Of a stretch of DNA of 64,000 nt, positions 1 to 64,000 are shown piece by piece. Made by a program: the position numbers and the translations under genes. How positions within the stretch are numbered: the first letter of the stretch is position 1; each line of letters starts with the position of its first letter. The stretch lies in NCBI GenBank assembly GCA_026706485.1, contig JAPOYR010000002.1, positions 186,001 to 250,000 on the forward strand. The letters run 5' to 3'. The stretch comes from Chloroflexota bacterium. GTDB lineage: Bacteria > Chloroflexota > UBA11872. The notes under the pieces were generated by a model, which was not told the DNA's origin, did not search any database, and saw nothing but the letters and a program-made list of their open reading frames with translations.

Positions 1-1
1 G

Positions 2-64
2 CGCTACGACGGCCTGCCACGCATCTGGCACGAAATCATCGGGCGGCGACGCGCGACGCCCTAG
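2..64 (+). CDS. C-terminal tail of an unknown protein (partial, cut by window edge)
   Basis: The second reading frame is open from the window edge to a TAG at 62-64 and ends ...IWHEIIGRRRATP. The peptide has a natural composition for a C-terminus and directly precedes a repeat-filled gap. Nothing more of the gene is visible, so no function can be given. The frame choice rests only on the stop position and amino acid composition; frame 1 is also open here but reads as arginine/alanine-rich shadow sequence. Confidence 0.4.
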   Translation, partial: RYDGLPRIWHEIIGRRRATP

Positions 65-91
65 TCCCGCCCGCTCCTCGGCACGCCGGCC

Positions 92-172
92 CGTCATTCC
101 CGCTTCGCCGTCATTCCCGCTCCCTCCGTCATTCCCGCTTCGCCGTCATTCCCGCGCAGGCGGGAATCCACC
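92..172. repeat. Family A palindromic repeat preceded by three truncated copies
   Basis: CGTCATTCCCGC occurs at 92, 109, 127 and 144 (spacing 17, 18, 17). Only the last copy continues into the inverted arm GCGGGAATCCACC, giving a complete hairpin element of about 29 bases. Complete copies of the same family occur at 40195-40223 and, with different arms, at 42722, 45655 and 47986. Confidence 0.85.
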
Positions 173-327
173 CGTCACTGAACCCGGGGGCGGACAGGTT
201 GCGCCCTGTCATCCCCAAGCCCGGCTGTACTTTGCAAAAGTCTCCGAAGGTGGGAATCCACCGCCCACCACATCTGGCGCGCACGGATATCCACCGCCCG
301 GCAGAAACCTCATTCCACACCAGATCC

Positions 328-409
328 GTCATTCCGAGCGCAGCGAGGAATCTAAGGACGCTGGCGCCGGCTCCGCGCCGCTAATACTCCTCGCGCCGCT
401 CGAAGTGAC
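328..409. repeat. Family F long inverted repeat element (82 bases)
   Basis: The left arm GTCATTCCGAGCGCAGCGAG pairs with a right arm ending CGCTCGAAGTGAC around a variable centre. A second copy of nearly the same length lies at 46756-46836. The stretch 173-327 between the family A array and this element contains only degenerate repeat-like sequence and no gene that I can support. Confidence 0.75.
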
Positions 410-412
410 AAC

Positions 413-440
413 GGTGGCCCGCGCTGCGCGCAGTGTGGGA
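413..440. repeat. Family C palindromic repeat
   Basis: A 28-base copy beginning GGTGGCCC and ending TGTGGGA. The core GCTGCGCGCAG is palindromic. It belongs to the same family as the copies at 21886, 21931, 44159, 45502, 47772, 61569 and 61614. Confidence 0.75.
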
Positions 441-487
441 CCGGCCGCGTCGAATCTCCGAGACGGGCCAGCGGCGCCAGTCCGGTT

Positions 488-521
488 CCCTCTCCCACAG
501 GGAGAGGGCTAGGGTGAGGGG
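488..521. repeat. Family D repeat upstream of the restriction-modification gene
   Basis: CCCTCTCCC pairs with GGGAGAGGG and is followed by CTAGGGTGAGGGG. It lies 24 bases before the start codon of the next gene. Other copies are at 3625-3660 (inside that gene), 37328-37363 and 47809-47842. Confidence 0.8.
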
Positions 522-545
522 CTCCGGCGCGGCTACCATGCCCCC

Positions 546-3500
546 ATGTCGCGGCTGACGACCGCCGTCGAAACCTACTTCGCCGATCTGCGGCGAATCC
601 GCGCCACCGGCGGCGCCACCGCCGAAACGTCCCGCTACACCCCGCTGGAGAACCTCCTCAACGCGGTCGGCGCCAGCCTCAAACCCAAGGTCTTCGGCGT
701 CGGGCAACTGGCGAACCTGGGCGCCGGCCATCCCGACTTCGGCCTCTACGCCGCCAAGCAGGTGCAGCGCGGCCAGCCCCGCGAGGGGCAGCGACCCGAG
801 CACGGCGTGGTCGAAGTCAAACCTATCGGCGACGACGCCTGGGTCACCGCCGGCGGCGATCAGGTTAGCCGGTATTGGGGCCACTACCGCCTGGTCCTGG
901 TCACCAACTACCGCGACTTCGTGCTCGTCGGCGAGGACGCAGCGGGCCTTCCGGCAAAGCTCGAAACCTTCCGCCTGGCCGCCAACGCAGAGGACTTCGA
1001 CCGGCAGCTGGACAAGCCGCGCGCCTTCGCCAACCGCGTCGGCGCGGGACTGGCCGAATATCTGCTGCGCGTCTTCTCGCACCGCGCCGTGCGCGGGGCG
1101 CTGGAAGAGGCGCTGGGCGTCAAGTTCGAGGGCGAGCGCGGCGCGGCGTTCTTCCGCTCCACCCTGGTGCAAACCCTCTTCTACGGCGTCTTCTCCGCCT
1201 GGGTGCTCTGGGCGCGGCAGACGCCCCCGCCCGCGGGCGCGTTCGACTGGCGCACGGCCGTCTGGCACCTGCGCGCGCCGGTGCTGCGGGCGCTGTTCCA
1301 GCAGCTCTCCGATCCCGGCCGCCTGCAGCCGCTGGGGCTGGTCGAAGTGCTGGACTGGACCAATGCCGCGCTGGACCGCGTGGACCAGGCCGCCTTCTTC
1401 GCCCGCTTCAACGAGGGCGAGGCCGTCCCCTACTTCTACGAGCCGTTCCTGCAAGCCTTCGACCCCGCGCTGCGCAAGCAGCTCGGCGTCTGGTACACGC
1501 CCGCCGAGGTGGTGCGCTGCATGGTGGCGCGCGTGGACCGCGCGCTGCGGGACGACCTGGGCATCGCCGACGGGCTGGCGGCGGAGAACGTCTACGTGCT
1601 CGATCCCTGCTGCGGCACCGGCGCCTACCTGGCGGAAGTGCTGCGCCGCATCGCCGCCAACCTGAGGGACCGCAGTTCCGGGGCGCTGACCGGGGCGCAC
1701 GTCAAGCGGGCCGCGCTGGATCGCGTGTTCGGCTTCGAGATTATGCCCGCGCCCTTCGTGGTGGCCCACCTGCAAGTCGGCATTACGCTGCAAGAGCTCG
1801 ACGCGCCGCTGGCCGAGGACGGCGTCGAGCGCGCCGGCGTCTTCCTCACCAACGCGCTCACCGGCTGGGAACCCACGGTGCAGAAGCCGCTGCCGTTTCC
1901 CGAGTTGGAGGAGGAACGCGACCGTGCCGAACGGGTGAAGCGAGAGACGCCGATCCTCGTGATTCTGGGCAACCCGCCCTACAACGGGTTCGCCGGTATG
2001 GCCGTCGACGAGGAGCGCGAGCTTTCGGAGGCCTATCGCACGACGCGGCGCGTGCGGCGGCCCGAGGGCCAGGGGCTGAACGACCTCTACGTGCGCTTCT
2101 TCCGCATGGCCGAGCGCCGCATCGCCGAAAAGACCGGCCAGGGCGTGGTCTGCTTCATCTCCAACTACTCCTGGCTGGACAGCCTCTCCTGCCCCGGCAT
2201 GCGCGAGCGCTACCTGGACGCCTTCGACACCATCCGCATCGACAACCTCAATGGCGACAAATACCGCACCGGGAAGGTCGCGCCCGACGGCTCGCCCGAT
2301 CCCAGCATCTTCTCCACGCCCGACGATCCGGTGGGAATCCAAGTCGGTACCGCCGTCGCCACGCTGGTTCGCAAGTTCGACCACTCGCCCGCGGCGAGAG
2401 TCCAATTCCGCAACCTCTGGGGCCAAGCCAAGCTCGCGGCGCTGGCCGAAACGGCCGAGGCGGAACCGGAGGTGCTCTACGACGCCATCGAGCCGGTGCT
2501 GCCGCTGGGCCTGCCCTTCGCGCCGGTGTCCGTCAGCCGGGACTGGTTCGACTGGCCGGCGCTACCGGATCTATTTCCGACGTCCTTTCCGGGCGTCAAG
2601 ACCAGCCGCGATGCATTTCTGGTTGACACCGATCTCGACCGGCTCAAGGCGCGCGCGGCAGATTACTTCGACCCGGCGGTGAGCAACGACGAGATTGCGC
2701 GGCGCTATCCCGGCGTGACGCGCAGCACGCGGCGGTTCAGCGCACCTGCCATTCGTGACGCGCTGCTCCGACGCGGCGGCCCTACCGAAAGCGGCTTCGT
2801 TCAATACGCCTATCGGCCATTCGACACTCGCGACCTCTATTGGGAAGCGGAGACCAAGTTGCTCGACGAAAAGCGATCCGAGTATTGGCCACACGCATTT
2901 GCAGGGAATCTTTGGCTCATATTGCAAAAGAAGGCCCGCCCCGATCTATCGCCGCCGCTCGCCACAGGATTCCTCGGGGACCTCAACCAGATGAATAGCG
3001 GTGTGTATTGCGTGCCCTGCTGGCTCAGCGAAGACGGCCTTGGAACCGACGGCAACGGCGCGAAACAACGCCCCAACCTGTCGCCGGCCGCCCGCCGCTA
3101 CCTGGAACGCCTCGATCTGACCGTCGAGGACCTCTTCCACCACGTCCTCGCCGTGCTGCACGCCCCCGGCTACAACACCGTGAATGCCGATGCGCTGCGT
3201 GCGGAAGGACCCCGCATCCCCCTGCCGCACTGGGCCGAACTGTCCGCGCCGTCCTCCTCTGGTAGAGGCGCTTCGCGAAGCGCCCATTCGGCCGACGACG
3301 AGAGCGGTTCGCGAACCGCCCCTACGTCCGACCAAGCCGCGGAGGCCGCCCAAACCCTGACCGCCTCCGCCGCCCGCGGCCGCGAGCTGGCCGCCCTGCT
3401 GGACCCAGACACGCCCGTCCCCGGCGTCACCACCGGACAACTCCGCCCCGAGCTCGCCGCCATCGCCGTGCCCGCCACCACCGACGACAGCCAGATGGAC

Positions 3501-3905
3501 GGCGACGACTTCGCCCTCACCGCCGGCTGGGGACACTTCGGCTCAGGCGAGGCCGTCATGCCCGGCCAAGGCCGCGCCGTCGAACGCGCCCACACCCAAT
3601 CCGAACGCGAGGCGCTCCTTGCTCCCTCTCCCTGGAAGGGAGAGGGCTGGGGTGAGGGGATTCCGGCCCCGCTCGGCGACACCACCTTCGACATTTACCT
3701 CAACAACCGCGCCTACTGGCGCAACGTCCCCGCCGACGTCTGGCGCTACAAGCTCGGCGGCTACCAGGTCCTCAAGAAGTGGCTCTCCTACCGCGAGCAA
3801 ACCATCCTCGACCGCCCGCTCCGCCCCGAGGAAGTCCAGCACTTCACCGACACCGCCCGGCGGATTGCGGCGATCCTCTCGCTGACCAACACGACCGAGC
3901 GATGA
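546..3905 (+). CDS. Single-chain restriction-modification type protein (nuclease-like N-terminus, N6-adenine methyltransferase, target recognition)
   Basis: A 1119-residue protein resembling the type ISP/IIG group, which methylates adenine and may cleave DNA from one chain. Near the N-terminus, P63-D64 followed by E90-V-K92 fits a PD-(D/E)XK nuclease motif. The SAM-binding motif DPCCGTG is at 353-359 and the catalytic NPPY at 476-479. The C-terminal part, including GGYQVLKKWLSYRE, is typical of the recognition region of this family. No helicase motor is present, unlike the full LlaGI-type enzymes. Two dispersed palindromic repeats are translated within it, near residues 906-927 and 1027-1038. 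No clear ribosome binding site precedes the ATG. The flanking gene is a low-GC pentapeptide protein, which suggests an accessory locus. Nuclease activity is inference. Confidence 0.85.
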   Translation: MSRLTTAVETYFADLRRIRATGGATAETSRYTPLENLLNAVGASLKPKVFGVGQLANLGAGHPDFGLYAAKQVQRGQPREGQRPEHGVVEVKPIGDDAWVTAGGDQVSRYWGHYRLVLVTNYRDFVLVGEDAAGLPAKLETFRLAANAEDFDRQLDKPRAFANRVGAGLAEYLLRVFSHRAVRGALEEALGVKFEGERGAAFFRSTLVQTLFYGVFSAWVLWARQTPPPAGAFDWRTAVWHLRAPVLRALFQQLSDPGRLQPLGLVEVLDWTNAALDRVDQAAFFARFNEGEAVPYFYEPFLQAFDPALRKQLGVWYTPAEVVRCMVARVDRALRDDLGIADGLAAENVYVLDPCCGTGAYLAEVLRRIAANLRDRSSGALTGAHVKRAALDRVFGFEIMPAPFVVAHLQVGITLQELDAPLAEDGVERAGVFLTNALTGWEPTVQKPLPFPELEEERDRAERVKRETPILVILGNPPYNGFAGMAVDEERELSEAYRTTRRVRRPEGQGLNDLYVRFFRMAERRIAEKTGQGVVCFISNYSWLDSLSCPGMRERYLDAFDTIRIDNLNGDKYRTGKVAPDGSPDPSIFSTPDDPVGIQVGTAVATLVRKFDHSPAARVQFRNLWGQAKLAALAETAEAEPEVLYDAIEPVLPLGLPFAPVSVSRDWFDWPALPDLFPTSFPGVKTSRDAFLVDTDLDRLKARAADYFDPAVSNDEIARRYPGVTRSTRRFSAPAIRDALLRRGGPTESGFVQYAYRPFDTRDLYWEAETKLLDEKRSEYWPHAFAGNLWLILQKKARPDLSPPLATGFLGDLNQMNSGVYCVPCWLSEDGLGTDGNGAKQRPNLSPAARRYLERLDLTVEDLFHHVLAVLHAPGYNTVNADALRAEGPRIPLPHWAELSAPSSSGRGASRSAHSADDESGSRTAPTSDQAAEAAQTLTASAARGRELAALLDPDTPVPGVTTGQLRPELAAIAVPATTDDSQMDGDDFALTAGWGHFGSGEAVMPGQGRAVERAHTQSEREALLAPSPWKGEGWGEGIPAPLGDTTFDIYLNNRAYWRNVPADVWRYKLGGYQVLKKWLSYREQTILDRPLRPEEVQHFTDTARRIAAILSLTNTTER
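3262..3325. repeat. Two-hairpin family B element inside the restriction-modification gene
   Basis: This 64-base element begins GTAGAGGC and ends GCCCCTAC, the ends shared by the family B elements at 38713, 40112, 47903 and 57624. Its two hairpins have arms GGCGCTTCGCGAAGCGCC and GGCGGTTCGCGAACCGCC, different in sequence from the other copies but still perfect palindromes. It is translated in frame as a Gly/Ser/Arg/Ala-rich insertion. Confidence 0.8.
3625..3660. repeat. Family D repeat inside the restriction-modification gene
   Basis: CCCTCTCCC and GGGAGAGGG arms followed by CTGGGGTGAGGGG, matching the copy at 488-521. It is translated in frame as PSPWKGEGWGEG, which does not look like native enzyme sequence. 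Confidence 0.85.
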
Positions 3906-3921
3906 GACCCGAGTTAGATCC

Positions 3922-5166
3922 ATGAGTACGCCTAGTTGGACAAAGCGACCGCGAGGGTTAGTTCGTTCTTCCACCCGACGAATCCGCCGTTGGCGCCGTC
4001 GCGCATTTGCGTTCGCTAGGACTGCTCGGGGTGTGCGCAGCCTCATTGCGCTTCTGGCCGCAGGCCTCAGCGCTTACGTCCTGACCCAAGGTTGGGAGTC
4101 CGAGGTCGCCGTGACTGGACTCGTGCTGCTCAGTATTTCGGTTGCGATCTTTCTAGTCACCATCGCGCCTACCCAAGCTACGAGAGTATGGCGAGCTATT
4201 GACCACCGGGCGAGTAGCGTCCTAGATGTCATCTTCGCTTTCGCCGAAGCCCGCCTGCGCCAACTCACGGTTATTGCTCTTGCATTAGTCACGGTATTGT
4301 CGATTGCCTTTTGGGGATGGCTCATTTCAGGCAGCGAGCTTCGCACTGAGTCTCAGGGAAGCCAGCAGACGATAATTCGCACAGATACGACCGAGTCAGG
4401 AAGCACGACATTTCGTAATCTGAGCCTAGTTTTCGCTGCGCTACTCGCCTTACCAATTGCGATTTGGCGCACACGCATCGCCCAGCTTCAGGCGACCACG
4501 GCCCAGCGTGAGCATCTAGATAGCCTATACCGCCAAGGCGCTCAAAAGCTCATCGACAAAGACCTTTCGGTTCGTCTAGAAGGCGTCCACATCCTTGATC
4601 GACTCGCCAAGGACGAGCCAGAGCGATATCACATTCAGATTATGCGCCGACTGTGCGGATTCTTGCGAAACTCGAGAAGTGTGCAGCATGTGACCATTGA
4701 CCTCCAGGAGGACGATCGAACCGTCGCTGAGTCGATCCGTTCGCGCGGAGAATCAGGTCGTAGAATTGAAGAACAGTCGCATTTCACGCTTGACCTCAAC
4801 CTCACTAACTTGAAGGGCGTCTGGTTCAACCGCGCAGTACTAGCGCGCGCAGATCTTTCTTAGACTCGTTTAGAGGACTCCTACCTAAACTATGCGGACC
4901 TATCAGATGCGGCCTTATATGGAGCCAAACTTGGTGGCGCTGATTTCCATGATGCAGAATTGACGAATGCCAAGTTTTCGCTGAATGGCGATTATCCGGC
5001 AACTGGTTTGACGCAAGAACAACTTGATGGTGCGTGGTGCGAAGAGGGCAATCCCCCTATTCTAATTGGTGTCAAAGACGCAGTCACAGGAAAGCAACTC
5101 ACACCACCAACACGACGGATGTCGTTCAGAACGTATCTTGAGAAACTGAGATCAGAAATTGACTGA
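3922..5166 (+). pseudogene. Membrane-anchored pentapeptide-repeat protein interrupted by an in-frame amber codon
   Basis: The reading frame from ATG 3922 encodes several N-terminal hydrophobic segments (around residues 36-57, 60-85, 113-136 and 168-190), then a helical region, then pentapeptide repeats. TAG at 4861-4863 (codon 314) stops translation in the repeats, yet the same frame continues without further stops to TGA 5164-5166. The central Leu/Phe of each five-residue unit keeps its spacing across the TAG: VL, ADL, S-stop-TRL, YL, ADL, AAL, AKL, ADF, AEL, AKF. The lesion is therefore one substituted sense codon, not a frameshift. Base composition is visibly lower in GC than the neighbours, suggesting acquisition. 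The gene begins 16 bases after the restriction-modification gene. Function is unknown; a truncated 313-residue product is still possible. Confidence 0.8.
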
Positions 5167-5480
5167 ATGCGCGGCGAAGGGTAGGTCGCGTTGCGGCACT
5201 GCTCGTTCGCAGGGTCGGACTCCAGCCACGGTGGCTGCAATCTGAACTGATGGCGCTTGAGTTGACGAGATGGCCCGTGGCCCCGCCTACTGGCCGGTTT
5301 CAGTGTTCCGAATGACAACAGGGACTGGCGGGATGCGGATGCCGAATTGCGCTTCGCCCCCAACTGCCGCGGCCGAGCGCCTGGACTCCGGCCTCCGCCT
5401 GAGTGACGGATCTCGAGTGTCCCGCGGCTGAATTCGCTGGGGGTCTAATTCCGTAGGATTGAGGCTGGCGGGCAGCGAGC
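5167..5480. other. Intergenic gap with a degenerate family A repeat
   Basis: No gene is supported in this 314-base gap. At 5379-5408 a 30-base stretch (GCCTGGACTCCGG...GAGTGACGG) resembles the family A copies at 45655 and 47986 but with several mismatches, so it looks like an old decayed copy. Confidence 0.5.
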
Positions 5481-9755
<4,275 letters not shown>

Positions 9756-9936
9756 CAAGCCCGCCCCGGCGCTGCACAATCCGCCCAAGGACCCAATGCG
9801 TACTGTTTCAAGGAGACGGAACGCCCGCTGAAGCCCGCACGGCAAGGTGGGCCGATTCAGTCGCGATTGACCACCTGGGGGACGCGCACCGGCTTAGCGT
9901 CGGACGCGCGCCACTGCCGGACAGCGGAGATCGAGC

Positions 9937-11184
9937 ATGACGGATCGAATGCGTTGGCTAGGTCTGGCGGGCGCGCTCGCCGCCATTGCGGCGATCATCG
10001 CCGTCATCCTGGTCGTGGTGCAGCCGCCGCAGGCCGTCAGCGTGGCTCCCGCGCCGGACGAACCAACCACACCCGAGGCGGCGCAAACGGTGACACAGGC
10101 CGCGCCAGCCACGCCCGAGGCCGCGCCGGCCACGCCGCAAGTCGCAGCCCCTGCATCGTGGGCGGCGCCGGCCACACCGCAGGCGACGCCGCAGGTCGCA
10201 GCCACTGTGCCGGTGACGGCGCCGCCGACGCCCCAGGCCGCGGCAACGCCCGAGCCTTCGGGGCCCCTGGCGCCCGAGTTCGTGCGCGTCACCCAGTGGC
10301 TCAACAGCCCGGCGTTGAGCCTGGCCGAGTTGCGCGGCCGGGTGGTGCTGATCGATGTCTGGACGTTTGGCTGCTACAACTGCCGCAACACCCTGCCCTA
10401 CCTCCGCGACTGGCACGCGAAGTACGCCTCGGAGGGCTTGCAGATCGTCGGCGTGCACACGCCCGAGTTCGAGTTCGAGCAGATCGAGGCCAACGTGCGC
10501 GAGGCCATGATTCGGCTGAACGTGACCTGGCCGGTGGCGATGGACAACAACTGGGGCACCTGGCGCGCGTACAAGAACCGCTATTGGCCGCGCAAATACC
10601 TGGTGGATCAGCAGGGCCGGATCCGGTACGACGTGATTGGTGAAGGGTCCTACGCCGAGATGGAGCGCCGCATTCGCGAGCTGCTTGCCGAGGGCGGAGC
10701 CTCGCTCGACCACATTCCGGTGGGCGGCGTGGACGAGGGCGCCCCGCCCGCGCAGACGGCGTTGTTCACGGGTGACTCGTGGGATGAAGGCCGGTTCCTG
10801 TCCGTCGAGGGCGCGGGTGGAGCGGCGCGGCTCGGGCTGCGCGGCGGCTGGGTCGTGGAGTCCGACCGCGTGCGGCCGGACCCGGACGCAGGCTCGACCG
10901 CCTGGGACGCGACCGTCGTCGTCACGTCGGGCATGGCAAACCTCGCCGCGGCGGCCACCGCGGCAACGCCGGTGCTCGTGAAGGTGACGATGGACGGTGC
11001 GCCCGTTCCGGAACCGCTGCGCGGCGCGCATGTCTTTGCCGGCGAGGACGGCGCGACCTACGTGTCGATTGGCAAGTTTGGCACCTACAGTCTGCTGCGC
11101 CACGGCGACGGCGCACCGCGTGAGCTGCGGCTGCACACCGCCGACGCCGGCCTGTCGCTCTATACCTTCGTCTTTGGGGCCTAG
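9937..11184 (+). CDS. Membrane-anchored thioredoxin-like protein with DipZ-type C-terminal domain
   Basis: 415 residues. A transmembrane anchor (about 8-29) is followed by a long Ala/Pro/Thr linker with repeated ATPEAAPATPQ-like units (about 35-110), then a TlpA/DipZ-like redoxin domain with the active site C146-Y-N-C149 in WTFGCYNC. The following VGVHTPEFEFE segment and the C-terminal region ending LYTFVFG match the thioredoxin and C-terminal beta domains of DipZ. The redoxin should face the outside of the membrane and exchange electrons with CcdA, encoded 11 bases downstream. In DipZ these parts are one polypeptide; here they are two genes. Likely substrates are extracytoplasmic thiols or cytochrome c maturation, but this is inferred from the family. 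The 181-base gap upstream holds no gene that I can see. Confidence 0.85.
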   Translation: MTDRMRWLGLAGALAAIAAIIAVILVVVQPPQAVSVAPAPDEPTTPEAAQTVTQAAPATPEAAPATPQVAAPASWAAPATPQATPQVAATVPVTAPPTPQAAATPEPSGPLAPEFVRVTQWLNSPALSLAELRGRVVLIDVWTFGCYNCRNTLPYLRDWHAKYASEGLQIVGVHTPEFEFEQIEANVREAMIRLNVTWPVAMDNNWGTWRAYKNRYWPRKYLVDQQGRIRYDVIGEGSYAEMERRIRELLAEGGASLDHIPVGGVDEGAPPAQTALFTGDSWDEGRFLSVEGAGGAARLGLRGGWVVESDRVRPDPDAGSTAWDATVVVTSGMANLAAAATAATPVLVKVTMDGAPVPEPLRGAHVFAGEDGATYVSIGKFGTYSLLRHGDGAPRELRLHTADAGLSLYTFVFGA

Positions 11185-11195
11185 CGCGTCCCGCC

Positions 11196-11912
11196 GTGGA
11201 TCAAACGGTCAACCTGGCGGTGGCATTCGGCGCCGGCGTGGCCTCGTTCATCGCGCCGTGCACGCTCGCCTTGGTGCCGGCCTACGTGCTCTATCTCGGC
11301 GGCCTCACGTTAAGCGACGGGGATGGGGCGGACGCGCGCGCGACCCGCGGCGCGACGCTGCGAAGCGTTCTGGCCTTCACGCTGGGTTTCACGTCCGTGT
11401 TCGTGATTCTCGGGGCTTCGCTTGGAGCGCTCACGCAGACGCTGGCCGACCATTCGGTGTGGCTGAACCGGGTGGGCGGCGCGCTGATCATCGTGCTGGG
11501 ACTGATGGCCCTGGGGCTGCTGCGGGTTCCGCTGGCGCAGCGCGGCTTCGCATTCCGCCCGCACGTGTCCTCGCAGCTGCACGTGGCCGGGGCATTCCTG
11601 GTCGGCGGCGCCTTCGCCGTCAGTTGGGTTCCCTGCGTGGGACCCATCCTGGGGGCGATCCTGGTGCTGGCGGCCACCACGGCATCCGTTGGCGAGGGCG
11701 CCCTGCTGCTGCTGGCCTATTCGCTGGGCATGATGCTGCCGTTTGCCGCCGCCGGCGCATTCTCCGGCTGGACGCGTGCGCTGCTGCAGCGCCACGGCCA
11801 CGCCCTGACCTACGCGACCCACGCGGGGGGCATTCTGCTCATCGCGCTGGGGATCGTGGTTTTCACGAATCTCATGCCCGTTATCGCCAGATATATCCCG
11901 ATTGGCGTATGA
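11196..11912 (+). CDS. ccdA: Cytochrome c biogenesis/thiol transport protein CcdA
   Basis: 238 residues with six hydrophobic segments, the usual size for CcdA. The two conserved cysteines that carry electrons across the membrane are visible in FIAPCTLALVPAY (first helix) and SWVPCVGPILGA (fourth helix). It starts with GTG 11196, 11 bases after the anchored thioredoxin, so the two are probably co-transcribed and act as a split DipZ system moving reducing power from cytoplasmic thioredoxin to the outer face. Pro and Gly residues beside both cysteines are preserved. Confidence 0.92.
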   Translation: MDQTVNLAVAFGAGVASFIAPCTLALVPAYVLYLGGLTLSDGDGADARATRGATLRSVLAFTLGFTSVFVILGASLGALTQTLADHSVWLNRVGGALIIVLGLMALGLLRVPLAQRGFAFRPHVSSQLHVAGAFLVGGAFAVSWVPCVGPILGAILVLAATTASVGEGALLLLAYSLGMMLPFAAAGAFSGWTRALLQRHGHALTYATHAGGILLIALGIVVFTNLMPVIARYIPIGV

Positions 11913-11936
11913 CGAGCACGACGAACGGAATAGAAT
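11909..11936 (+). promoter_or_regulatory. Possible sigma-70-type promoter for the unknown gene at 12008
   Basis: ATGACG (-35-like, 4 of 6) at 11909-11914 and TAGAAT (-10-like, 5 of 6) at 11931-11936 are separated by 16 bases. A start near 11943 would leave a leader of about 65 bases ending in GGAGCGAGG before the ATG. It overlaps the end of ccdA. Sequence match only. Confidence 0.35.
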
Positions 11937-12007
11937 GGAGCAGGGTCGCGGATGTGCGCCGACGCCCGACCGGCGCCGGGCCTGGACCCTAGGACGGAGC
12001 GAGGACC

Positions 12008-13480
12008 ATGAACAGCACGCCGGACAGCCAGGCCGCGGCGCGGCTCGCCGCTGCCGTTGGGCAAATCCTTCCCGTCGATGGCGAGCGCTCGCTGACGGCG
12101 GTCGCCGCGCAATTCGACCTCCAAATCGCGCCCGCCGATGACGTGGAGACGTTCGCCGGCCAATTGATCGTCACGGCCGGCGAGGCCGACCGGCTCGATG
12201 ACGTAGTCCGGGTCCTGGTCACCGAGAGCGTCCTGTACCGACGGGAAGCGCGTGAGCCGGTCGACTCGGTCGAGTACGGCGAGCTGTCGGCGGCGGCGCA
12301 GGCGCTTGGCGTTGCGGTGCCGCCATTGGAGGAGATTGACGGCGCAACCGCGGACGTCGACGGCGCCGAGCGGCGCACCCGGCTCCTGGGCGCCATGTTT
12401 GCGCTCTACTCCGACATGATGAGCGGTCCGGAAGAGGACCGGCCCCTGAAGCTGGCGAATGTCCTCGGCGGCCTGCTGCGAGCGAACGACATCGACATCC
12501 TGCGGCTGCCTCAAGTCCGCGCCCACGATGTTCGCGGCGTCGTGCGCATGGGCGGCATTGAGCATCTGCTCACGGCCGTGTGGGAAGTCGGCGACGACCC
12601 GCTCGAAGTCGACACCTCGGAAGAATCCATCCAAGCGCAGGATCGGCGCACGCTGATCGTGGCACTTCAAGGGTTTCCGCGCGAAATGCGGCTGGACCCG
12701 GAGCGGGACCGCCGCAAAATCCTGCTCGACGGCCGCGATCTGACGCTGCTGCTCGAAGGCCGCTGGACCGTGCCGCACGCCGTGCGCTGGAAGGCCCGCG
12801 AGCAGCGGGAAACGGGAGTGTTCGCGCGCCTGCCGATAGCCCCGCCCGAAAACGACCCGACCGCGCTGGCGCTGTCGTCCGACACCGCCGAAATCGTCGA
12901 GGTTGACGCGGATCAGAAGACCCTCGCGGCCAACGTCGCCGAATTCGACCAGACGATCTCGGAGGAGATCGAGGCCTCGGAGGCGGAGGCGAAGCGCCTC
13001 CGCGTCATCGGGTTCATTTTGGCCGGAATTGCCGCGGTTGTGGTCGCCGGTCTGTTCGTCAACTCCAAGATTCAAGAGTCGATCGCGGAGGGGAACCTGG
13101 ACGCGGCCAGCGTCACGGCCATGCGCGCCGCCCAAGCGCAAGAAGATGCCCTGGAACGGCTCGAGGTCACCGGCCTGAACCGGTACTTCTCCGACGACGT
13201 CATTGCCAGCATCCGGCAGCAGATTGAGAGTCTGCGCGCGAACAACGTCTACATCACCGCCCGCATCGACCGCGAGGTCTTGCGCGAGAACTCGGGCGTC
13301 CAAGACGAGTTGGCGTTCATCGCCTTCCGCGAGACTGGGGAAACCGAGCTGCGCGGCCAAGGCGACGGGCGCATCATCAGCAGTGATCCGGCCTACCGCG
13401 CCGTGCTTGGCTTCATCATGTCTCGGAGCGAGGCCGGCCAATGGATGGTGACGGACCGGCGTGTGTTCGACACCAGCTAA
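12008..13480 (+). CDS. Unknown protein with one central transmembrane helix and possible NTF2-like C-terminal domain
   Basis: 490 residues that I do not recognise as a named family. The N-terminal 330 residues are soluble, acidic and rich in alpha-helix-forming residues. A charged segment (EEIEASEAEAKRLR) leads into one transmembrane helix around 336-354 (VIGFILAGIAAVVVAGLFV). The last 125 residues show a helix, helix, strand pattern ending GQWMVTDRRVFDTS, which resembles the NTF2-like or ARC6-type domain placed after a single membrane helix; this is a weak resemblance. The start ATG has GGAGCGAGG just upstream. A candidate promoter lies at 11909-11936, and tRNA-Cys follows downstream. It may be an independent unit and not part of the redox operon. 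Confidence 0.7.
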   Translation: MNSTPDSQAAARLAAAVGQILPVDGERSLTAVAAQFDLQIAPADDVETFAGQLIVTAGEADRLDDVVRVLVTESVLYRREAREPVDSVEYGELSAAAQALGVAVPPLEEIDGATADVDGAERRTRLLGAMFALYSDMMSGPEEDRPLKLANVLGGLLRANDIDILRLPQVRAHDVRGVVRMGGIEHLLTAVWEVGDDPLEVDTSEESIQAQDRRTLIVALQGFPREMRLDPERDRRKILLDGRDLTLLLEGRWTVPHAVRWKAREQRETGVFARLPIAPPENDPTALALSSDTAEIVEVDADQKTLAANVAEFDQTISEEIEASEAEAKRLRVIGFILAGIAAVVVAGLFVNSKIQESIAEGNLDAASVTAMRAAQAQEDALERLEVTGLNRYFSDDVIASIRQQIESLRANNVYITARIDREVLRENSGVQDELAFIAFRETGETELRGQGDGRIISSDPAYRAVLGFIMSRSEAGQWMVTDRRVFDTS

Positions 13481-13548
13481 GGCCGCGGTGGGCTGAACCG
13501 GTTCCGCATCGCCGTTAGGTATTCTGGCGCGCGGTTCGGGGCCGCCAA

Positions 13549-13623
13549 GGCGACGTAGCCAAGTGGTAAGGCGGGGGTCTGCAAAACCCCTATACCTCGG
13601 TTCGATTCCGAGCGTCGCCTCCA
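13549..13623 (+). tRNA. tRNA-Cys (anticodon GCA)
   Basis: The acceptor arm GGCGACG (13549-13555) pairs with CGTCGCC (13613-13619), followed by discriminator T and an encoded CCA. The anticodon stem GGGGT/ACCCC encloses loop CTGCAAA with GCA at 13581-13583. The T arm CTCGG/CCGAG carries the TTCGATT loop. The U73 discriminator is the identity base expected for tRNA-Cys. A possible -10 element TATTCT lies at 13520-13525. Confidence 0.97.
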
Positions 13624-13672
13624 GCTGAGGGCCTGATCGGGCCGACCGCGACTCTACCGCCGGTGGGTGCGC

Positions 13673-15463
13673 CTAACCGTGCGCCGCGCGCCGCACGCGC
13701 TCCCACACCTGCTCGACGAGCTCTCGATCCGGGCCACCCGGCGGCGCCGGCAGGAACTCGTCCCGCCCGGCGCGGGCGTGCAGCCACGCGATGACGATAT
13801 TGCGATGGTCGTCTGACACGGACGCATCGGACTGACGGGGCTTCAGAAGGTCCTGCAGCGCGCGGCGAACCGCACCGCGACGCGGGCGCGTCAGCACGAC
13901 GTGCCGCGCGATCCGGCCATCGGCAATGAGCGCAATCTCCGCATCGCCGGGCCGACGACCGCTGTCCACCACCACGACCCGCTCGCCCCCAAGCCCACCG
14001 GCAAGGGGCAGACGCTCGGCGCGGGATCGTCGCAACCGGCGCACGATCGACTCCCGCTCCTCGGCGGGAGCGTCGGCATCGGTGACGACGGCAATCGCCG
14101 CCTCACGGCCACTGCGCAGATAGGCCAACGCCGCGGCCCGCCGCCAGGGTTCCACGGCGCACGCGCCCCGAGCCGGCAAGTCGAGCAGCCGGCGCGCGGC
14201 CTGCGCGGCGAGCCGCGCGTCCCGCGCCGTGGGGAACGGCCCCACGTAGTCGCCGGACTCGCCCCGCATCGTCGATGCGGTGTTGATGACCACCGCCGCG
14301 GCCGGACCGACGTGGACCAGGAGCCGCGAGGCGCGGCGTTGGCGCTGCACGTTGTAGACGGGGGACAGTTCCCCGATGAGCTCCGCCTCGCGCAGCAGCG
14401 CGCGCAGCTCCGATCCTGTGACCTCCCAATCAATGTGATCGATTCGCGGCAGCATGTCGGCGCGTTGGCGCACGAAGCTGTGCGACGTGGTGAAGTGGGC
14501 CCGAACGCGGCGCTGGAGCGAGACGGTCTTGCCGACGTAGAGCGCTCGACCAGACGAATCGCGAAACACATAGGCGCCGGGAGACGGCGGCAGATTGCGC
14601 GAGGCCCAGCGGGCCAGCTCCTTGGCCCGCTGGGGCATCGGTCCCTCCGGTCCACCCTCCGCGCCCAGCGCGCGCAGCGCCTCGACGGTGGTGACGCCGC
14701 GAGCGCGCGCCCGGTCCATCAGCGCGGCGAACAGGCGATGCGTGGCCCGGGCGTCCGGCAGCGCGCGGTGGCGGGGCGATTCTTGTTCGCCAAGCAGCTC
14801 CAGCGCGTCCGCCAGGCCGGAGACTTCGGCCTCCGGCATCAGCACCTGCATCAGCTCCATGGTGTCGAGACCGTCGCCGGGAAAGAGCGGGCGCTGGCCC
14901 CACACGGCCTCGCGGTTGAGATAGCCCAAGTCGGTCGGCAGGTTGTGCGCGACGAGCACCGCGCCGGATTGGAACTCGCGGAAGTCGTCCAGCACTCGCT
15001 CGATCGGCGGCGCGTCAACCAGCATCTCGTCGGTGACGCCCGTGTAGCGCGTGATGAACTTGGAAACGCGACCGGGAATGCGGACGAGGGTCTCGAACGT
15101 CCCGACGACCGTTCCGCCGCACACGCGTTCGGCGCCGATTTCGAGGACCCGGTGCCGCCCCCCGCGTCCGCCGTTCGTCTCGATGTCGAAGATCACGAAT
15201 TCCGCGTCGCTGAGGTCCTCGGCGCGGTGCCGCCACGCGGCCAGCTCCCACTGCCCCGCCGAGGCCTGTCGCAGCCGGTCGTCCTCGAGCAAGAGCGGCT
15301 CGAGCGCCCGAGTCGCCACGGCCGCGGCCTTGGACTCGACGTGCAGCACCGCCCGAGCCAGATGTCGCAGCGACAGCGGGCGATCGGCTTCGGTGAGCTC
15401 GCCGATGGCGGCCTCAACGAGCGCGCTGCGCCGCGGACGAGCCGGTCCGTCCGCCGCGGTCAC
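13673..15463 (-). CDS. DnaQ-like 3'-5' exonuclease fused to a GIY-YIG (UvrC-type) nuclease domain
   Basis: 596 residues. After an N-terminal region (1-85) that may be a winged helix, a DEDDh exonuclease domain carries D93-I-E95, the AHN...D motif near 172-178 and HRALPDA near 233-239. A GIY-YIG domain follows, with GAYVF and LYVGKT at about 300-320 and the downstream arginines, like the first nuclease domain of UvrC. The remainder has UvrC-like sequence but no second catalytic domain that I can identify. The same fusion is known in actinobacteria (Rv2191 type) and is thought to act in DNA repair. It is transcribed towards tRNA-Cys, and the membrane protein gene upstream ends 19 bases before its start. 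Confidence 0.88.
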   Translation of the reverse strand: MTAADGPARPRRSALVEAAIGELTEADRPLSLRHLARAVLHVESKAAAVATRALEPLLLEDDRLRQASAGQWELAAWRHRAEDLSDAEFVIFDIETNGGRGGRHRVLEIGAERVCGGTVVGTFETLVRIPGRVSKFITRYTGVTDEMLVDAPPIERVLDDFREFQSGAVLVAHNLPTDLGYLNREAVWGQRPLFPGDGLDTMELMQVLMPEAEVSGLADALELLGEQESPRHRALPDARATHRLFAALMDRARARGVTTVEALRALGAEGGPEGPMPQRAKELARWASRNLPPSPGAYVFRDSSGRALYVGKTVSLQRRVRAHFTTSHSFVRQRADMLPRIDHIDWEVTGSELRALLREAELIGELSPVYNVQRQRRASRLLVHVGPAAAVVINTASTMRGESGDYVGPFPTARDARLAAQAARRLLDLPARGACAVEPWRRAAALAYLRSGREAAIAVVTDADAPAEERESIVRRLRRSRAERLPLAGGLGGERVVVVDSGRRPGDAEIALIADGRIARHVVLTRPRRGAVRRALQDLLKPRQSDASVSDDHRNIVIAWLHARAGRDEFLPAPPGGPDRELVEQVWERVRRAAHG

Positions 15464-15482
15464 GCGGCGTGCGCGTGGCGCG

Positions 15483-15878
15483 TCATTCCTTGCGCCCGCC
15501 GAGCAACACCGACCCGACCATGTTGATCACGCCGACGATGATCGAACCGATCACCGCTCCGACCACGGTGCGAATCTCGATGGCCTCCACCGCCTGCGCC
15601 GCCAGCCAAAAGACCCCCGCGCTGACCAGCACGTGCGAAAGCCCCAGCGTCAAAACTCCCAGCACGCAGGTGACCGGCTTGAGCAGCACATCCACCACCG
15701 GGCGCACGTACGCGTTGACCAGCGCGAGCACGGCGGCAAAGGCCGTGATCGTGGTCCAAAAGTCGCGCGTGCCCTCGGGCGGAAACGCGATGCCGTCGGG
15801 CACAAAGGCCGCCACGGCCAGCGCCGCGAAGAAGCAGGTGACGAAGCGCGCGAGCAGATAGCGCAGCTCGCGGGTCAT
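15483..15878 (-). CDS. Phage-holin-superfamily-IV-like small membrane protein
   Basis: 131 residues with four hydrophobic segments (about 8-25, 40-57, 63-88 and 102-127) and NAYVRPVVDVLLKP in the second loop, which match the PF04020 family (mycobacterial four-helix holin-like proteins). Members are common as chromosomal genes of unknown role; nothing nearby is phage-derived, so a lytic function is not implied. It starts at ATG 15878 and ends 19 bases before the exonuclease gene, so the two may share a transcript. Confidence 0.82.
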   Translation of the reverse strand: MTRELRYLLARFVTCFFAALAVAAFVPDGIAFPPEGTRDFWTTITAFAAVLALVNAYVRPVVDVLLKPVTCVLGVLTLGLSHVLVSAGVFWLAAQAVEAIEIRTVVGAVIGSIIVGVINMVGSVLLGGRKE

Positions 15879-15917
15879 GCACGACCCGTGGCAACACCGG
15901 CGGCAGCGGCCGCATGG

Positions 15918-16817
15918 CTACGCGGAGTCGCCGGAGCGAACCTCCACACCCGCAAGCTCCTCGAGCGGCTTGATCAGCGCCGCCGCGTCCAGGTCGCCCA
16001 GCCCCTTGTGGCGCACCTCCTGGTAGAGCTGGTCGGCCAGCGTCGTCGCCAGCAGGCGCACGTTGCTCCGCCGTCCCAACTCCAGCGCGAGGCCCAGGTC
16101 CTTGAGCAGCAGCTCGACGCCGAATCGGGCCTCGAAGTCGCCCGGAAACACCAGGCCCGGCATGTCCACTTCCATGCAGCGGCTGGCGGCGTAGGCCCCC
16201 ATCAGCGTGTCGAAGAGCTGCTGTGGGTCGATGCCGTTCTTGACCGCCAGCACGTAGGCCTCGGCGTTGGCGGCGCGAACCCCGGCGATAATCATCTGGT
16301 TGGCCAGCTTGGCCACGCAGCCCGCGCCCACCGGGCCGAAGTGCTGCACGTTGCCGCCCACGATGTCGAGCAGCTCCTGGCCGGCTTGCCAGTCCTCGGC
16401 CGTGCCGCCGACGAATACGGCCAGCGTGCCCGCTGTTGCGCCGGCCGGACCGCCGCTCACGGGAGCATCCAGGTAGCCGACGCCCTTGCCCGCGGCCTCG
16501 GCGGCGCAATGCTGCGCGGTGTCGGGGCCGTTGGTGCCAAAGTCGATCCAAAGCTGGCCGTCGCGGGCTGTCTCGATGGCGCCGTTTTCGCCCAGCAGGA
16601 TCTCCAGAGAGTCCTGCGGCAGCGGCACGTTCAGGCACACCACGTCCGACTGCGCGGCGACCTCCGCCGGCGTGTCGGCAGCCGTGCCGCCGTCCGTGAC
16701 GAAGGCGTCCACCTTGCCGCGGCTACGGTTGTGCACGATCAAGTCATGCCCCGCCGCCCGCAGATTCGTCGCCATGGGAAGGCCCATCTTGCCGAGGCCG
16801 ATATATCCAATTCGCAT
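15918..16817 (-). CDS. 3-hydroxyisobutyrate dehydrogenase-family NAD(P)-dependent oxidoreductase
   Basis: 299 residues from the ATG at 16817, which is preceded by AAGGAG (16828-16833) at a 10-base spacing; a longer frame starting at 16844 lacks such support. The Rossmann motif GYIGLGKMGLPMA is at residues 4-16, the substrate motif DAPVSGGPAGA near 110-120, and the catalytic lysine motif GCVAKLANQM near 157-166, all in family positions. The enzyme oxidises a beta-hydroxy acid; the exact substrate cannot be read from sequence. It lies downstream of a sugar isomerase-like gene on the same strand, with a 134-base gap. Confidence 0.9.
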   Translation of the reverse strand: MRIGYIGLGKMGLPMATNLRAAGHDLIVHNRSRGKVDAFVTDGGTAADTPAEVAAQSDVVCLNVPLPQDSLEILLGENGAIETARDGQLWIDFGTNGPDTAQHCAAEAAGKGVGYLDAPVSGGPAGATAGTLAVFVGGTAEDWQAGQELLDIVGGNVQHFGPVGAGCVAKLANQMIIAGVRAANAEAYVLAVKNGIDPQQLFDTLMGAYAASRCMEVDMPGLVFPGDFEARFGVELLLKDLGLALELGRRSNVRLLATTLADQLYQEVRHKGLGDLDAAALIKPLEELAGVEVRSGDSA

Positions 16818-16951
16818 GCGCGGATAGCTCCTTAAGTCATTCACTCAATTCGGCGGCGCGCCGCAGCCCTGATCGCGCCCGCAGGAGTGACCGGTCGGCG
16901 TCCGCGCTACCGCTGGGGCATTCCCAGCCTCAGCAAACCATACCAACGGAC

Positions 16952-17881
16952 TCAGACGCGCGCCCACGCCGCGCCAAACGTGCGCTTGGCGTTGCCGATG
17001 ATTTCGGCCGTGGTCTGGTAGGGCGCCGGCTTCATTTCGAAGCTGACCAGCGGCATCGCCGTCGGCAGGTCCTTCTCGAAATACCCGATCTCGAACAGCG
17101 CCTCCAGGAACGCCGTGAGCTCCGGCACGTCGTTCACGCCACCCGGCTCGCCGAACACCGGATGCTGGTCGCCCCATTGCGGGTGCGAGCGGTCGCTGAT
17201 CAGGCAATTGCCGATGTGGGCTTGGATGATGTGATCCGCCGCCTTCCGCACGGATGTCGGCGGGTCCTCACCGAGCAGCGGCAGATGGCTGAGGTCCAGG
17301 CAGAGCCCGAAGTTCGGCGTGTCGGCGCGAACCATCTCGCTCACCCGGATGCATAGCTCGACGGGACCCAGGAGCGAGCACTTTTCGATTTCTCGGTCGA
17401 ACTGCTCCAGCGCAATCCATATGCCCAAGCGGGCGGCGTGGTGGCAGATCTGCTTGAGCGAGTCGGCCAGGCGGTCCAGCGCCGGCTCAACGTCGTCATC
17501 GGTCGCCGGCGCCGAGTTGGGGCCGTCGAGCACGCCGACCAGCGTGGCATCCAGCTCGTGCGCCTCGTCAACGCCGCGCAGCATCGCCTCGATGCCTCGC
17601 TCCCGCACGTCGGGATCGGCCGATGAGAGATCGAGCTTCTCCAGCAGCAGCGCCGGGTGCGCCCCGTAGCCAAGCGCCAGTCGGGCCGTGCGCGCGCGTC
17701 GGGCCAACTCCGCACGCGTCGCATCGTCGTTGACGTGCGTGACCTCAAGGGCGTGAAAGAAGCCGTCGGTGGCCAGCGCCTCGACCGATTCGAGAATCGG
17801 CCCGTCGCCGCTCTGCAGCTCCGGATGCAGCATGAAGTGCACGATGCCCACGTGCATGTAGGCCTCGGGTGGTCGGTCCAT
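16952..17881 (-). CDS. Sugar phosphate isomerase/epimerase-like TIM-barrel protein
   Basis: 309 residues from ATG 17881, chosen because GGAGG lies eight bases upstream; a frame from 17899 would place that site inside the gene. The protein has the xylose-isomerase-like/AP-endonuclease-2 fold pattern: ALEVTHVN early, WIALEQFD in mid-barrel, GLCLDLSHLPL with a metal-binding Asp-x-x-His, IQAHIGNC, and a late VSFEMKP strand with Glu. Proteins of this type isomerise or epimerise sugars or keto-polyols, often next to dehydrogenases as here. The substrate is unknown. Confidence 0.85.
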   Translation of the reverse strand: MDRPPEAYMHVGIVHFMLHPELQSGDGPILESVEALATDGFFHALEVTHVNDDATRAELARRARTARLALGYGAHPALLLEKLDLSSADPDVRERGIEAMLRGVDEAHELDATLVGVLDGPNSAPATDDDVEPALDRLADSLKQICHHAARLGIWIALEQFDREIEKCSLLGPVELCIRVSEMVRADTPNFGLCLDLSHLPLLGEDPPTSVRKAADHIIQAHIGNCLISDRSHPQWGDQHPVFGEPGGVNDVPELTAFLEALFEIGYFEKDLPTAMPLVSFEMKPAPYQTTAEIIGNAKRTFGAAWARV

Positions 17882-17959
17882 CGCACGGTCCTCCGTCACA
17901 CGGCACTGCGCGCATATTGGCCCGACCGGATGCGCCTGTCGAGATTCCTGGCGGCGGGG

Positions 17960-20900
17960 CTAGGTGGATTCGGCGGGCGCCCGCTCCACCACCACGTTGT
18001 CGGCTTCGTACTCCCGGACCACCTGGGCCACCAGTTCCGGGCTGGCGCTCACGGCCTTGGGCCAGCGCAAGCGCGTGACGTCGCCGTCGGGCGCCTCGAC
18101 GTGCAGGTCGAGCGGAACCTCGCCGGGATAGGCGGCTGCCGCCTCGTCCAGCCGGCGCAGCAGATCGATGTCATGCCCGAGGTCAGGGCTGCGGCGCAGC
18201 ACCACAACAACTCGCCGCGGCGCGCCGCCGTTCGTCGCGCCGTTCGCTTCGCCGGCCGCCGCGGGGGCATCGTCGCCATTCGCGGAACCCTCCGGCGCGG
18301 CGTCACCGCTCGGCGGCACGAGTTCGCTGCCCGCGGCCTGCACCTCCAGGCTCCCCGCCACCGGTGTCGACTCGACCGGAGCGTCGGCATCCACCGCCGG
18401 AGGCTCCGGCTCGGCGCCCATCGCGTCGCCGTTGACCGCGGGTTCAACGTCGACCATCGGATCGTCGCCAACGTCCGCCGCGCTCGGCACTGCCGCAGCC
18501 TCGACGAAGGCCTCGGGGTCGTGGCCGATGCCGTCGTCGGGTGCTGATTCGCCGGCGGGCGTCGCCACATCCTCCGAATCCTCCGTGGCTGGTTGCGGCG
18601 GATAGAGGTTTTCGGCAACGAGCTGCAGCGATCCCCGCCGGTCCTCGAGCCTGCCTCGGGCCACGATCACGCGGTCGATCTCCAGGCTGTCGCCAATCTG
18701 CGCCCAGATTCGCGGGAACACGACCACTTCGATGGTTCCCGGCGCATCCTCGAGGGTGACGATGGCCATGGTGTCGCCCTTCTGCGTGATCAGTTGCCGC
18801 ACGTCCGCCACCAGCCCGCCCACGGTGAGGTTCTGGCCGATATGTGACGCATCCAGGTCGAATATTTGTGTGTCGACGCTGGCCCGCAGCGCCTCACGCA
18901 CGCCCGGATTCGACAGCGGACTCGGCGACACGTGCAGCCCGAGCAGGTCCTTCTCCCAGCGCCGCCGATCGGCGTTGTCGGCCGGTTCCACCTCCGGCAA
19001 GGCGTCGTCGCTGGTCTCGCTGGCAGGCAGCGCCCCCATTTCGAACATGGTGGTCTGCCCCGACACGCGGTCGTTCCGCGCCTGCTGGCCGCGCTTGAAC
19101 GCGGCTTCCAGTCCGGCGAGCAGCGCGTTCCGCTCGCCCAGGCCGTCCAGGGCGCCGACTTTGATCAGCGCTTCGACGGTGCGGCGCGTCACGACCCGAC
19201 CGTCGATCCTGGCGCACAGGTCGGCCAGCGACTCGAACGGCCCGCCGTCCTCGCGGGCGTCGAGGATCGCGACGACCGCCTGCTCCCCGACGGTCTTCAC
19301 GGTCCCAAGGCCAAACACAATCTGGCGTCCGCGATGCACGAAGGAAGCGCCGCTCCGGTTGACGTCGGGCGCCAGCACGTCCAGGTCGAGCACCTCGGCC
19401 TCGGACTTGGCCCGCGCCACCTTGGCCAGGTCGCCGCTGTCGGTGTCCAGCAACGCGGTGAGGAACTGCACCGGATAGATCGCCTTCAGCCAGGCCGTCC
19501 AGTAGGCGATGACGGCATAGGACACCGCGTGCGCCTTGTTGAATCCATATCCGGCGAACGGCTCGATCAACCCGAACACGTCCTCGGCCACGGCCGGCGT
19601 AAGCCCGTTGGCCGTGGCCCGCTCGATGAACTCCGCGCGCTCCTTCTCCAACGCCTCACGAATCTTCTTGCCGACGGCCTTGCGGAAGCGATCGGCTTCG
19701 TCCCAGTCATACCCGGCAAGCTCGCGCACGACGCGCAGCACCTGGTCGGCGTAGACGAGCACCCCGTGCGTCTCGCGCAGGATCGGCTCGAGCTTGGGGT
19801 GGGGATAGACCGGCTTCTCGCGCCCATGCATCGTGTCGATGTAGCGATCGATGTGCTGCATGGGACCCGGGCGATAGAGGGCGATGATCGCCGCCAGGTC
19901 GTCGATCGTCGTGGGTTGCAGGCGGCGCAGGGTGGAGGTCATGCCGCTGCTCTCGAGCTGGAACATGCCCACCGTGCGCCCGGCCCGCAGCATGGCGAAG
20001 GCCCGGTCGTCGTCCAGCGGGATCTCCTGCGGCGCGATCTCGTCGCCGGTGTCCTCACGGACCAGCTCCAGCGCGTGCGTGATCGTCCGGAAGTTGGACA
20101 GCCCCAGGATGTCGAGCTTCAGGATGCCGATGCGGTCGATGGTCTGCCCCGTGAACTGCGCCACGGGCTGACCGTCAGCCGAGCGCATCAGCGGCACGTG
20201 CTCGATGAGCGGCTCCCGCGACACCACCAGCCCTGCGGCGTGCGTCGAGGCGTGGCGGGACACGCCCTCCACCTCGCGCGCCCGGTCGAGCAACCGCCGG
20301 ATCTCGTCGGTGCCGTGGTAGAGCTGCTGCAGCTCCGTCACGGTTTCCAGCGACCGCTCGATGGTGAAGGGATTCACCGGATTCACCGGGATCAGCTTGG
20401 CCACGCGGTCCACGTCGGGCAGCGGCAGGTCCATCACGCGGCCCACGTCGCGCACGGCCGCCCGCGCCGCCAGGGTGCCGAACGTCGCAATCTGCGCCAC
20501 GTGATCCGACCCATAGGTGTCGGAGATGTAGTTGATGACCTCGTCCCGCCGATCGCTGGGGAAGTCGAGGTCCACGTCGGGCATGGATCCCTTGCGCCCG
20601 ACGGTGAGGAAGCGTTCGAACATGATGTCGTGCTTGATCGGGTCGATGTCCGACATGCCCATCGCAAAGGCGACCAGGCTGCCGTTCACGGAGCCGCGCG
20701 GTGCCGTGAGCATCCCGCCGTCGCGGGCGAAGCGCACGATGTCGCCGACGAGCACGAGGTACGACGCGAACTCGGTCTGCTCGATCACGTCGAGCTCGTA
20801 CGCCAGCCGCTCCGCATAGACGGGCGACGGGTCGGCGGCCAGCCGCGATCGAAGGCCACGCTGCGCCTGGTCGCGCAGATAGTCGATGGCGCTGCCGCCG

Positions 20901-21763
20901 CCGGGCAGGGCGATTTCGGGCATCGCAATGCGTCCGAACGGCAGGTCGATGTCGCACCGCTCCGCAATCGTCACCGTGTTCGACAGGGCGTCCGGCACGT
21001 CGGTGAACAGGCCGGCCATTTCCTCTGGCGCGCGCAGGTGGAAATCGCCCTCCATCCGCAGGCGTGAGGTGTCCGAGAGCGTGCGCCCGGTCTGAATGCA
21101 GAGCAGCGTGTCGTGGGCGTCGCGATCCTCGCGCCGCACGTAGTGCACGTCATTCGTCGCCACCAGCGGCAGCCCCAGACCGTCGGCCAGCTCCATCAGC
21201 CGTTGGTAGTTCGTCTCCAGCTCGGGCTGCGAACGCTGGACTTCGATGTAGTAGTTGCCCTCGCCGTACACCTCGGCGTGCCAGCGCGCCACGGACTCGG
21301 CGTGCGCCATGTCCCCGGCCTCGATGGCGCGCATCAGCTCGCCCGATGGGCATCCGCTCAGGCAGATCAGCCCCTCGCTGTGCTCACGCAGCAGCTCGCG
21401 ATCTACCCGCGGTCGGTAGTAAAACCCCTCGAGATGCGCCCGTGACGTGAGCTTGACGAGGCTGCGATAGCCCTCATGGTTGCGCGCGAGCAGTGTGAGA
21501 TGAAACGCGCGCCGGTCGAGGGTCGCATCGCGGTCGGTGCGCGACCGCGGCGCCACGTAGACCTCGCAGCCGATGATCGGGCGCACGCCGGCGTCCTTGG
21601 CCGCCAGATAGAAATCCGCCGCGCCGTACATGACCCCGTGATCGGTGAGCGCAACGGCGTCCATCTCGAGCTCGCGGGTGCGGTCGAGGATGTCGGGAAT
21701 GCGGCAGAAGCCGTCGAGCAGGCTGAATTCGCTGTGAACATGCAAATGGGCGAAATCAGCCAC
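17960..21763 (-). CDS. dnaE: DNA polymerase III alpha subunit
   Basis: 1267 residues. The N-terminal PHP domain keeps its metal-binding residues (HLHVHSEFSLLDG at 7-18, LTDHG at 39-43, GCEVYV at 65-70), so it may be an active proofreading or structural metal site. The polymerase carboxylates lie in PDVDLDF (395-401, Asp398 and Asp400). A helix-hairpin-helix region and an OB domain (about 1010-1085, ending AENLYPP) follow. Then come an unusual acidic Ala/Pro/Glu/Asp linker of roughly 90 residues and a final small domain (RRVVVVLRR to the end). The replicative role is certain from the family. The gene stands alone, divergent from an MFS gene. Confidence 0.95.
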   Translation of the reverse strand: MADFAHLHVHSEFSLLDGFCRIPDILDRTRELEMDAVALTDHGVMYGAADFYLAAKDAGVRPIIGCEVYVAPRSRTDRDATLDRRAFHLTLLARNHEGYRSLVKLTSRAHLEGFYYRPRVDRELLREHSEGLICLSGCPSGELMRAIEAGDMAHAESVARWHAEVYGEGNYYIEVQRSQPELETNYQRLMELADGLGLPLVATNDVHYVRREDRDAHDTLLCIQTGRTLSDTSRLRMEGDFHLRAPEEMAGLFTDVPDALSNTVTIAERCDIDLPFGRIAMPEIALPGGGSAIDYLRDQAQRGLRSRLAADPSPVYAERLAYELDVIEQTEFASYLVLVGDIVRFARDGGMLTAPRGSVNGSLVAFAMGMSDIDPIKHDIMFERFLTVGRKGSMPDVDLDFPSDRRDEVINYISDTYGSDHVAQIATFGTLAARAAVRDVGRVMDLPLPDVDRVAKLIPVNPVNPFTIERSLETVTELQQLYHGTDEIRRLLDRAREVEGVSRHASTHAAGLVVSREPLIEHVPLMRSADGQPVAQFTGQTIDRIGILKLDILGLSNFRTITHALELVREDTGDEIAPQEIPLDDDRAFAMLRAGRTVGMFQLESSGMTSTLRRLQPTTIDDLAAIIALYRPGPMQHIDRYIDTMHGREKPVYPHPKLEPILRETHGVLVYADQVLRVVRELAGYDWDEADRFRKAVGKKIREALEKERAEFIERATANGLTPAVAEDVFGLIEPFAGYGFNKAHAVSYAVIAYWTAWLKAIYPVQFLTALLDTDSGDLAKVARAKSEAEVLDLDVLAPDVNRSGASFVHRGRQIVFGLGTVKTVGEQAVVAILDAREDGGPFESLADLCARIDGRVVTRRTVEALIKVGALDGLGERNALLAGLEAAFKRGQQARNDRVSGQTTMFEMGALPASETSDDALPEVEPADNADRRRWEKDLLGLHVSPSPLSNPGVREALRASVDTQIFDLDASHIGQNLTVGGLVADVRQLITQKGDTMAIVTLEDAPGTIEVVVFPRIWAQIGDSLEIDRVIVARGRLEDRRGSLQLVAENLYPPQPATEDSEDVATPAGESAPDDGIGHDPEAFVEAAAVPSAADVGDDPMVDVEPAVNGDAMGAEPEPPAVDADAPVESTPVAGSLEVQAAGSELVPPSGDAAPEGSANGDDAPAAAGEANGATNGGAPRRVVVVLRRSPDLGHDIDLLRRLDEAAAAYPGEVPLDLHVEAPDGDVTRLRWPKAVSASPELVAQVVREYEADNVVVERAPAEST

Positions 21764-21841
21764 GCCGCGCCTCCCCGGTCAGCCGGCAGCATTGTAGGCA
21801 CCGAACATATTGCGGACAACCGGCAATGTCCCAAATCTCCG

Positions 21842-21872
21842 GTAGGGGCAGGTTTGAAACCTGCCCTTCCGG
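21842..21872. repeat. Family B single-hairpin repeat
   Basis: GTAGGGGCAGGTTTG meets its complement AAACCTGCCCTTCC. It lies in the 242-base gap between dnaE and the MFS gene. Related copies with different arms are at 42812, 42862, 44205 and 57540. Confidence 0.8.
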
Positions 21873-21885
21873 GGTCCACATGCCC

Positions 21886-21958
21886 GGTGGCCCAGGCTGC
21901 GTGCAGCCTGGGAGATTCATCCGAAGCCCATCCCACGCTGCACGCAGCGCGGGCCACC
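21886..21958. repeat. Inverted pair of family C palindromes
   Basis: One 28-base copy (21886-21913, starting GGTGGCCCAGG) and a second copy in opposite orientation (21931-21958, ending GGGCCACC) are separated by 17 bases. Each copy is itself palindromic around GCTGC-GT-GCAGC. A similar inverted pair is found at 61569-61641. Confidence 0.85.
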
Positions 21959-22005
21959 GGACACGCCCGTAGAATGACCGCGCCGTCCATCCCGAGGGTC
22001 ACTGC

Positions 22006-23184
22006 GTGCTGCGTGCGCCTCGCATGGCCCCGTTCGGCTGGCTCGCGGCCGCCAACTTCGCCTTCGGCCTGGGCATGGGCATCTACCAGACGATCTTCTT
22101 CAACTTCATCGGCCAGGACCTCGGCATCAGTCCCAACGAACTCGGCCTGCTGGAAACGGTCCGCGAGATTCCGGGCCTCTTGACGGCCGGCATTGCGGCG
22201 CTGGTGATGACGGTGGCGGAGCCGGTGGTCGGCGCCGTGGCGCTGCTGCTGCTTGGCGTGGGATTCGTCAACTACTTCCACATCGACGGCATCCCGAGCT
22301 TGATCCTCTTCTCGCTCGTGGCCAGCGTGGGCTTTCACATGTGGATGCCGATATCCAGCACCCTGGCGCTGCGCCTGAGCCACGTCACCGAGCAGGGCAG
22401 CCGGCTGGGCCGGCTCCGCGCCGTGGCGGCGGTGGCCAACCTCGCCGGCATCGGGCTCGTGGCGCTGGTCGCCGGAGCCAGCGGGCTGCGGCCGCTCTTC
22501 GTCGTCGCCGGCGTGCTGGCGATCGCCGGAGCGCTGCTCGTCCTGCGCGTGCGCGGGGTGCCACGCACCAAGCGTCCGCCGCGCATCCTGGTTCGGCGGG
22601 CGTACTGGCTCTACTACGCGCTCACCTTTCTCGACGGCGCCCGCCGCCACATCTTCATGACTTTCGCCCTATTCCTTTTGGTGCGGGACTACGGATCGCC
22701 GGTGCAGACCATCGCCATCCTCAGTCTCGTCAACGGCGTCGTCAGCATCGCGGCCGTGTACCAATTCGGCCGCCTGATCGACCGGTTCGGCGAGCGCCGA
22801 ATCCTGATGGTCGCCTACGGCGCGCTGGCTCTGATCTTCGTGGGCTACGCAGCCATTCCCGTTCTCGCCGTGCTCTTCGTGCTGTATGTGCTGGACAACC
22901 TGTTCTTCAGCGCCGACACCGGCGTGACGACCTATCTCGGCAAGATTGCCGTCGACCCCGCCGACATCAGGCCAAGTCTGGTCACCGGCATGACGGTCAA
23001 CCACATTGCCGCGGTCATCATCCCCATCACCGGCGGCATTCTCTGGGAGGCCTATGGCCACTGGGTCCCGTTCGTTGGCGGCGCGATCCTGGCGGTCGCG
23101 TCGCTGGCGCTGAGCACGCGCATTCGCGTGCACGTGGGAGAAACCGCTCCGTCGCCGGTGGCCGAAGCGAAAGCCGCCCCCTAA
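22006..23184 (+). CDS. Major facilitator superfamily transporter
   Basis: 392 residues with about twelve hydrophobic helices in two halves, separated by a basic loop (RVRGVPRTKRPPRI, about 184-197). The GRLIDRFGERR segment (around 260) is the MFS loop motif in the second half. The GTG at 22006 is preceded by GAGGG with seven intervening bases; ATG 22024 is an alternative. The substrate cannot be inferred. The gene is divergent from dnaE and convergent with the peptidyl-prolyl isomerase gene, whose end is 12 bases away. Confidence 0.88.
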   Translation: MLRAPRMAPFGWLAAANFAFGLGMGIYQTIFFNFIGQDLGISPNELGLLETVREIPGLLTAGIAALVMTVAEPVVGAVALLLLGVGFVNYFHIDGIPSLILFSLVASVGFHMWMPISSTLALRLSHVTEQGSRLGRLRAVAAVANLAGIGLVALVAGASGLRPLFVVAGVLAIAGALLVLRVRGVPRTKRPPRILVRRAYWLYYALTFLDGARRHIFMTFALFLLVRDYGSPVQTIAILSLVNGVVSIAAVYQFGRLIDRFGERRILMVAYGALALIFVGYAAIPVLAVLFVLYVLDNLFFSADTGVTTYLGKIAVDPADIRPSLVTGMTVNHIAAVIIPITGGILWEAYGHWVPFVGGAILAVASLALSTRIRVHVGETAPSPVAEAKAAP

Positions 23185-23196
23185 GCGGACACCCGA

Positions 23197-24318
23197 CTAC
23201 GGCAGCGAGTTCCGTTCCGTCCAGTCGATGATTTCGGTGCTGAGCATGTATTCGATGGGCTGCTCGGCGGTGCGCTCGGTCAGCCAGGCGTCGAGCTTCC
23301 GCGCTCGCAGCGTTCGGGCGTGCGCCGCGCTCAGGGGGCGCTCGTCCACGCGGTCGGTCACGCGGAGCAGATACCAGCCCAGGTTGCCTTCGAAGGGACC
23401 GACGAGCTCACCGATCGGGGAGGTGAACGCCACGGCGTCCCAGACCTCCGGGCGGATGCCGCTAGGCGTCCAATCGACCACCCCGCCGGCGGTGCGGGAG
23501 ACGCTGTCAACCGAGACCTCGCGCGCCACGTCCTCCATCGCCTCGCCGTCCTCGATGCGCTGGATCACCTCGGCGGCGTCTTCCTCGCGGGCGAGCACGA
23601 TCTCCACGGCCTTGACGTGGGCGGGCATGGGATCCGTATCGGCAAAGAGCTCATCGGCGAGCTGCTGCCGTCGAAAGCTGTCCGCCGCGAACCGCTCGAT
23701 GGTCGCCGCGTCGAGACCGGTAGCCTCGCGGATGGCCTCGATGGCCGCAGTTTTGGCGTCGTCGCGATCCGGCGCCACGCCGGCCACCTTGGCCAAGTGC
23801 GCGCGGAGGTCGTCCGGAGCAACTTCGCGGCCCTCCGCCGTCCAGGCATCGCGGATCAGGACCGCGTGCGCCAGATGGGACACGCCGTTGAAAGCCACGC
23901 CGCCGAGCTGCGCGCGCAGGTCGCCCGCCCGCGCCTCGTAGTCTTCGACCGTCTCATCCGCGTCCAGGGCCGCAAGCTCCTGCTGCAGCTGGTAGCGGCG
24001 GAATGACAAGAAGTCGCGGTATTCGGTTGCCGTGATCGGTTCGGACCCAACCGTGGCCACGGCCGAGTTCGGCAACGCGCCGTATTCCGAGTAGAAGGCG
24101 CTACCGACGAGTCCGAGCACGACGGCGGCTGCCAGGCCGGCCACCAGCGTCAGCCATTTCGCCGCGGCGGCGGTGCGCTGCGGGCGGCTGAGCATGCCCC
24201 AGTCCCGCAGGGCGACCATGAGGTCGCGCCAGCCGATCGTCGCGGTGCGTGGGCGGCGCTGCTCCCGCCGACGGTCGCGCTCGGCGCGGCGCCGCTGTGC
24301 ATGGGTGCGCGGGGCCAT
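23197..24318 (-). CDS. Membrane-anchored parvulin-type peptidyl-prolyl isomerase
   Basis: 373 residues: a strongly basic cytoplasmic N-terminus (1-50), one transmembrane helix (about 54-76), an extracytoplasmic SurA/PrsA-like chaperone region, and a parvulin domain (about 235-330) with VKAVEIVLAREEDAAEVIQRIEDGE and the typical GGVVDWTPSG and GPFEGNLGWYLLRV strands. It should help fold secreted or membrane proteins outside the membrane. Its start is 20 bases from the end of rpsR, so it is probably the last gene of the rpsF-ssb-rpsR operon. Confidence 0.88.
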   Translation of the reverse strand: MAPRTHAQRRRAERDRRREQRRPRTATIGWRDLMVALRDWGMLSRPQRTAAAAKWLTLVAGLAAAVVLGLVGSAFYSEYGALPNSAVATVGSEPITATEYRDFLSFRRYQLQQELAALDADETVEDYEARAGDLRAQLGGVAFNGVSHLAHAVLIRDAWTAEGREVAPDDLRAHLAKVAGVAPDRDDAKTAAIEAIREATGLDAATIERFAADSFRRQQLADELFADTDPMPAHVKAVEIVLAREEDAAEVIQRIEDGEAMEDVAREVSVDSVSRTAGGVVDWTPSGIRPEVWDAVAFTSPIGELVGPFEGNLGWYLLRVTDRVDERPLSAAHARTLRARKLDAWLTERTAEQPIEYMLSTEIIDWTERNSLP

Positions 24319-24338
24319 GCGGCGCCTGCGGCTAGGCG

Positions 24339-24722
24339 CTACGCGTGCAGGCGGCGACGCACGACGTACGGCAGCAGCGCGAGGTAGCGCGCGCGCTTGA
24401 TGGCGCGGGCCAATTCACGCTGGTGACGCGCGCACGTCGACGTCTTGCGGCGCGTCTCGATCCGACCCGAATCGGCGATGAACCGGCGCAGGAGCTGGGC
24501 GTTCTTGAAGTCGATCGGCTCCCGCGTCTCGCAGAAATAGCAGGCGCGCCGGCGAAAGCCTCGCCCGCCCCGCCGCGACCGCCCGCCGCGTCCGCCTCCG
24601 CCACCGCCACCACCGCCGCCGCCCGAGCGCGTGTCGGGCGTCGTCGGTCGGGCGTCCTCGCGGACCTGCCGAGCCGATGCCGGAGCGCCCTCGCGCGGAG
24701 CGCCGGTGCCTTGGTCAGTCAT
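24339..24722 (-). CDS. rpsR: Ribosomal protein bS18 with glycine-rich N-terminal extension
   Basis: 127 residues, against about 75-90 in most bacteria. The C-terminal 70 residues are the conserved S18 core (REPIDFKN, LLRRFIADSGRI, RRKTSTCARHQREL, IKRARYLALLPYV). The extra N-terminal 57 residues are low-complexity: an acidic/basic start, then a run of about twelve glycines and Arg/Gly repeats. CYFC early in the core and TCARH later form a Cys4/His-type pattern, so this is probably the zinc-binding form of bS18. It sits downstream of ssb in the conserved rpsF-ssb-rpsR order. Confidence 0.96.
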   Translation of the reverse strand: MTDQGTGAPREGAPASARQVREDARPTTPDTRSGGGGGGGGGGGRGGRSRRGGRGFRRRACYFCETREPIDFKNAQLLRRFIADSGRIETRRKTSTCARHQRELARAIKRARYLALLPYVVRRRLHA

Positions 24723-24749
24723 GCAACCTCACGATGGATCAGGGAGCGA

Positions 24750-25244
24750 TCAGAAGGGCAGATCATCAGCAGTGATCGAGTCGTCCGTGTCCTGGCGACC
24801 GCCCTGGGGCTGCTGACCGCGAAAGTCGCGCCGGTCCCCACCGCCGCCGTCGTCGCGCGGCGGTCCATCGGCGTCGTCTTGCCGGCCGCCGAGCATGATC
24901 AGGTCGCGTACGACAAGCTCGGTGCTCGTGCGGTCGTTGCCCTCGCGGTCCTGCCATTCGCGCGTCTGGAGACGGCCTTCGAGGTACACCCGATTACCGC
25001 GCCGCAGATACTGATTGGCGACCTCGGCATTCCCCCTCCACGCCACAACCCGAAACCACTCAGTGCGTTCGCGCTGCTCACCACCCTGGCTGCGCCATGA
25101 CTCGCTGACGGCCACGGTGAAATTGGCCACCGGCGTGCCATCTTGCGTGAAACGCAACTCGGGATCACGGCCAAGATTGCCAATAATTTGCACCTTATTG
25201 AGCCCACGGGACCGACCGCGGCGGCGGCCGCCGTCGTCATTCAT
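24750..25244 (-). CDS. ssb: Single-stranded DNA-binding protein
   Basis: 164 residues. The OB-fold begins at [20 protein letters not shown] and includes [18 protein letters not shown] and [15 protein letters not shown], all standard SSB elements. A flexible Gly/Asp/Arg/Gln linker follows, and the protein ends in the acidic tip ITADDLPF, which recruits replication and repair partners. Its ATG overlaps the rpsF stop by four bases (ATGA), so translation is coupled to S6. It protects and organises single-stranded DNA. Confidence 0.97.
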
Positions 25245-25573
25245 CGCCGGCTTTCGCTTTCAACCGCCAGCGCGGGCGACATGTCCAGCTCTTGACGGGC
25301 AATTAGGAAACGCATCACGTCCTCATTGATCCGCAGCGACTGCTCGAGATTCTGGATGCGAGCCGGATCGGCGGAAAACTCCAGCAGCACATAGTGCCCT
25401 TCGCGCTCGTCTTGAATGGTGTAAGCGAGCTTGCGCTTGCCCCAGCTGTTCACGCTGTTAACCTCGCCGCCCGCGCCGCTGATGTGATCCGCCACGGTGT
25501 CAATGTGACTCGAGGTCAGCGTAGGGATGCGCTCGACGCCATAAATCACGACGAGCACGTAGTCGCGTACCAA
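25241..25573 (-). CDS. rpsF: Ribosomal protein bS6
   Basis: 110 residues matching S6: an opening strand [27 protein letters not shown] in the middle, and [33 protein letters not shown]. The frame opens with TTG at 25573, preceded by GGAAGGG, so TTG initiation is plausible; a GTG five codons later is the alternative. It is the first gene of an rpsF-ssb-rpsR-ppi unit. The 101-base gap to the divergent hydrolase gene should hold promoters for both; TAGTAT on the minus strand near 25638-25645 is a weak candidate for a -10. Confidence 0.95.
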
Positions 25574-25674
25574 ACGGCCCTTCCCACTGGGTTTGCACGG
25601 CTCGCCAACGGCCGCGCCGAAAGGGTTCTTGCGGTCGTTGCCATACTAGCACGGGGTATTTCCGAGGCTGACGC

Positions 25675-26643
25675 ATGGCGTCCTGGTCCCGATTGGTCTG
25701 GCTGGCCGCACTGGCAGGCGGCGCGTGGGCGGCGACGCGCGGTCGGCCGCAGCCGTTTGACGTGGAATCGCACCTGGACGGCGGGACGCTGCGGCCGATA
25801 TCGGAGGGACGGCTCTACCACCGCGCGGTCGGCGCCGGACCCGACCTGGTGATGCTGCCGGGATTCGGCGGCAATGTCAGCACCTGGGAGTTCATCACCC
25901 CGCCGCTGGCGGAGACCCATCGCGTGCACTGGGTGGACCTGCTCGGGCACGGGCTCTCGGACAAGCCGGCCGCGGCGGACTATGGCGCTCCCGCGCAAGC
26001 CGAGCGGCTGGACGAGCTGCTCCGCGCCGAGGGGCTCGAGCGCGTGGTCATCGTGGGCAGCTCCGCCGCCGGGCAGCCCGCCGTCGCCCTGGCCGCGCGG
26101 CATCCCGACCGCGTGGCGGGGCTAGTGCTGGTCGATCCCTTCCTGGTCGCCGGGCCCGGGGTTCGCCTGGGCATCTGGCTCAGCCGGCAACTGCCGGGCA
26201 CGTCGGGAATCATCCTGCGCACCCTGAGCGCGCAGCGATGGTACGTGCGCCTAAGCAACATGATCGGCCGCCGGCATCCGCTGAGCGTGGACCGGGCGAC
26301 GGTGGACCGGCAGTACCTGCCCTATGGCTCGCCCGGATTCCTGGACGCGCTGCCCGCGCTCCTGGCGGGCGTCGATCCTGCCCCGGCCCAGGCGTCGATC
26401 GGCGAGGTCGAGTGCCCAGTGCTGTTGATCTGGGGCGCCGCGGATCGGCTGGCCGGCCGCGGTCAAGCCCTGGCCCTGGCGGCAAGTTTCCAGGACGCCG
26501 AACCCGTGATCCTCGAAGACGCCGGCCATGTGCCCCAAGAGGAAGTGCCCGAACAGGTGGTCGCCTGCATGCGACCGTTCCTGGACCGCGTGCACCGCGC
26601 GAGCCACTCGCAGGATGGTCGGGGAGTCGCGCCGCCGGGATGA
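25675..26643 (+). CDS. Alpha/beta hydrolase
   Basis: 322 residues. A short hydrophobic N-terminus ([14 protein letters not shown]) may anchor it in the membrane or serve as a signal. The oxyanion segment VMLPGFGG (about 61-68), the nucleophile elbow GSSAAG (about 126-131), the acid in WGAADRL (about 257) and the catalytic histidine in [10 protein letters not shown] (about 286) are in order. This is the esterase/epoxide hydrolase/haloperoxidase-like fold; the substrate is unknown. The ATG has CGAGG seven bases upstream. Its end overlaps the start of the uracil-DNA glycosylase gene by 29 bases. Confidence 0.88.
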
Positions 26644-27340
26644 GGCGCGGGTCGCCGCGCTCACCGAGCTGGAAGAGCGGATCGCCGCCTGCCGGCGCTG
26701 CCCGCGCTTGGTGGCCTGGCGCGAGCGGACCGCGCGTGAGAAGCGCGCGGCCTATCGCTCAGAGACCTATTGGGGGCGACCGGTGCCCGGCTTCGGCGAC
26801 CCGGCGGCGCGGATTCTCATCGTCGGTCTGGCGCCCGCGGCGCATGGCGGCAACCGCACCGGACGGGTGTTCACTGGCGACCGCTCCGGCAACTTCCTCT
26901 TCGGCGCCCTGCACCGGGCGGGTCTGGCCAACCAGCCCACGAGCACCCACCGAGGAGACGGCCTGCGGCTGCGCGACGCGTTCGTCTCCGCCACGGTGCG
27001 CTGCGCGCCGCCCGCCAACAAGCCGACCACCGAGGAGCGCGAGACCTGCCGCAACTACCTGGAGACCGAGCTCGACCTGCTCGCCGACATCCGCGTGATG
27101 GTCGCCCTGGGCGGCTACGCCTGGTCACAAGTGCTGCGCATCTGCCGCGCCCGGGGGGACTCGCCGTCGCCCACACCGGTCCGATTCGGCCACGGCGCCG
27201 AGGTCACGCTGGGCGACCGAACGCTGCTCGGGTCGTATCACCCCAGCCAGCAGAACACGTTCACGGGCCGTCTCACGCCGGACATGTTGGATGCCGTGCT
27301 CGAACGGGCGGTGGCGTTGGCCGGCGAGAACGCTCGCTAG
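26615..27340 (+). CDS. Family 5 (UDGb) uracil-DNA glycosylase
   Basis: 241 residues from ATG 26615; the frame is open further upstream but only as a shadow of the hydrolase. Four cysteines, C26, C29, C130 and C145, fit the [4Fe-4S] cluster of family 4/5 glycosylases. Motif A reads [19 protein letters not shown] (71-89), the UDGb form that lacks the usual catalytic Asp, and motif B reads [16 protein letters not shown] near 211-226. The enzyme removes uracil and other deaminated bases from DNA. Overlap with the hydrolase gene suggests translational coupling, without an obvious functional link. Confidence 0.93.
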
Positions 27341-27341
27341 C

Positions 27342-27674
27342 CTACGAGTCGTCCGCGGCTCCGGTGTCGGCCAAGTCGTCGGAGTTGAGCCCGCGAAACA
27401 CCGCCAGCAGATTGCGGCGCCGCGCCACGGCATAGACCACGAACGCCACGAACATCAGCACCACCAGCGCGCCGAACAGGGCGAAGGCGGCGGCCAGCGC
27501 GTACCAGAGCACCGACCAGAACACCGTCAGCAGCGCCAGGCCGACCGCCAGCAGCAGCGGCGGCGCCAGCACGCCGAACCGCACCCAGCCCTTGACCGTG
27601 TGCGGACGCAGTCGGTCGAGCAGGCGGCGACGCCACCCGGGGGGCTGAGCGGAGTTTGGGAATGCGGTTTCCAC
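27342..27674 (-). CDS. Small unknown membrane protein
   Basis: 110 residues: a basic N-terminus (PPGWRRRLLDRLRPHTVKGWVR), two adjacent hydrophobic helices (about 32-56 and 58-84), a basic stretch AVARRRN and an acidic tail. I do not recognise a family. It begins one base after the mnmG stop and is probably co-transcribed with mnmG. It is convergent with the glycosylase gene, with stop codons almost touching. Confidence 0.65.
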   Translation of the reverse strand: METAFPNSAQPPGWRRRLLDRLRPHTVKGWVRFGVLAPPLLLAVGLALLTVFWSVLWYALAAAFALFGALVVLMFVAFVVYAVARRRNLLAVFRGLNSDDLADTGAADDS

Positions 27675-27675
27675 G

Positions 27676-29733
<2,058 letters not shown>

Positions 29734-29792
29734 GGTCAGAGGCGGCGCAAAACCGCGCCGGTCCGTCCCGGTCCGAGACGAGGGTCGCGGGC

Positions 29793-29798
29793 TATAAT
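29793..29798 (+). promoter_or_regulatory. Perfect -10 hexamer upstream of the unknown four-gene operon
   Basis: TATAAT stands alone in very GC-rich sequence between mnmG and the operon. No good -35 is present 16-18 bases upstream. A start near 29805 would give a leader of about 45 bases. Confidence 0.45.
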
Positions 29799-29849
29799 TG
29801 GCGTCAACGTTGGCCGGCCGATCGTTCCGTTGGTCGCGCTCCGGAGCCC

Positions 29850-30587
29850 ATTATCGTTACCAGCGGGCCTGACTTCACCACCCAGGTCGTCGACGCGTTC
29901 GTCGTGCCCACCGAAACCGGGGCCGCGTTCTTCGTCGATGCGGACTACACGGAGTTGGACGCCGCCAACGGGCCGGTGCAATTGGCCATCTACAGCCCCT
30001 ATGAGGTGTCGCCGGGCGAGGTCGCCGTGGTCCGCGGGCGTCTGGAGGCGGACCTCTTCAGCTACGCGGCGTCGGCGGCTGGCTTGGGACGGGCGTGGAT
30101 TCGCCACGCGCTGCTGGCGATCCTCGAGCTCACGATTCTCGGGGTGCTCATCGCATTCCTAGTCGCTAACCCATCACGCGTCGCGTTTATCGTCGGCTGG
30201 GCGCTGCCCTTTGGGTTCTTCATCGCCACTCGCTCGGCGCTGCACGCGTTCGCGCAGCGCGAGTACGGCGCGCGCGCGCGCCGCCTGTTGGAATCCGGGG
30301 CGGTGCTCGCCGAGCCGGCCATCTCGCAGTTCGGCGGCAGCCTGGCCCACGTGCGCGACATCTGGCGCGGGCTGGAGGAAGGCGCCTTTGCCCGCGACAC
30401 GGTGGCGCTCGAGCTCGCGTCCGAGCGGCTGTTGCGCTGGCCCGGGGCCGAGGCGTTCTATCGCTCCCAACGTCAGGCGGACGAGCCCTCGCAGCCGCGG
30501 CCGCTGCGAAGTCGGCTGAGGCGCCTGCTGCTTCCCAAACGGCCCGTCGCCCCGCTGACGACGCTCGTCGCTCGACCCCGCCCATGA
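29850..30587 (+). CDS. Unknown protein with two central membrane helices (first gene of a four-gene operon)
   Basis: About 245 residues are convincing as coding: a beta-rich N-terminal part (VDAFVVPTETGAAFFVDADY; VSPGEVAVVRGRLEADLF), two hydrophobic helices (LLAILELTILGVLIAFLVA and FIVGWALPFGFFIAT), then a basic and helical C-terminal part ending RLLLPKRPVAPLTTLVARPRP. The start is uncertain: the frame has no ATG, GTG or TTG between 29727 (inside the promoter region) and a GTG about 19 codons further in. GGAG at 29843-29846 sits just before ATT/ATC codons at 29850/29853, so a rare start is possible. It overlaps the next gene by four bases. I cannot name a family. Confidence 0.65.
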   Translation: MIVTSGPDFTTQVVDAFVVPTETGAAFFVDADYTELDAANGPVQLAIYSPYEVSPGEVAVVRGRLEADLFSYAASAAGLGRAWIRHALLAILELTILGVLIAFLVANPSRVAFIVGWALPFGFFIATRSALHAFAQREYGARARRLLESGAVLAEPAISQFGGSLAHVRDIWRGLEEGAFARDTVALELASERLLRWPGAEAFYRSQRQADEPSQPRPLRSRLRRLLLPKRPVAPLTTLVARPRP

Positions 30588-31369
30588 TGCAACTGGTGTG
30601 TTGGGCAGTCCCTGTGCGCGGCGGCTATGTGTTGCGCGCCGATCAGTCGGCGCACGCCGCCGTTCGGGCCGCGGACGGGCGCCGACCGCAATTCGTGGAC
30701 TGGGCCGTGGCCATCGTGCACCCCGGGTCGTCGGGCTTCTCCGCGGCGCGAGTCCACCGGCCAACCGTCCTGGCGATCGAGTCGGCAATGCGCCGCGGCG
30801 CGCCCACGCGCCCCAACCGCGCCGGACGCCTTGAGCGCCTGCGCCGCTCGTGGGCATCGCTGGCGCTGGGCGCGGCGCTGGTGGTGCTTTCCGGAACGCA
30901 CTGGGTGCTCGCGCTGGCGGGCGCGTGGCTGCTCGCCGGGCGCCCCTGGATGTCGGCGCTGCTGGGGATCGGTCGGGCGGACTCACCCGCCACCGCGTGG
31001 ACCGCCGCCGACGTGCAGGTCTCCGCCGCGCCCCACGCGGGCCTCGGCCAGGTCGCCGATGCGCTGAAGCGGGCGGCTGACGACGCCGGCGGCTACGGGC
31101 AGGCGTTGGCTGCCGCCCAAACGCTGGGGCTCGACGATGCCGCCGAGGTCTACTCGACATTGATCAAGCATCCAAACCCAATGGCGCTGCCGGTCGAGGT
31201 CGGCATGTGGACGCCAGCGGCGTCGGTCGAAGATCGAGCCCTGGGCGGCGTATTGCCGGATGTCGCCGAGACGCCGGACCCGCCGGGCGAAGGCGCCGAC
31301 GCCGTCGCGGAAGCCGAGGTCGAGCCCGGTGACGAGGCCTCCGACGATCCAATGGACCGCCTGCCATGA
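30584..31369 (+). CDS. Unknown membrane protein (second gene of the operon)
   Basis: 261 residues. A small N-terminal domain (VCWAVPVRGGYVLRADQSA; FVDWAVAIVHPGSSG) leads through a basic stretch (MRRGAPTRPNRAGRLERLRRSW) to two short hydrophobic segments (about 87-104 and 106-128). A soluble region with helical repeats such as GQVADALKRAADDAGGYGQALAAAQTLGLDDAAEVY and an acidic tail rich in Glu, Asp, Ala and Pro follow. Its ATG overlaps the preceding stop as ATGA, and its own stop overlaps the next start in the same way, so translation is coupled on both sides. No family is recognised. Confidence 0.7.
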   Translation: MMQLVCWAVPVRGGYVLRADQSAHAAVRAADGRRPQFVDWAVAIVHPGSSGFSAARVHRPTVLAIESAMRRGAPTRPNRAGRLERLRRSWASLALGAALVVLSGTHWVLALAGAWLLAGRPWMSALLGIGRADSPATAWTAADVQVSAAPHAGLGQVADALKRAADDAGGYGQALAAAQTLGLDDAAEVYSTLIKHPNPMALPVEVGMWTPAASVEDRALGGVLPDVAETPDPPGEGADAVAEAEVEPGDEASDDPMDRLP

Positions 31370-32268
31370 TTTCGACGGGGGCGCGGAGCCTCGAGATCCC
31401 CATGGACATCGACCGGTTCACGGACAGTCTGCGAGGCAGCAAGTGGCGCGAGATTCGCCAAACGCTGGGCGACACCTACGAGGTGAGAACGCTGTACGAG
31501 GGTCCGCTGCCGGGCCTTCCGCGCGCGCAGGTCGTCCGACTGTCATCGGGCGATCCCGACAGCCCCATCCGAATCCTGTTTGACGCCGTGCCTCTGAGCC
31601 TTTCGCGGCCGGTGCTGGTCGCCGGTCGCGCGGTGACCCGGGTCTTCACCTCGCGCGCTCGCGAACGCGCCGAGCTGCTCGATCGCATTGCCGTGCGGAT
31701 CCACGTGATCGAAGTCGACGGCGACGCCGCCGATATCCCGCCGTTGCCGCTCGCGACTGGACTCGATGGCGGCTTGCGTCTGGCGCACAGCGTCGCGAAT
31801 GAGGAGGCGTGGAGCGCGTTGCGCGAGTCGGTGCAACGGTTCCGGCCGACGCTCGCCATGGACCTGCGCGATGCCGGGGCCGCGGTCCCCGACGCGAACC
31901 TGGCCCTCGTGGTGCATAGCCTCACGCACGCGGCCGGTGCAACCGACGCCGGGGCGCTCCCCGGAACGACCGAGGGCAGGGCCATCGCCCGAGACGTCAG
32001 CCGTCGCGGCATCTCGCCGTACCGCGGAACCTCGCGCGAGCGCGCGGCGGCGGGATTGCGGCAGTTCGGCAACGGCGCCCTCACGCGCATGAGCCCGCGC
32101 GACCCTTCGCGATCGGTGGCCAGCCTCGCGACCGATCTCGTCGCGGCCGTCGGGATCACGGCGCTGTCATTGGGGCTGCGGGAGCTCGACCGAGCCATCG
32201 CGCTAACCGAAGCCGCGGGCGCGGGCGTGGACGAGTCCATTCGCGAGTTTCGTCGCATGGGGGCTTAA
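31366..32268 (+). CDS. Unknown soluble protein (third gene of the operon)
   Basis: 300 residues with no clear transmembrane helix; one mildly hydrophobic stretch (LVAAVGITALSLGL, about 262-275) may be a buried helix. The N-terminal half alternates strands and loops (RTLYEGPLPGLPRAQVVRL, IRILFDAVPLSLSRPVLVAG), and the C-terminal half is helical and arginine-rich. I recognise no motif or family. It overlaps the gene before it by four bases, and the gene after it begins immediately at its stop, so all four products are probably made in fixed proportion and may form one complex. Confidence 0.7.
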   Translation: MISTGARSLEIPMDIDRFTDSLRGSKWREIRQTLGDTYEVRTLYEGPLPGLPRAQVVRLSSGDPDSPIRILFDAVPLSLSRPVLVAGRAVTRVFTSRARERAELLDRIAVRIHVIEVDGDAADIPPLPLATGLDGGLRLAHSVANEEAWSALRESVQRFRPTLAMDLRDAGAAVPDANLALVVHSLTHAAGATDAGALPGTTEGRAIARDVSRRGISPYRGTSRERAAAGLRQFGNGALTRMSPRDPSRSVASLATDLVAAVGITALSLGLRELDRAIALTEAAGAGVDESIREFRRMGA

Positions 32269-33783
32269 GTGGCCGGGGAAGGACGACCAGCGCAAGCCGC
32301 CGGCCTCGATCCCGTGCGCCACGCGCCCAGCATTCCCGTGGAGTACGCGCCCATTCCGGTTGGGCCCAACGACACCGAGTTGGTGGCGCACGACCGGCAC
32401 CGCTTGAGCGACGCCCTGGTGCGTGGGATTCCCGTCGCCCGCACGCTGCGAATCGATGAGCTTCCCGACGACGTGGCCACCGTTGCCCGGATCGAGGTCG
32501 GCGCCATTCGCCGCCTGCGGCAGGCGGCGCGGGCGGCCCAAGCGCGCCGCTGGCGGGTCTATGTGGCGGCGGCCGGTCTGCCCTTCCTGACCGCCACCCT
32601 GCTGGGCCTCCTGGGCGTGTGGCTGGGCACGGTTCCGGTCATCGGCGAGCCGGTCGGCGGGTTCGTGGGCACCGCCGGCGGCAACGTGGGTGGGCTGCCG
32701 CTCGCGGCAATCATTGCGGCGCTGCCGTCGGTGTGGTGGATCCGGCGCGTTCGCCGCGCGTCGCGGGCCGCTCCGCAGCCCAACCTGCGCCAGGAGTCGG
32801 TGGCGACGAGCGAACTCACCGTCAACGACGACCTCGGGCCGTTCCTCGCCGACGCGCGCGAGACGATGCGTGACATTGGCGGCATTCTGAGCGGCAACCC
32901 GCGACCCGGCGGCGAACAGGCGCACCGTCTGGCCATCCGATTCGGCGCGCTGGCCCGCATCGCGGCGCGGCACGACGTGCCGTCCGTGGTTGCCTTTGCC
33001 GCCGACGCCGGCGAGCAGTTTCGCATCGCGTCTCAGCCGCCCGCCCGGCTCATCCCCGGCCTGCGCCTGCGGCGCCGGCCGGCCAGCGTCGTCAAGATCC
33101 TCGCCCCCTATATGCAGCGGCGTGCATCGAGGATGCAAGCACGGGCATCGCGTCTGCTGGGAATCGCCAGCGGGCTGGTCGTCGCGGCGGCCGCGTTCTT
33201 CGTCGCCGGCGTCTTTGGCATCCGAGGCGACGAAGCCCTGCTGTTGCGAACGAACGAGGCCATCGTCTTCCCGTCGTCGGGCACCGTGCTCGCGCTCCGG
33301 CATGGATTCGACGGTCCCGCGGAGTCCGGAACGAGCACGCTCACGGTGGTGCAAGGCCCCGGCATCTTTTGGAGCTGGCCGCGGCCCATCACCGAGCGCC
33401 GCTTGGTGCCGCTCACCAACCGCGCGCTTGACATCGCGGTGCCATTCCCCGGCGATCCTCCCGGCCAACATTTGAATGTCGAATTCCGCTACGAGATCGA
33501 CGACCTGAAGTCATTTGTCGCCACCATGGAGTCCCTCGACGAGATCGACTCGGCGCTGGCCCGGGTGGTTTCCGCCGAGCTGGCCAGGGGCTTTGCCGAT
33601 CGCTACGCGACGGAGCTGGCGTCGCCCAACGCATTGCCGGCGCCGTTCATCGTGGCCGGTCTCCAAGAGGGCGCCGGCGAACTGTTGGGGAATTTTGTCG
33701 AGTTCTCGGAGACCAGCGACGCATTCGCGATGTTCGGGGTGACGCTGCGGCCCGAGCCGTCCCACAGCTTCTCGCGCGACTAG
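32269..33783 (+). CDS. Unknown membrane protein with possible SPFH/HflK-like outer domain (fourth gene of the operon)
   Basis: 504 residues, started by GTG directly after the upstream TAA. Three hydrophobic segments lie at about 97-121, 142-158 and 296-316. The region after the third helix (about 355-450: VVQGPGIFWSWPRPI, then LNVEFRYEIDDLKSFV, then SALARVVSAELARGF) has the order and spacing of HflK/HflC or prohibitin domains, where a PG-x-HW-x-PWP turn is followed by strands and a helix. That similarity is my own reading and is weak. The middle loop (175-295) is helical and arginine-rich. Function is unknown. Confidence 0.7.
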   Translation: MAGEGRPAQAAGLDPVRHAPSIPVEYAPIPVGPNDTELVAHDRHRLSDALVRGIPVARTLRIDELPDDVATVARIEVGAIRRLRQAARAAQARRWRVYVAAAGLPFLTATLLGLLGVWLGTVPVIGEPVGGFVGTAGGNVGGLPLAAIIAALPSVWWIRRVRRASRAAPQPNLRQESVATSELTVNDDLGPFLADARETMRDIGGILSGNPRPGGEQAHRLAIRFGALARIAARHDVPSVVAFAADAGEQFRIASQPPARLIPGLRLRRRPASVVKILAPYMQRRASRMQARASRLLGIASGLVVAAAAFFVAGVFGIRGDEALLLRTNEAIVFPSSGTVLALRHGFDGPAESGTSTLTVVQGPGIFWSWPRPITERRLVPLTNRALDIAVPFPGDPPGQHLNVEFRYEIDDLKSFVATMESLDEIDSALARVVSAELARGFADRYATELASPNALPAPFIVAGLQEGAGELLGNFVEFSETSDAFAMFGVTLRPEPSHSFSRD

Positions 33784-33821
33784 GCGGCGGCAGCGTGGCC
33801 GTCCCACGGTTCGGCGGCGGG

Positions 33822-33828
33822 TAATAAT
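33822..33828 (+). promoter_or_regulatory. Candidate -10 element placed for leaderless transcription of the RodZ-like gene
   Basis: TAATAAT ends six bases before the ATG at 33835 in a GC-rich gap. A transcript starting seven or so bases downstream of the element would begin at or next to the start codon. No Shine-Dalgarno sequence is visible, which agrees with a leaderless message. Confidence 0.4.
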
Positions 33829-33834
33829 TCCCGC

Positions 33835-34542
33835 ATGGCTTCGCTTGGCGAACAGCTTCGGACGGCACGGGAAGCCGCCGCGCTCACGATCGAGGAAGCT
33901 GCCGTCGTCACGCACATCCCGCGCGAGCACCTGGCGGCCCTGGAGTCGGACAACCTGGCGGCGCTCCCCGGGCCGCCCTTCAACGCCGGGTTCATCCGCA
34001 TCTACGCCGAAGCGCTGCAACTGCCGGTCCAGCCGCTGCTCGACCTCTACCACGCCCAGGCTGGCGAAGTCCCCGCGGTCGTCGGCGCCGGACCGATTCC
34101 CGGCATCCGGCGCGGGCGTCAGCGGCTGCTGGCGTCCCTGCTGCTCGTCGTGGCACTGGGCGCCGTGCTTGCCGTTCTGCTGCTCACCAACTTTGGAGGA
34201 CTGGCCGACGATGGCGGGGGGACGAATGGCCGCGATGTCGCCACGCCGTCGGCCGTCGACCGCGGCGCGGTGTTCGAACTGGTCGTGGTGAGCGAAACTC
34301 AGGTGCGCATCGAGGTCGACGGGCGCGCGCTCGTGGACGAAATCCTGGCGCCCGGCGAGTCGCGCCAATGGAGCATGGAGCGAGAAACGGTGCTCGACGT
34401 CGGCGCGGCGGACGCAGTGACCATCACGATCGATGGACAGCCGCTGCCGCGGCTCGCCGACCCGGGCGAGCCGGCCCGGCATACCTGGCGAGTCGACATT
34501 CCGGGCGCGCCCACCGCCGCGCCGCGACCCACAAGCAACTGA
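33835..34542 (+). CDS. RodZ-like helix-turn-helix membrane protein
   Basis: 235 residues. An N-terminal HTH of the RodZ type (LGEQLRTAREAAALTIEEAA, IPREHLAALESDN, FNAGFIRIYAEAL) covers about 1-68. A basic juxtamembrane stretch (RRGRQR) precedes one transmembrane helix (about 100-122). The outer domain (about 142-225) is beta-rich and resembles the RodZ C-terminal DUF4115 domain. RodZ links MreB filaments to the membrane and cell wall machinery; no mreB lies in this window. Its stop is three bases before the pgsA start, an arrangement (rodZ-pgsA) seen in many bacteria. Confidence 0.85.
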   Translation: MASLGEQLRTAREAAALTIEEAAVVTHIPREHLAALESDNLAALPGPPFNAGFIRIYAEALQLPVQPLLDLYHAQAGEVPAVVGAGPIPGIRRGRQRLLASLLLVVALGAVLAVLLLTNFGGLADDGGGTNGRDVATPSAVDRGAVFELVVVSETQVRIEVDGRALVDEILAPGESRQWSMERETVLDVGAADAVTITIDGQPLPRLADPGEPARHTWRVDIPGAPTAAPRPTSN

Positions 34543-34545
34543 CCC

Positions 34546-35139
34546 GTGACATCTGCTTCGCAGGACGCCCGCTCCGCGCCCAAGCAGTGGCAGTCCTATC
34601 TGCCCAACGCGCTCACGATCGCCCGCGTCGCGTCGATCCCGGTCATCGTCTGGCTCCTGTTCTGGGACTGGTGGTTCTCGAATCAGATGGCCGGATTCGT
34701 GTTTGCCGCGGCTGGGGCGAGCGACGTTTTCGACGGCACGCTGGCGCGGCGCTTTGGCACGGGCTCGCAACTGGGCATCTTTCTGGATCTCGTCGGCGAC
34801 AAGCTGTTGGTCGCCGCCGTGCTCTTCACCATGGTCGAGCTGGGCTGGATGCCGGGATGGCTTGGCGCCAGCTTCATCGCACGGGAGTTCGCGGTCATGG
34901 GTCTGCGGGCCTATGCCGGCGCCCAGGGCGTCACCGTTGCCGCCGGTCGCCTGGGCAAGGCCAAGATGATGTGGCAGTACATCGCCTTCAACGCGCTGAT
35001 GTGGGAGCGCACCGCCCTGCCGTGGTTCCTGGTCGGCGCGGCCCTGCTGCTGACGCTGGCCTCGGGCATTCACTACGCCGTGGGCATTTGGCGAGGCCTG
35101 CGAGCCCGCCCGGCCCCCGACATTCCGGAAGTGATCTAG
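34546..35139 (+). CDS. pgsA: CDP-diacylglycerol-glycerol-3-phosphate 3-phosphatidyltransferase
   Basis: 197 residues with about five hydrophobic helices. The CDP-alcohol phosphatidyltransferase signature is complete: D60, D63-G64, A67-R68, G77, D81 and D85 in SDVFDGTLARRFG...GIFLDLVGD. The N-terminal LPNALTIARV is also standard. The enzyme makes phosphatidylglycerol phosphate, the first step towards phosphatidylglycerol and cardiolipin. It starts with GTG three bases after the RodZ-like gene and is surely in the same transcript. Confidence 0.95.
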   Translation: MTSASQDARSAPKQWQSYLPNALTIARVASIPVIVWLLFWDWWFSNQMAGFVFAAAGASDVFDGTLARRFGTGSQLGIFLDLVGDKLLVAAVLFTMVELGWMPGWLGASFIAREFAVMGLRAYAGAQGVTVAAGRLGKAKMMWQYIAFNALMWERTALPWFLVGAALLLTLASGIHYAVGIWRGLRARPAPDIPEVI

Positions 35140-35240
35140 GCGCGAACCCGGAGACGCGCGGACCGCGGGAGTGCCGTCGCGTCCTGAATCCAGCCGGTTT
35201 ACCATGGCGGCTGACGCGCTGTGAGCATGGAGCGGCGGAG

Positions 35241-36212
35241 ATGACGCGCCTGGCGTTGGTCGGCAGCGGACCGGACGACGCGGCCTATGCCCGCATCGCG
35301 CCGCGCGCCGGCGCCGGCGTCGTCGCCGTCACGGACGGCGCGCAGGCCGCCTCGAACAACGTCATCGCGGCAGCCACGCTTGCCGAGGTGCTGGACACGC
35401 ACTCAGACGCCATCGACGCCGTGATCGTCCAGTCGCCCACCGACGAGCGGGTGAGTCACATCGAGACGGCGGCGACGGCGGGCAAACATGTGCTGGTGAA
35501 AGGTCCGCTGGGACGCTCGGCCGCCGAAGCGCGCGAAGCGGCCAAAATCTGCGCGGCGGCCGGCGTGGTGCTCATGGCCGGGCAGATCGATCGGTATCGC
35601 CCGGAGGTCGCGGCCGTGCGCGCGAGCCTGGACGCGGGCCAGATGGGCCAGCCCGGCCTCGTGCGCAGCCACCGCTGGCAGCCCCCGCCCAGGGGCGACT
35701 GGCGGCTGGACCCAAACCGCAGCGGCGGCATCTTCATCCACGAGCTCACGCGGGATATCGACATCGCGGCCTGGCTCTTCGACGGGCCACCCGACACGGT
35801 GTTCGCCATCGCACGAGGCCCGGACCCCGACCGACCGGATGCGGCGGTGGTGCATCTCGGGTTTCCCGACGGCGGCATGGCCGTGCTGGACGTGATGACC
35901 GGCCTACCCGAGGGCGAGGGCTACTGGTCGTTGCAGCTGATCGGCGCGGACGGCGCGGTATACGCCGACGACCAGCACAACATGCAGCTGCTCTACGCCG
36001 GCGGATCGCCTGCCGCGCGCCTCACCAGCACCGGCGACGCCACCGTTCTCGCGCAGCTCGAGGCGTTCGTGGAGGCGATTGACAACGGCTCGGACTCCGC
36101 GGCGAGCATTGGGGACGCACACCTCGCCCTCAAGGTCGCCGAAGCCGCCATGGCATCGGCGGCGTCCGGCCGCGCCGCCGCGCGCACGGAGGACGGCTAT
36201 GTCCTTGTCTAG
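35241..36212 (+). CDS. Gfo/Idh/MocA-family protein with altered catalytic residues
   Basis: 323 residues from ATG 35241; the longer open frame upstream is a shadow of pgsA. The Rossmann N-terminus (RLALVGSG) and the C-terminal beta domain fit Gfo/Idh/MocA dehydrogenases. However, the usual EKP motif reads V-K-G-P-L, putting Gly in place of the catalytic Lys, and the usual D-x3-H of the substrate helix reads GIFIHELTRDID, with His and Arg at the Asp and His positions. It may be inactive as a dehydrogenase or have a different chemistry. The next gene, another Gfo/Idh/MocA member, overlaps its end by 14 bases, so the two may work as a pair. Confidence 0.85.
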   Translation: MTRLALVGSGPDDAAYARIAPRAGAGVVAVTDGAQAASNNVIAAATLAEVLDTHSDAIDAVIVQSPTDERVSHIETAATAGKHVLVKGPLGRSAAEAREAAKICAAAGVVLMAGQIDRYRPEVAAVRASLDAGQMGQPGLVRSHRWQPPPRGDWRLDPNRSGGIFIHELTRDIDIAAWLFDGPPDTVFAIARGPDPDRPDAAVVHLGFPDGGMAVLDVMTGLPEGEGYWSLQLIGADGAVYADDQHNMQLLYAGGSPAARLTSTGDATVLAQLEAFVEAIDNGSDSAASIGDAHLALKVAEAAMASAASGRAAARTEDGYVLV

Positions 36213-37311
36213 CGCCAACTCGGTCTTCCGCGTGGCGGTGCTGAGCGTGGTCAAGCACGACTACGTGCCGCTGGGAATGGTCACGCACCCGAGGTTCGAT
36301 CTCGTCGTAGTGGCCGACGACGCCGCACAGCCCGAGTGGGTCCACGAGCGCAACCAGAAGCTGGCCGACCAGTTGAACATCCCCTACGTGCGCGACGTGG
36401 AGGCGGCCATTCGGGACTACGACGTGCAGGTGGCCTGCGTCAGCCCCGAGGCCGAGCGCCACGCGGACCTCAGCGTGCGCGCCGCCGACGCCGGGCTGCA
36501 CGTGGTCCAGGACAAGCCCATGTCCACCCTGGTCTCCGAGTGCGACCGCATCGTCGAGGCCGTCGAGCGCAACGGCGTCAAGTTCCTCATGTGGAACCGC
36601 GACATGCTGCCGGCAATGCTGTATGCCAGGCAGGAACTGCAGAGCGGCGCAATTGGTGACGTCCGCGCCGTGCACGTCGACTTCTACTTCGCGAAGGACG
36701 CAGGCCCCCGACGCGGGGAGAGCCCGTCCGCCTCACCCAAGATCGACTGGCTCGAAGCGCTCAAGGCCGCCCATGTGGACGGATCGGACGGCGGCGTGGG
36801 CCACGCCCCGATGGGCGAGTTGCAGATCGAGGGCATCTATCCGCTGTCGCACGTCGGCCTGCTCACGGGCGCGCGCGTCAAGCGCGTGTTCGCGCGCACG
36901 GCAGCCCACTTCCACCAGCGCAACGTAGACCACGGCATCGACGACCTGGCGTCGGTGACGCTGGAGATGGAAAGCGGGATCGTGGGCACGCTGTGCATCG
37001 GCCGCATCGGGCGCGCCAAGCACGACAACGACGGCGAGATCAAAGTCCGCATCCTGGGCACCGCCGGCGCGATGGTCATCGACGAGCCGCGGCCCGCGGT
37101 GCGAGTTTTCTACCGGGGGCGGACCGCCGGCGATTCGCCCGCGGCACGCGTGGGCGGTGACGCCGACTGGCTCCTGATGGAGAATTTCGCCCACGCCATC
37201 GACACCGACGGCGACACGATCCTTAATGCGCGCGTCGGTCGCGACATCGCGGCCACGGTGCAGGCCGCCATCGACTCGGGCCGCACCGGCCGCCCGGTCG
37301 AGGTGACTTAG
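36199..37311 (+). CDS. Gfo/Idh/MocA-family oxidoreductase
   Basis: 370 residues from ATG 36199, supported by GGAGG six bases upstream; the frame further upstream is a shadow. The N-terminal nucleotide-binding strand (FRVAVLSVVKH) departs from the usual GxGxxG, but the DKP motif keeps catalytic Lys106. The central region contains PMGELQIEGIYPLSHVGLLTGA, where the family normally has its Asp/His pair. Such enzymes oxidise or reduce sugars and related polyols with NAD(P). It overlaps the preceding family member by 14 bases. The substrate is unknown. Confidence 0.87.
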   Translation: MSLSSANSVFRVAVLSVVKHDYVPLGMVTHPRFDLVVVADDAAQPEWVHERNQKLADQLNIPYVRDVEAAIRDYDVQVACVSPEAERHADLSVRAADAGLHVVQDKPMSTLVSECDRIVEAVERNGVKFLMWNRDMLPAMLYARQELQSGAIGDVRAVHVDFYFAKDAGPRRGESPSASPKIDWLEALKAAHVDGSDGGVGHAPMGELQIEGIYPLSHVGLLTGARVKRVFARTAAHFHQRNVDHGIDDLASVTLEMESGIVGTLCIGRIGRAKHDNDGEIKVRILGTAGAMVIDEPRPAVRVFYRGRTAGDSPAARVGGDADWLLMENFAHAIDTDGDTILNARVGRDIAATVQAAIDSGRTGRPVEVT

Positions 37312-37327
37312 GAGCCTCCTGCCTTAA

Positions 37328-37425
37328 CCCCTTCCCCCTGACAGGGGGAAGGTTGGGATGGGGTCAGCGGCCGCCGCCCCACCCAATCCGTTCGCCCTGA
37401 GCTTGTCGAAGGGATTGCCGAACGG
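37328..37425. repeat. Family D and family E repeats between two convergent oxidoreductase genes
   Basis: 37328-37363 is a family D variant with arms CCTTCCCCCTG/CAGGGGGAAGG followed by TTGGGATGGGG. 37388-37425 is a short family E copy bounded by CCGTTCGCCC and GCCGAACGG, containing GAGCTTGTCGAAGGG. The two fill most of the gap between 37312 and 37453. Confidence 0.75.
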
Positions 37426-37453
37426 ATTGGGTCTCTGCCCTCGCTGACGTTCC

Positions 37454-38578
37454 CTAGCCCCCGTACGGCGCGTCGAACTCGGCCGTCTCCACCCACGCCC
37501 CTCGCTCGGCGGACGCGACGGCGGCGTCGGTGAAGATCTGCACCCGCCAGCCGCCATGCAGTTCCGGCATCTCCGTGGGCTCGCCGGCCATCGTCGCCAG
37601 CAGCGCGGGATGGACCATGTCCCTGAAATTGTTGATGGCGTCGGGCGGCGTCACGGTCTCGAGGTGCTCCGATTCGCCGGGCTTGCGCGCGATGCGGATA
37701 TCGCCGGTCCAGCGGTTGATGGCCAGAGAAGCCTCTTCGCCGTGCAGCTCGACGTCCGGTGCCAGCGCCGTGCGCAGATACGGCGCGTGCGACACCAGGA
37801 GCACACCCACGGCGCCGTTGTTCATCTCGAACGTGAGATTGCCGTAGTCGAACGCCGTGCCCTTCCGCCGTGAATCCGCGTCCGCGGCGTCGTGCGCTTC
37901 GCTCCAGGCCAGCGCCTCCTCGAGATTCACTTCGCCAAGCTCGGGCTTGGGCGGCGCCAGCACTCCCGCCTGCGCGAACACCCGACGAGCTTCGAGCCCG
38001 GTGAGCCAGCGCATCGTGTCGTAGGCATGCGAGCCGCCGTCGGCGACGCTGCCGGCGGCCGACTGCTCGGCGTCGTCGCGCCAGGTAAAGGGCATGGACG
38101 TCAACCGCGGGTTGTGCCAGCGATAGACGATGGCGCGGACCTCGCCGATCAAGCCCTCGCCCAGCAGCTGCTTGACGCGCGGAAATACCGGCACGCCGCG
38201 GATCCAAAACGGCACCATATGCCCCAGCCCGGCATCGCGGTAGGCGCACCAGACCTCATAGGCTTCGCGCGCGTTCATGGCCACCGGCTTCTCGCACACG
38301 ATGTGCTTGCCCTGCGCGGCGCATTCCAGGGCGATCTCGTAGTGCATGACGTCGGGAACCACCACCACGACGACGTCGACGTCGGGATGGGCCACCAGTT
38401 CACGCCAGTCGGTGGTGACGAGCGCGGCGCCGTCCTCGCGCCCGGCGGCCTCCAGCAGATCGCGGCGACGCGCGCAGACGGCGACGATGTCGAATTGCTC
38501 CGGGACCTCTCGCATCTCGCGCCGATACGGCACGCCGATGTACCCCGACGCACCAATGACGCCAACCCTGAATCGCAT
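37454..38578 (-). CDS. Gfo/Idh/MocA-family oxidoreductase
   Basis: 374 residues from ATG 38578, chosen because the Rossmann strand MRFRVGVIGASGYIG begins there; an upstream frame to 38743 runs through repeat sequence. The catalytic motif CEKP is intact (Lys97), and VADGGSHAYDTMRWLTG supplies the Asp and His of the active site, so it should be a functional NAD(P)-dependent sugar or polyol dehydrogenase. It is transcribed towards the two other members of the family, with two repeats in between. The region upstream (38579-38842) has a family B repeat and no gene. Confidence 0.9.
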   Translation of the reverse strand: MRFRVGVIGASGYIGVPYRREMREVPEQFDIVAVCARRRDLLEAAGREDGAALVTTDWRELVAHPDVDVVVVVVPDVMHYEIALECAAQGKHIVCEKPVAMNAREAYEVWCAYRDAGLGHMVPFWIRGVPVFPRVKQLLGEGLIGEVRAIVYRWHNPRLTSMPFTWRDDAEQSAAGSVADGGSHAYDTMRWLTGLEARRVFAQAGVLAPPKPELGEVNLEEALAWSEAHDAADADSRRKGTAFDYGNLTFEMNNGAVGVLLVSHAPYLRTALAPDVELHGEEASLAINRWTGDIRIARKPGESEHLETVTPPDAINNFRDMVHPALLATMAGEPTEMPELHGGWRVQIFTDAAVASAERGAWVETAEFDAPYGG

Positions 38579-38712
38579 GGCTCTACCTAACGGATGCCGC
38601 GCCGCATCATCAAACCGCGCACGGTGGGCTTTGTCCACTGGGGCGGTGCCTGCCCAAGGGGTTTCGGCGCATTGCCCCGCAAACGGGCGGGATTCGGACC
38701 CGCCCGTTCGCT

Positions 38713-38777
38713 GTAGGGCAGGCCTTGTGCCCGCCCGGAGCATCGGCGGCGCGGGCGCCCACCAGGGACGCCCCTAC
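38713..38777. repeat. Two-hairpin family B element
   Basis: A 65-base element from GTAGGGCAGG to GCCCCTAC. The first hairpin has arms around CTTGTG and the second around GGGCGCCC/GGGACGCCC. It lies between a dehydrogenase gene and mrfB. Confidence 0.75.
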
Positions 38778-38842
38778 ATGCCCGGGCAAGGGTCGAGCCG
38801 GGGTAGCGGGAGATCGATTCGCCCCGAGAATCCCGCGTGCGC

Positions 38843-40093
38843 TCAGCCCGAGGGACGGCGCTCCATCAACGCCCCCAATCGGCGTTCGAGCCGCGCGAGC
38901 CGATGCTCCAGCGCGGGACGCGCGAGCGGTTGGGGCAGGGCGTCCAGGAGACGATCGGCGTGCGCCAGGGCCTCCACCGTGCACTCGCGCGCGGTGTCGA
39001 ACGCGCCGGCCCGATGCTCGTGGTACTTGGCCAGCTCGACCAGCGCCCAGACCGCGCCACGTCCCTGGCGTCGCCGCATGACCTCCCACACGTGCAGCGC
39101 CCGCGGCCAGGCGCCGCGACGCTTGTGGGCCAGGCTCAGCGGCGCCTGCGCCAGCGGCTGCAAGGCTTCGTCCAGGCCAAGCTCCAGCGCCCGCGCGTAG
39201 GCCGCGAGCGCCGCGTCGAAGTCACCGGCAAGCGCAAAGGACCGCGCCGCGCCCAGCACCTGGGCGGGATGGGCGGCGGGACTGCGCCAGTCACTGAAGG
39301 CGTCGCAGGCGCGCGCCAGCAACGCCGCCATGGACACCATGTCCACCCGGTTGTGGGCCACCACCGGCACCAACTCGCGGGCGTCGCCGGTCCGCAGATA
39401 GCGAAAGTAGATGTCGGGGATCTCGTGGCTCGGCACGTCGAGCTCCCGTTCGACGCCCAGGATTTCCCGCTCCAGCGTTCCCAAGTCGCGGCGCGGGAGC
39501 TGATAGCGCCACAACCGGCGCGCCACGTGCAGCAGATCCAACGCGCCCAGCGCGTCGAGGGACGTGCGTCGGCGGTTCATGATGAAGCGCGTCCGCAGCA
39601 GCGGCAGGTCGAAACTCTTGCCGTTGAAGCTCACCGTCCAGTCGAATCGCGAGATCAGGCGCGTCAGGTGCGCCATCAGGGCCGGCTCGTCGGCGTGATC
39701 GCGCATGAAGTACTGCTCGACCCGCAGCGCGCCGTCCTCCACCCACCCGCACCCCACCAGGAAGGCGTAGGTGCCCGTCCCGCCGGCCAGCCCGGTGGTC
39801 TCCGTGTCGACGAACAGCGCCCGTTCCAGCTCGAAGTCTGCGAGCTCCGGATCGCCGCTGAGCGTGGTCAACGCGCGCCGATCGGAGTCACCCGGCCAGC
39901 CCGTCGACAGCCCGCGCGGCAACGGCTGGGTCTCACTGACGACGACGAACGACCCGGCGTCGTTGGATTCGAGCGCGCCGCCGATCACCTCCTCGACCGG
40001 CACGGTGGGCGCCGCGCTCCGAGTCGCGACCGCAGGGGCCGGCTCGACCGGCTCCCACGGCCGGTTCCACGCCATCGCCCGGCCGCTGGTCAT
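38843..40093 (-). CDS. mrfB: MrfB/YprB-like DEDD exonuclease with helical repeat tail
   Basis: 416 residues. An RNase H-like exonuclease domain (about 92-275) carries D96-T-E98 in FVDTETTGL, D162 in SFNGKSFDLPLL, and the last Asp in VAHNRVDMVSM near 265. The C-terminal 120 residues are TPR-like helices. The neighbour upstream on the same strand is the MrfA-type helicase, as in Bacillus, where MrfA and MrfB repair mitomycin lesions independently of UvrABC. The 187-base gap between the two genes contains three dispersed repeats. No Shine-Dalgarno is evident for ATG 40093 or ATG 40075. Assignment rests on both the domain and the neighbour. Confidence 0.85.
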   Translation of the reverse strand: MTSGRAMAWNRPWEPVEPAPAVATRSAAPTVPVEEVIGGALESNDAGSFVVVSETQPLPRGLSTGWPGDSDRRALTTLSGDPELADFELERALFVDTETTGLAGGTGTYAFLVGCGWVEDGALRVEQYFMRDHADEPALMAHLTRLISRFDWTVSFNGKSFDLPLLRTRFIMNRRRTSLDALGALDLLHVARRLWRYQLPRRDLGTLEREILGVERELDVPSHEIPDIYFRYLRTGDARELVPVVAHNRVDMVSMAALLARACDAFSDWRSPAAHPAQVLGAARSFALAGDFDAALAAYARALELGLDEALQPLAQAPLSLAHKRRGAWPRALHVWEVMRRRQGRGAVWALVELAKYHEHRAGAFDTARECTVEALAHADRLLDALPQPLARPALEHRLARLERRLGALMERRPSG

Positions 40094-40111
40094 GAGCAGT
40101 CGTCAATCACC

Positions 40112-40177
40112 GTAGAGGCAGCCCTAGTGGCTGCCCGGACCAGCGGCGGTACGGGCGCCCGCAGGGGACGCCCCTAC
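40112..40177. repeat. Two-hairpin family B element inside the mrfA-mrfB gap
   Basis: Ends GTAGAGGC and GCCCCTAC. Hairpins are GGCAGCC-CTAGT-GGCTGCC and GGGCGCCC-GCAG-GGGACGCCC. 66 bases long. Confidence 0.85.
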
Positions 40178-40194
40178 GAGGCCACGCAAACATC

Positions 40195-40223
40195 CGTCAT
40201 TCCCGCGGAGGCGGGAATCCACC
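40195..40223. repeat. Family A palindrome inside the mrfA-mrfB gap
   Basis: CGTCATTCCCGC, a short loop, then GCGGGAATCCACC. It matches the complete copy at 144-172. Confidence 0.85.
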
Positions 40224-40248
40224 GGGGACTCAACCTGTTGGCCCATGC

Positions 40249-40276
40249 GTAGGGGCGACGCATGCGTCGCCCCCAC
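40249..40276. repeat. Family B single-hairpin repeat next to the mrfA stop
   Basis: GTAGGGGCGACGCA meets TGCGTCGCCCCCAC, a near-perfect 28-base palindrome with the family B ends but its own arm sequence. It ends four bases from the mrfA stop codon. Confidence 0.8.
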
Positions 40277-40280
40277 ATCG

Positions 40281-42593
40281 TTATCCAACGGTCTCTTCCA
40301 CGGACAGCGAACCCGAATGCGGCACGGCCAATGCAGCAACAGGCGAGCCCGCGCGCGCCCGCAGCACCCGCAATGTGGCCGCCTTGGCGCCGATGCCCGA
40401 TGCCACCGGCGGACCCACGCAGGCCGGGCACCCTTCGGCGCAGTCGCAGCCGGCGGCCAGCTCCGCCGCCGCCTGCATCACCTGGTCGAACGTCGCATAC
40501 AACCGCTCGCTCAGCCCCACGCCGCCCGGATACCTGTCGTAGAGATACAGCGTCGGCGCCTGGGTGAACGGCGACTTGATCTCGCTGACCACGCCCAGGT
40601 CGTGCGGGTCGCACATCAGGTGGACCGCCGCCACGTTGGGCAGCAGATGCCGCGCGCCCCAGAGACCGGCTTCGACCTCGCTGCGGGACAACGTTTCGGT
40701 CAGCGCGGGCCGCATCCAGGCCCAGCACGCCTGGGTGTGCATCTCCTGCTCGGGGAGGTCGATGGTGCCCCAGCCGACGTTGTCGTCGTCGCTGATGCGC
40801 AGCTTCTTGAAGATCGTGGGCCGCGCCGTCACGCGCACCTCGCCCCACGATCGCCCCAGCGGCGCGTCGGCCTGCTGCTCGAAGTCGTCCAGCACCGCGA
40901 CATTCACGTTCATGCTGGCGACGGTGTAGTGCTCCACCGACACCTCTTCGACGTACGCCTTGCCCTGCTCCCAGTCGAGGCGGTTCACGTGGTACTGCCG
41001 CCCGTCGTGGAGATAGATCGCGTCTTCGTGCACCCGCGTGGGCGCGGAGAAGCGGTCGACCTGGCCGATCACCTGTGGCCGGCTCTCGTCGGTCACGATC
41101 ACGATGTTGTCGAGCGTGCCGGTGCGCAGGCTCACGAACTGCGCGGGGTAGTCGTCGGCGGTCCAGTGATAGGTGCCGCCGGCCTTGTGCAAAACGCCCG
41201 CGTCCTCGAGCATTCGCACCCCGCCGTCCGTGGTGGGTACGCCGAAGGTCTCGTTCTCGACCAGCGGGAGCTCGAACGCCGCGCACTTGAGGTGGCTGGT
41301 GTAGACGTAGACGTTGTCGGGGTTGATGAGCGCCGACTCGACCGACTCACGCAGCACGAAGTCCGGATTGCGCGCCACGAACTGGTCCAGCGGGCTCGAC
41401 CCGGCCACATAGACCGCCACCGACGATTCGCGGCGGCGTCCCGCGCGGCCCACCTGCTGCCAGAAGCTCGCCAGCGAGCCCGGATAGCCGCACAGCACCG
41501 CCGCCTGCGCCTGCCCGATGTCCACGCCCAGCTCCAGGGCGTTAGTGGCCACAACCGCCCGCACCGTGCCGTCGCGCAAGCCCGCCTCGATCTCGCGGCG
41601 CTCGGCCGGCAGGTAACCGCCGCGATAGCCGCGGACCTCGCCGCGGCCCAGGTGCGGACCGCCGCGCAGCTTGCTCAGCAGCAGCTCGGCGGCCGTGCGG
41701 CTGCGGGCAAAGGTGAGCGTCTGGATGTCGTTGCCCAGCAGTACCCCGGCAATCTCCGCCGCCGCGTCGATCTCCGAGGCGCGAATCCCCAGCTGCGCGT
41801 TCACGACCCGCGGGTTGTAGAAGATCAGGTGCTTCTCGCCGCGCGGCGAACCGTCGTCGTCGACCACGCCCAGGTCGCGCTCGGTGAGCCGGTCGGCCAG
41901 CTGCTTGGGATTGGCGATGGTGGCGGAGCAGGCCACGATCTGCGGTCGCGAGCCGTAAAACTCGGCCACGCGCAGCAGCCGCCGCAGCACGTTGGCCAGG
42001 TGGCTGCCGAAGATGCCGCGATAGACGTGCAGCTCGTCGAGCACGATGAAGCGCAGGTTTTCGAACAGCCGGGTCCACTGGGTGTGGTGCGGCAGGATGC
42101 CCTGGTGGAGCATGTCGGGATTGGTGATGACCACGTGCCCGGCCTGCCGCAGCTTGCGCCGCGCGGTGGTCGGCGTGTCGCCGTCGTAGGTGTAAGTCTT
42201 GATGTCGGCCTCGGTGACCTGGACGAGCGAGTACAGCTCGTCGAGCTGGTCCTGCGCCAGGGCCTTGGTGGGGAAGAGGTAGAGCGCGCGGGCCTGGGGA
42301 TCGTCCAGGATGGCCTGCACGACCGGCACGTTGTAGCAGAGCGTCTTCCCCGAGGCGGTGCCGGTGACGATGCACACGTCCTCGCCGCCGAGCACCCGCG
42401 CGATGGCCTCGGCCTGGTGGGTGTAGAGCTCGCGCACGCCGCGCTGCTCCAGCGCCCGCCGCAACAGCGGCGCGACGCCCTCGGGCCAGTCTCCATACCG
42501 CGCCTCGCGTGCGGGCCGCACCTTCCACGCGGTGACACCACGAGCAAAGGCCGCGTCGCCGGAAAGCCGGTCGGCAAGCTGGGCGGCGTTCAC
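40281..42593 (-). CDS. mrfA: MrfA-type DEAD/DEAH helicase with C-terminal four-cysteine domain
   Basis: 770 residues. The superfamily 2 core has Walker A GTASGKT (78-84), D186-E-L-H189, SAT (near 230) and motif VI QQVGRAGRR. The C-terminal DUF1998-like region carries C716-x-C718-x3-C722-x2-C725, the metal-binding cluster of MrfA/Hrq1-type helicases. MrfA works with the MrfB nuclease in repair of mitomycin and related lesions in Bacillus; mrfB follows downstream. Length is normal for the family. The 332 bases upstream (42594-42925) contain only repeats and no gene. Confidence 0.92.
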   Translation of the reverse strand: MNAAQLADRLSGDAAFARGVTAWKVRPAREARYGDWPEGVAPLLRRALEQRGVRELYTHQAEAIARVLGGEDVCIVTGTASGKTLCYNVPVVQAILDDPQARALYLFPTKALAQDQLDELYSLVQVTEADIKTYTYDGDTPTTARRKLRQAGHVVITNPDMLHQGILPHHTQWTRLFENLRFIVLDELHVYRGIFGSHLANVLRRLLRVAEFYGSRPQIVACSATIANPKQLADRLTERDLGVVDDDGSPRGEKHLIFYNPRVVNAQLGIRASEIDAAAEIAGVLLGNDIQTLTFARSRTAAELLLSKLRGGPHLGRGEVRGYRGGYLPAERREIEAGLRDGTVRAVVATNALELGVDIGQAQAAVLCGYPGSLASFWQQVGRAGRRRESSVAVYVAGSSPLDQFVARNPDFVLRESVESALINPDNVYVYTSHLKCAAFELPLVENETFGVPTTDGGVRMLEDAGVLHKAGGTYHWTADDYPAQFVSLRTGTLDNIVIVTDESRPQVIGQVDRFSAPTRVHEDAIYLHDGRQYHVNRLDWEQGKAYVEEVSVEHYTVASMNVNVAVLDDFEQQADAPLGRSWGEVRVTARPTIFKKLRISDDDNVGWGTIDLPEQEMHTQACWAWMRPALTETLSRSEVEAGLWGARHLLPNVAAVHLMCDPHDLGVVSEIKSPFTQAPTLYLYDRYPGGVGLSERLYATFDQVMQAAAELAAGCDCAEGCPACVGPPVASGIGAKAATLRVLRARAGSPVAALAVPHSGSLSVEETVG

Positions 42594-42721
42594 GCGGGGA
42601 TCGGGTGGTTAGACAGAAGGGCACCACCGGAAACGCCAAGCGTCACCGGCCCACCCTAGCGCACGTTTCCCCACCACACAAATACCGAACACTCGCCCGC
42701 GAAACCTGTGTGTAACCCCTT

Positions 42722-42751
42722 CGTCATTCCGGCGAATGCCGGAATCCAGGC
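42722..42751. repeat. Family A palindrome (GGCGAATGCC type)
   Basis: CGTCATTCCGGCG-AAT-GCCGGAATCCAGGC, a 30-base hairpin in the gap upstream of mrfA. Confidence 0.85.
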
Positions 42752-42811
42752 CCCGCCCAACGCGGAGGCGGGCTACATGCCTGGCGTAGAGCCTGCCCTG
42801 TAATCGTTACG

Positions 42812-42841
42812 GCGGGCAGGTTTGAAACCTGCCCCTACCGG
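42812..42841. repeat. Family B single-hairpin repeat
   Basis: GGGCAGGTTTGAAACCTGCCC followed by CTACCGG. The left GTAGGG end is replaced by other sequence. Confidence 0.8.
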
Positions 42842-42861
42842 AGACGCGCGCCACGTTGGGC

Positions 42862-42893
42862 GTAGGGGCGGGTTTGAAACCCGCCCGTTCCGG
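42862..42893. repeat. Family B repeat at the 3' border of the duplicated phyH unit, copy 1
   Basis: GTAGGGGCGGGTTTG meets AAACCCGCCC. It begins 64 bases before the stop end of the first PhyH gene, exactly as the copy at 44205 does for the second. Confidence 0.85.
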
Positions 42894-42925
42894 CATATGC
42901 ACGGGCTTCGCGGGTGGCGTCGAGG

Positions 42926-44080
42926 TCAGACCGCCCAGCTAGCGACGAAATCGTCCACGGTCACCGGTTGCCGCGGTTCGGCGTGGAGGCGTTGCGCCAG
43001 CCAGTCGCAGCGGCGCCACAGCTCGTCGGCCTCGGTGTCGCTGAACCATTCGCCGAAGTCCGGTCCCCATCCCAGCGTGAGCGGATGGACGGACTTGGAC
43101 TCGCGCTGCAAGTCCTCCGGCAACTCGTCGAAGTCCGGCTGCCTCAGCAGGTAGATGTGCCGCGCGGCTTCGGCCACGCAGGCCGTGAGGGTCAGCTTGG
43201 ACGCGGGGCCGGCGCCGGGGTGCAAACTCTCGAGGGCGGCGCGAAAGACCGCCGCGTCGCCGTCCAGGACGCCTTGCAGCGCCTGCGCGGTAAGGTCCCG
43301 CTGCTCCGCGGCGAGGCGATTCCAGCTCTGGAACGCGGCGGCGGACGACGGCGAGAGATGGCGCGTAAAGCCCGGGTCACGCGGCATGGCGTGCACCGAA
43401 ATGCCGCCGTGCACGGTGCGCCGGAGCTTCGTGCTGTAGTTGCTGCCCCAGTGCAACATGCTGTGGTAGTAGATCAAGCCGTCGCCGGCCTTCAGCTTCA
43501 CGGGCATGCCTCCCGGCAACGGCGACCGCGGATCGTCCTTGAGCCGCCGGTCCTCGTCGGGAGTGTTCAGGCGGCGGTGGCTGCCGGGCACCACCCAGAA
43601 CACGTCGTCGTCGTAGAGCGGCAGGTTCCACTGCAAGTAGCGCGGGCCGGTCTCCGCCAGCTCCTCTTGCAGCAGCCACAGCGGCGCCACCCCGTTGTTG
43701 CCAATGTCGCGGTGCCACTTGGCGGGGCCGTGGTCGACGCGCGGGTTGCACATCATCATCATGTGCATGGGCACTGCCTCGGTCCCGCTGAGCAGCTCGC
43801 GACTGGTGCCCATGACCGGCTCGCTGAGCCATAGCTCCACCGCCGGCGCGGTTTCCTCGTCCACCAGCGCGTGGAAGTCGGGCACGCGCGGCTGCATATG
43901 TTTCTCCCACGTGCCGCCGGGCGGATCGTCGGGCCCGGCCTCGCGACGCCAGACCTCGCGCTGCCGCTCCAACAGGCCCTCGCAGGCGTCGCGCACGGCG
44001 TCGAGTTTGTCGGCGGGGATGACGTTGCGCACGAAGAGATAGCCGTCCCGACGGAGCATTGACTTGTTCAGGCTGGGCAT
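42926..44080 (-). CDS. Phytanoyl-CoA dioxygenase family (PhyH) protein, tandem copy 1
   Basis: 384 residues. The Fe(II)/2-oxoglutarate facial triad is visible: H123-R-D125 in KWHRDIG and H210 in SMLHWGSNY, with the 2-oxoglutarate-binding arginine near R220-R221. The VPGSHRRLN turn is also typical. These enzymes hydroxylate small carbon compounds; the substrate is not known, and the family reaches far beyond phytanoyl-CoA. GGAG lies five bases before the ATG. It is nearly identical in length and layout to the gene at 44269, which lies exactly 1343 bases upstream, as part of a duplicated block. Confidence 0.9.
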   Translation of the reverse strand: MPSLNKSMLRRDGYLFVRNVIPADKLDAVRDACEGLLERQREVWRREAGPDDPPGGTWEKHMQPRVPDFHALVDEETAPAVELWLSEPVMGTSRELLSGTEAVPMHMMMMCNPRVDHGPAKWHRDIGNNGVAPLWLLQEELAETGPRYLQWNLPLYDDDVFWVVPGSHRRLNTPDEDRRLKDDPRSPLPGGMPVKLKAGDGLIYYHSMLHWGSNYSTKLRRTVHGGISVHAMPRDPGFTRHLSPSSAAAFQSWNRLAAEQRDLTAQALQGVLDGDAAVFRAALESLHPGAGPASKLTLTACVAEAARHIYLLRQPDFDELPEDLQRESKSVHPLTLGWGPDFGEWFSDTEADELWRRCDWLAQRLHAEPRQPVTVDDFVASWAV

Positions 44081-44098
44081 GGGGACTCCGATGTTGGG

Positions 44099-44115
44099 CG
44101 ACGCGCGACGCGTCG
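44099..44115. promoter_or_regulatory. 17-base palindrome 18 bases upstream of PhyH copy 1
   Basis: CGACGCGCGACGCGTCG, with arms CGACGCG/CGCGTCG separated by a short centre. The matching palindrome upstream of copy 2 lies at the same distance. It could be an operator or a decayed dispersed repeat. Confidence 0.4.
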
Positions 44116-44158
44116 GATCAGACGGGACGCTTCACGAAAGGTGCTCGAGCGCTGAGTT

Positions 44159-44186
44159 TCCCACGCTGCACGCAGCGCGGGCCACC
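44159..44186. repeat. Family C palindrome at the 5' border of the duplicated phyH unit, copy 1
   Basis: TCCCACGCTGC through GGGCCACC, 28 bases, 78 bases upstream of the first PhyH start. The copy at 45502 has the same offset from the second. Confidence 0.85.
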
Positions 44187-44204
44187 GGGCCACTCCAGGT
44201 CGGT

Positions 44205-44233
44205 GTAGGGGCAGGTTTGAAACCTGCCCCTAC
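44205..44233. repeat. Family B repeat at the 3' border of the duplicated phyH unit, copy 2
   Basis: A perfect 29-base palindrome from GTAGGGGCAGG to CCTGCCCCTAC. Compared with 42862 it has A for G in one arm and T for C in the other, a paired change. Confidence 0.9.
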
Positions 44234-44268
44234 CGACAAGCGCAATCGCTTCGTGCGAGGAGTCGAGC

Positions 44269-45423
44269 TCAGTTCGTCCAGCTCGCGACGAACTGGCCCA
44301 GCGTCACGGGCTGTCGAGAGTCGGCGTGGAGGCGCTGCGCCAGCCAGTCGAAGCGGCGCCACAGCTCGTCGGCCTCGGCGTCGCTGAATCGCTCGGCGAA
44401 GGCCGGTCCCCAGCCCAACGTCAGCGGGTGGAGGTGCGTGGCCTGTCGCTGCATCGCCTCCGGCAGGTCGTCGAAGCCCGGCTGCTTGAGCCAGTGGATG
44501 TGCCGCGCGGCCTCGGCCAGGCAGGCCGTGAGGGTCAGCTTGGAAGCCGGACCGGCGCCAGGGTGCAAGCGCTCGAGCGCCGTTTCAAATCCTGGCGCGT
44601 CGCCGGCCAAGACGCCCTGCAGCGCCTGCGCCGTGAGGTCCCGCTGCTCCGCCGCGCGGCGGTTCCAGGTCTGGAACGCGGCGGCGGCCGACGGCGACAG
44701 ATGGCGTGTGAAGCCGGTGTCCCGCGGCATGGCGTGCACCGCCATGCCGCCGTGCACGGTGCGCCGCAGCTTCGGGCTGTAGTTGCTGCCCCAGTGCAAC
44801 ATGCTGTGGAGATAGATCAAGCCGTCGCCGGCCTCGAGCTTCACCGGCATGCCACCCGGCAGCGGCGACCGCGGATCGTCCGCCAGCTGCCGGTCCTCCT
44901 CCGGGGTATTCAAGCGGCGGTGGCTTCCCGGCACCACCCAGAGCACGTCGTCGTCGTAGAGCGGCAGGTTCCACTGCAAGTAACGCGGACCGGTTTCCGC
45001 CAGCTCCTCTTGCAGCAGCCACAGCGGGGCCACCTCGAGCGGCCCAATGTCACGGTGCCACTTGGCCGGGCCGTGGTCGGTGCGCGGGTTGCACATCATC
45101 ATCATGTGCATGGGCACCGCCTCATTTCCGCTGAGCAGCTCGCGGCTGATGCTCATGACCGGCTCACTGAGCCATAGCTCGACCGCGAGCGCTGTTTCCG
45201 CGTCCACCAGCGCATGGAACTCGGGCACGCGCGGCTGAGGGCGCATGTCCCACACGCCGCCCGGGAGATCGTCGGGACCAGCCTCCTGGCGCCAAATCTC
45301 GCGCTGCCGATCCAGCACGCCCTCGCAGGCTTCGCGCACCTCGTCGAGCCGGTCGGCCGGGATGACGTTGCGCACGATGACGTAGCCGTCGCGACGGAGG
45401 AGGGATTGGTTGTGGCTGGGCAT
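44269..45423 (-). CDS. Phytanoyl-CoA dioxygenase family (PhyH) protein, tandem copy 2
   Basis: 384 residues, the same length as its neighbour and sharing most residues with it, with the same triad (H-R-D in KWHRDIG, His in SMLHWGSNY, Arg pair in KLRRTVHGG). Differences are spread over the gene, so the duplication is not recent. The ribosome binding site GGAG-TCCCC-ATG and the upstream palindrome are also shared. Retaining two intact copies suggests either dosage or different substrates. It is followed on the same strand by copy 1 and preceded by a third, more distant PhyH gene. Confidence 0.9.
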   Translation of the reverse strand: MPSHNQSLLRRDGYVIVRNVIPADRLDEVREACEGVLDRQREIWRQEAGPDDLPGGVWDMRPQPRVPEFHALVDAETALAVELWLSEPVMSISRELLSGNEAVPMHMMMMCNPRTDHGPAKWHRDIGPLEVAPLWLLQEELAETGPRYLQWNLPLYDDDVLWVVPGSHRRLNTPEEDRQLADDPRSPLPGGMPVKLEAGDGLIYLHSMLHWGSNYSPKLRRTVHGGMAVHAMPRDTGFTRHLSPSAAAAFQTWNRRAAEQRDLTAQALQGVLAGDAPGFETALERLHPGAGPASKLTLTACLAEAARHIHWLKQPGFDDLPEAMQRQATHLHPLTLGWGPAFAERFSDAEADELWRRFDWLAQRLHADSRQPVTLGQFVASWTN

Positions 45424-45441
45424 GGGGACTCCAGTGCTGAA

Positions 45442-45458
45442 CGACGCGCTACGCGTCG
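45442..45458. promoter_or_regulatory. 17-base palindrome 18 bases upstream of PhyH copy 2
   Basis: CGACGCGCTACGCGTCG, with the same arms as 44099-44115 and one centre change. Equal offset from the start codon. Confidence 0.4.
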
Positions 45459-45501
45459 ATAGAGGCTAGGCGCGTCGCGCAAGTCACATGGGTGTCACGT
45501 G

Positions 45502-45529
45502 TCCCACGCTGCACGCAGCCTGGGCCACC
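45502..45529. repeat. Family C palindrome at the 5' border of the duplicated phyH unit, copy 2
   Basis: TCCCACGCTGC...GCAGCCTGGGCCACC, 28 bases, 78 bases upstream of the second PhyH start. Confidence 0.85.
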
Positions 45530-45550
45530 GGAAACTGGGATTGGCTGGAG

Positions 45551-45604
45551 CCGTTCGTGGTGAGCCTGTCGAACCACGCCCTTCGACAAGCTCAGGGCGA
45601 ACGG
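45551..45604. repeat. Family E repeat
   Basis: CCGTTCGTGGTGAGCCTGTC...CTTCGACAAGCTCAGGGCGAACGG, a 54-base imperfect palindrome. Other copies are at 37388 and 55089. Sequences of this type are very widespread in bacterial genomes. Confidence 0.85.
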
Positions 45605-45654
45605 TTCCGCCGCCGACCGAGCGGGTCTGGGTTGAAGGTTCGCGGCGTGGCCGG

Positions 45655-45684
45655 GCCTGGATTCCGGCTTTCGCCGGAATGACG
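45655..45684. repeat. Family A palindrome (CGGCTTTCGCCG type)
   Basis: GCCTGGATTCCGGC-TTTC-GCCGGAATGACG. It is identical in form to 47986-48015 and inverted relative to 42722-42751. Confidence 0.85.
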
Positions 45685-45700
45685 GAACGTCACGCACGCC

Positions 45701-46612
45701 CTATGTCCCATCCACGCCGATGTATTTCATCACCTCGTCCACCCACACGTCGTCGTAGCCTTTGCCTTCCCAGAGGCGGATCAGCGGCGCGTCGGCATCG
45801 GTGGGATGCACGCCCGCGGGATCGTGATCCAGCACGCCGAGGAGCTGCCGCCGCACGGGGTCGGCACGCGCGATCAGCTCCGGCGAGCTGGCCACGCGAT
45901 CGCCCAGCCGCATCCAGATCGGGGAGTAGACGTAGAAGAGGTTCTTGCGCCGCACGGTCGAGGTGTTGCGCGAGACGGAGTGCCAGAGCGCGTTGTGAAA
46001 CAGCATCGCATCGCCCGCGCGCAGCAGCAGCTGCTTGGCGCCCGGCACGCCCGCGTCGATCTCGTCGACCTCCTTGAATCGCTCCGGCGAGGCGAGGACT
46101 TCCGCGTTGGCGTCCTCTCGCGGAAAGTTGCCGCGGTGGCTGCCGGGAATGAGCAGGAAGTTGCCCATGTCGGGCGCGTCCACGTCGGTGAGAAACCAGC
46201 CGATCTTGAGGTGCAGCAGCGGCGTGAGCCCGCCGGCGCTGGGAAACGGATAGGGCTTGGGGCCGTCGTAGTGCCAGCGGCTGCCCGGATGCGGCGTTGG
46301 CGGTCGCACCATCACCTGCGACGCGAGCAACTGGATCGTGGCGCCCATCAGGTCCAGCACGATGCCCAGGTGATTGGGATGGTCGATGAGGTCGAGGAAG
46401 GCGTCGTCCTCCTCGATCACGTTGAGGGTGCTCAGCCACTCGTCGGGCGAACGGCCGGCGCGCTGCGAGGCCTCGTCGACGCGATCCACGGCCTCGCTGA
46501 GGCGCGCGATTTCATCGGGCGACAGCACGCCGGGCAGCACCAGATAGCCCTGCGAGTCCCAGTGCTCACGCTGCTCGGGCGTCAGGCGCGTGAGGGTCTT
46601 GACGTCGATCAC
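45701..46612 (-). CDS. Phytanoyl-CoA dioxygenase family (PhyH) protein, divergent third copy
   Basis: 303 residues, started by GTG 46612 with GGGGAGG seven bases upstream. The metal triad is H114-Y-D116 in SRWHYDGPKP and H211 in NALWHSVSRNTS, with arginines at 221-222 for 2-oxoglutarate. LLIPGSHRGNFPR is the typical PhyH turn. It is clearly a different subfamily from the tandem pair downstream. Substrate unknown; the surrounding dehydrogenases and aldolases suggest breakdown of small organic compounds. Confidence 0.9.
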   Translation of the reverse strand: MIDVKTLTRLTPEQREHWDSQGYLVLPGVLSPDEIARLSEAVDRVDEASQRAGRSPDEWLSTLNVIEEDDAFLDLIDHPNHLGIVLDLMGATIQLLASQVMVRPPTPHPGSRWHYDGPKPYPFPSAGGLTPLLHLKIGWFLTDVDAPDMGNFLLIPGSHRGNFPREDANAEVLASPERFKEVDEIDAGVPGAKQLLLRAGDAMLFHNALWHSVSRNTSTVRRKNLFYVYSPIWMRLGDRVASSPELIARADPVRRQLLGVLDHDPAGVHPTDADAPLIRLWEGKGYDDVWVDEVMKYIGVDGT

Positions 46613-46693
46613 GGGCGCACCTCCCCGAATGGGGCCTTCCGGGTCCGAGGCTCGGTCAGCGACAGCGTAGCGCGGGCGACCCTGGAATGTGTC

Positions 46694-46836
46694 GAGTCCG
46701 TGACTCGAACGAGTCCGTCATGCCGAACGAGTCCGTCATTCCGACCGCACCAAATGTCATTCCGACCGCAGGGAGAAATCAAAGGACTCGGTGCAGTCTC
46801 CCAACCCCTTGGATTTCTCGCTCCGCTCGAAATGAC
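46694..46836. repeat. Family F element preceded by truncated tandem units
   Basis: Units beginning GAGTCCGT at 46694, 46711 and 46729 (17-18 base period) lead into a full element at 46756-46836 bounded by GTCATTCCGACCGCAGGGAG and CTCCGCTCGAAATGAC. It fills most of the 317-base gap between a PhyH gene and an SDR gene; no gene is seen in that gap. Confidence 0.75.
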
Positions 46837-46929
46837 AGAAGCGGGCTCAGAGTGAGGGGACTCGGCGTCATTACTTCGCCCTCGAAGTTAAACGCCGAAC
46901 ATGCCAAAAAACCCCCGCCCGCAGCCGCC

Positions 46930-47691
46930 CTACCAGTTGCCGTTGACCACCCAGCCGCCATCGGCGAAGAGACAGTGGCCGGTGACAAAGCTCGACTCGT
47001 CCGAGGCCAGGAAGACGGCCGCCGCGGCGATCTCCTCCGGCGTGCCCAGGCGTCCCGCCGGGACGCGCAACAGCAGCGGCGCGATGGCCTCGTTGCCTTC
47101 CTCGCGGGCGCCGCGGAACAGTGGGGTGTCGGTATAGCCGGGGCCGATGGAGTTGGCCCGCACGCCGTGCTCCGCCAGCTCCACCGCCATGACCTGCGTG
47201 GCCATGATGACCGCCGCCTTGGAGGTGCAGTAGGCGACGCGCTCGCGCACGGCGCGTCCGCCATAGATCGAGGCGATGTTGATGATGGAGCCGGCGCCGC
47301 CTTCCACCATGCGGCGGGCGGCCGTCTGGGCGCTGAAGACGACGGCATCGAGATTGAGGTCCATCAGGCGACGCCAGTCCTCGCGCGTGTGGTCGAGAAA
47401 CATGGCCCCGATGGAAACGCCCGCGCTGCCCACCCAGACGGTAAGGCCGCCGAGGTCGCTCGCAACGCCGTCGACGAACCGATCGAGGTCCTCTTGCTCG
47501 GTCACGTCGATCGGCATGTCCAGGGCGCGTCGGCCCAGCGCGCGCACCTCGTCGGCCACGCTTGCGGCGCGTTCCGGATCGAGATCGCCGATCGCGACGT
47601 CGGCTCCCTCGCGCGCAAAGGCCAGCGCGCAGGCGCGGCCAATGCCCGAGCCGCCACCGGTGATGGCGGCGATCTTGCCCTCCAGCCGCAT
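46930..47691 (-). CDS. Short-chain dehydrogenase/reductase
   Basis: 253 residues from ATG 47691, preceded by AAGGAGG at six bases, an ideal ribosome binding site. The cofactor motif TGGGSGIG is at 11-18, the catalytic Ser is in INIASIYGG, and the Tyr/Lys pair is in AYCTSKAAV. The C-terminal DGGWVVNG is typical of classical SDRs that oxidise or reduce secondary alcohols with NAD(P). In place of the usual NNAG the protein has GSAGVS, a mild deviation. Substrate unknown. The 462 bases upstream contain repeats only. Confidence 0.9.
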   Translation of the reverse strand: MRLEGKIAAITGGGSGIGRACALAFAREGADVAIGDLDPERAASVADEVRALGRRALDMPIDVTEQEDLDRFVDGVASDLGGLTVWVGSAGVSIGAMFLDHTREDWRRLMDLNLDAVVFSAQTAARRMVEGGAGSIINIASIYGGRAVRERVAYCTSKAAVIMATQVMAVELAEHGVRANSIGPGYTDTPLFRGAREEGNEAIAPLLLRVPAGRLGTPEEIAAAAVFLASDESSFVTGHCLFADGGWVVNGNW

Positions 47692-47771
47692 GTTCAGCCT
47701 CCTTCGATGTTGGGTTGCACGGATTGGCTGCCGCATTGTCGCGAGATTTCGCGGACGGCGGGGAAGGGTCC

Positions 47772-47799
47772 GGTGGCCCATGCTGCGTGCAGCGTGGGA
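47772..47799. repeat. Family C palindrome
   Basis: GGTGGCCCATGCTGCGTGCAGCGTGGGA in two arms around GT, 28 bases. First of four repeats in the gap between an SDR gene and the DapA-like gene. Confidence 0.85.
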
Positions 47800-47808
47800 T
47801 CGGCCGTT

Positions 47809-47842
47809 CCCCGCACCCCATCCCTCTCCCTGGGAGAGGGAG
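47809..47842. repeat. Family D repeat, reverse orientation
   Basis: CCCCGCACCCCATCCCTCTCCC pairs in part with GGGAGAGGGAG; this is the reverse orientation of the element at 488-521. Confidence 0.75.
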
Positions 47843-47902
47843 CCGGACCCGACCGGCGGCGGGCTCGCTCGCTGTCCCGTGCCAGCGGAAGAACTGGTCG
47901 GT

Positions 47903-47966
47903 GTAGGGGCAGCCCTAGTGGCTGCCCGGAAAGACCCGGACGGGCGCCCACTAGGGGCGCCCCTAC
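47903..47966. repeat. Two-hairpin family B element, reference copy
   Basis: 64 bases from GTAGGGGC to GCCCCTAC. First hairpin GGGCAGCC-CTAGT-GGCTGCCC; second hairpin GGGCGCCC-ACTAG-GGGCGCCC. The same length as the copies at 3262 and 57624. Confidence 0.9.
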
Positions 47967-47985
47967 AGAGGCGAAGCGTTGCAGG

Positions 47986-48015
47986 GCCTGGATTCCGGCT
48001 TTCGCCGGAATGACG
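47986..48015. repeat. Family A palindrome (CGGCTTTCGCCG type)
   Basis: GCCTGGATTCCGGC-TTTC-GCCGGAATGACG, 30 bases, matching 45655-45684. Confidence 0.85.
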
Positions 48016-48153
48016 AAGGGGTTACGCCGAGATTCGAGCGAGGGCGAGGGCGTCGAACGGGCAGTCCCGGCCAGCCGCTATCCTATGCCCGAGCGACGAC
48101 CAACGCGCGGCCGGGACCGGCCGCCGACGCACCCCTCTACCGGAGGATCTCCC

Positions 48154-49122
48154 ATGCCCCCTAGCAGCGAACGCGCCATACAGGAGTTGCGCGGCCCCGC
48201 CGCCCTGGTGATGGCGCCGTTCGACGACGACTTGAGGCTGGACCTTGACGCCCTCACCTCGAACATCCAGTTCCTGCTGGACGGGGGACTCGAAACCGGC
48301 AAGGGATTCATCATCTCGCCCTGCGGCAGCGGCGAATACCTGAGCCTCTCGCCGTCGGAGCACCGCGACATGGTGGCCGTGTCGGTCGAGGCCGCCGCGG
48401 GCCGGATCCCCGTGGTGGCGGGCGCGGCGAGCCTGAACCTGGACGAGGTGATCGCCCTCTCGCGGGGCGCGGTGGACGCCGGCGCGGAGTACGTAATGAT
48501 CTCCCCGCCCTGCTACTACCCGATCAGCCAAGAGGGCATGTACGAGTGGTACCGGATCCTCACCGAGTCCATCGACGCCGGGATCATGATTTACGACCAG
48601 TCCTGGCGGCAGGAAATCGGTACGTCCCTGGGCGTGGAGCTCATCGGGCGGCTGGCCGAGTTTCCGGGCATCGTGTCGCTCAAGTACGGGGCGCCGAACA
48701 TCATCGAGCCGATGGTCGAAGCGCTGGATCGCTACGCCGACCGCTACGCCTTCATCGACAACTCGCTGGGATACACCTCCACGCTGGCCTACATGCACGG
48801 CGCCACCGGCTACATCTCCGGACCGGCGACCTGGTGGCCCGAGTTCGAGCTGGAGTTCTTCCGCCTGCTCGAGGCCGGAGACTTCGCCGGGGCGGACCGC
48901 TGGCACGGCAAGATTGGGCCCTACATGTGGCTGCACCAGAGCGAGGGCGGTCCCGGATGGCGGGAACTGCAGGACTCGGCCATCATCAAGGCCGCCTTGG
49001 ACTTCGTTGGGCTGCACGGCGGACCGACCCGGCCACCGTTTCGCGGCGTCAACGACGAGGAACGGCTCGTGATCAATGCGGTTCTTGACGATCTGGGCGT
49101 TCGGCAGGCGGTGCCCGCCTAG
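48154..49122 (+). CDS. Dihydrodipicolinate synthase-family (DapA-like) lyase
   Basis: 322 residues from ATG 48154, with GGAGG seven bases upstream; the frame upstream is open through repeats but has no coding character. The TIM-barrel aldolase features are present: GSGEYLSLSPSEH (57-70), the Tyr in IMIYDQS (about 147) and the Schiff-base Lys177 in GIVSLKYGAPN. Members cleave or form 2-keto acids by a Schiff base. Position in a catabolic cluster and divergence from true DapA argue for a sugar-acid or similar substrate instead of lysine synthesis. Confidence 0.88.
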   Translation: MPPSSERAIQELRGPAALVMAPFDDDLRLDLDALTSNIQFLLDGGLETGKGFIISPCGSGEYLSLSPSEHRDMVAVSVEAAAGRIPVVAGAASLNLDEVIALSRGAVDAGAEYVMISPPCYYPISQEGMYEWYRILTESIDAGIMIYDQSWRQEIGTSLGVELIGRLAEFPGIVSLKYGAPNIIEPMVEALDRYADRYAFIDNSLGYTSTLAYMHGATGYISGPATWWPEFELEFFRLLEAGDFAGADRWHGKIGPYMWLHQSEGGPGWRELQDSAIIKAALDFVGLHGGPTRPPFRGVNDEERLVINAVLDDLGVRQAVPA

Positions 49123-49138
49123 CGACTGATCCGGGCGC

Positions 49139-49909
49139 TCAGCCTTGACCTAGTGCGATGCGCACGTCTTCGGACGTGTCGCGCAGCACGGTTGGCCGAA
49201 TCGAGATTTCCTCGATGAGCGTGCGGCCCGGCGTGGCGGCGCAGAACACGATGGCGTCGGCGACGTCGTCGGCCCCGATCATGGTGGCGCGGTCCTCGGC
49301 CGTCGGCGGGCGCGGGCGCTGCCCGAGCAGCGGCGTGTCGACCTCGCCGGGCAGGACGGTGCAGGCGCGGATGCCCCGGTTGCGGAACTCGGCGTTCACG
49401 CTGCCCATGTAGTTCAACAGCGCCGCCTTGGACGCCGCATAGGCCGCGCCGCCCAGCGGTCCGGGGCTGTAGACGGCGAACGACGAGACGCTCACGATGG
49501 TGCCGCCGCCGCGCTCGATCATGCCCGGAATCAGCCCGCGGCAGAGGATCGCCCCCGCGGTGACGTTGATGCGGAAGAGCGCGTCGAGCGCGGCGTCGGC
49601 CGTCGCCGAGCTGCGGTGGGGAGAGTTGGCGCCGGCGTTGTTGACCAGCACGTCCACGCCGCCCAACGTCTCCGCCGCCCAGCGCGCGAGCGCGTCAACC
49701 TGGGCGGGGTCCATGAAGTCGGCGACGTAGGTCGGGACATCGGCACCGCTCGTGTCCGCCACGACTTCCGCGGCTCGGGCGAGACGGTCGGACGTGCGGC
49801 TGGTGAGCGCCACCCGAGCGCCCGCGCGCGTGAGCGCCAGCGCGGCGGCCGTGCCGATGGCGCCTCCGGCTCCCGTGACCAGCGCAACCTGACCGTCCAA
49901 GCGACCCAT
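49139..49909 (-). CDS. Short-chain dehydrogenase/reductase
   Basis: 256 residues. The cofactor motif TGAGGAIG is at 12-19, NNAGAN near 90, the catalytic Ser in IVSVSSFA, and Y-x3-K in AAYAASKAAL. It has the usual SDR length. Its stop codon lies 16 bases beyond that of the DapA-like gene, to which it is convergent. The D-threonine-aldolase-like gene lies upstream on the same strand with a 30-base gap, so these two are probably co-transcribed. Substrate unknown. Confidence 0.9.
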   Translation of the reverse strand: MGRLDGQVALVTGAGGAIGTAAALALTRAGARVALTSRTSDRLARAAEVVADTSGADVPTYVADFMDPAQVDALARWAAETLGGVDVLVNNAGANSPHRSSATADAALDALFRINVTAGAILCRGLIPGMIERGGGTIVSVSSFAVYSPGPLGGAAYAASKAALLNYMGSVNAEFRNRGIRACTVLPGEVDTPLLGQRPRPPTAEDRATMIGADDVADAIVFCAATPGRTLIEEISIRPTVLRDTSEDVRIALGQG

Positions 49910-49939
49910 ACGTCCCTCCGCCGTGGCGACCGCGGACCG

Positions 49940-51091
49940 CTACTGGCTGCGGCCGCGCGCGGTGACGTGCCAAACGGCCTCAACGATACCGTCCCGAGCG
50001 GCGAAGGCATGGTCGTAGAGGTTCACGCAGGGGCAGATGTGGTTGGGGATGACGCGCAGCGTTTGTCCGATGGCGAACGCGCCCGCGTCCGGCGCGGCGA
50101 TCACGCCGTGCTCGTCGGACACGCTGGTGATCACGGCTTCGGGATGGCCGACCACCATGCCGTGGCCGGTGTTTTCCAGCACGCCGGGTCCGCGCCGGTC
50201 GGAGGTGAGCGCCTTGGCGCCCGCGTCAATCACGACGCGATCCGGCGCCGGCAGGTTCACCACCGTCGCCAGCACCGTTGCCGCGCACCAATCGGCGTGT
50301 CCCAGCAGATGCGCGTGCGAGGCGTCGTTGAAGACGGCCGTGCCCGGGCGCAGCTCGTCAATGGGCGCGTGGAACGACTCGAGCAGGAACGACGGCGAGG
50401 AGCCCATGCTCACCTCGCACGGTGCGCCGGTTGCGTCCTGGATCGCCTGGGCGACAGTCGTCATCAGGTGCTGCGATTCCTCCGCGGCAACGTGGACGCC
50501 GGCCGGTTCGGCGGCCTGGTAGTCATGCCCTTCATGGGTGTAGATGCCGCGCAGGTTCAGGCCGTCGGCGCCGAGCGTCTGCTTGGCGAGGGCAACGGCG
50601 GATTCGGAATCCGCCACACCCGTGCGACCTTGGCCGGTGTCGATCTCGATGGAAACGTCGATCGTCGCGTCGGCCGCCGCGAACGCCGTGCCAAGCGCCC
50701 GCACGTGCTCGGCGTGATCGACGCCGACTGCGAGGCGGGTGCGCTCGGCAAGCTCCACGAGGCGAATGAGGCGCGACGCGCCCACGACCTGGTTGGCGAT
50801 GAAGATGTCGTCGAAACCGGCGTCGGCAAAGGCCTCGGCCTCGCCGACCTTGGCGCAGCAGATGCCCTCGGCGCCAGCTCGCTGCAGACGCGACGCGACC
50901 GCCGCCATGCGGTGAGTCTTGACGTGCGGACGCAGCCGCCCACCCGCCTGGCGCGCGGTGGCGACCATGCGCGCAATATTGGCGTCGAGCACGGCGAGGT
51001 CGATCACGAGCGCCGGGGTCTCGAGGTCCGCCACGGCACGCCCGACGGCGGCGGAGGGCTCCCGGCTGGAGAGCACGGCTTCGGACGTCAT
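49940..51091 (-). CDS. D-threonine aldolase/D-serine dehydratase-like PLP enzyme
   Basis: 383 residues from ATG 51091; the longer frame to 51211 reads into non-coding sequence and the family domain starts soon after this ATG. LETPALVIDLAVLDANIARM is the standard opening, and the PLP lysine is in RPHVKTHR. The C-terminal motif NHICPCVNLYD supplies the His and Cys that bind zinc in D-threonine aldolase and D-serine dehydratase. The enzyme should act on a D-beta-hydroxy amino acid. No strong ribosome binding site is seen. An SDR gene follows 30 bases downstream. Confidence 0.88.
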   Translation of the reverse strand: MTSEAVLSSREPSAAVGRAVADLETPALVIDLAVLDANIARMVATARQAGGRLRPHVKTHRMAAVASRLQRAGAEGICCAKVGEAEAFADAGFDDIFIANQVVGASRLIRLVELAERTRLAVGVDHAEHVRALGTAFAAADATIDVSIEIDTGQGRTGVADSESAVALAKQTLGADGLNLRGIYTHEGHDYQAAEPAGVHVAAEESQHLMTTVAQAIQDATGAPCEVSMGSSPSFLLESFHAPIDELRPGTAVFNDASHAHLLGHADWCAATVLATVVNLPAPDRVVIDAGAKALTSDRRGPGVLENTGHGMVVGHPEAVITSVSDEHGVIAAPDAGAFAIGQTLRVIPNHICPCVNLYDHAFAARDGIVEAVWHVTARGRSQ

Positions 51092-51250
51092 GGGTTTTCG
51101 GCGCGGTCCTGCGCTGGCGTCAGTGTACGTATCGCGGTCACGCCGCGAAGTGGGCTGACCGGCGGATGTCGTACCGTTCCATACGCGGGTCGGGAATCGC
51201 ACGAACAGCACCGCGTATGAACGTCACGGGTGGTCGGAGGTTGGGTCGGC

Positions 51251-52741
51251 ATGGGCGCTGAGGTCAGGCGGCTGAGCAACTGGATCAACGGCGAGTGGGT
51301 GGAGTCGGCCAGCGCCAATCGCCTCGACGCCGACAATCCGGCGACGGGCGAGGTGATCGCCAGCGTGCCGCTGTCGACCGAGGCCGAGATCGACGCGGCC
51401 GTGGAGACGGCGAAGGCGGCCTTCCCGGCCTGGCGCGACACTCCGGCGGTCGATCGCGGACGGGTGCTGTTTCGGCTGCATTCGCTCATGCGGGATCGGT
51501 TCGAGGAGCTTTCCCGCACCGTGACCATCGAAAACGGCAAGACGCTGGAAGAGGCCCGCGGCGAGGTCCTGCGGGCCGTCGAAAACGTCGAGGTGGCGGC
51601 GGGTATCCCAACCTTGCAGCAGGGTTCGTTCTCGAGCGACATCTCGGCGGCCATCGACGAGCACTCGATCCGCGAGCCGCTCGGCGTGTTCGCCCAGATC
51701 GGACCCTTCAACTTCCCGGCCATGGTGCCCTTCTGGTTCGGCCCACTGGCGGTGGCCTGCGGCAACACCTTCGTGACCAAGCCCTCGCAGAAGACGCCGC
51801 TGAGCCAGACGTTGCTTACGGAGCTCACGGCCGAAGCGGGATTCCCGCCCGGCGTGATGAACCTGGTGCACGGCGAAGGCGAGCAGGCGCAAGCGTTGAG
51901 CGCTCATCCCGACGTGATGGGGGTGTCCTTCGTCGGCTCGACGCCGGTGGCGCGGGCGGTGTACGAAACCGCCACGCGGCACGGCAAGCGGGCACAGTGC
52001 CAAGGCGGGGCAAAGAACCACCTGGTGGTGCTGCCGGACGCCGACCTGGACGCCGCAATTCCCAATATCTTGGGCTCGACCTATGGCTGCGCCGGGCAGC
52101 GGTGCCTGGCCGGATCGGTGGTGGTGACGGTTGGCGACGTGCGCGAGGAGCTGACGGAGCGGCTGGTTGAGGCAACCTCGTCGATTCGTCTGGGTGACGG
52201 GCTCGATCCGGACACCGGCATGGGCCCGGTGATTTCGGCCGAGTCGCGCGACCGCGCGTTCGCCTACATCGATCAAGCGATCGAGGACGGTGCTGAGATG
52301 CTGCTGGATGGGCGCGGCGCGACGGTCGAGGAGCTGCCGGGCGGCTACTGGGTGGGCGCGACGGTGCTGCACGAGGTGACGCCCGACATGCCCGTGGTGC
52401 GCGACGAGATCTTTGGGCCGGTGGTGAGCCTGATGCACGCCGACACGCTGCAGGACGCCATCGACATGGTGGAAGCCAGCCCCTTCGGCAACGCGGCCAC
52501 GCTCTACACCAACAGCGGCGGCGCGGCGCGGGAGTTCACGCGGCAGGTCAACGTCGGCAATGTCGGCATCAACGTTGGCGTGGCGGCCCCGATGGCCTTC
52601 TATCCCTTCGGCGGGCGCAAGCAGTCGTTCTTCGGCGACATCCACGCCCAGTCCACCGAGCTGGTGCGGTTTTACACCGACCCGAAGGTCGTGATCACGC
52701 GCTGGCCGGGCAAGACGGACGGCCGGGACCCATGGGACTGA
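51251..52741 (+). CDS. mmsA: CoA-acylating methylmalonate-semialdehyde dehydrogenase
   Basis: 496 residues from ATG 51251, which has GGAGG about ten bases upstream; a GTG at 51230 is possible but removes that spacing. The aldehyde dehydrogenase fold is clear: IGPFNFPAMVPFWF, GSTPVARAVYETA, QGGAKNHLVVLPDADLD and catalytic Cys285 in YGCAGQRCLAG. The PFNFP and GGAKNH forms, and the lack of the usual general-base Glu at GG, are characteristic of MmsA, which makes propionyl-CoA or acetyl-CoA in valine, inositol and beta-alanine breakdown. It fits the nearby inositol/sugar dehydrogenase-like genes. Confidence 0.93.
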   Translation: MGAEVRRLSNWINGEWVESASANRLDADNPATGEVIASVPLSTEAEIDAAVETAKAAFPAWRDTPAVDRGRVLFRLHSLMRDRFEELSRTVTIENGKTLEEARGEVLRAVENVEVAAGIPTLQQGSFSSDISAAIDEHSIREPLGVFAQIGPFNFPAMVPFWFGPLAVACGNTFVTKPSQKTPLSQTLLTELTAEAGFPPGVMNLVHGEGEQAQALSAHPDVMGVSFVGSTPVARAVYETATRHGKRAQCQGGAKNHLVVLPDADLDAAIPNILGSTYGCAGQRCLAGSVVVTVGDVREELTERLVEATSSIRLGDGLDPDTGMGPVISAESRDRAFAYIDQAIEDGAEMLLDGRGATVEELPGGYWVGATVLHEVTPDMPVVRDEIFGPVVSLMHADTLQDAIDMVEASPFGNAATLYTNSGGAAREFTRQVNVGNVGINVGVAAPMAFYPFGGRKQSFFGDIHAQSTELVRFYTDPKVVITRWPGKTDGRDPWD

Positions 52742-52759
52742 GCCACCGGGAGCGGCCCA

Positions 52760-53434
52760 ATGGCGCATGAGTACCGCCACTCCGGCGAGCGGCACATTCG
52801 CGACAGCGCCTACCTGGAGCGCATCCACCCGGACATCGGCCCCGTGCTGCTGGGCATGGAGGCCGAGGCCGACCGCGACGGCCTGCCGATCACGGAACGG
52901 CCGAGCACGCGCCTGCTGTCGCTGGTCGTGCGCGCGATGGGCGCACGGCGCGCGCTCGAGATCGGCACGAACATCGGCTACTCGGCCATCGCCATCGCCT
53001 CGGCCCTGGCGGAAGGCGGCGAGCTGGTCACGCTGGACATCGACGAGGAAATGCACGCGCGGGCGCGCGTCAATGCGGACCGCGCCGGCGTGGGCGACCG
53101 GGTGACGCTGGTCACCGGCCCGGCGCTGGAGACGCTCGCCGGGATCGAGGGACCGTTCGATTTCGCCTACATCGACGCCGACAAGGGCTCGTATCCGCAA
53201 TACCTCGACGCCGTCGTGGAGCGGCTGCGGCCCGGCGGCGTTGTGGCGCTGGACAATCTGCTGTGGCTGGGCCAGGCGGCGCACGAGCCGGAGGACAGCG
53301 ACTTCCACCGCGCGTCGACGCCAATCATCCGCGCGTTCAACAAGGCCTTTCTGGCCGACGCGCGGCTCGACTCGACCATCGTGCAGGTCGGCGACGGCAT
53401 CGGGCTGGGAATCAAACGACCGTCTGTTGACTGA
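52760..53434 (+). CDS. Class I SAM-dependent O-methyltransferase
   Basis: 224 residues, similar in length and layout to caffeoyl-CoA/catechol O-methyltransferases. The SAM motif LEIGTNIGYSAIAIASAL is near 71-88, the acidic loop LDIDEE near 96, and the metal and catalytic site in FDFAYIDADKGSYPQY near 134-149, followed by GGVVALDN. GGGAG precedes the ATG by seven bases. It begins 18 bases after mmsA and probably shares its transcript. The natural acceptor is unknown. Confidence 0.9.
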   Translation: MAHEYRHSGERHIRDSAYLERIHPDIGPVLLGMEAEADRDGLPITERPSTRLLSLVVRAMGARRALEIGTNIGYSAIAIASALAEGGELVTLDIDEEMHARARVNADRAGVGDRVTLVTGPALETLAGIEGPFDFAYIDADKGSYPQYLDAVVERLRPGGVVALDNLLWLGQAAHEPEDSDFHRASTPIIRAFNKAFLADARLDSTIVQVGDGIGLGIKRPSVD

Positions 53435-53493
53435 AATCGGCAGGGCGCGTAGCGTCACGCCGCGGAACGTAGCTGCGTAAGGAAACCGTCCCG

Positions 53494-54246
53494 ATGCTGA
53501 CCAATCGCGCGAAGCAACGGCTCGAGAGCGGCAAGGTAGCGCTCGGCGTGAGCTGCGGCTTCGGCGCGCCGTTTCTCGCCGAAGTGCTGGCGCGCGCGGG
53601 GTTCGACTGGGTCATGGTGGACAACCAGCACGGCATGTGGGACCGGCAGTCCTCGTCCCTCGCCATGATGGGCGTGCGGGCCGGCGGATCGACGCCCATG
53701 GTGCGCGCGCCCGAAAACGACTACTACGCCATCGGCCGGCTGCTCGACGAGGGCGCGCTTGGCGTGATCGTACCGATGGTCGACAACCGTGAGGAGGCCG
53801 AGCGGGTGGTCCAGGCCTGCCGCTATCCGCCCATCGGCAGCCGCTCGGACGGCGTGAGCGGTGCGAGCGTCTACGGCCCCGGCTATCGCGAGCGGGCCAA
53901 CGACGAAATCCTGGTGGCGATCCAGCTCGAGTCGCGCGAGGCCATCGAAAACGCCGACGCGATCATGTCGGTGCCGGGCATCGACGCCTGTTGGCTCGGG
54001 CCGGCCGACCTGGCGAACTCGCTCGGCCACGCGCGCAACACGCCCGAGCACGACGCGGCGGTGAACGAAATGATCGCGGCCTGCAAGCGCCACGGAAAAG
54101 CCGCGGGCATCGCCGCGGGCAGCGTGGAGCAGGTGGAAAAGTGGGTGGCGGCCGGCTGCACCTTCGTCAGCGCCGGCGGCGACAAGATCTATGTAGGAAC
54201 CAGCGCGGCGGCGGAGTTCAACGCGCTGGCGAGCTTGCGGGAGTAG
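53494..54246 (+). CDS. HpcH/HpaI-family aldolase, tandem copy 1
   Basis: 250 residues. The class II metal-dependent aldolase signature is present: DWVMVDNQHGMWD (about 35-47), the arginine in PMVRAPEN, GVIVPMVDN, the metal-binding Glu in QLESREAIENADAI, and the Asp in DACWLGPADLANSLG. Members cleave 4-hydroxy-2-oxo acids to pyruvate and an aldehyde. TAAGGA precedes the ATG by ten bases. The next gene, six bases downstream, is a clear paralogue. Confidence 0.9.
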   Translation: MLTNRAKQRLESGKVALGVSCGFGAPFLAEVLARAGFDWVMVDNQHGMWDRQSSSLAMMGVRAGGSTPMVRAPENDYYAIGRLLDEGALGVIVPMVDNREEAERVVQACRYPPIGSRSDGVSGASVYGPGYRERANDEILVAIQLESREAIENADAIMSVPGIDACWLGPADLANSLGHARNTPEHDAAVNEMIAACKRHGKAAGIAAGSVEQVEKWVAAGCTFVSAGGDKIYVGTSAAAEFNALASLRE

Positions 54247-54252
54247 CGACAA

Positions 54253-55035
54253 ATGGCACGCATCGACTCATTGACCAATCCCGTCAAGGCCAAGTTGCGC
54301 CGCGGCGCGGTGGCCCTGGGCGTCGGTGTCGCGCTCGGCAGCCCAAACATCGTGGAGCTGCTCGCGCGGCAGGGATTCGATTGGATCTTGATCGACAACC
54401 AGCACGGCACCTGGGGGCGCGAGTCCACGTCGGCGGCGTTCATGGCGGCGCGGGCCGGCGGCGCGGTGCCCATTCCGCGGGTGCTCAGCAGCGAGTACAC
54501 GGCCATCGGACATCTGCTCGACGAGGGCTGCACCGGGATCGTCGTTCCCATGGTGGATTCGCCCGAGGAAGCGGAGCAGGTCGTGCACGCCTGCAAGTAT
54601 CCGCCCGCGGGCGGCCGATCGCTCGGCGCGGCGGGGGCGATCGCGCAGTGGCCGGAGTACATGAACCGGATCAACGACGAGCTGCTCATCATGGTGCAGA
54701 TCGAGTCCAAGCAGGCCGCCGAGGCGGCAGACGAGATCATGGCGGTGGACGGCGTCGACGGCACGTGGGTCGGCCCGGCCGACCTGGCCGCATCCATCGG
54801 GCATGAGCAGGGAAGCACGGAGCACACGGATTGCGTCGTCGGCGTGTTCGACGCCTGCCGGAACCAGGGCAAGATCCCGGGCATCTCCGCCGGTCCGCCC
54901 GACTCCGCCAAGCGCTGGATCGAGCACGGCGCGCGCTTCGTGACCCTGGGCGCCGACGTGCTCTACGTGCTCCAGGGCGCGCAGGCCGAGCTTGAAGCCT
55001 TCGGCCGCGAGCCGGGGCTGGGGGACTGGTCGTAG
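54253..55035 (+). CDS. HpcH/HpaI-family aldolase, tandem copy 2
   Basis: 260 residues, aligned along its length with the gene before it: DWILIDNQHGTWG, IPRVLSSEY, GIVVPMVDSPEEAEQVV, QIESKQAAEAADEI and GTWVGPADLAASIG. The arginine of the active-site PMVRAP segment appears as PIPRVLS. It starts six bases after copy 1 and has no separate ribosome binding site, so translation is likely coupled. Divergence between the copies is substantial, so different aldehyde substrates or a mixed oligomer are possible. Confidence 0.9.
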   Translation: MARIDSLTNPVKAKLRRGAVALGVGVALGSPNIVELLARQGFDWILIDNQHGTWGRESTSAAFMAARAGGAVPIPRVLSSEYTAIGHLLDEGCTGIVVPMVDSPEEAEQVVHACKYPPAGGRSLGAAGAIAQWPEYMNRINDELLIMVQIESKQAAEAADEIMAVDGVDGTWVGPADLAASIGHEQGSTEHTDCVVGVFDACRNQGKIPGISAGPPDSAKRWIEHGARFVTLGADVLYVLQGAQAELEAFGREPGLGDWS

Positions 55036-55088
55036 CCGAAGCGTCCGCGACCCTTGGTTCCAAGGGTGTTCAACCGAGCATCTAGGTT

Positions 55089-55165
55089 CCGTTCGTGGTG
55101 AGCCTGTCGAACCACGCCCTTCGGCAGGCTCGGGAGGCGCCCTTCGACAAGCTCAGGGCGAACGG
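55089..55165. repeat. Family E repeat, extended form
   Basis: From CCGTTCGTGGTGAGCC through a duplicated centre (CCTTCGGCAGGCTCG then CCTTCGACAAGCTCAGG) to GCGAACGG, 77 bases. It occupies most of the gap between the second aldolase and the quinone oxidoreductase gene. Confidence 0.8.
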
Positions 55166-55239
55166 ATGAGAGTCGTCCTTCGGTGCGCCGCCTCCGCTAG
55201 ATCGAATTCAGCAACCGGTCGCATGGAAAGCACACGTGG

Positions 55240-56208
55240 CTAGGGAATCAGCAGCAGCTTCCCGCTCGTGGCGCGGCCTTCGAGGTCGGTGTGGGCTTGG
55301 GCGGCGTCGGCCAGGGCGTATTCGCCGTGGATCTTCAGCTCGAGCGAGCCGTCCGCGACCCAGCCGAGCACGGACGAGGTGCGCCAGGCGAACTCTTCGG
55401 AGGTGATGAGATGGTGCCCAAGGCTCGGACGCGCCAGGAATAGCGATCCTTTCTGGTTGAGGATCTGCGGGTCCATGGGCGGCACGGGGCCGCTGGCCGC
55501 GCCGAACAGGACCATGTAGCCGCGCGGCTTGAGGCAATCGAGGCCGCGGTCGAAGGTCGCCTTCCCGACGCCGTCGTACACCACGTCCACGCCGGCCCCG
55601 TCGGTGAGCTCGCGGACCTTGGGAAGAAAGTCTTCTTCCCTGTAGTTGATGACGTGATCCGCGCCCACGGCTGCCGCGACTTCCGCCTTGGCGGGTGTGC
55701 CGACGGTGGTGATGACCTCCGCGCCGGACTTCTTGGCCATCTGAATGATCAGGCGACCGGCGCCGCCGGCGCCGGCGTGCACCAGCGCGGTGTGACCGGC
55801 GCGCAGCGGGAAGCTCGAGGTTGTGAGGTAGTGCGCCGTGCAGCCCTGGAGCATCACGGCAGCGGCGGTGCGGGTGTCCAGCGCTTCCGGAATGCGCACC
55901 AGCCGGTCGGCCGCGACGGCCTGCAGCTCGGCATATGAGCCGATTTCGGTGCCGTGCGCGACGCGATCGCCAGCCTCGAGGGAGGTCACCTCCGACCCAA
56001 CCTCCACCACCACGCCGGCGCCTTCCATGCCCAGCGTGAACGGCGGCTCGACGGGGTAGCGGCCGGTGCGCTGGTAGGTGTCGATGTAGTTCACCCCGGC
56101 GGCTTCGGTGCGCACCAGGACCTCGTTGGGCGCGGGCGACGGGTCGGGGATGTCTTCGTAGCTGAGCGCCTCGATGCCGCCCGGCGTGTGGACGCGAATG
56201 GCTTTCAT
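55240..56208 (-). CDS. NADPH:quinone oxidoreductase-like zinc-independent MDR protein
   Basis: 322 residues. The medium-chain dehydrogenase fold with the quinone reductase signature: NEVLVRTEAAGVNYIDTYQRTG near 29-50, GMEGAGVVVEVG near 63, and the nucleotide motif VHAGAGGAGRLIIQMAKK near 146-163. The cysteines that bind structural and catalytic zinc in alcohol dehydrogenases are absent, as expected for this branch. AAAGGAG stands six bases before the ATG. It reduces quinones or activated double bonds with NADPH. It is divergent from an MFS gene. Confidence 0.92.
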   Translation of the reverse strand: MKAIRVHTPGGIEALSYEDIPDPSPAPNEVLVRTEAAGVNYIDTYQRTGRYPVEPPFTLGMEGAGVVVEVGSEVTSLEAGDRVAHGTEIGSYAELQAVAADRLVRIPEALDTRTAAAVMLQGCTAHYLTTSSFPLRAGHTALVHAGAGGAGRLIIQMAKKSGAEVITTVGTPAKAEVAAAVGADHVINYREEDFLPKVRELTDGAGVDVVYDGVGKATFDRGLDCLKPRGYMVLFGAASGPVPPMDPQILNQKGSLFLARPSLGHHLITSEEFAWRTSSVLGWVADGSLELKIHGEYALADAAQAHTDLEGRATSGKLLLIP

Positions 56209-56278
56209 GGGTGACTCCTTTGCGGCGGGAAAACGCCAGCATAGGACGCGGCGCGGCCGGGCAGGAATGCGCGTGACT

Positions 56279-56284
56279 TATATT
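56279..56284 (+). promoter_or_regulatory. Candidate -10 element placed for leaderless transcription of the MFS gene
   Basis: TATATT ends seven bases before the GTG at 56292. No ribosome binding site is visible and no clear -35 is present. Confidence 0.4.
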
Positions 56285-56291
56285 CCGGCCC

Positions 56292-57515
56292 GTGCGCATC
56301 CCCGACGTGCTCCAAACCCTGCGCCCGCTGATCGCCGGCGTGTACCTGCCGGCGTTCCTGATGTTCTTCGGCGTCGGGATGCTGACGCCGACGCTGCCGC
56401 TGTTCGCGGCGGAGCTGGGCGTGAACTACACGCTGGTGACGCTGGCGGTGGCGGTGACCGGGCTGGGCACGCTGCTGTGGAATGTCCCGGCCGGTCTGCT
56501 GCAGGCGCGTTGGAGCGAGCATCGCGCCGCGATTGTGGGGGTGCTCGCGATTGCGGCGGCGACGATGGCGATGGGTTTCACGCGCGACTACACCTTGGTG
56601 GTGGTCTTCCGCGCGCTGGCGGGGATCGGCATGGCGACTTGGACGATCTCGCGCATGTCGCACCTGGTGGCCGCCGTGCCGCAGCACCACCGGGGGCGCG
56701 CGATGTCGCTGTTCGGCGGGATCATGCGCATCAGCCTGTTTCCCAGTCCCGCCGTGGGCGGCGCCTTGGCCGAGTTGGTGAGCTACGAGGCGTGCTTCCT
56801 GGTGGCGGGCCTCATCACCGTCGTCGGCGTGCTGCCGATGTTGCTGATGCGGCAGCGGGTCGAGCGGCCGCTGGGCAGCGTTCCGGCGCGGCACGTGGCG
56901 CCGGCGAGCCTGTGGGCGGTGCTGCGGGATCACTGGCGCGACCTCGCCACGGCCGGCACGGGGCATGTGCTGGCATCGGCCGCCCGCGCGGGGCGGCAGG
57001 TAATCATTCCGATCTATGGGGCCTTCGTCCTCGGTCTGGACGCCGCCGAGATCGGCGTGGTGGTGAGCGCCTCGTCGGCCATCGACATGACGCTGTTTCC
57101 GATCGCGGGCTACGTGATGGACCGATTTGGGCGCAAGTTCACGAATGCGCCGTCGATGGTCATGCTCGGCGCGTCCATGGCCGTGCTGCCGCTGGCGCAG
57201 GACTTCGTTGGGCTCATTGTGGTGGGGCTGTTTGCGGGCGTGGCCAACGGGTGGGGGTCGGGCGCCATGCTGACCCTCGGCTCGGACCTGGCGCCCCGCG
57301 AGTCGCCGGGACCGTTCCTGGGCGTCTGGCAGTTCATGGGCAACACCGGCATGACGGGCGGGCCGCTGATCGTCGGCGTGGTGGCGGATGCCGCCGGTCC
57401 CGACGCGACGCCGTTCTACCTGGCGGCGGCGGGATTCGCCAGCGGGCTCATTTTCTTGCTGTTGGTGCGCGAGACGCACCGGGTGCGAGGTCAGCCGGCG
57501 ACGGCGTCGGCGTAG
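56292..57515 (+). CDS. Major facilitator superfamily transporter
   Basis: 407 residues with about twelve membrane helices. The motif YVMDRFGRKFTNAPS (around 275-290) is the MFS loop 8-9 signature, and LLQARWSEHRAA in the first half corresponds to loop 2-3. The frame opens at GTG 56292, which is probably leaderless. The substrate cannot be read from sequence. It lies in the catabolic region, divergent from a quinone oxidoreductase and convergent with the enolase-superfamily gene, with repeats in the gap. Confidence 0.88.
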   Translation: MRIPDVLQTLRPLIAGVYLPAFLMFFGVGMLTPTLPLFAAELGVNYTLVTLAVAVTGLGTLLWNVPAGLLQARWSEHRAAIVGVLAIAAATMAMGFTRDYTLVVVFRALAGIGMATWTISRMSHLVAAVPQHHRGRAMSLFGGIMRISLFPSPAVGGALAELVSYEACFLVAGLITVVGVLPMLLMRQRVERPLGSVPARHVAPASLWAVLRDHWRDLATAGTGHVLASAARAGRQVIIPIYGAFVLGLDAAEIGVVVSASSAIDMTLFPIAGYVMDRFGRKFTNAPSMVMLGASMAVLPLAQDFVGLIVVGLFAGVANGWGSGAMLTLGSDLAPRESPGPFLGVWQFMGNTGMTGGPLIVGVVADAAGPDATPFYLAAAGFASGLIFLLLVRETHRVRGQPATASA

Positions 57516-57539
57516 CATGGGATCTTGGCGTAATTGGGT

Positions 57540-57566
57540 GCGGGCGGGTCTGAGACCCGCCCCTAC
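57540..57566. repeat. Family B single-hairpin repeat
   Basis: GCGGGCGGGTCTGAGACCCGC then CCCTAC. The arms differ from the other copies (GGGTCT/AGACCC) but remain complementary. A decayed family C copy seems to lie at 57580-57606. Confidence 0.8.
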
Positions 57567-57623
57567 CGGACGCTCGGTCTCACGCTGTAGGGAGGTCGGG
57601 CCACCGGGCAATTCTGAGTCGGT

Positions 57624-57687
57624 GTAGGGGCAGCTCTTGTGGCTGCCCGGACCGACTCGCACGGGCGTCCACGAGGGGCGCCCCTAC
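57624..57687. repeat. Two-hairpin family B element overlapping a stop codon
   Basis: 64 bases from GTAGGGGC to GCCCCTAC, with hairpins GGGCAGCT-CTTGT-GGCTGCCC and GGGCGTCC-ACGAG-GGGCGCCC. Its last bases (57684-57686, CTA on this strand) are the TAG stop of the enolase-superfamily gene on the minus strand. Confidence 0.9.
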
Positions 57688-58796
57688 GCGGACGGGGGCG
57701 TTACCACGGCATGCCGGGTCGACATGCGTTCCAGCCGCTCCGGGTCGGGTTCGGGAAGGCCCTCGGTCGCCGGCGAAAACGTCAGATCGGGCTCCAACTC
57801 CAGGGCTGGCTCCGCCAGGTCCTGGCGGTAGAACTTGGACGACGGGAACAGATCGCCGGGATAGGTGAAGTTGGGCAGCGTCGCGAGCTCCACGCACAGC
57901 GCCGCGCCCACGGAGCTCTCGAGCATCCCGCCGATCCACACGGGGATGCCGGCGTCGCGGCAGACGTCGTGCATCGCAACGGAATTGGTGAATCCGCCCG
58001 CGCGGCCGGGCTTGATGTTGACGTAGTGGCAGGCGCCGATGCGGATGGCCTGCTGGACCATTTCGAGGTCGCGGGCGGACTCGTCCAGGCAAATCGGGGT
58101 CTCGATTGCTCGCGCCAGCTCGGCGTGGTCGAGGATGTCGTTCCAGCCCAGCGGCTGCTCGATGAAGGCCAGCCCCAGATCGTCGATGGCCTCGAAGGTG
58201 TCGAGATCGTCGAGGGTGTAGCCGGAGTTGCAGTCGATGTGGATGAGGTGATTCGGAAACGTCGAGCGCACGGCGCGCAGCATGTCGACGTCCCAGCCCG
58301 GCCGCACCTTGAGCTTGGTGCGCGGGAAGCCGGCGTCCACGGCCTGCTGCATGTTGCCGAGCAGCATGTCGATGGAATCCTGCACGCCGAAATCGGCGCC
58401 GGCGATGACGGGGCGCGTCTCGCCGCCCAGCAGGCGATGGACCGGCGTGCCGGTAATCTTTGACTCCAGCGTCCACCAGCTCAGCTCGACCGCCGCCTTG
58501 GCGAAGCCGTTGCCCTTGGCGAAGGCAAGCCGGTCGTGTAGGTCCTGCGCGGTGTCGTACTCACGTCCCACCACGTGCGGCCCAAACACCTCGGCCACCA
58601 GGTAGAAGACGCCGCCGGCGCACTCGTTCACGTAGTGCGGGGCGAAGAACGGGGTGGCCTCGGCCCAGGCCTCGTGGTCGCCGCTGGTGGCCTTCACGAG
58701 CACCGAGTCGATGTCGTAGTCCTCGCCGTAGGCGGTGCGCCAGGGGTAAATCAGCGGCATTCGGACGTAGTAGACGTCCAGGCGGTCGATGCGCAT
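57684..58796 (-). CDS. Enolase-superfamily enzyme (o-succinylbenzoate synthase/N-acylamino acid racemase-like)
   Basis: 370 residues. The muconate lactonising enzyme subgroup residues are complete: K161-L-K163, metal ligands D188, E213 and D238, and K262 on the opposite face. GGMLES (289-294) is the form found in OSBS and N-succinylamino acid racemases. No other menaquinone gene is nearby, so racemase or sugar-acid-like activity is as likely as OSBS. Its stop codon lies inside a family B repeat, so the last few residues may have been set by that insertion. Upstream, a 96-base gap separates it from the MMPL gene on the same strand. Confidence 0.9.
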   Translation of the reverse strand: MRIDRLDVYYVRMPLIYPWRTAYGEDYDIDSVLVKATSGDHEAWAEATPFFAPHYVNECAGGVFYLVAEVFGPHVVGREYDTAQDLHDRLAFAKGNGFAKAAVELSWWTLESKITGTPVHRLLGGETRPVIAGADFGVQDSIDMLLGNMQQAVDAGFPRTKLKVRPGWDVDMLRAVRSTFPNHLIHIDCNSGYTLDDLDTFEAIDDLGLAFIEQPLGWNDILDHAELARAIETPICLDESARDLEMVQQAIRIGACHYVNIKPGRAGGFTNSVAMHDVCRDAGIPVWIGGMLESSVGAALCVELATLPNFTYPGDLFPSSKFYRQDLAEPALELEPDLTFSPATEGLPEPDPERLERMSTRHAVVTPPSA

Positions 58797-58892
58797 GCGG
58801 GCCTCCTCTGACAGGCATGGTGACGGGACGGGACTCGGGATGCAATAGGAAACCGACGGAGAGACGCGGCGGGGACGCGCGTTGGGTCTGGG

Positions 58893-61181
58893 CTAGGGCG
58901 TGCGGCGCTTGCGGAGGGCGACCGTCGGCTTGGGCGGAGTCACGACCGCGCCTTCCAATCGGACTTGCGGCAGCCAGCGCAGCGGTCGCGGCAGCCACCA
59001 GTTGCGCGACCCCAGCAGTTTCATCGAGGCCGGCACGAGGATGGAACGAATGAGCGTGGCGTCGATGGCGACGGCAACCGCCAGCCCGAAGCCAATCTGC
59101 TGAAACACGACGAGGTCGCCGGAGGCAAATCCGCCGAACACCGCCACCATGATCAGGGCGGCGCCGGTGATGAGCGCGCCCGTCCGCCGCAGGCCGAACG
59201 CCACCGACTCGGCGTTGTCGCCGGTACGGTCGAAGCGTTCCCGAATGCGGCTGAGCAGGAACACGTGATAGTCCATGGAGAGTCCAAACAGCACGGCGAA
59301 GAGCAGAATCGGGACCCAGGCCTCGATGGCCGTGACCTTCTGAAAGCCCAGCAGATCGGCGGCGAAGCCCATTTGGGAGACGAGCACGATGAGGCCGTAG
59401 GCGGCCCCGACCGCCAGGAGGTTCATGAGGATGGCCTTGGCCGGCACGATCAGCGAGCGGAATACCACCAGCAGCAGGACGAAGCTGATGCTGAGGACGA
59501 TGCCGAAGACCACCGGGGTGTATTGCGTGGCCACGTCGAAGTAGGCCACGTTCTGCGCCGTGACGCCGGTGACGTAGGCCTTGGCGTCGACATCGGCCAG
59601 CGCCTGCGGAATGACCTGGTCCCGCAGACGGCGAACGGCGTCGGCGCCGGCGCCGCTGGTTGGTTCCGCGACCAGCGGCACGGTGATGAGCGCCGCCGTG
59701 CCGTCGCGGCTGATCTCGAGGCGCGAGGGACCGAACTCCGGGTCGTCGGCGAGCGCCGCCTGCAGCCGAGCGATCGCCGCCTGCACCTCGGCCACAGAGG
59801 TGTCGCCGTCGACGACGATTCGTGCCGGTGAGATCAGGCCACCGAGGAACTCATCCTGTAGCGCCGCAAGTCCATCGTGCGTTCGAGTTCCCGGCGGCAG
59901 GCTCGAAAGGCTGGAGGAGCCCGTGTTGATCCCAATGTTGGGCACCGCGGCCGCGGCCAGCAGGCCAACCACGATGACCAGGCTGACGATGGGCCGGCGC
60001 ATGACGGCGTAAGCCAGGCGGTCCCACAGGGGTCGGCCGCGCCGGCGGTTGGCGGCGGCGGCGAGTCGTCCGAGGAACGGCAGACGGAGGGCATCGACGC
60101 GATCGCCCATGAGGCTGAGAACCGCCGGGAGCAGCGTGAGCGCCGCAAACACCGCCGCGGCGACCACGAGGATCGCGCCGGCGGCCAGTCCCTGGAACAC
60201 GTTGACGGGAATGACCAGCAGCCCGAGCAGGGCCACGATGACGACCAGGCCGCTGATCAGCACCGCGCGGCTCGCGGTCGCTCCCATGGTCCTGATTGCG
60301 TCGACGGTGTCGCGGCCCGCGCGGCGCTCCTCGCGGTATCGGGACACGACGAACAGCGAGTAGTCGATGCCGACCGCCAGACCCATCATCGTGACCATGT
60401 TGACCACGAAGAACGAGAGGTCGAACACCTGGCCGATCAGCGCGGTCGCGCCCAGGGCAATGACGATCGCCACCCCGGCGAGGACGATGGGGAGCAGCGC
60501 CGCGGCGAAGGCGCCGAAGACCAGCACCAGGATCAGAAAGGCGATTGGCAAGGCCACCAGCTCGCCTTTTTGCAGGTCGCGCTCGGCGATCTCGCGAAAG
60601 TCCTGGCCGCCGGTGGCACGACCGGTCACATGCGTGGTGAAGCCTTCGGCTTCGATAGCGTCGACGACGGCGTGGACCCGGTGGACGTTGACGATTGCGT
60701 CCTCGAGATCGCCGCTCATGAGCACCGGCAGCAGCAGCGATTGCCGGTCACGCGATACCAGCGAGGGATCGCCGGTCTGGTAGTAGCTGAACACGCCCTG
60801 GACCGTTGCCGGGCCGAGCGCGATCAGGTCGGCCTGCAGCTGCTCGACCGTGGTGCGGAACGGCAGCTCGTCGACGGTCGTCGCCTCGGCCTGCACGATC
60901 ACCAGTTCGGTGACGCCGTCCGGACGGTCGAACCGCTCGGCGATGATCTGGTCGCCGCGCACGTAGTCGGGGTTATTCGAAATCCGTTGATCGGTCGTCA
61001 GCGAGCCGCCCAGCTGCGTCGCCACCAGCGCGCTCGCCGCCACAAGCATGGCCGCCCAGATGCCGACGGTGCGCCACGGGTGGCGGGCGCAATGGGCGGC
61101 GAGTCCTCCCAGCGAGAGCTCGGGAACGGGCAGGCCGCCGACAACTCGAAGGCTCTGCACGCGGCGCACGAACCGCCTCAT
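58893..61181 (-). CDS. MMPL/RND-family membrane transporter
   Basis: 762 residues from ATG 61181; the frame further upstream (to 61364) is basic and lacks coding character. Two copies of the MMPL unit are visible, each with one helix, an outer loop domain and five helices: helices begin near residues 43 and 415. GIDYSLFVVSRYREE in the first half and GLSMDYHVFLLSRIRERF in the second are the conserved helix 4 motifs of MMPL proteins. Such proteins move lipids or hydrophobic compounds with proton gradients. The exact cargo is unknown. The upstream gap 61182-61674 contains family C repeats near its right end and nothing else that I can support. Confidence 0.9.
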   Translation of the reverse strand: MRRFVRRVQSLRVVGGLPVPELSLGGLAAHCARHPWRTVGIWAAMLVAASALVATQLGGSLTTDQRISNNPDYVRGDQIIAERFDRPDGVTELVIVQAEATTVDELPFRTTVEQLQADLIALGPATVQGVFSYYQTGDPSLVSRDRQSLLLPVLMSGDLEDAIVNVHRVHAVVDAIEAEGFTTHVTGRATGGQDFREIAERDLQKGELVALPIAFLILVLVFGAFAAALLPIVLAGVAIVIALGATALIGQVFDLSFFVVNMVTMMGLAVGIDYSLFVVSRYREERRAGRDTVDAIRTMGATASRAVLISGLVVIVALLGLLVIPVNVFQGLAAGAILVVAAAVFAALTLLPAVLSLMGDRVDALRLPFLGRLAAAANRRRGRPLWDRLAYAVMRRPIVSLVIVVGLLAAAAVPNIGINTGSSSLSSLPPGTRTHDGLAALQDEFLGGLISPARIVVDGDTSVAEVQAAIARLQAALADDPEFGPSRLEISRDGTAALITVPLVAEPTSGAGADAVRRLRDQVIPQALADVDAKAYVTGVTAQNVAYFDVATQYTPVVFGIVLSISFVLLLVVFRSLIVPAKAILMNLLAVGAAYGLIVLVSQMGFAADLLGFQKVTAIEAWVPILLFAVLFGLSMDYHVFLLSRIRERFDRTGDNAESVAFGLRRTGALITGAALIMVAVFGGFASGDLVVFQQIGFGLAVAVAIDATLIRSILVPASMKLLGSRNWWLPRPLRWLPQVRLEGAVVTPPKPTVALRKRRTP

Positions 61182-61568
61182 CAATCCGCCCCCGGGCCGG
61201 ACTCGGTCGGGCTCGGTTCCAACTAGGTCCTGTCTCCGCCAGAGCCGCGCGTGGCAGGTGCGAAACAAGATGCTGCTCCCAAGGGCGTGGGCATCGCGCT
61301 TCTCGAATCGCGGAGGGCGGCGGGAGACGCCGCATGCTAGGTCCGACAAGTGTGGGGCGCGCACGGACGGCGCCTGTGTGAGTTCCGCGACGCCGCGAGG
61401 GGATGTGCTGGCGCTTTGTGAGCAGACTTACATTGCGGACGGCGTCGCCGGAGGTAGTGACCACGCCGTGGCTGGGTCTCAACCAGATGTACGTGCTGAC
61501 AGAGACGACGCTGCTGCGGGATCAGATGCGGGGACTATTGGGTTAGCTCTGAGCGAACAGCGAGGTCC

Positions 61569-61664
61569 GGTGGCCCGCGCTGCGTGCAGCGTGGGACCGG
61601 CCGGGGCTCAATCTCCCAGGCTGCACGCAGCCTGGGCCACCGGGCACGCAGCCTGGGCCACCGG
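61569..61664. repeat. Inverted pair of family C palindromes plus a partial third copy
   Basis: GGTGGCCCGCGCTGCG... at 61569-61596, an inverted copy TCCCAGGCTGC...GGGCCACC at 61614-61641, then GGGCACGCAGCCTGGGCCACCGG at 61642-61664, which repeats the right half of the second copy. It stops ten bases from the end of the SDR gene. Confidence 0.85.
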
Positions 61665-61674
61665 AGCGGAGTGC

Positions 61675-62436
61675 CTAAACCGGCTTGCCGCCGTGGACCA
61701 TGAGCACTTGTCCGGTGGCCAGACGGTTGTGGACCACGAAGCCCATGATCGCGTCGGCCACGTCCTCGGGCTCGCAGACGCGCTGGAGATAGGTGCCGGT
61801 GCGGGCTCGCTCGCGGTTGGTGTCGGCGTACGTGGGGTCGGGATGGTCGTAGTGCCACTCGGTGTTGATGAATCCGGGCGCGACGCAGTTAACGCGCACA
61901 TCGGGAGCCAGCGCCCGAGCGAGGGTGCGGGTGAGGCTGTGCACCGCCGCCTTCGAGGCGCAGTAGGGGATCGAGCTGCCGGAGTCGCCGATGCCGGCGA
62001 CGGACCCCACGTTCACGACCACGCCCGCCCCGCCGGCGCGCAGGTGCGGCGCGGCGGCGCGGGTGACGTTGAACAGCCCCTGGACGTTGGTGGCAAAGAT
62101 GACGTCCCAGGCTTCATCCTCCACGCTGTCGAGGTTCAGGATGTCGCTGAAGCGGGTGACCGCGGCGTTGTTGACCAGGATGTCGAGGCCGCCCAGGGCG
62201 TCGACCGCGTCGGCGACGAGCGCTCGCGCGGCAGTCGGCGAGCTGACGTCCGCCGCAATCGGCACGGCGGCCACGCCGTGGGCGCGGGCCTTGTCCACAA
62301 CTTCGTCGGCACGGTCCTTCGAACGCGCGTAGTTCACGGCGACGGAGGCGCCGCGCTCGGCCAGCATCTCGACCGTGGCGGCGCCGACGCCGCGGCTGCC
62401 TCCGGTTACCAGGGCGCGTTTGCCGCTGAGCGTCAT
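61675..62436 (-). CDS. Short-chain dehydrogenase/reductase
   Basis: 253 residues. TGGSRGVG is at 11-18, NNAAVT near 88, Ser in NVGSVAGI, and Y-x3-K in [11 protein letters not shown], so the catalytic set is intact. AAGGAG precedes the ATG by eight bases. The C-terminus ([11 protein letters not shown]) is a normal SDR end. Substrate unknown. It is divergent from the YyaL-like gene, and its downstream side holds three family C repeat copies. Confidence 0.9.
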
Positions 62437-62551
62437 TGCAATGACTCCTTCGATCCGCCTGTTGGACTGGCATGGTACGCGTCCGCCGTTGGCGGCAGGC
62501 CGGCCGCCGGGTGAGAATTGGCGGCCGCTCGGCAGTCCGCGCGGCTCACCG

Positions 62552-64000
<1,449 letters not shown>

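Follow-up and report, generated by a model that had tools for sequence, protein, structure and literature searches.

The DNA analysed here, referred to below as the window, is a stretch of 64,000 nucleotides (positions 186001-250000 of contig 2) of a 3.37-Mb Chloroflexota genome (G000). Between mnmG and rodZ it carries, on the forward strand, a cassette of four tightly packed genes, which we designate g1 to g4. The first two, g1 (29850..30587) and g2 (30584-31369), encode membrane proteins of about 245 aa and 261 aa, respectively; g3 (31366-32268) encodes a protein of 300 aa from an orphan family, and g4 (32269-33783), which starts with GTG, a protein of 504 aa. The coordinates of g2, g3 and g4 agree with those of a preliminary description of this DNA, which had read the locus as a translationally coupled operon, and we could confirm this coupling: g1 shares the four bases ATGA with g2, as g2 does with g3, while at the g3/g4 junction the TAA stop codon is followed by GTG without any gap. 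When 11 order-level loci (f1/f2) were tabulated, the 4-base g1/g2 overlap was seen in 10 and the exact g3/g4 abutment in seven, and because of this recurrence the coupling of the genes is not a matter of chance. The dN/dS values within the genus ranged from 0.06 to 0.31 for all four genes, which means that each of them is under purifying selection.

The first gene and its start codon

The identification of g1 draws on its homologues, hydropathy, the analysis of its start and its paralogy with g2 and the N-terminal half of g4. The gene itself was borne out, with one correction: the codon at its stated start, 29850, is ATT, and no NTG codon is available. In the genus of the window there is no in-frame ATG, GTG or TTG between the putative -10 box of the cassette promoter (TATAAT, 29793..29798, forward strand) and the conserved DAFVVPT start of the protein. 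A TATAAT/TATACT-like hexamer lies at a similar distance upstream of the first gene in relatives of the family, in surroundings that have diverged; a generic sigma-70 promoter scan requiring a -35 box found no cassette promoter. All 19 family sequences that we compared have an ATC (29853 in the window) at an identical codon position shortly before the DAFVVPT motif, and a putative ribosome-binding site, GGAG (29843..29846, forward strand), stands 6 nt ahead of this ATC. This arrangement of GGAG, six bases and ATC was noticed in 18 of the 19 sequences, and the remaining one (L037) has an in-frame stop three codons upstream. An in-frame GTG near the g1 start also occurs in some genomes of genus 2, and more distant relatives have ATG or GTG. 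We infer from this conservation that g1 probably starts at a non-standard codon, either the ATC at 29853 or the ATT at 29850; the coupled operon would then open with a conserved non-standard start codon. A non-standard start, GTC, which is controlled by IF3, has been described for sigR (PMC5472188).

Occurrence and gene order in the class

Using class-wide profiles we searched 41 species genomes of this small class, which returned g1 and g3 in 33 genomes each and g2 and g4 in 32 each. The apparent absence of g2 from one genome (G024) was filled by a divergent g2 found with the profile at about 4500-5028 of locus L263; its long, low-complexity C-terminal tail, with repeats of the PPATDTPP type, was the reason that the genome search had missed it. 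All four genes are thus present in 32/41 genomes, three genes in a single fragmentary one, and none in eight, the gap in g4 being that of G039, an 81%-complete genome. The eight genomes without the cassette are G040, which is 77% complete, the six of f4, and G021. In G021 mnmG and rodZ are direct neighbours, which makes this locus an empty site. Among 359 other Chloroflexota genomes we noticed no convincing relative of the cassette, the two marginal matches being to parts of g4.

Throughout the order the genes are arranged as mnmG, g1, g2, g3, g4, rodZ, and this arrangement also recurs in relatives within the class such as G030, G034 and G038. In G006 mnmG lies elsewhere and g1 to g4 remain together with rodZ, and in two f3 genera (G024, G026 and G032) g1 to g3 stand by mnmG and g4 stands by rodZ at another place, both parts having been retained. 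The survey of gene order proposed in the preliminary description found the four genes kept together in related genomes, and clear matches to unrelated families, which would have spoken against an undescribed system, were likewise not found. Its further claim of one functional unit is upheld by the all-or-none occurrence taken together with the conserved coupling. Occurrence and gene order show the cassette to be a genuine unit, passed on vertically within a single class of Chloroflexota.

Some observations on neighbourhood and habitat may be added. A flagellin-like gene was noticed a few kb before g4 in two genera of f3 (L045 6679-7578 and L160 612-1508), suggesting that in the f3 branch g4 has a different neighbourhood, perhaps with motility genes. 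In the window, past mnmG, an ORF at 26528-27340 reads from its motifs, on sequence alone, like a uracil-DNA glycosylase. Among named records the nearest relatives are MAGs of Chloroflexi/Chloroflexota such as COS3_bin_17 (JAPOXD010000009), whose g4 is 98% identical. The bin names of these MAGs (COS, RHO) suggest sponge hosts, and many members of the class are probably sponge symbionts. The class may be UBA2235, which has been reported from coral-reef sponges (PMC8163846).

Relationships and domains of the four proteins

Three of the four proteins had been described as having membrane helices, and hydropathy agrees with this, giving two helices for g1, one (perhaps two) for g2 and three for g4, with borderline stretches only in g3. 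No convincing PDB match was found by sequence search with any of the four profiles. Library searches left g1, g2 and g3 without a match, as the preliminary description had supposed when it assigned them to no known family. Isolated weak Pfam hits to SLATT_1, S_4TM, CrgA, Tweety and DUF4229, none of them seen in more than two members, we regarded as noise arising from composition. A defence or phage origin was considered and rejected, as there was no PADLOC or PHROG match; for anti-phage defence in particular, no PADLOC model matches any of the four proteins.

A relationship that the preliminary description did not contain emerged when the proteins were compared with each other. The g1 profile matched the N-terminal part of g4 (residues 1-262; 32269..33054, forward strand) with p=7.8e-7 over 196 collinear columns and the g2 profile with p=6.7e-6 over 189 columns, and g2 matched the N-terminal part of g4 with p=1.7e-4, while the control comparisons were all 0.009 or weaker. 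By these profile matches g1, g2 and the N-terminal half of g4 are paralogues. All three are built alike: a short N-terminal domain, which carries a motif resembling DAFVVPT.TG, is followed by a membrane hairpin and then by a helical domain. In g1 the small N-terminal domain carries the motif DAFVVPTETG and the helical domain is predicted to be cytoplasmic. The layout of g2 resembles that of g1, and its C-terminal tail is acidic and probably disordered. In g4 the hairpin occupies residues 99-158 and is followed by the helical domain, for which a cytoplasmic location is likewise predicted. The loop at residues 159-296 of g4 contains 25 K/R versus 11 D/E, and its C-terminal part 14 versus 26; under the positive-inside rule this charge pattern is predicted to put the helical domain inside and the SPFH domain outside.

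The C-terminal part of g4 (33136..33783, forward strand) consists of a third membrane helix at residues 297-315, which directly precedes an SPFH domain at about residues 320-504. Pfam Band_7 matched residues 358-446 with E=4.8e-4 and 20.7 bits, just below the curated cut-off of 23.6, and a Band_7 match was noticed in 8 of the 19 members of the class-wide g4 alignment. The alignments available for structure prediction held 16 sequences and the resulting models were weak: full-length g4 was modelled by AlphaFold2 with a mean pLDDT of 46, about the last 120 residues lying mostly above 70 and the region of about 380-504 mostly at 67-85. In Foldseek the nine best PDB matches of this model were all SPFH proteins (HflKC, mouse stomatin and P. 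horikoshii stomatin), headed, at a probability of 0.93, by one chain of 7wi3, the FtsH-HflKC complex of E. coli. The target TM-scores reached 0.59; as no more than roughly the final quarter of the model can be relied on, the E-values exceeded 0.1. A profile built from 22 canonical SPFH proteins of the class also matched the C-terminal profile of g4, the preceding membrane helix included, with p=1.1e-6 and a probability of 91%, while the controls (reversed ones as well as g1, g2, g3, the N-terminal part of g4, rodZ and pgsA) gave 0.09 or weaker. The agreement of Band_7, Foldseek and profile-profile comparison supports the earlier SPFH reading of the last gene, and on these several lines of sequence and model evidence the C-terminal domain of g4 is an SPFH domain. 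A C-terminal coiled coil, which serves oligomerisation, is typical of stomatin, flotillin and HflK/C. In g4 no coiled coil follows the SPFH domain, the protein stopping with the final strand of that domain as modelled; the canonical SPFH proteins of the class run tens of residues past it. Since the genome of the window has two canonical SPFH genes elsewhere, the cassette is an addition to the normal SPFH set and not its sole SPFH system.

The third protein stands apart. g3, whose hydrophobic stretches are only borderline, is probably soluble or peripheral, and its AlphaFold2 model had a pLDDT of 34. It matched nothing in Pfam, NCBIfam, PDB, PADLOC or PHROG, and its profile showed no similarity to g1, g2 or g4. 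By these comparisons g3 is unrelated to the other three cassette proteins and without a recognisable relative. An alignment pattern had brought up a degenerate M14/AstE zinc carboxypeptidase as a candidate, which profile-profile comparison rejected: against 30 AstE/M14-like proteins of the class hhalign gave a probability of at most 0.1% and p of 0.65 or weaker, with both sub-groups.

Known systems and the proposed function

HflK and HflC belong to the SPFH3 family and form an FtsH-associated cage. With them g4 has in common an SPFH domain that follows a membrane helix; in g4 this domain is predicted to lie outside the cytoplasm. It differs from them in having an extra N-terminal module of about 290 residues (the hairpin and the predicted cytoplasmic domain) and no C-terminal coiled coil, and the cassette has a single SPFH gene with three extra partners in place of a tandem pair. 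Within the class, tandem HflK-HflC was found only in the six cassette-free f4 genomes and in two f5 genomes, which have both systems; this distribution, which represents one or two evolutionary events only, hints at functional overlap with the cassette. Two loci, L248 and L251 (G034 and G029), were noted for tandem HflK-HflC.

The prokaryotic stomatins and flotillins of SPFH1, SPFH2 and SPFH5 have NfeD partners, and in members of SPFH5 the SPFH domain is poorly conserved and escapes most programs (PMC2636767). They resemble the cassette in that an SPFH membrane protein is encoded in a conserved operon with dedicated partners, and SPFH5 does so also in the poor conservation of its SPFH domain. 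The cassette differs from them in topology and partners and has no coiled coil; nor does it encode a partner of the NfeD or ClpP-like kind, Pfam having given no such match for g1 to g3 and their relatives. The pspA-ydjGHI operon of Bacillus subtilis includes two membrane proteins, by which an SPFH protein and PspA are anchored (PMC8581546). Compared by layout, both operons encode an SPFH protein, two membrane proteins and one soluble partner, but the cassette is without PspA (no PspA/ESCRT-III-like Pfam match was found for g1 to g3), its SPFH protein is multi-pass and its membrane partners are paralogues of that protein. By the features tested, then, the cassette belongs neither with HflK/HflC nor with the stomatins, the flotillins or the systems that have an NfeD partner.

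The reading we prefer, which in our judgement may equally well hold or fail, is that the four genes encode one membrane assembly, a hetero-oligomeric complex that would act as a scaffold or in quality control, its SPFH domain facing outwards. In its favour we count the all-or-none occurrence, the conserved junctions, the purifying selection, the SPFH evidence, the paralogy, the charge distribution and the distribution of tandem HflK-HflC; against it stand the poor models of g4 and g3, the missing coiled coil, the canonical SPFH genes elsewhere in the genome and the very small number of independent gains or losses behind the relation to HflK/HflC. g1, g2 and g4 would each insert a membrane hairpin and keep their N-terminal and helical domains on the cytoplasmic side, and g4 would add the third membrane helix and place its SPFH domain outside the cytoplasm as in HflK/HflC. 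As a soluble or peripheral partner, g3 would probably attach to the domains on the cytoplasmic side. If it behaves as SPFH proteins do, the assembly would oligomerise, and it would surround or organise either a membrane patch or an enzyme of the membrane. Its synthesis would be set at the first gene, where a non-standard start may limit it, and passed on by translational coupling, so that the subunits may be made in a fixed ratio. According to PMC12624060 and PMC12048511, SPFH proteins form rings, cages or domes which organise the membrane or confine membrane proteases, and it is for this reason that a scaffold or quality-control role is our best guess. A more elaborate version of the preferred reading can be offered only tentatively and is unlikely: a class-specific machine, in which a triplicated hairpin family captured an SPFH domain and an orphan soluble protein, would work alongside HflK-HflC or replace it, with its output gated by the AUC/AUU start.

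The cassette might instead serve as a sensor and relay of envelope stress, g1, g2 and g4 sensing the state of the membrane and recruiting g3 as the effector. The encoding of an SPFH protein together with dedicated membrane and soluble partners has its published precedent in pspA-ydjGHI (PMC8581546), and a limited first start codon would fit conditional expression, as in the sigR GTC case (PMC5472188). We nevertheless consider such a relay unlikely, as the cassette has no PspA-like protein, g3 has no recognisable effector domain, and its SPFH domain forms one protein with the membrane part and is predicted to face outwards.

The preliminary description had also linked the cassette to RodZ and PgsA and perhaps to envelope structure, and this special tie was not supported. 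An accessory role in cell elongation, connected with RodZ and the synthesis of phosphatidylglycerol, has in its favour that g4 adjoins rodZ in the order-level loci inspected and remains by it even where g1 to g3 are elsewhere. Vertical inheritance alone accounts for such a common neighbourhood, however, and rodZ has its own promoter: a -10 box, TAATAAT (33822..33828, forward strand), lies 6 nt before the rodZ ATG, and an ATAAT box 5-7 nt upstream of this ATG is kept in 11/11 genomes of the family checked. A -10 box at 5-7 nt before ATG is typical of a leaderless transcript, and rodZ apparently forms a separate transcript of this kind which bounds the cassette; a single operon of the cassette with RodZ/PgsA was rejected on this ground. 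rodZ is also present in cassette-free genomes, G021 with its adjacent mnmG and rodZ among them. Because rodZ has its own -10 box and persists without the cassette, the cassette probably lies outside the rodZ operon; RodZ and PgsA are probably mere neighbours, and we regard a role in elongation as very unlikely. Least probable of all, and given little credit by us, is a set of lineage-specific proteins with separate minor roles that share only a promoter, for while g1 to g3 have no known domain and the cassette is dispensable, being absent in 8 genomes, the strict co-occurrence, the retention of all parts after their physical separation, the conserved overlaps and the paralogy of three members all speak against it.

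SPFH proteins are organisers of membranes in all domains of life; to our knowledge, the roles of most bacterial members are not established, and we know of almost no study of the cell biology of these uncultured symbionts. In the libraries and papers searched the cassette is undescribed, a known domain in a new arrangement, and g1, g2 and g3 are three families new to the libraries used. In this class an SPFH protein of unusual layout comes with three co-inherited, dedicated partners, two of them paralogous to it. A wider survey of genomes can test directly for the possible trade-off between the cassette and HflK-HflC, and the four proteins are a well-defined set for expression and purification as one complex.
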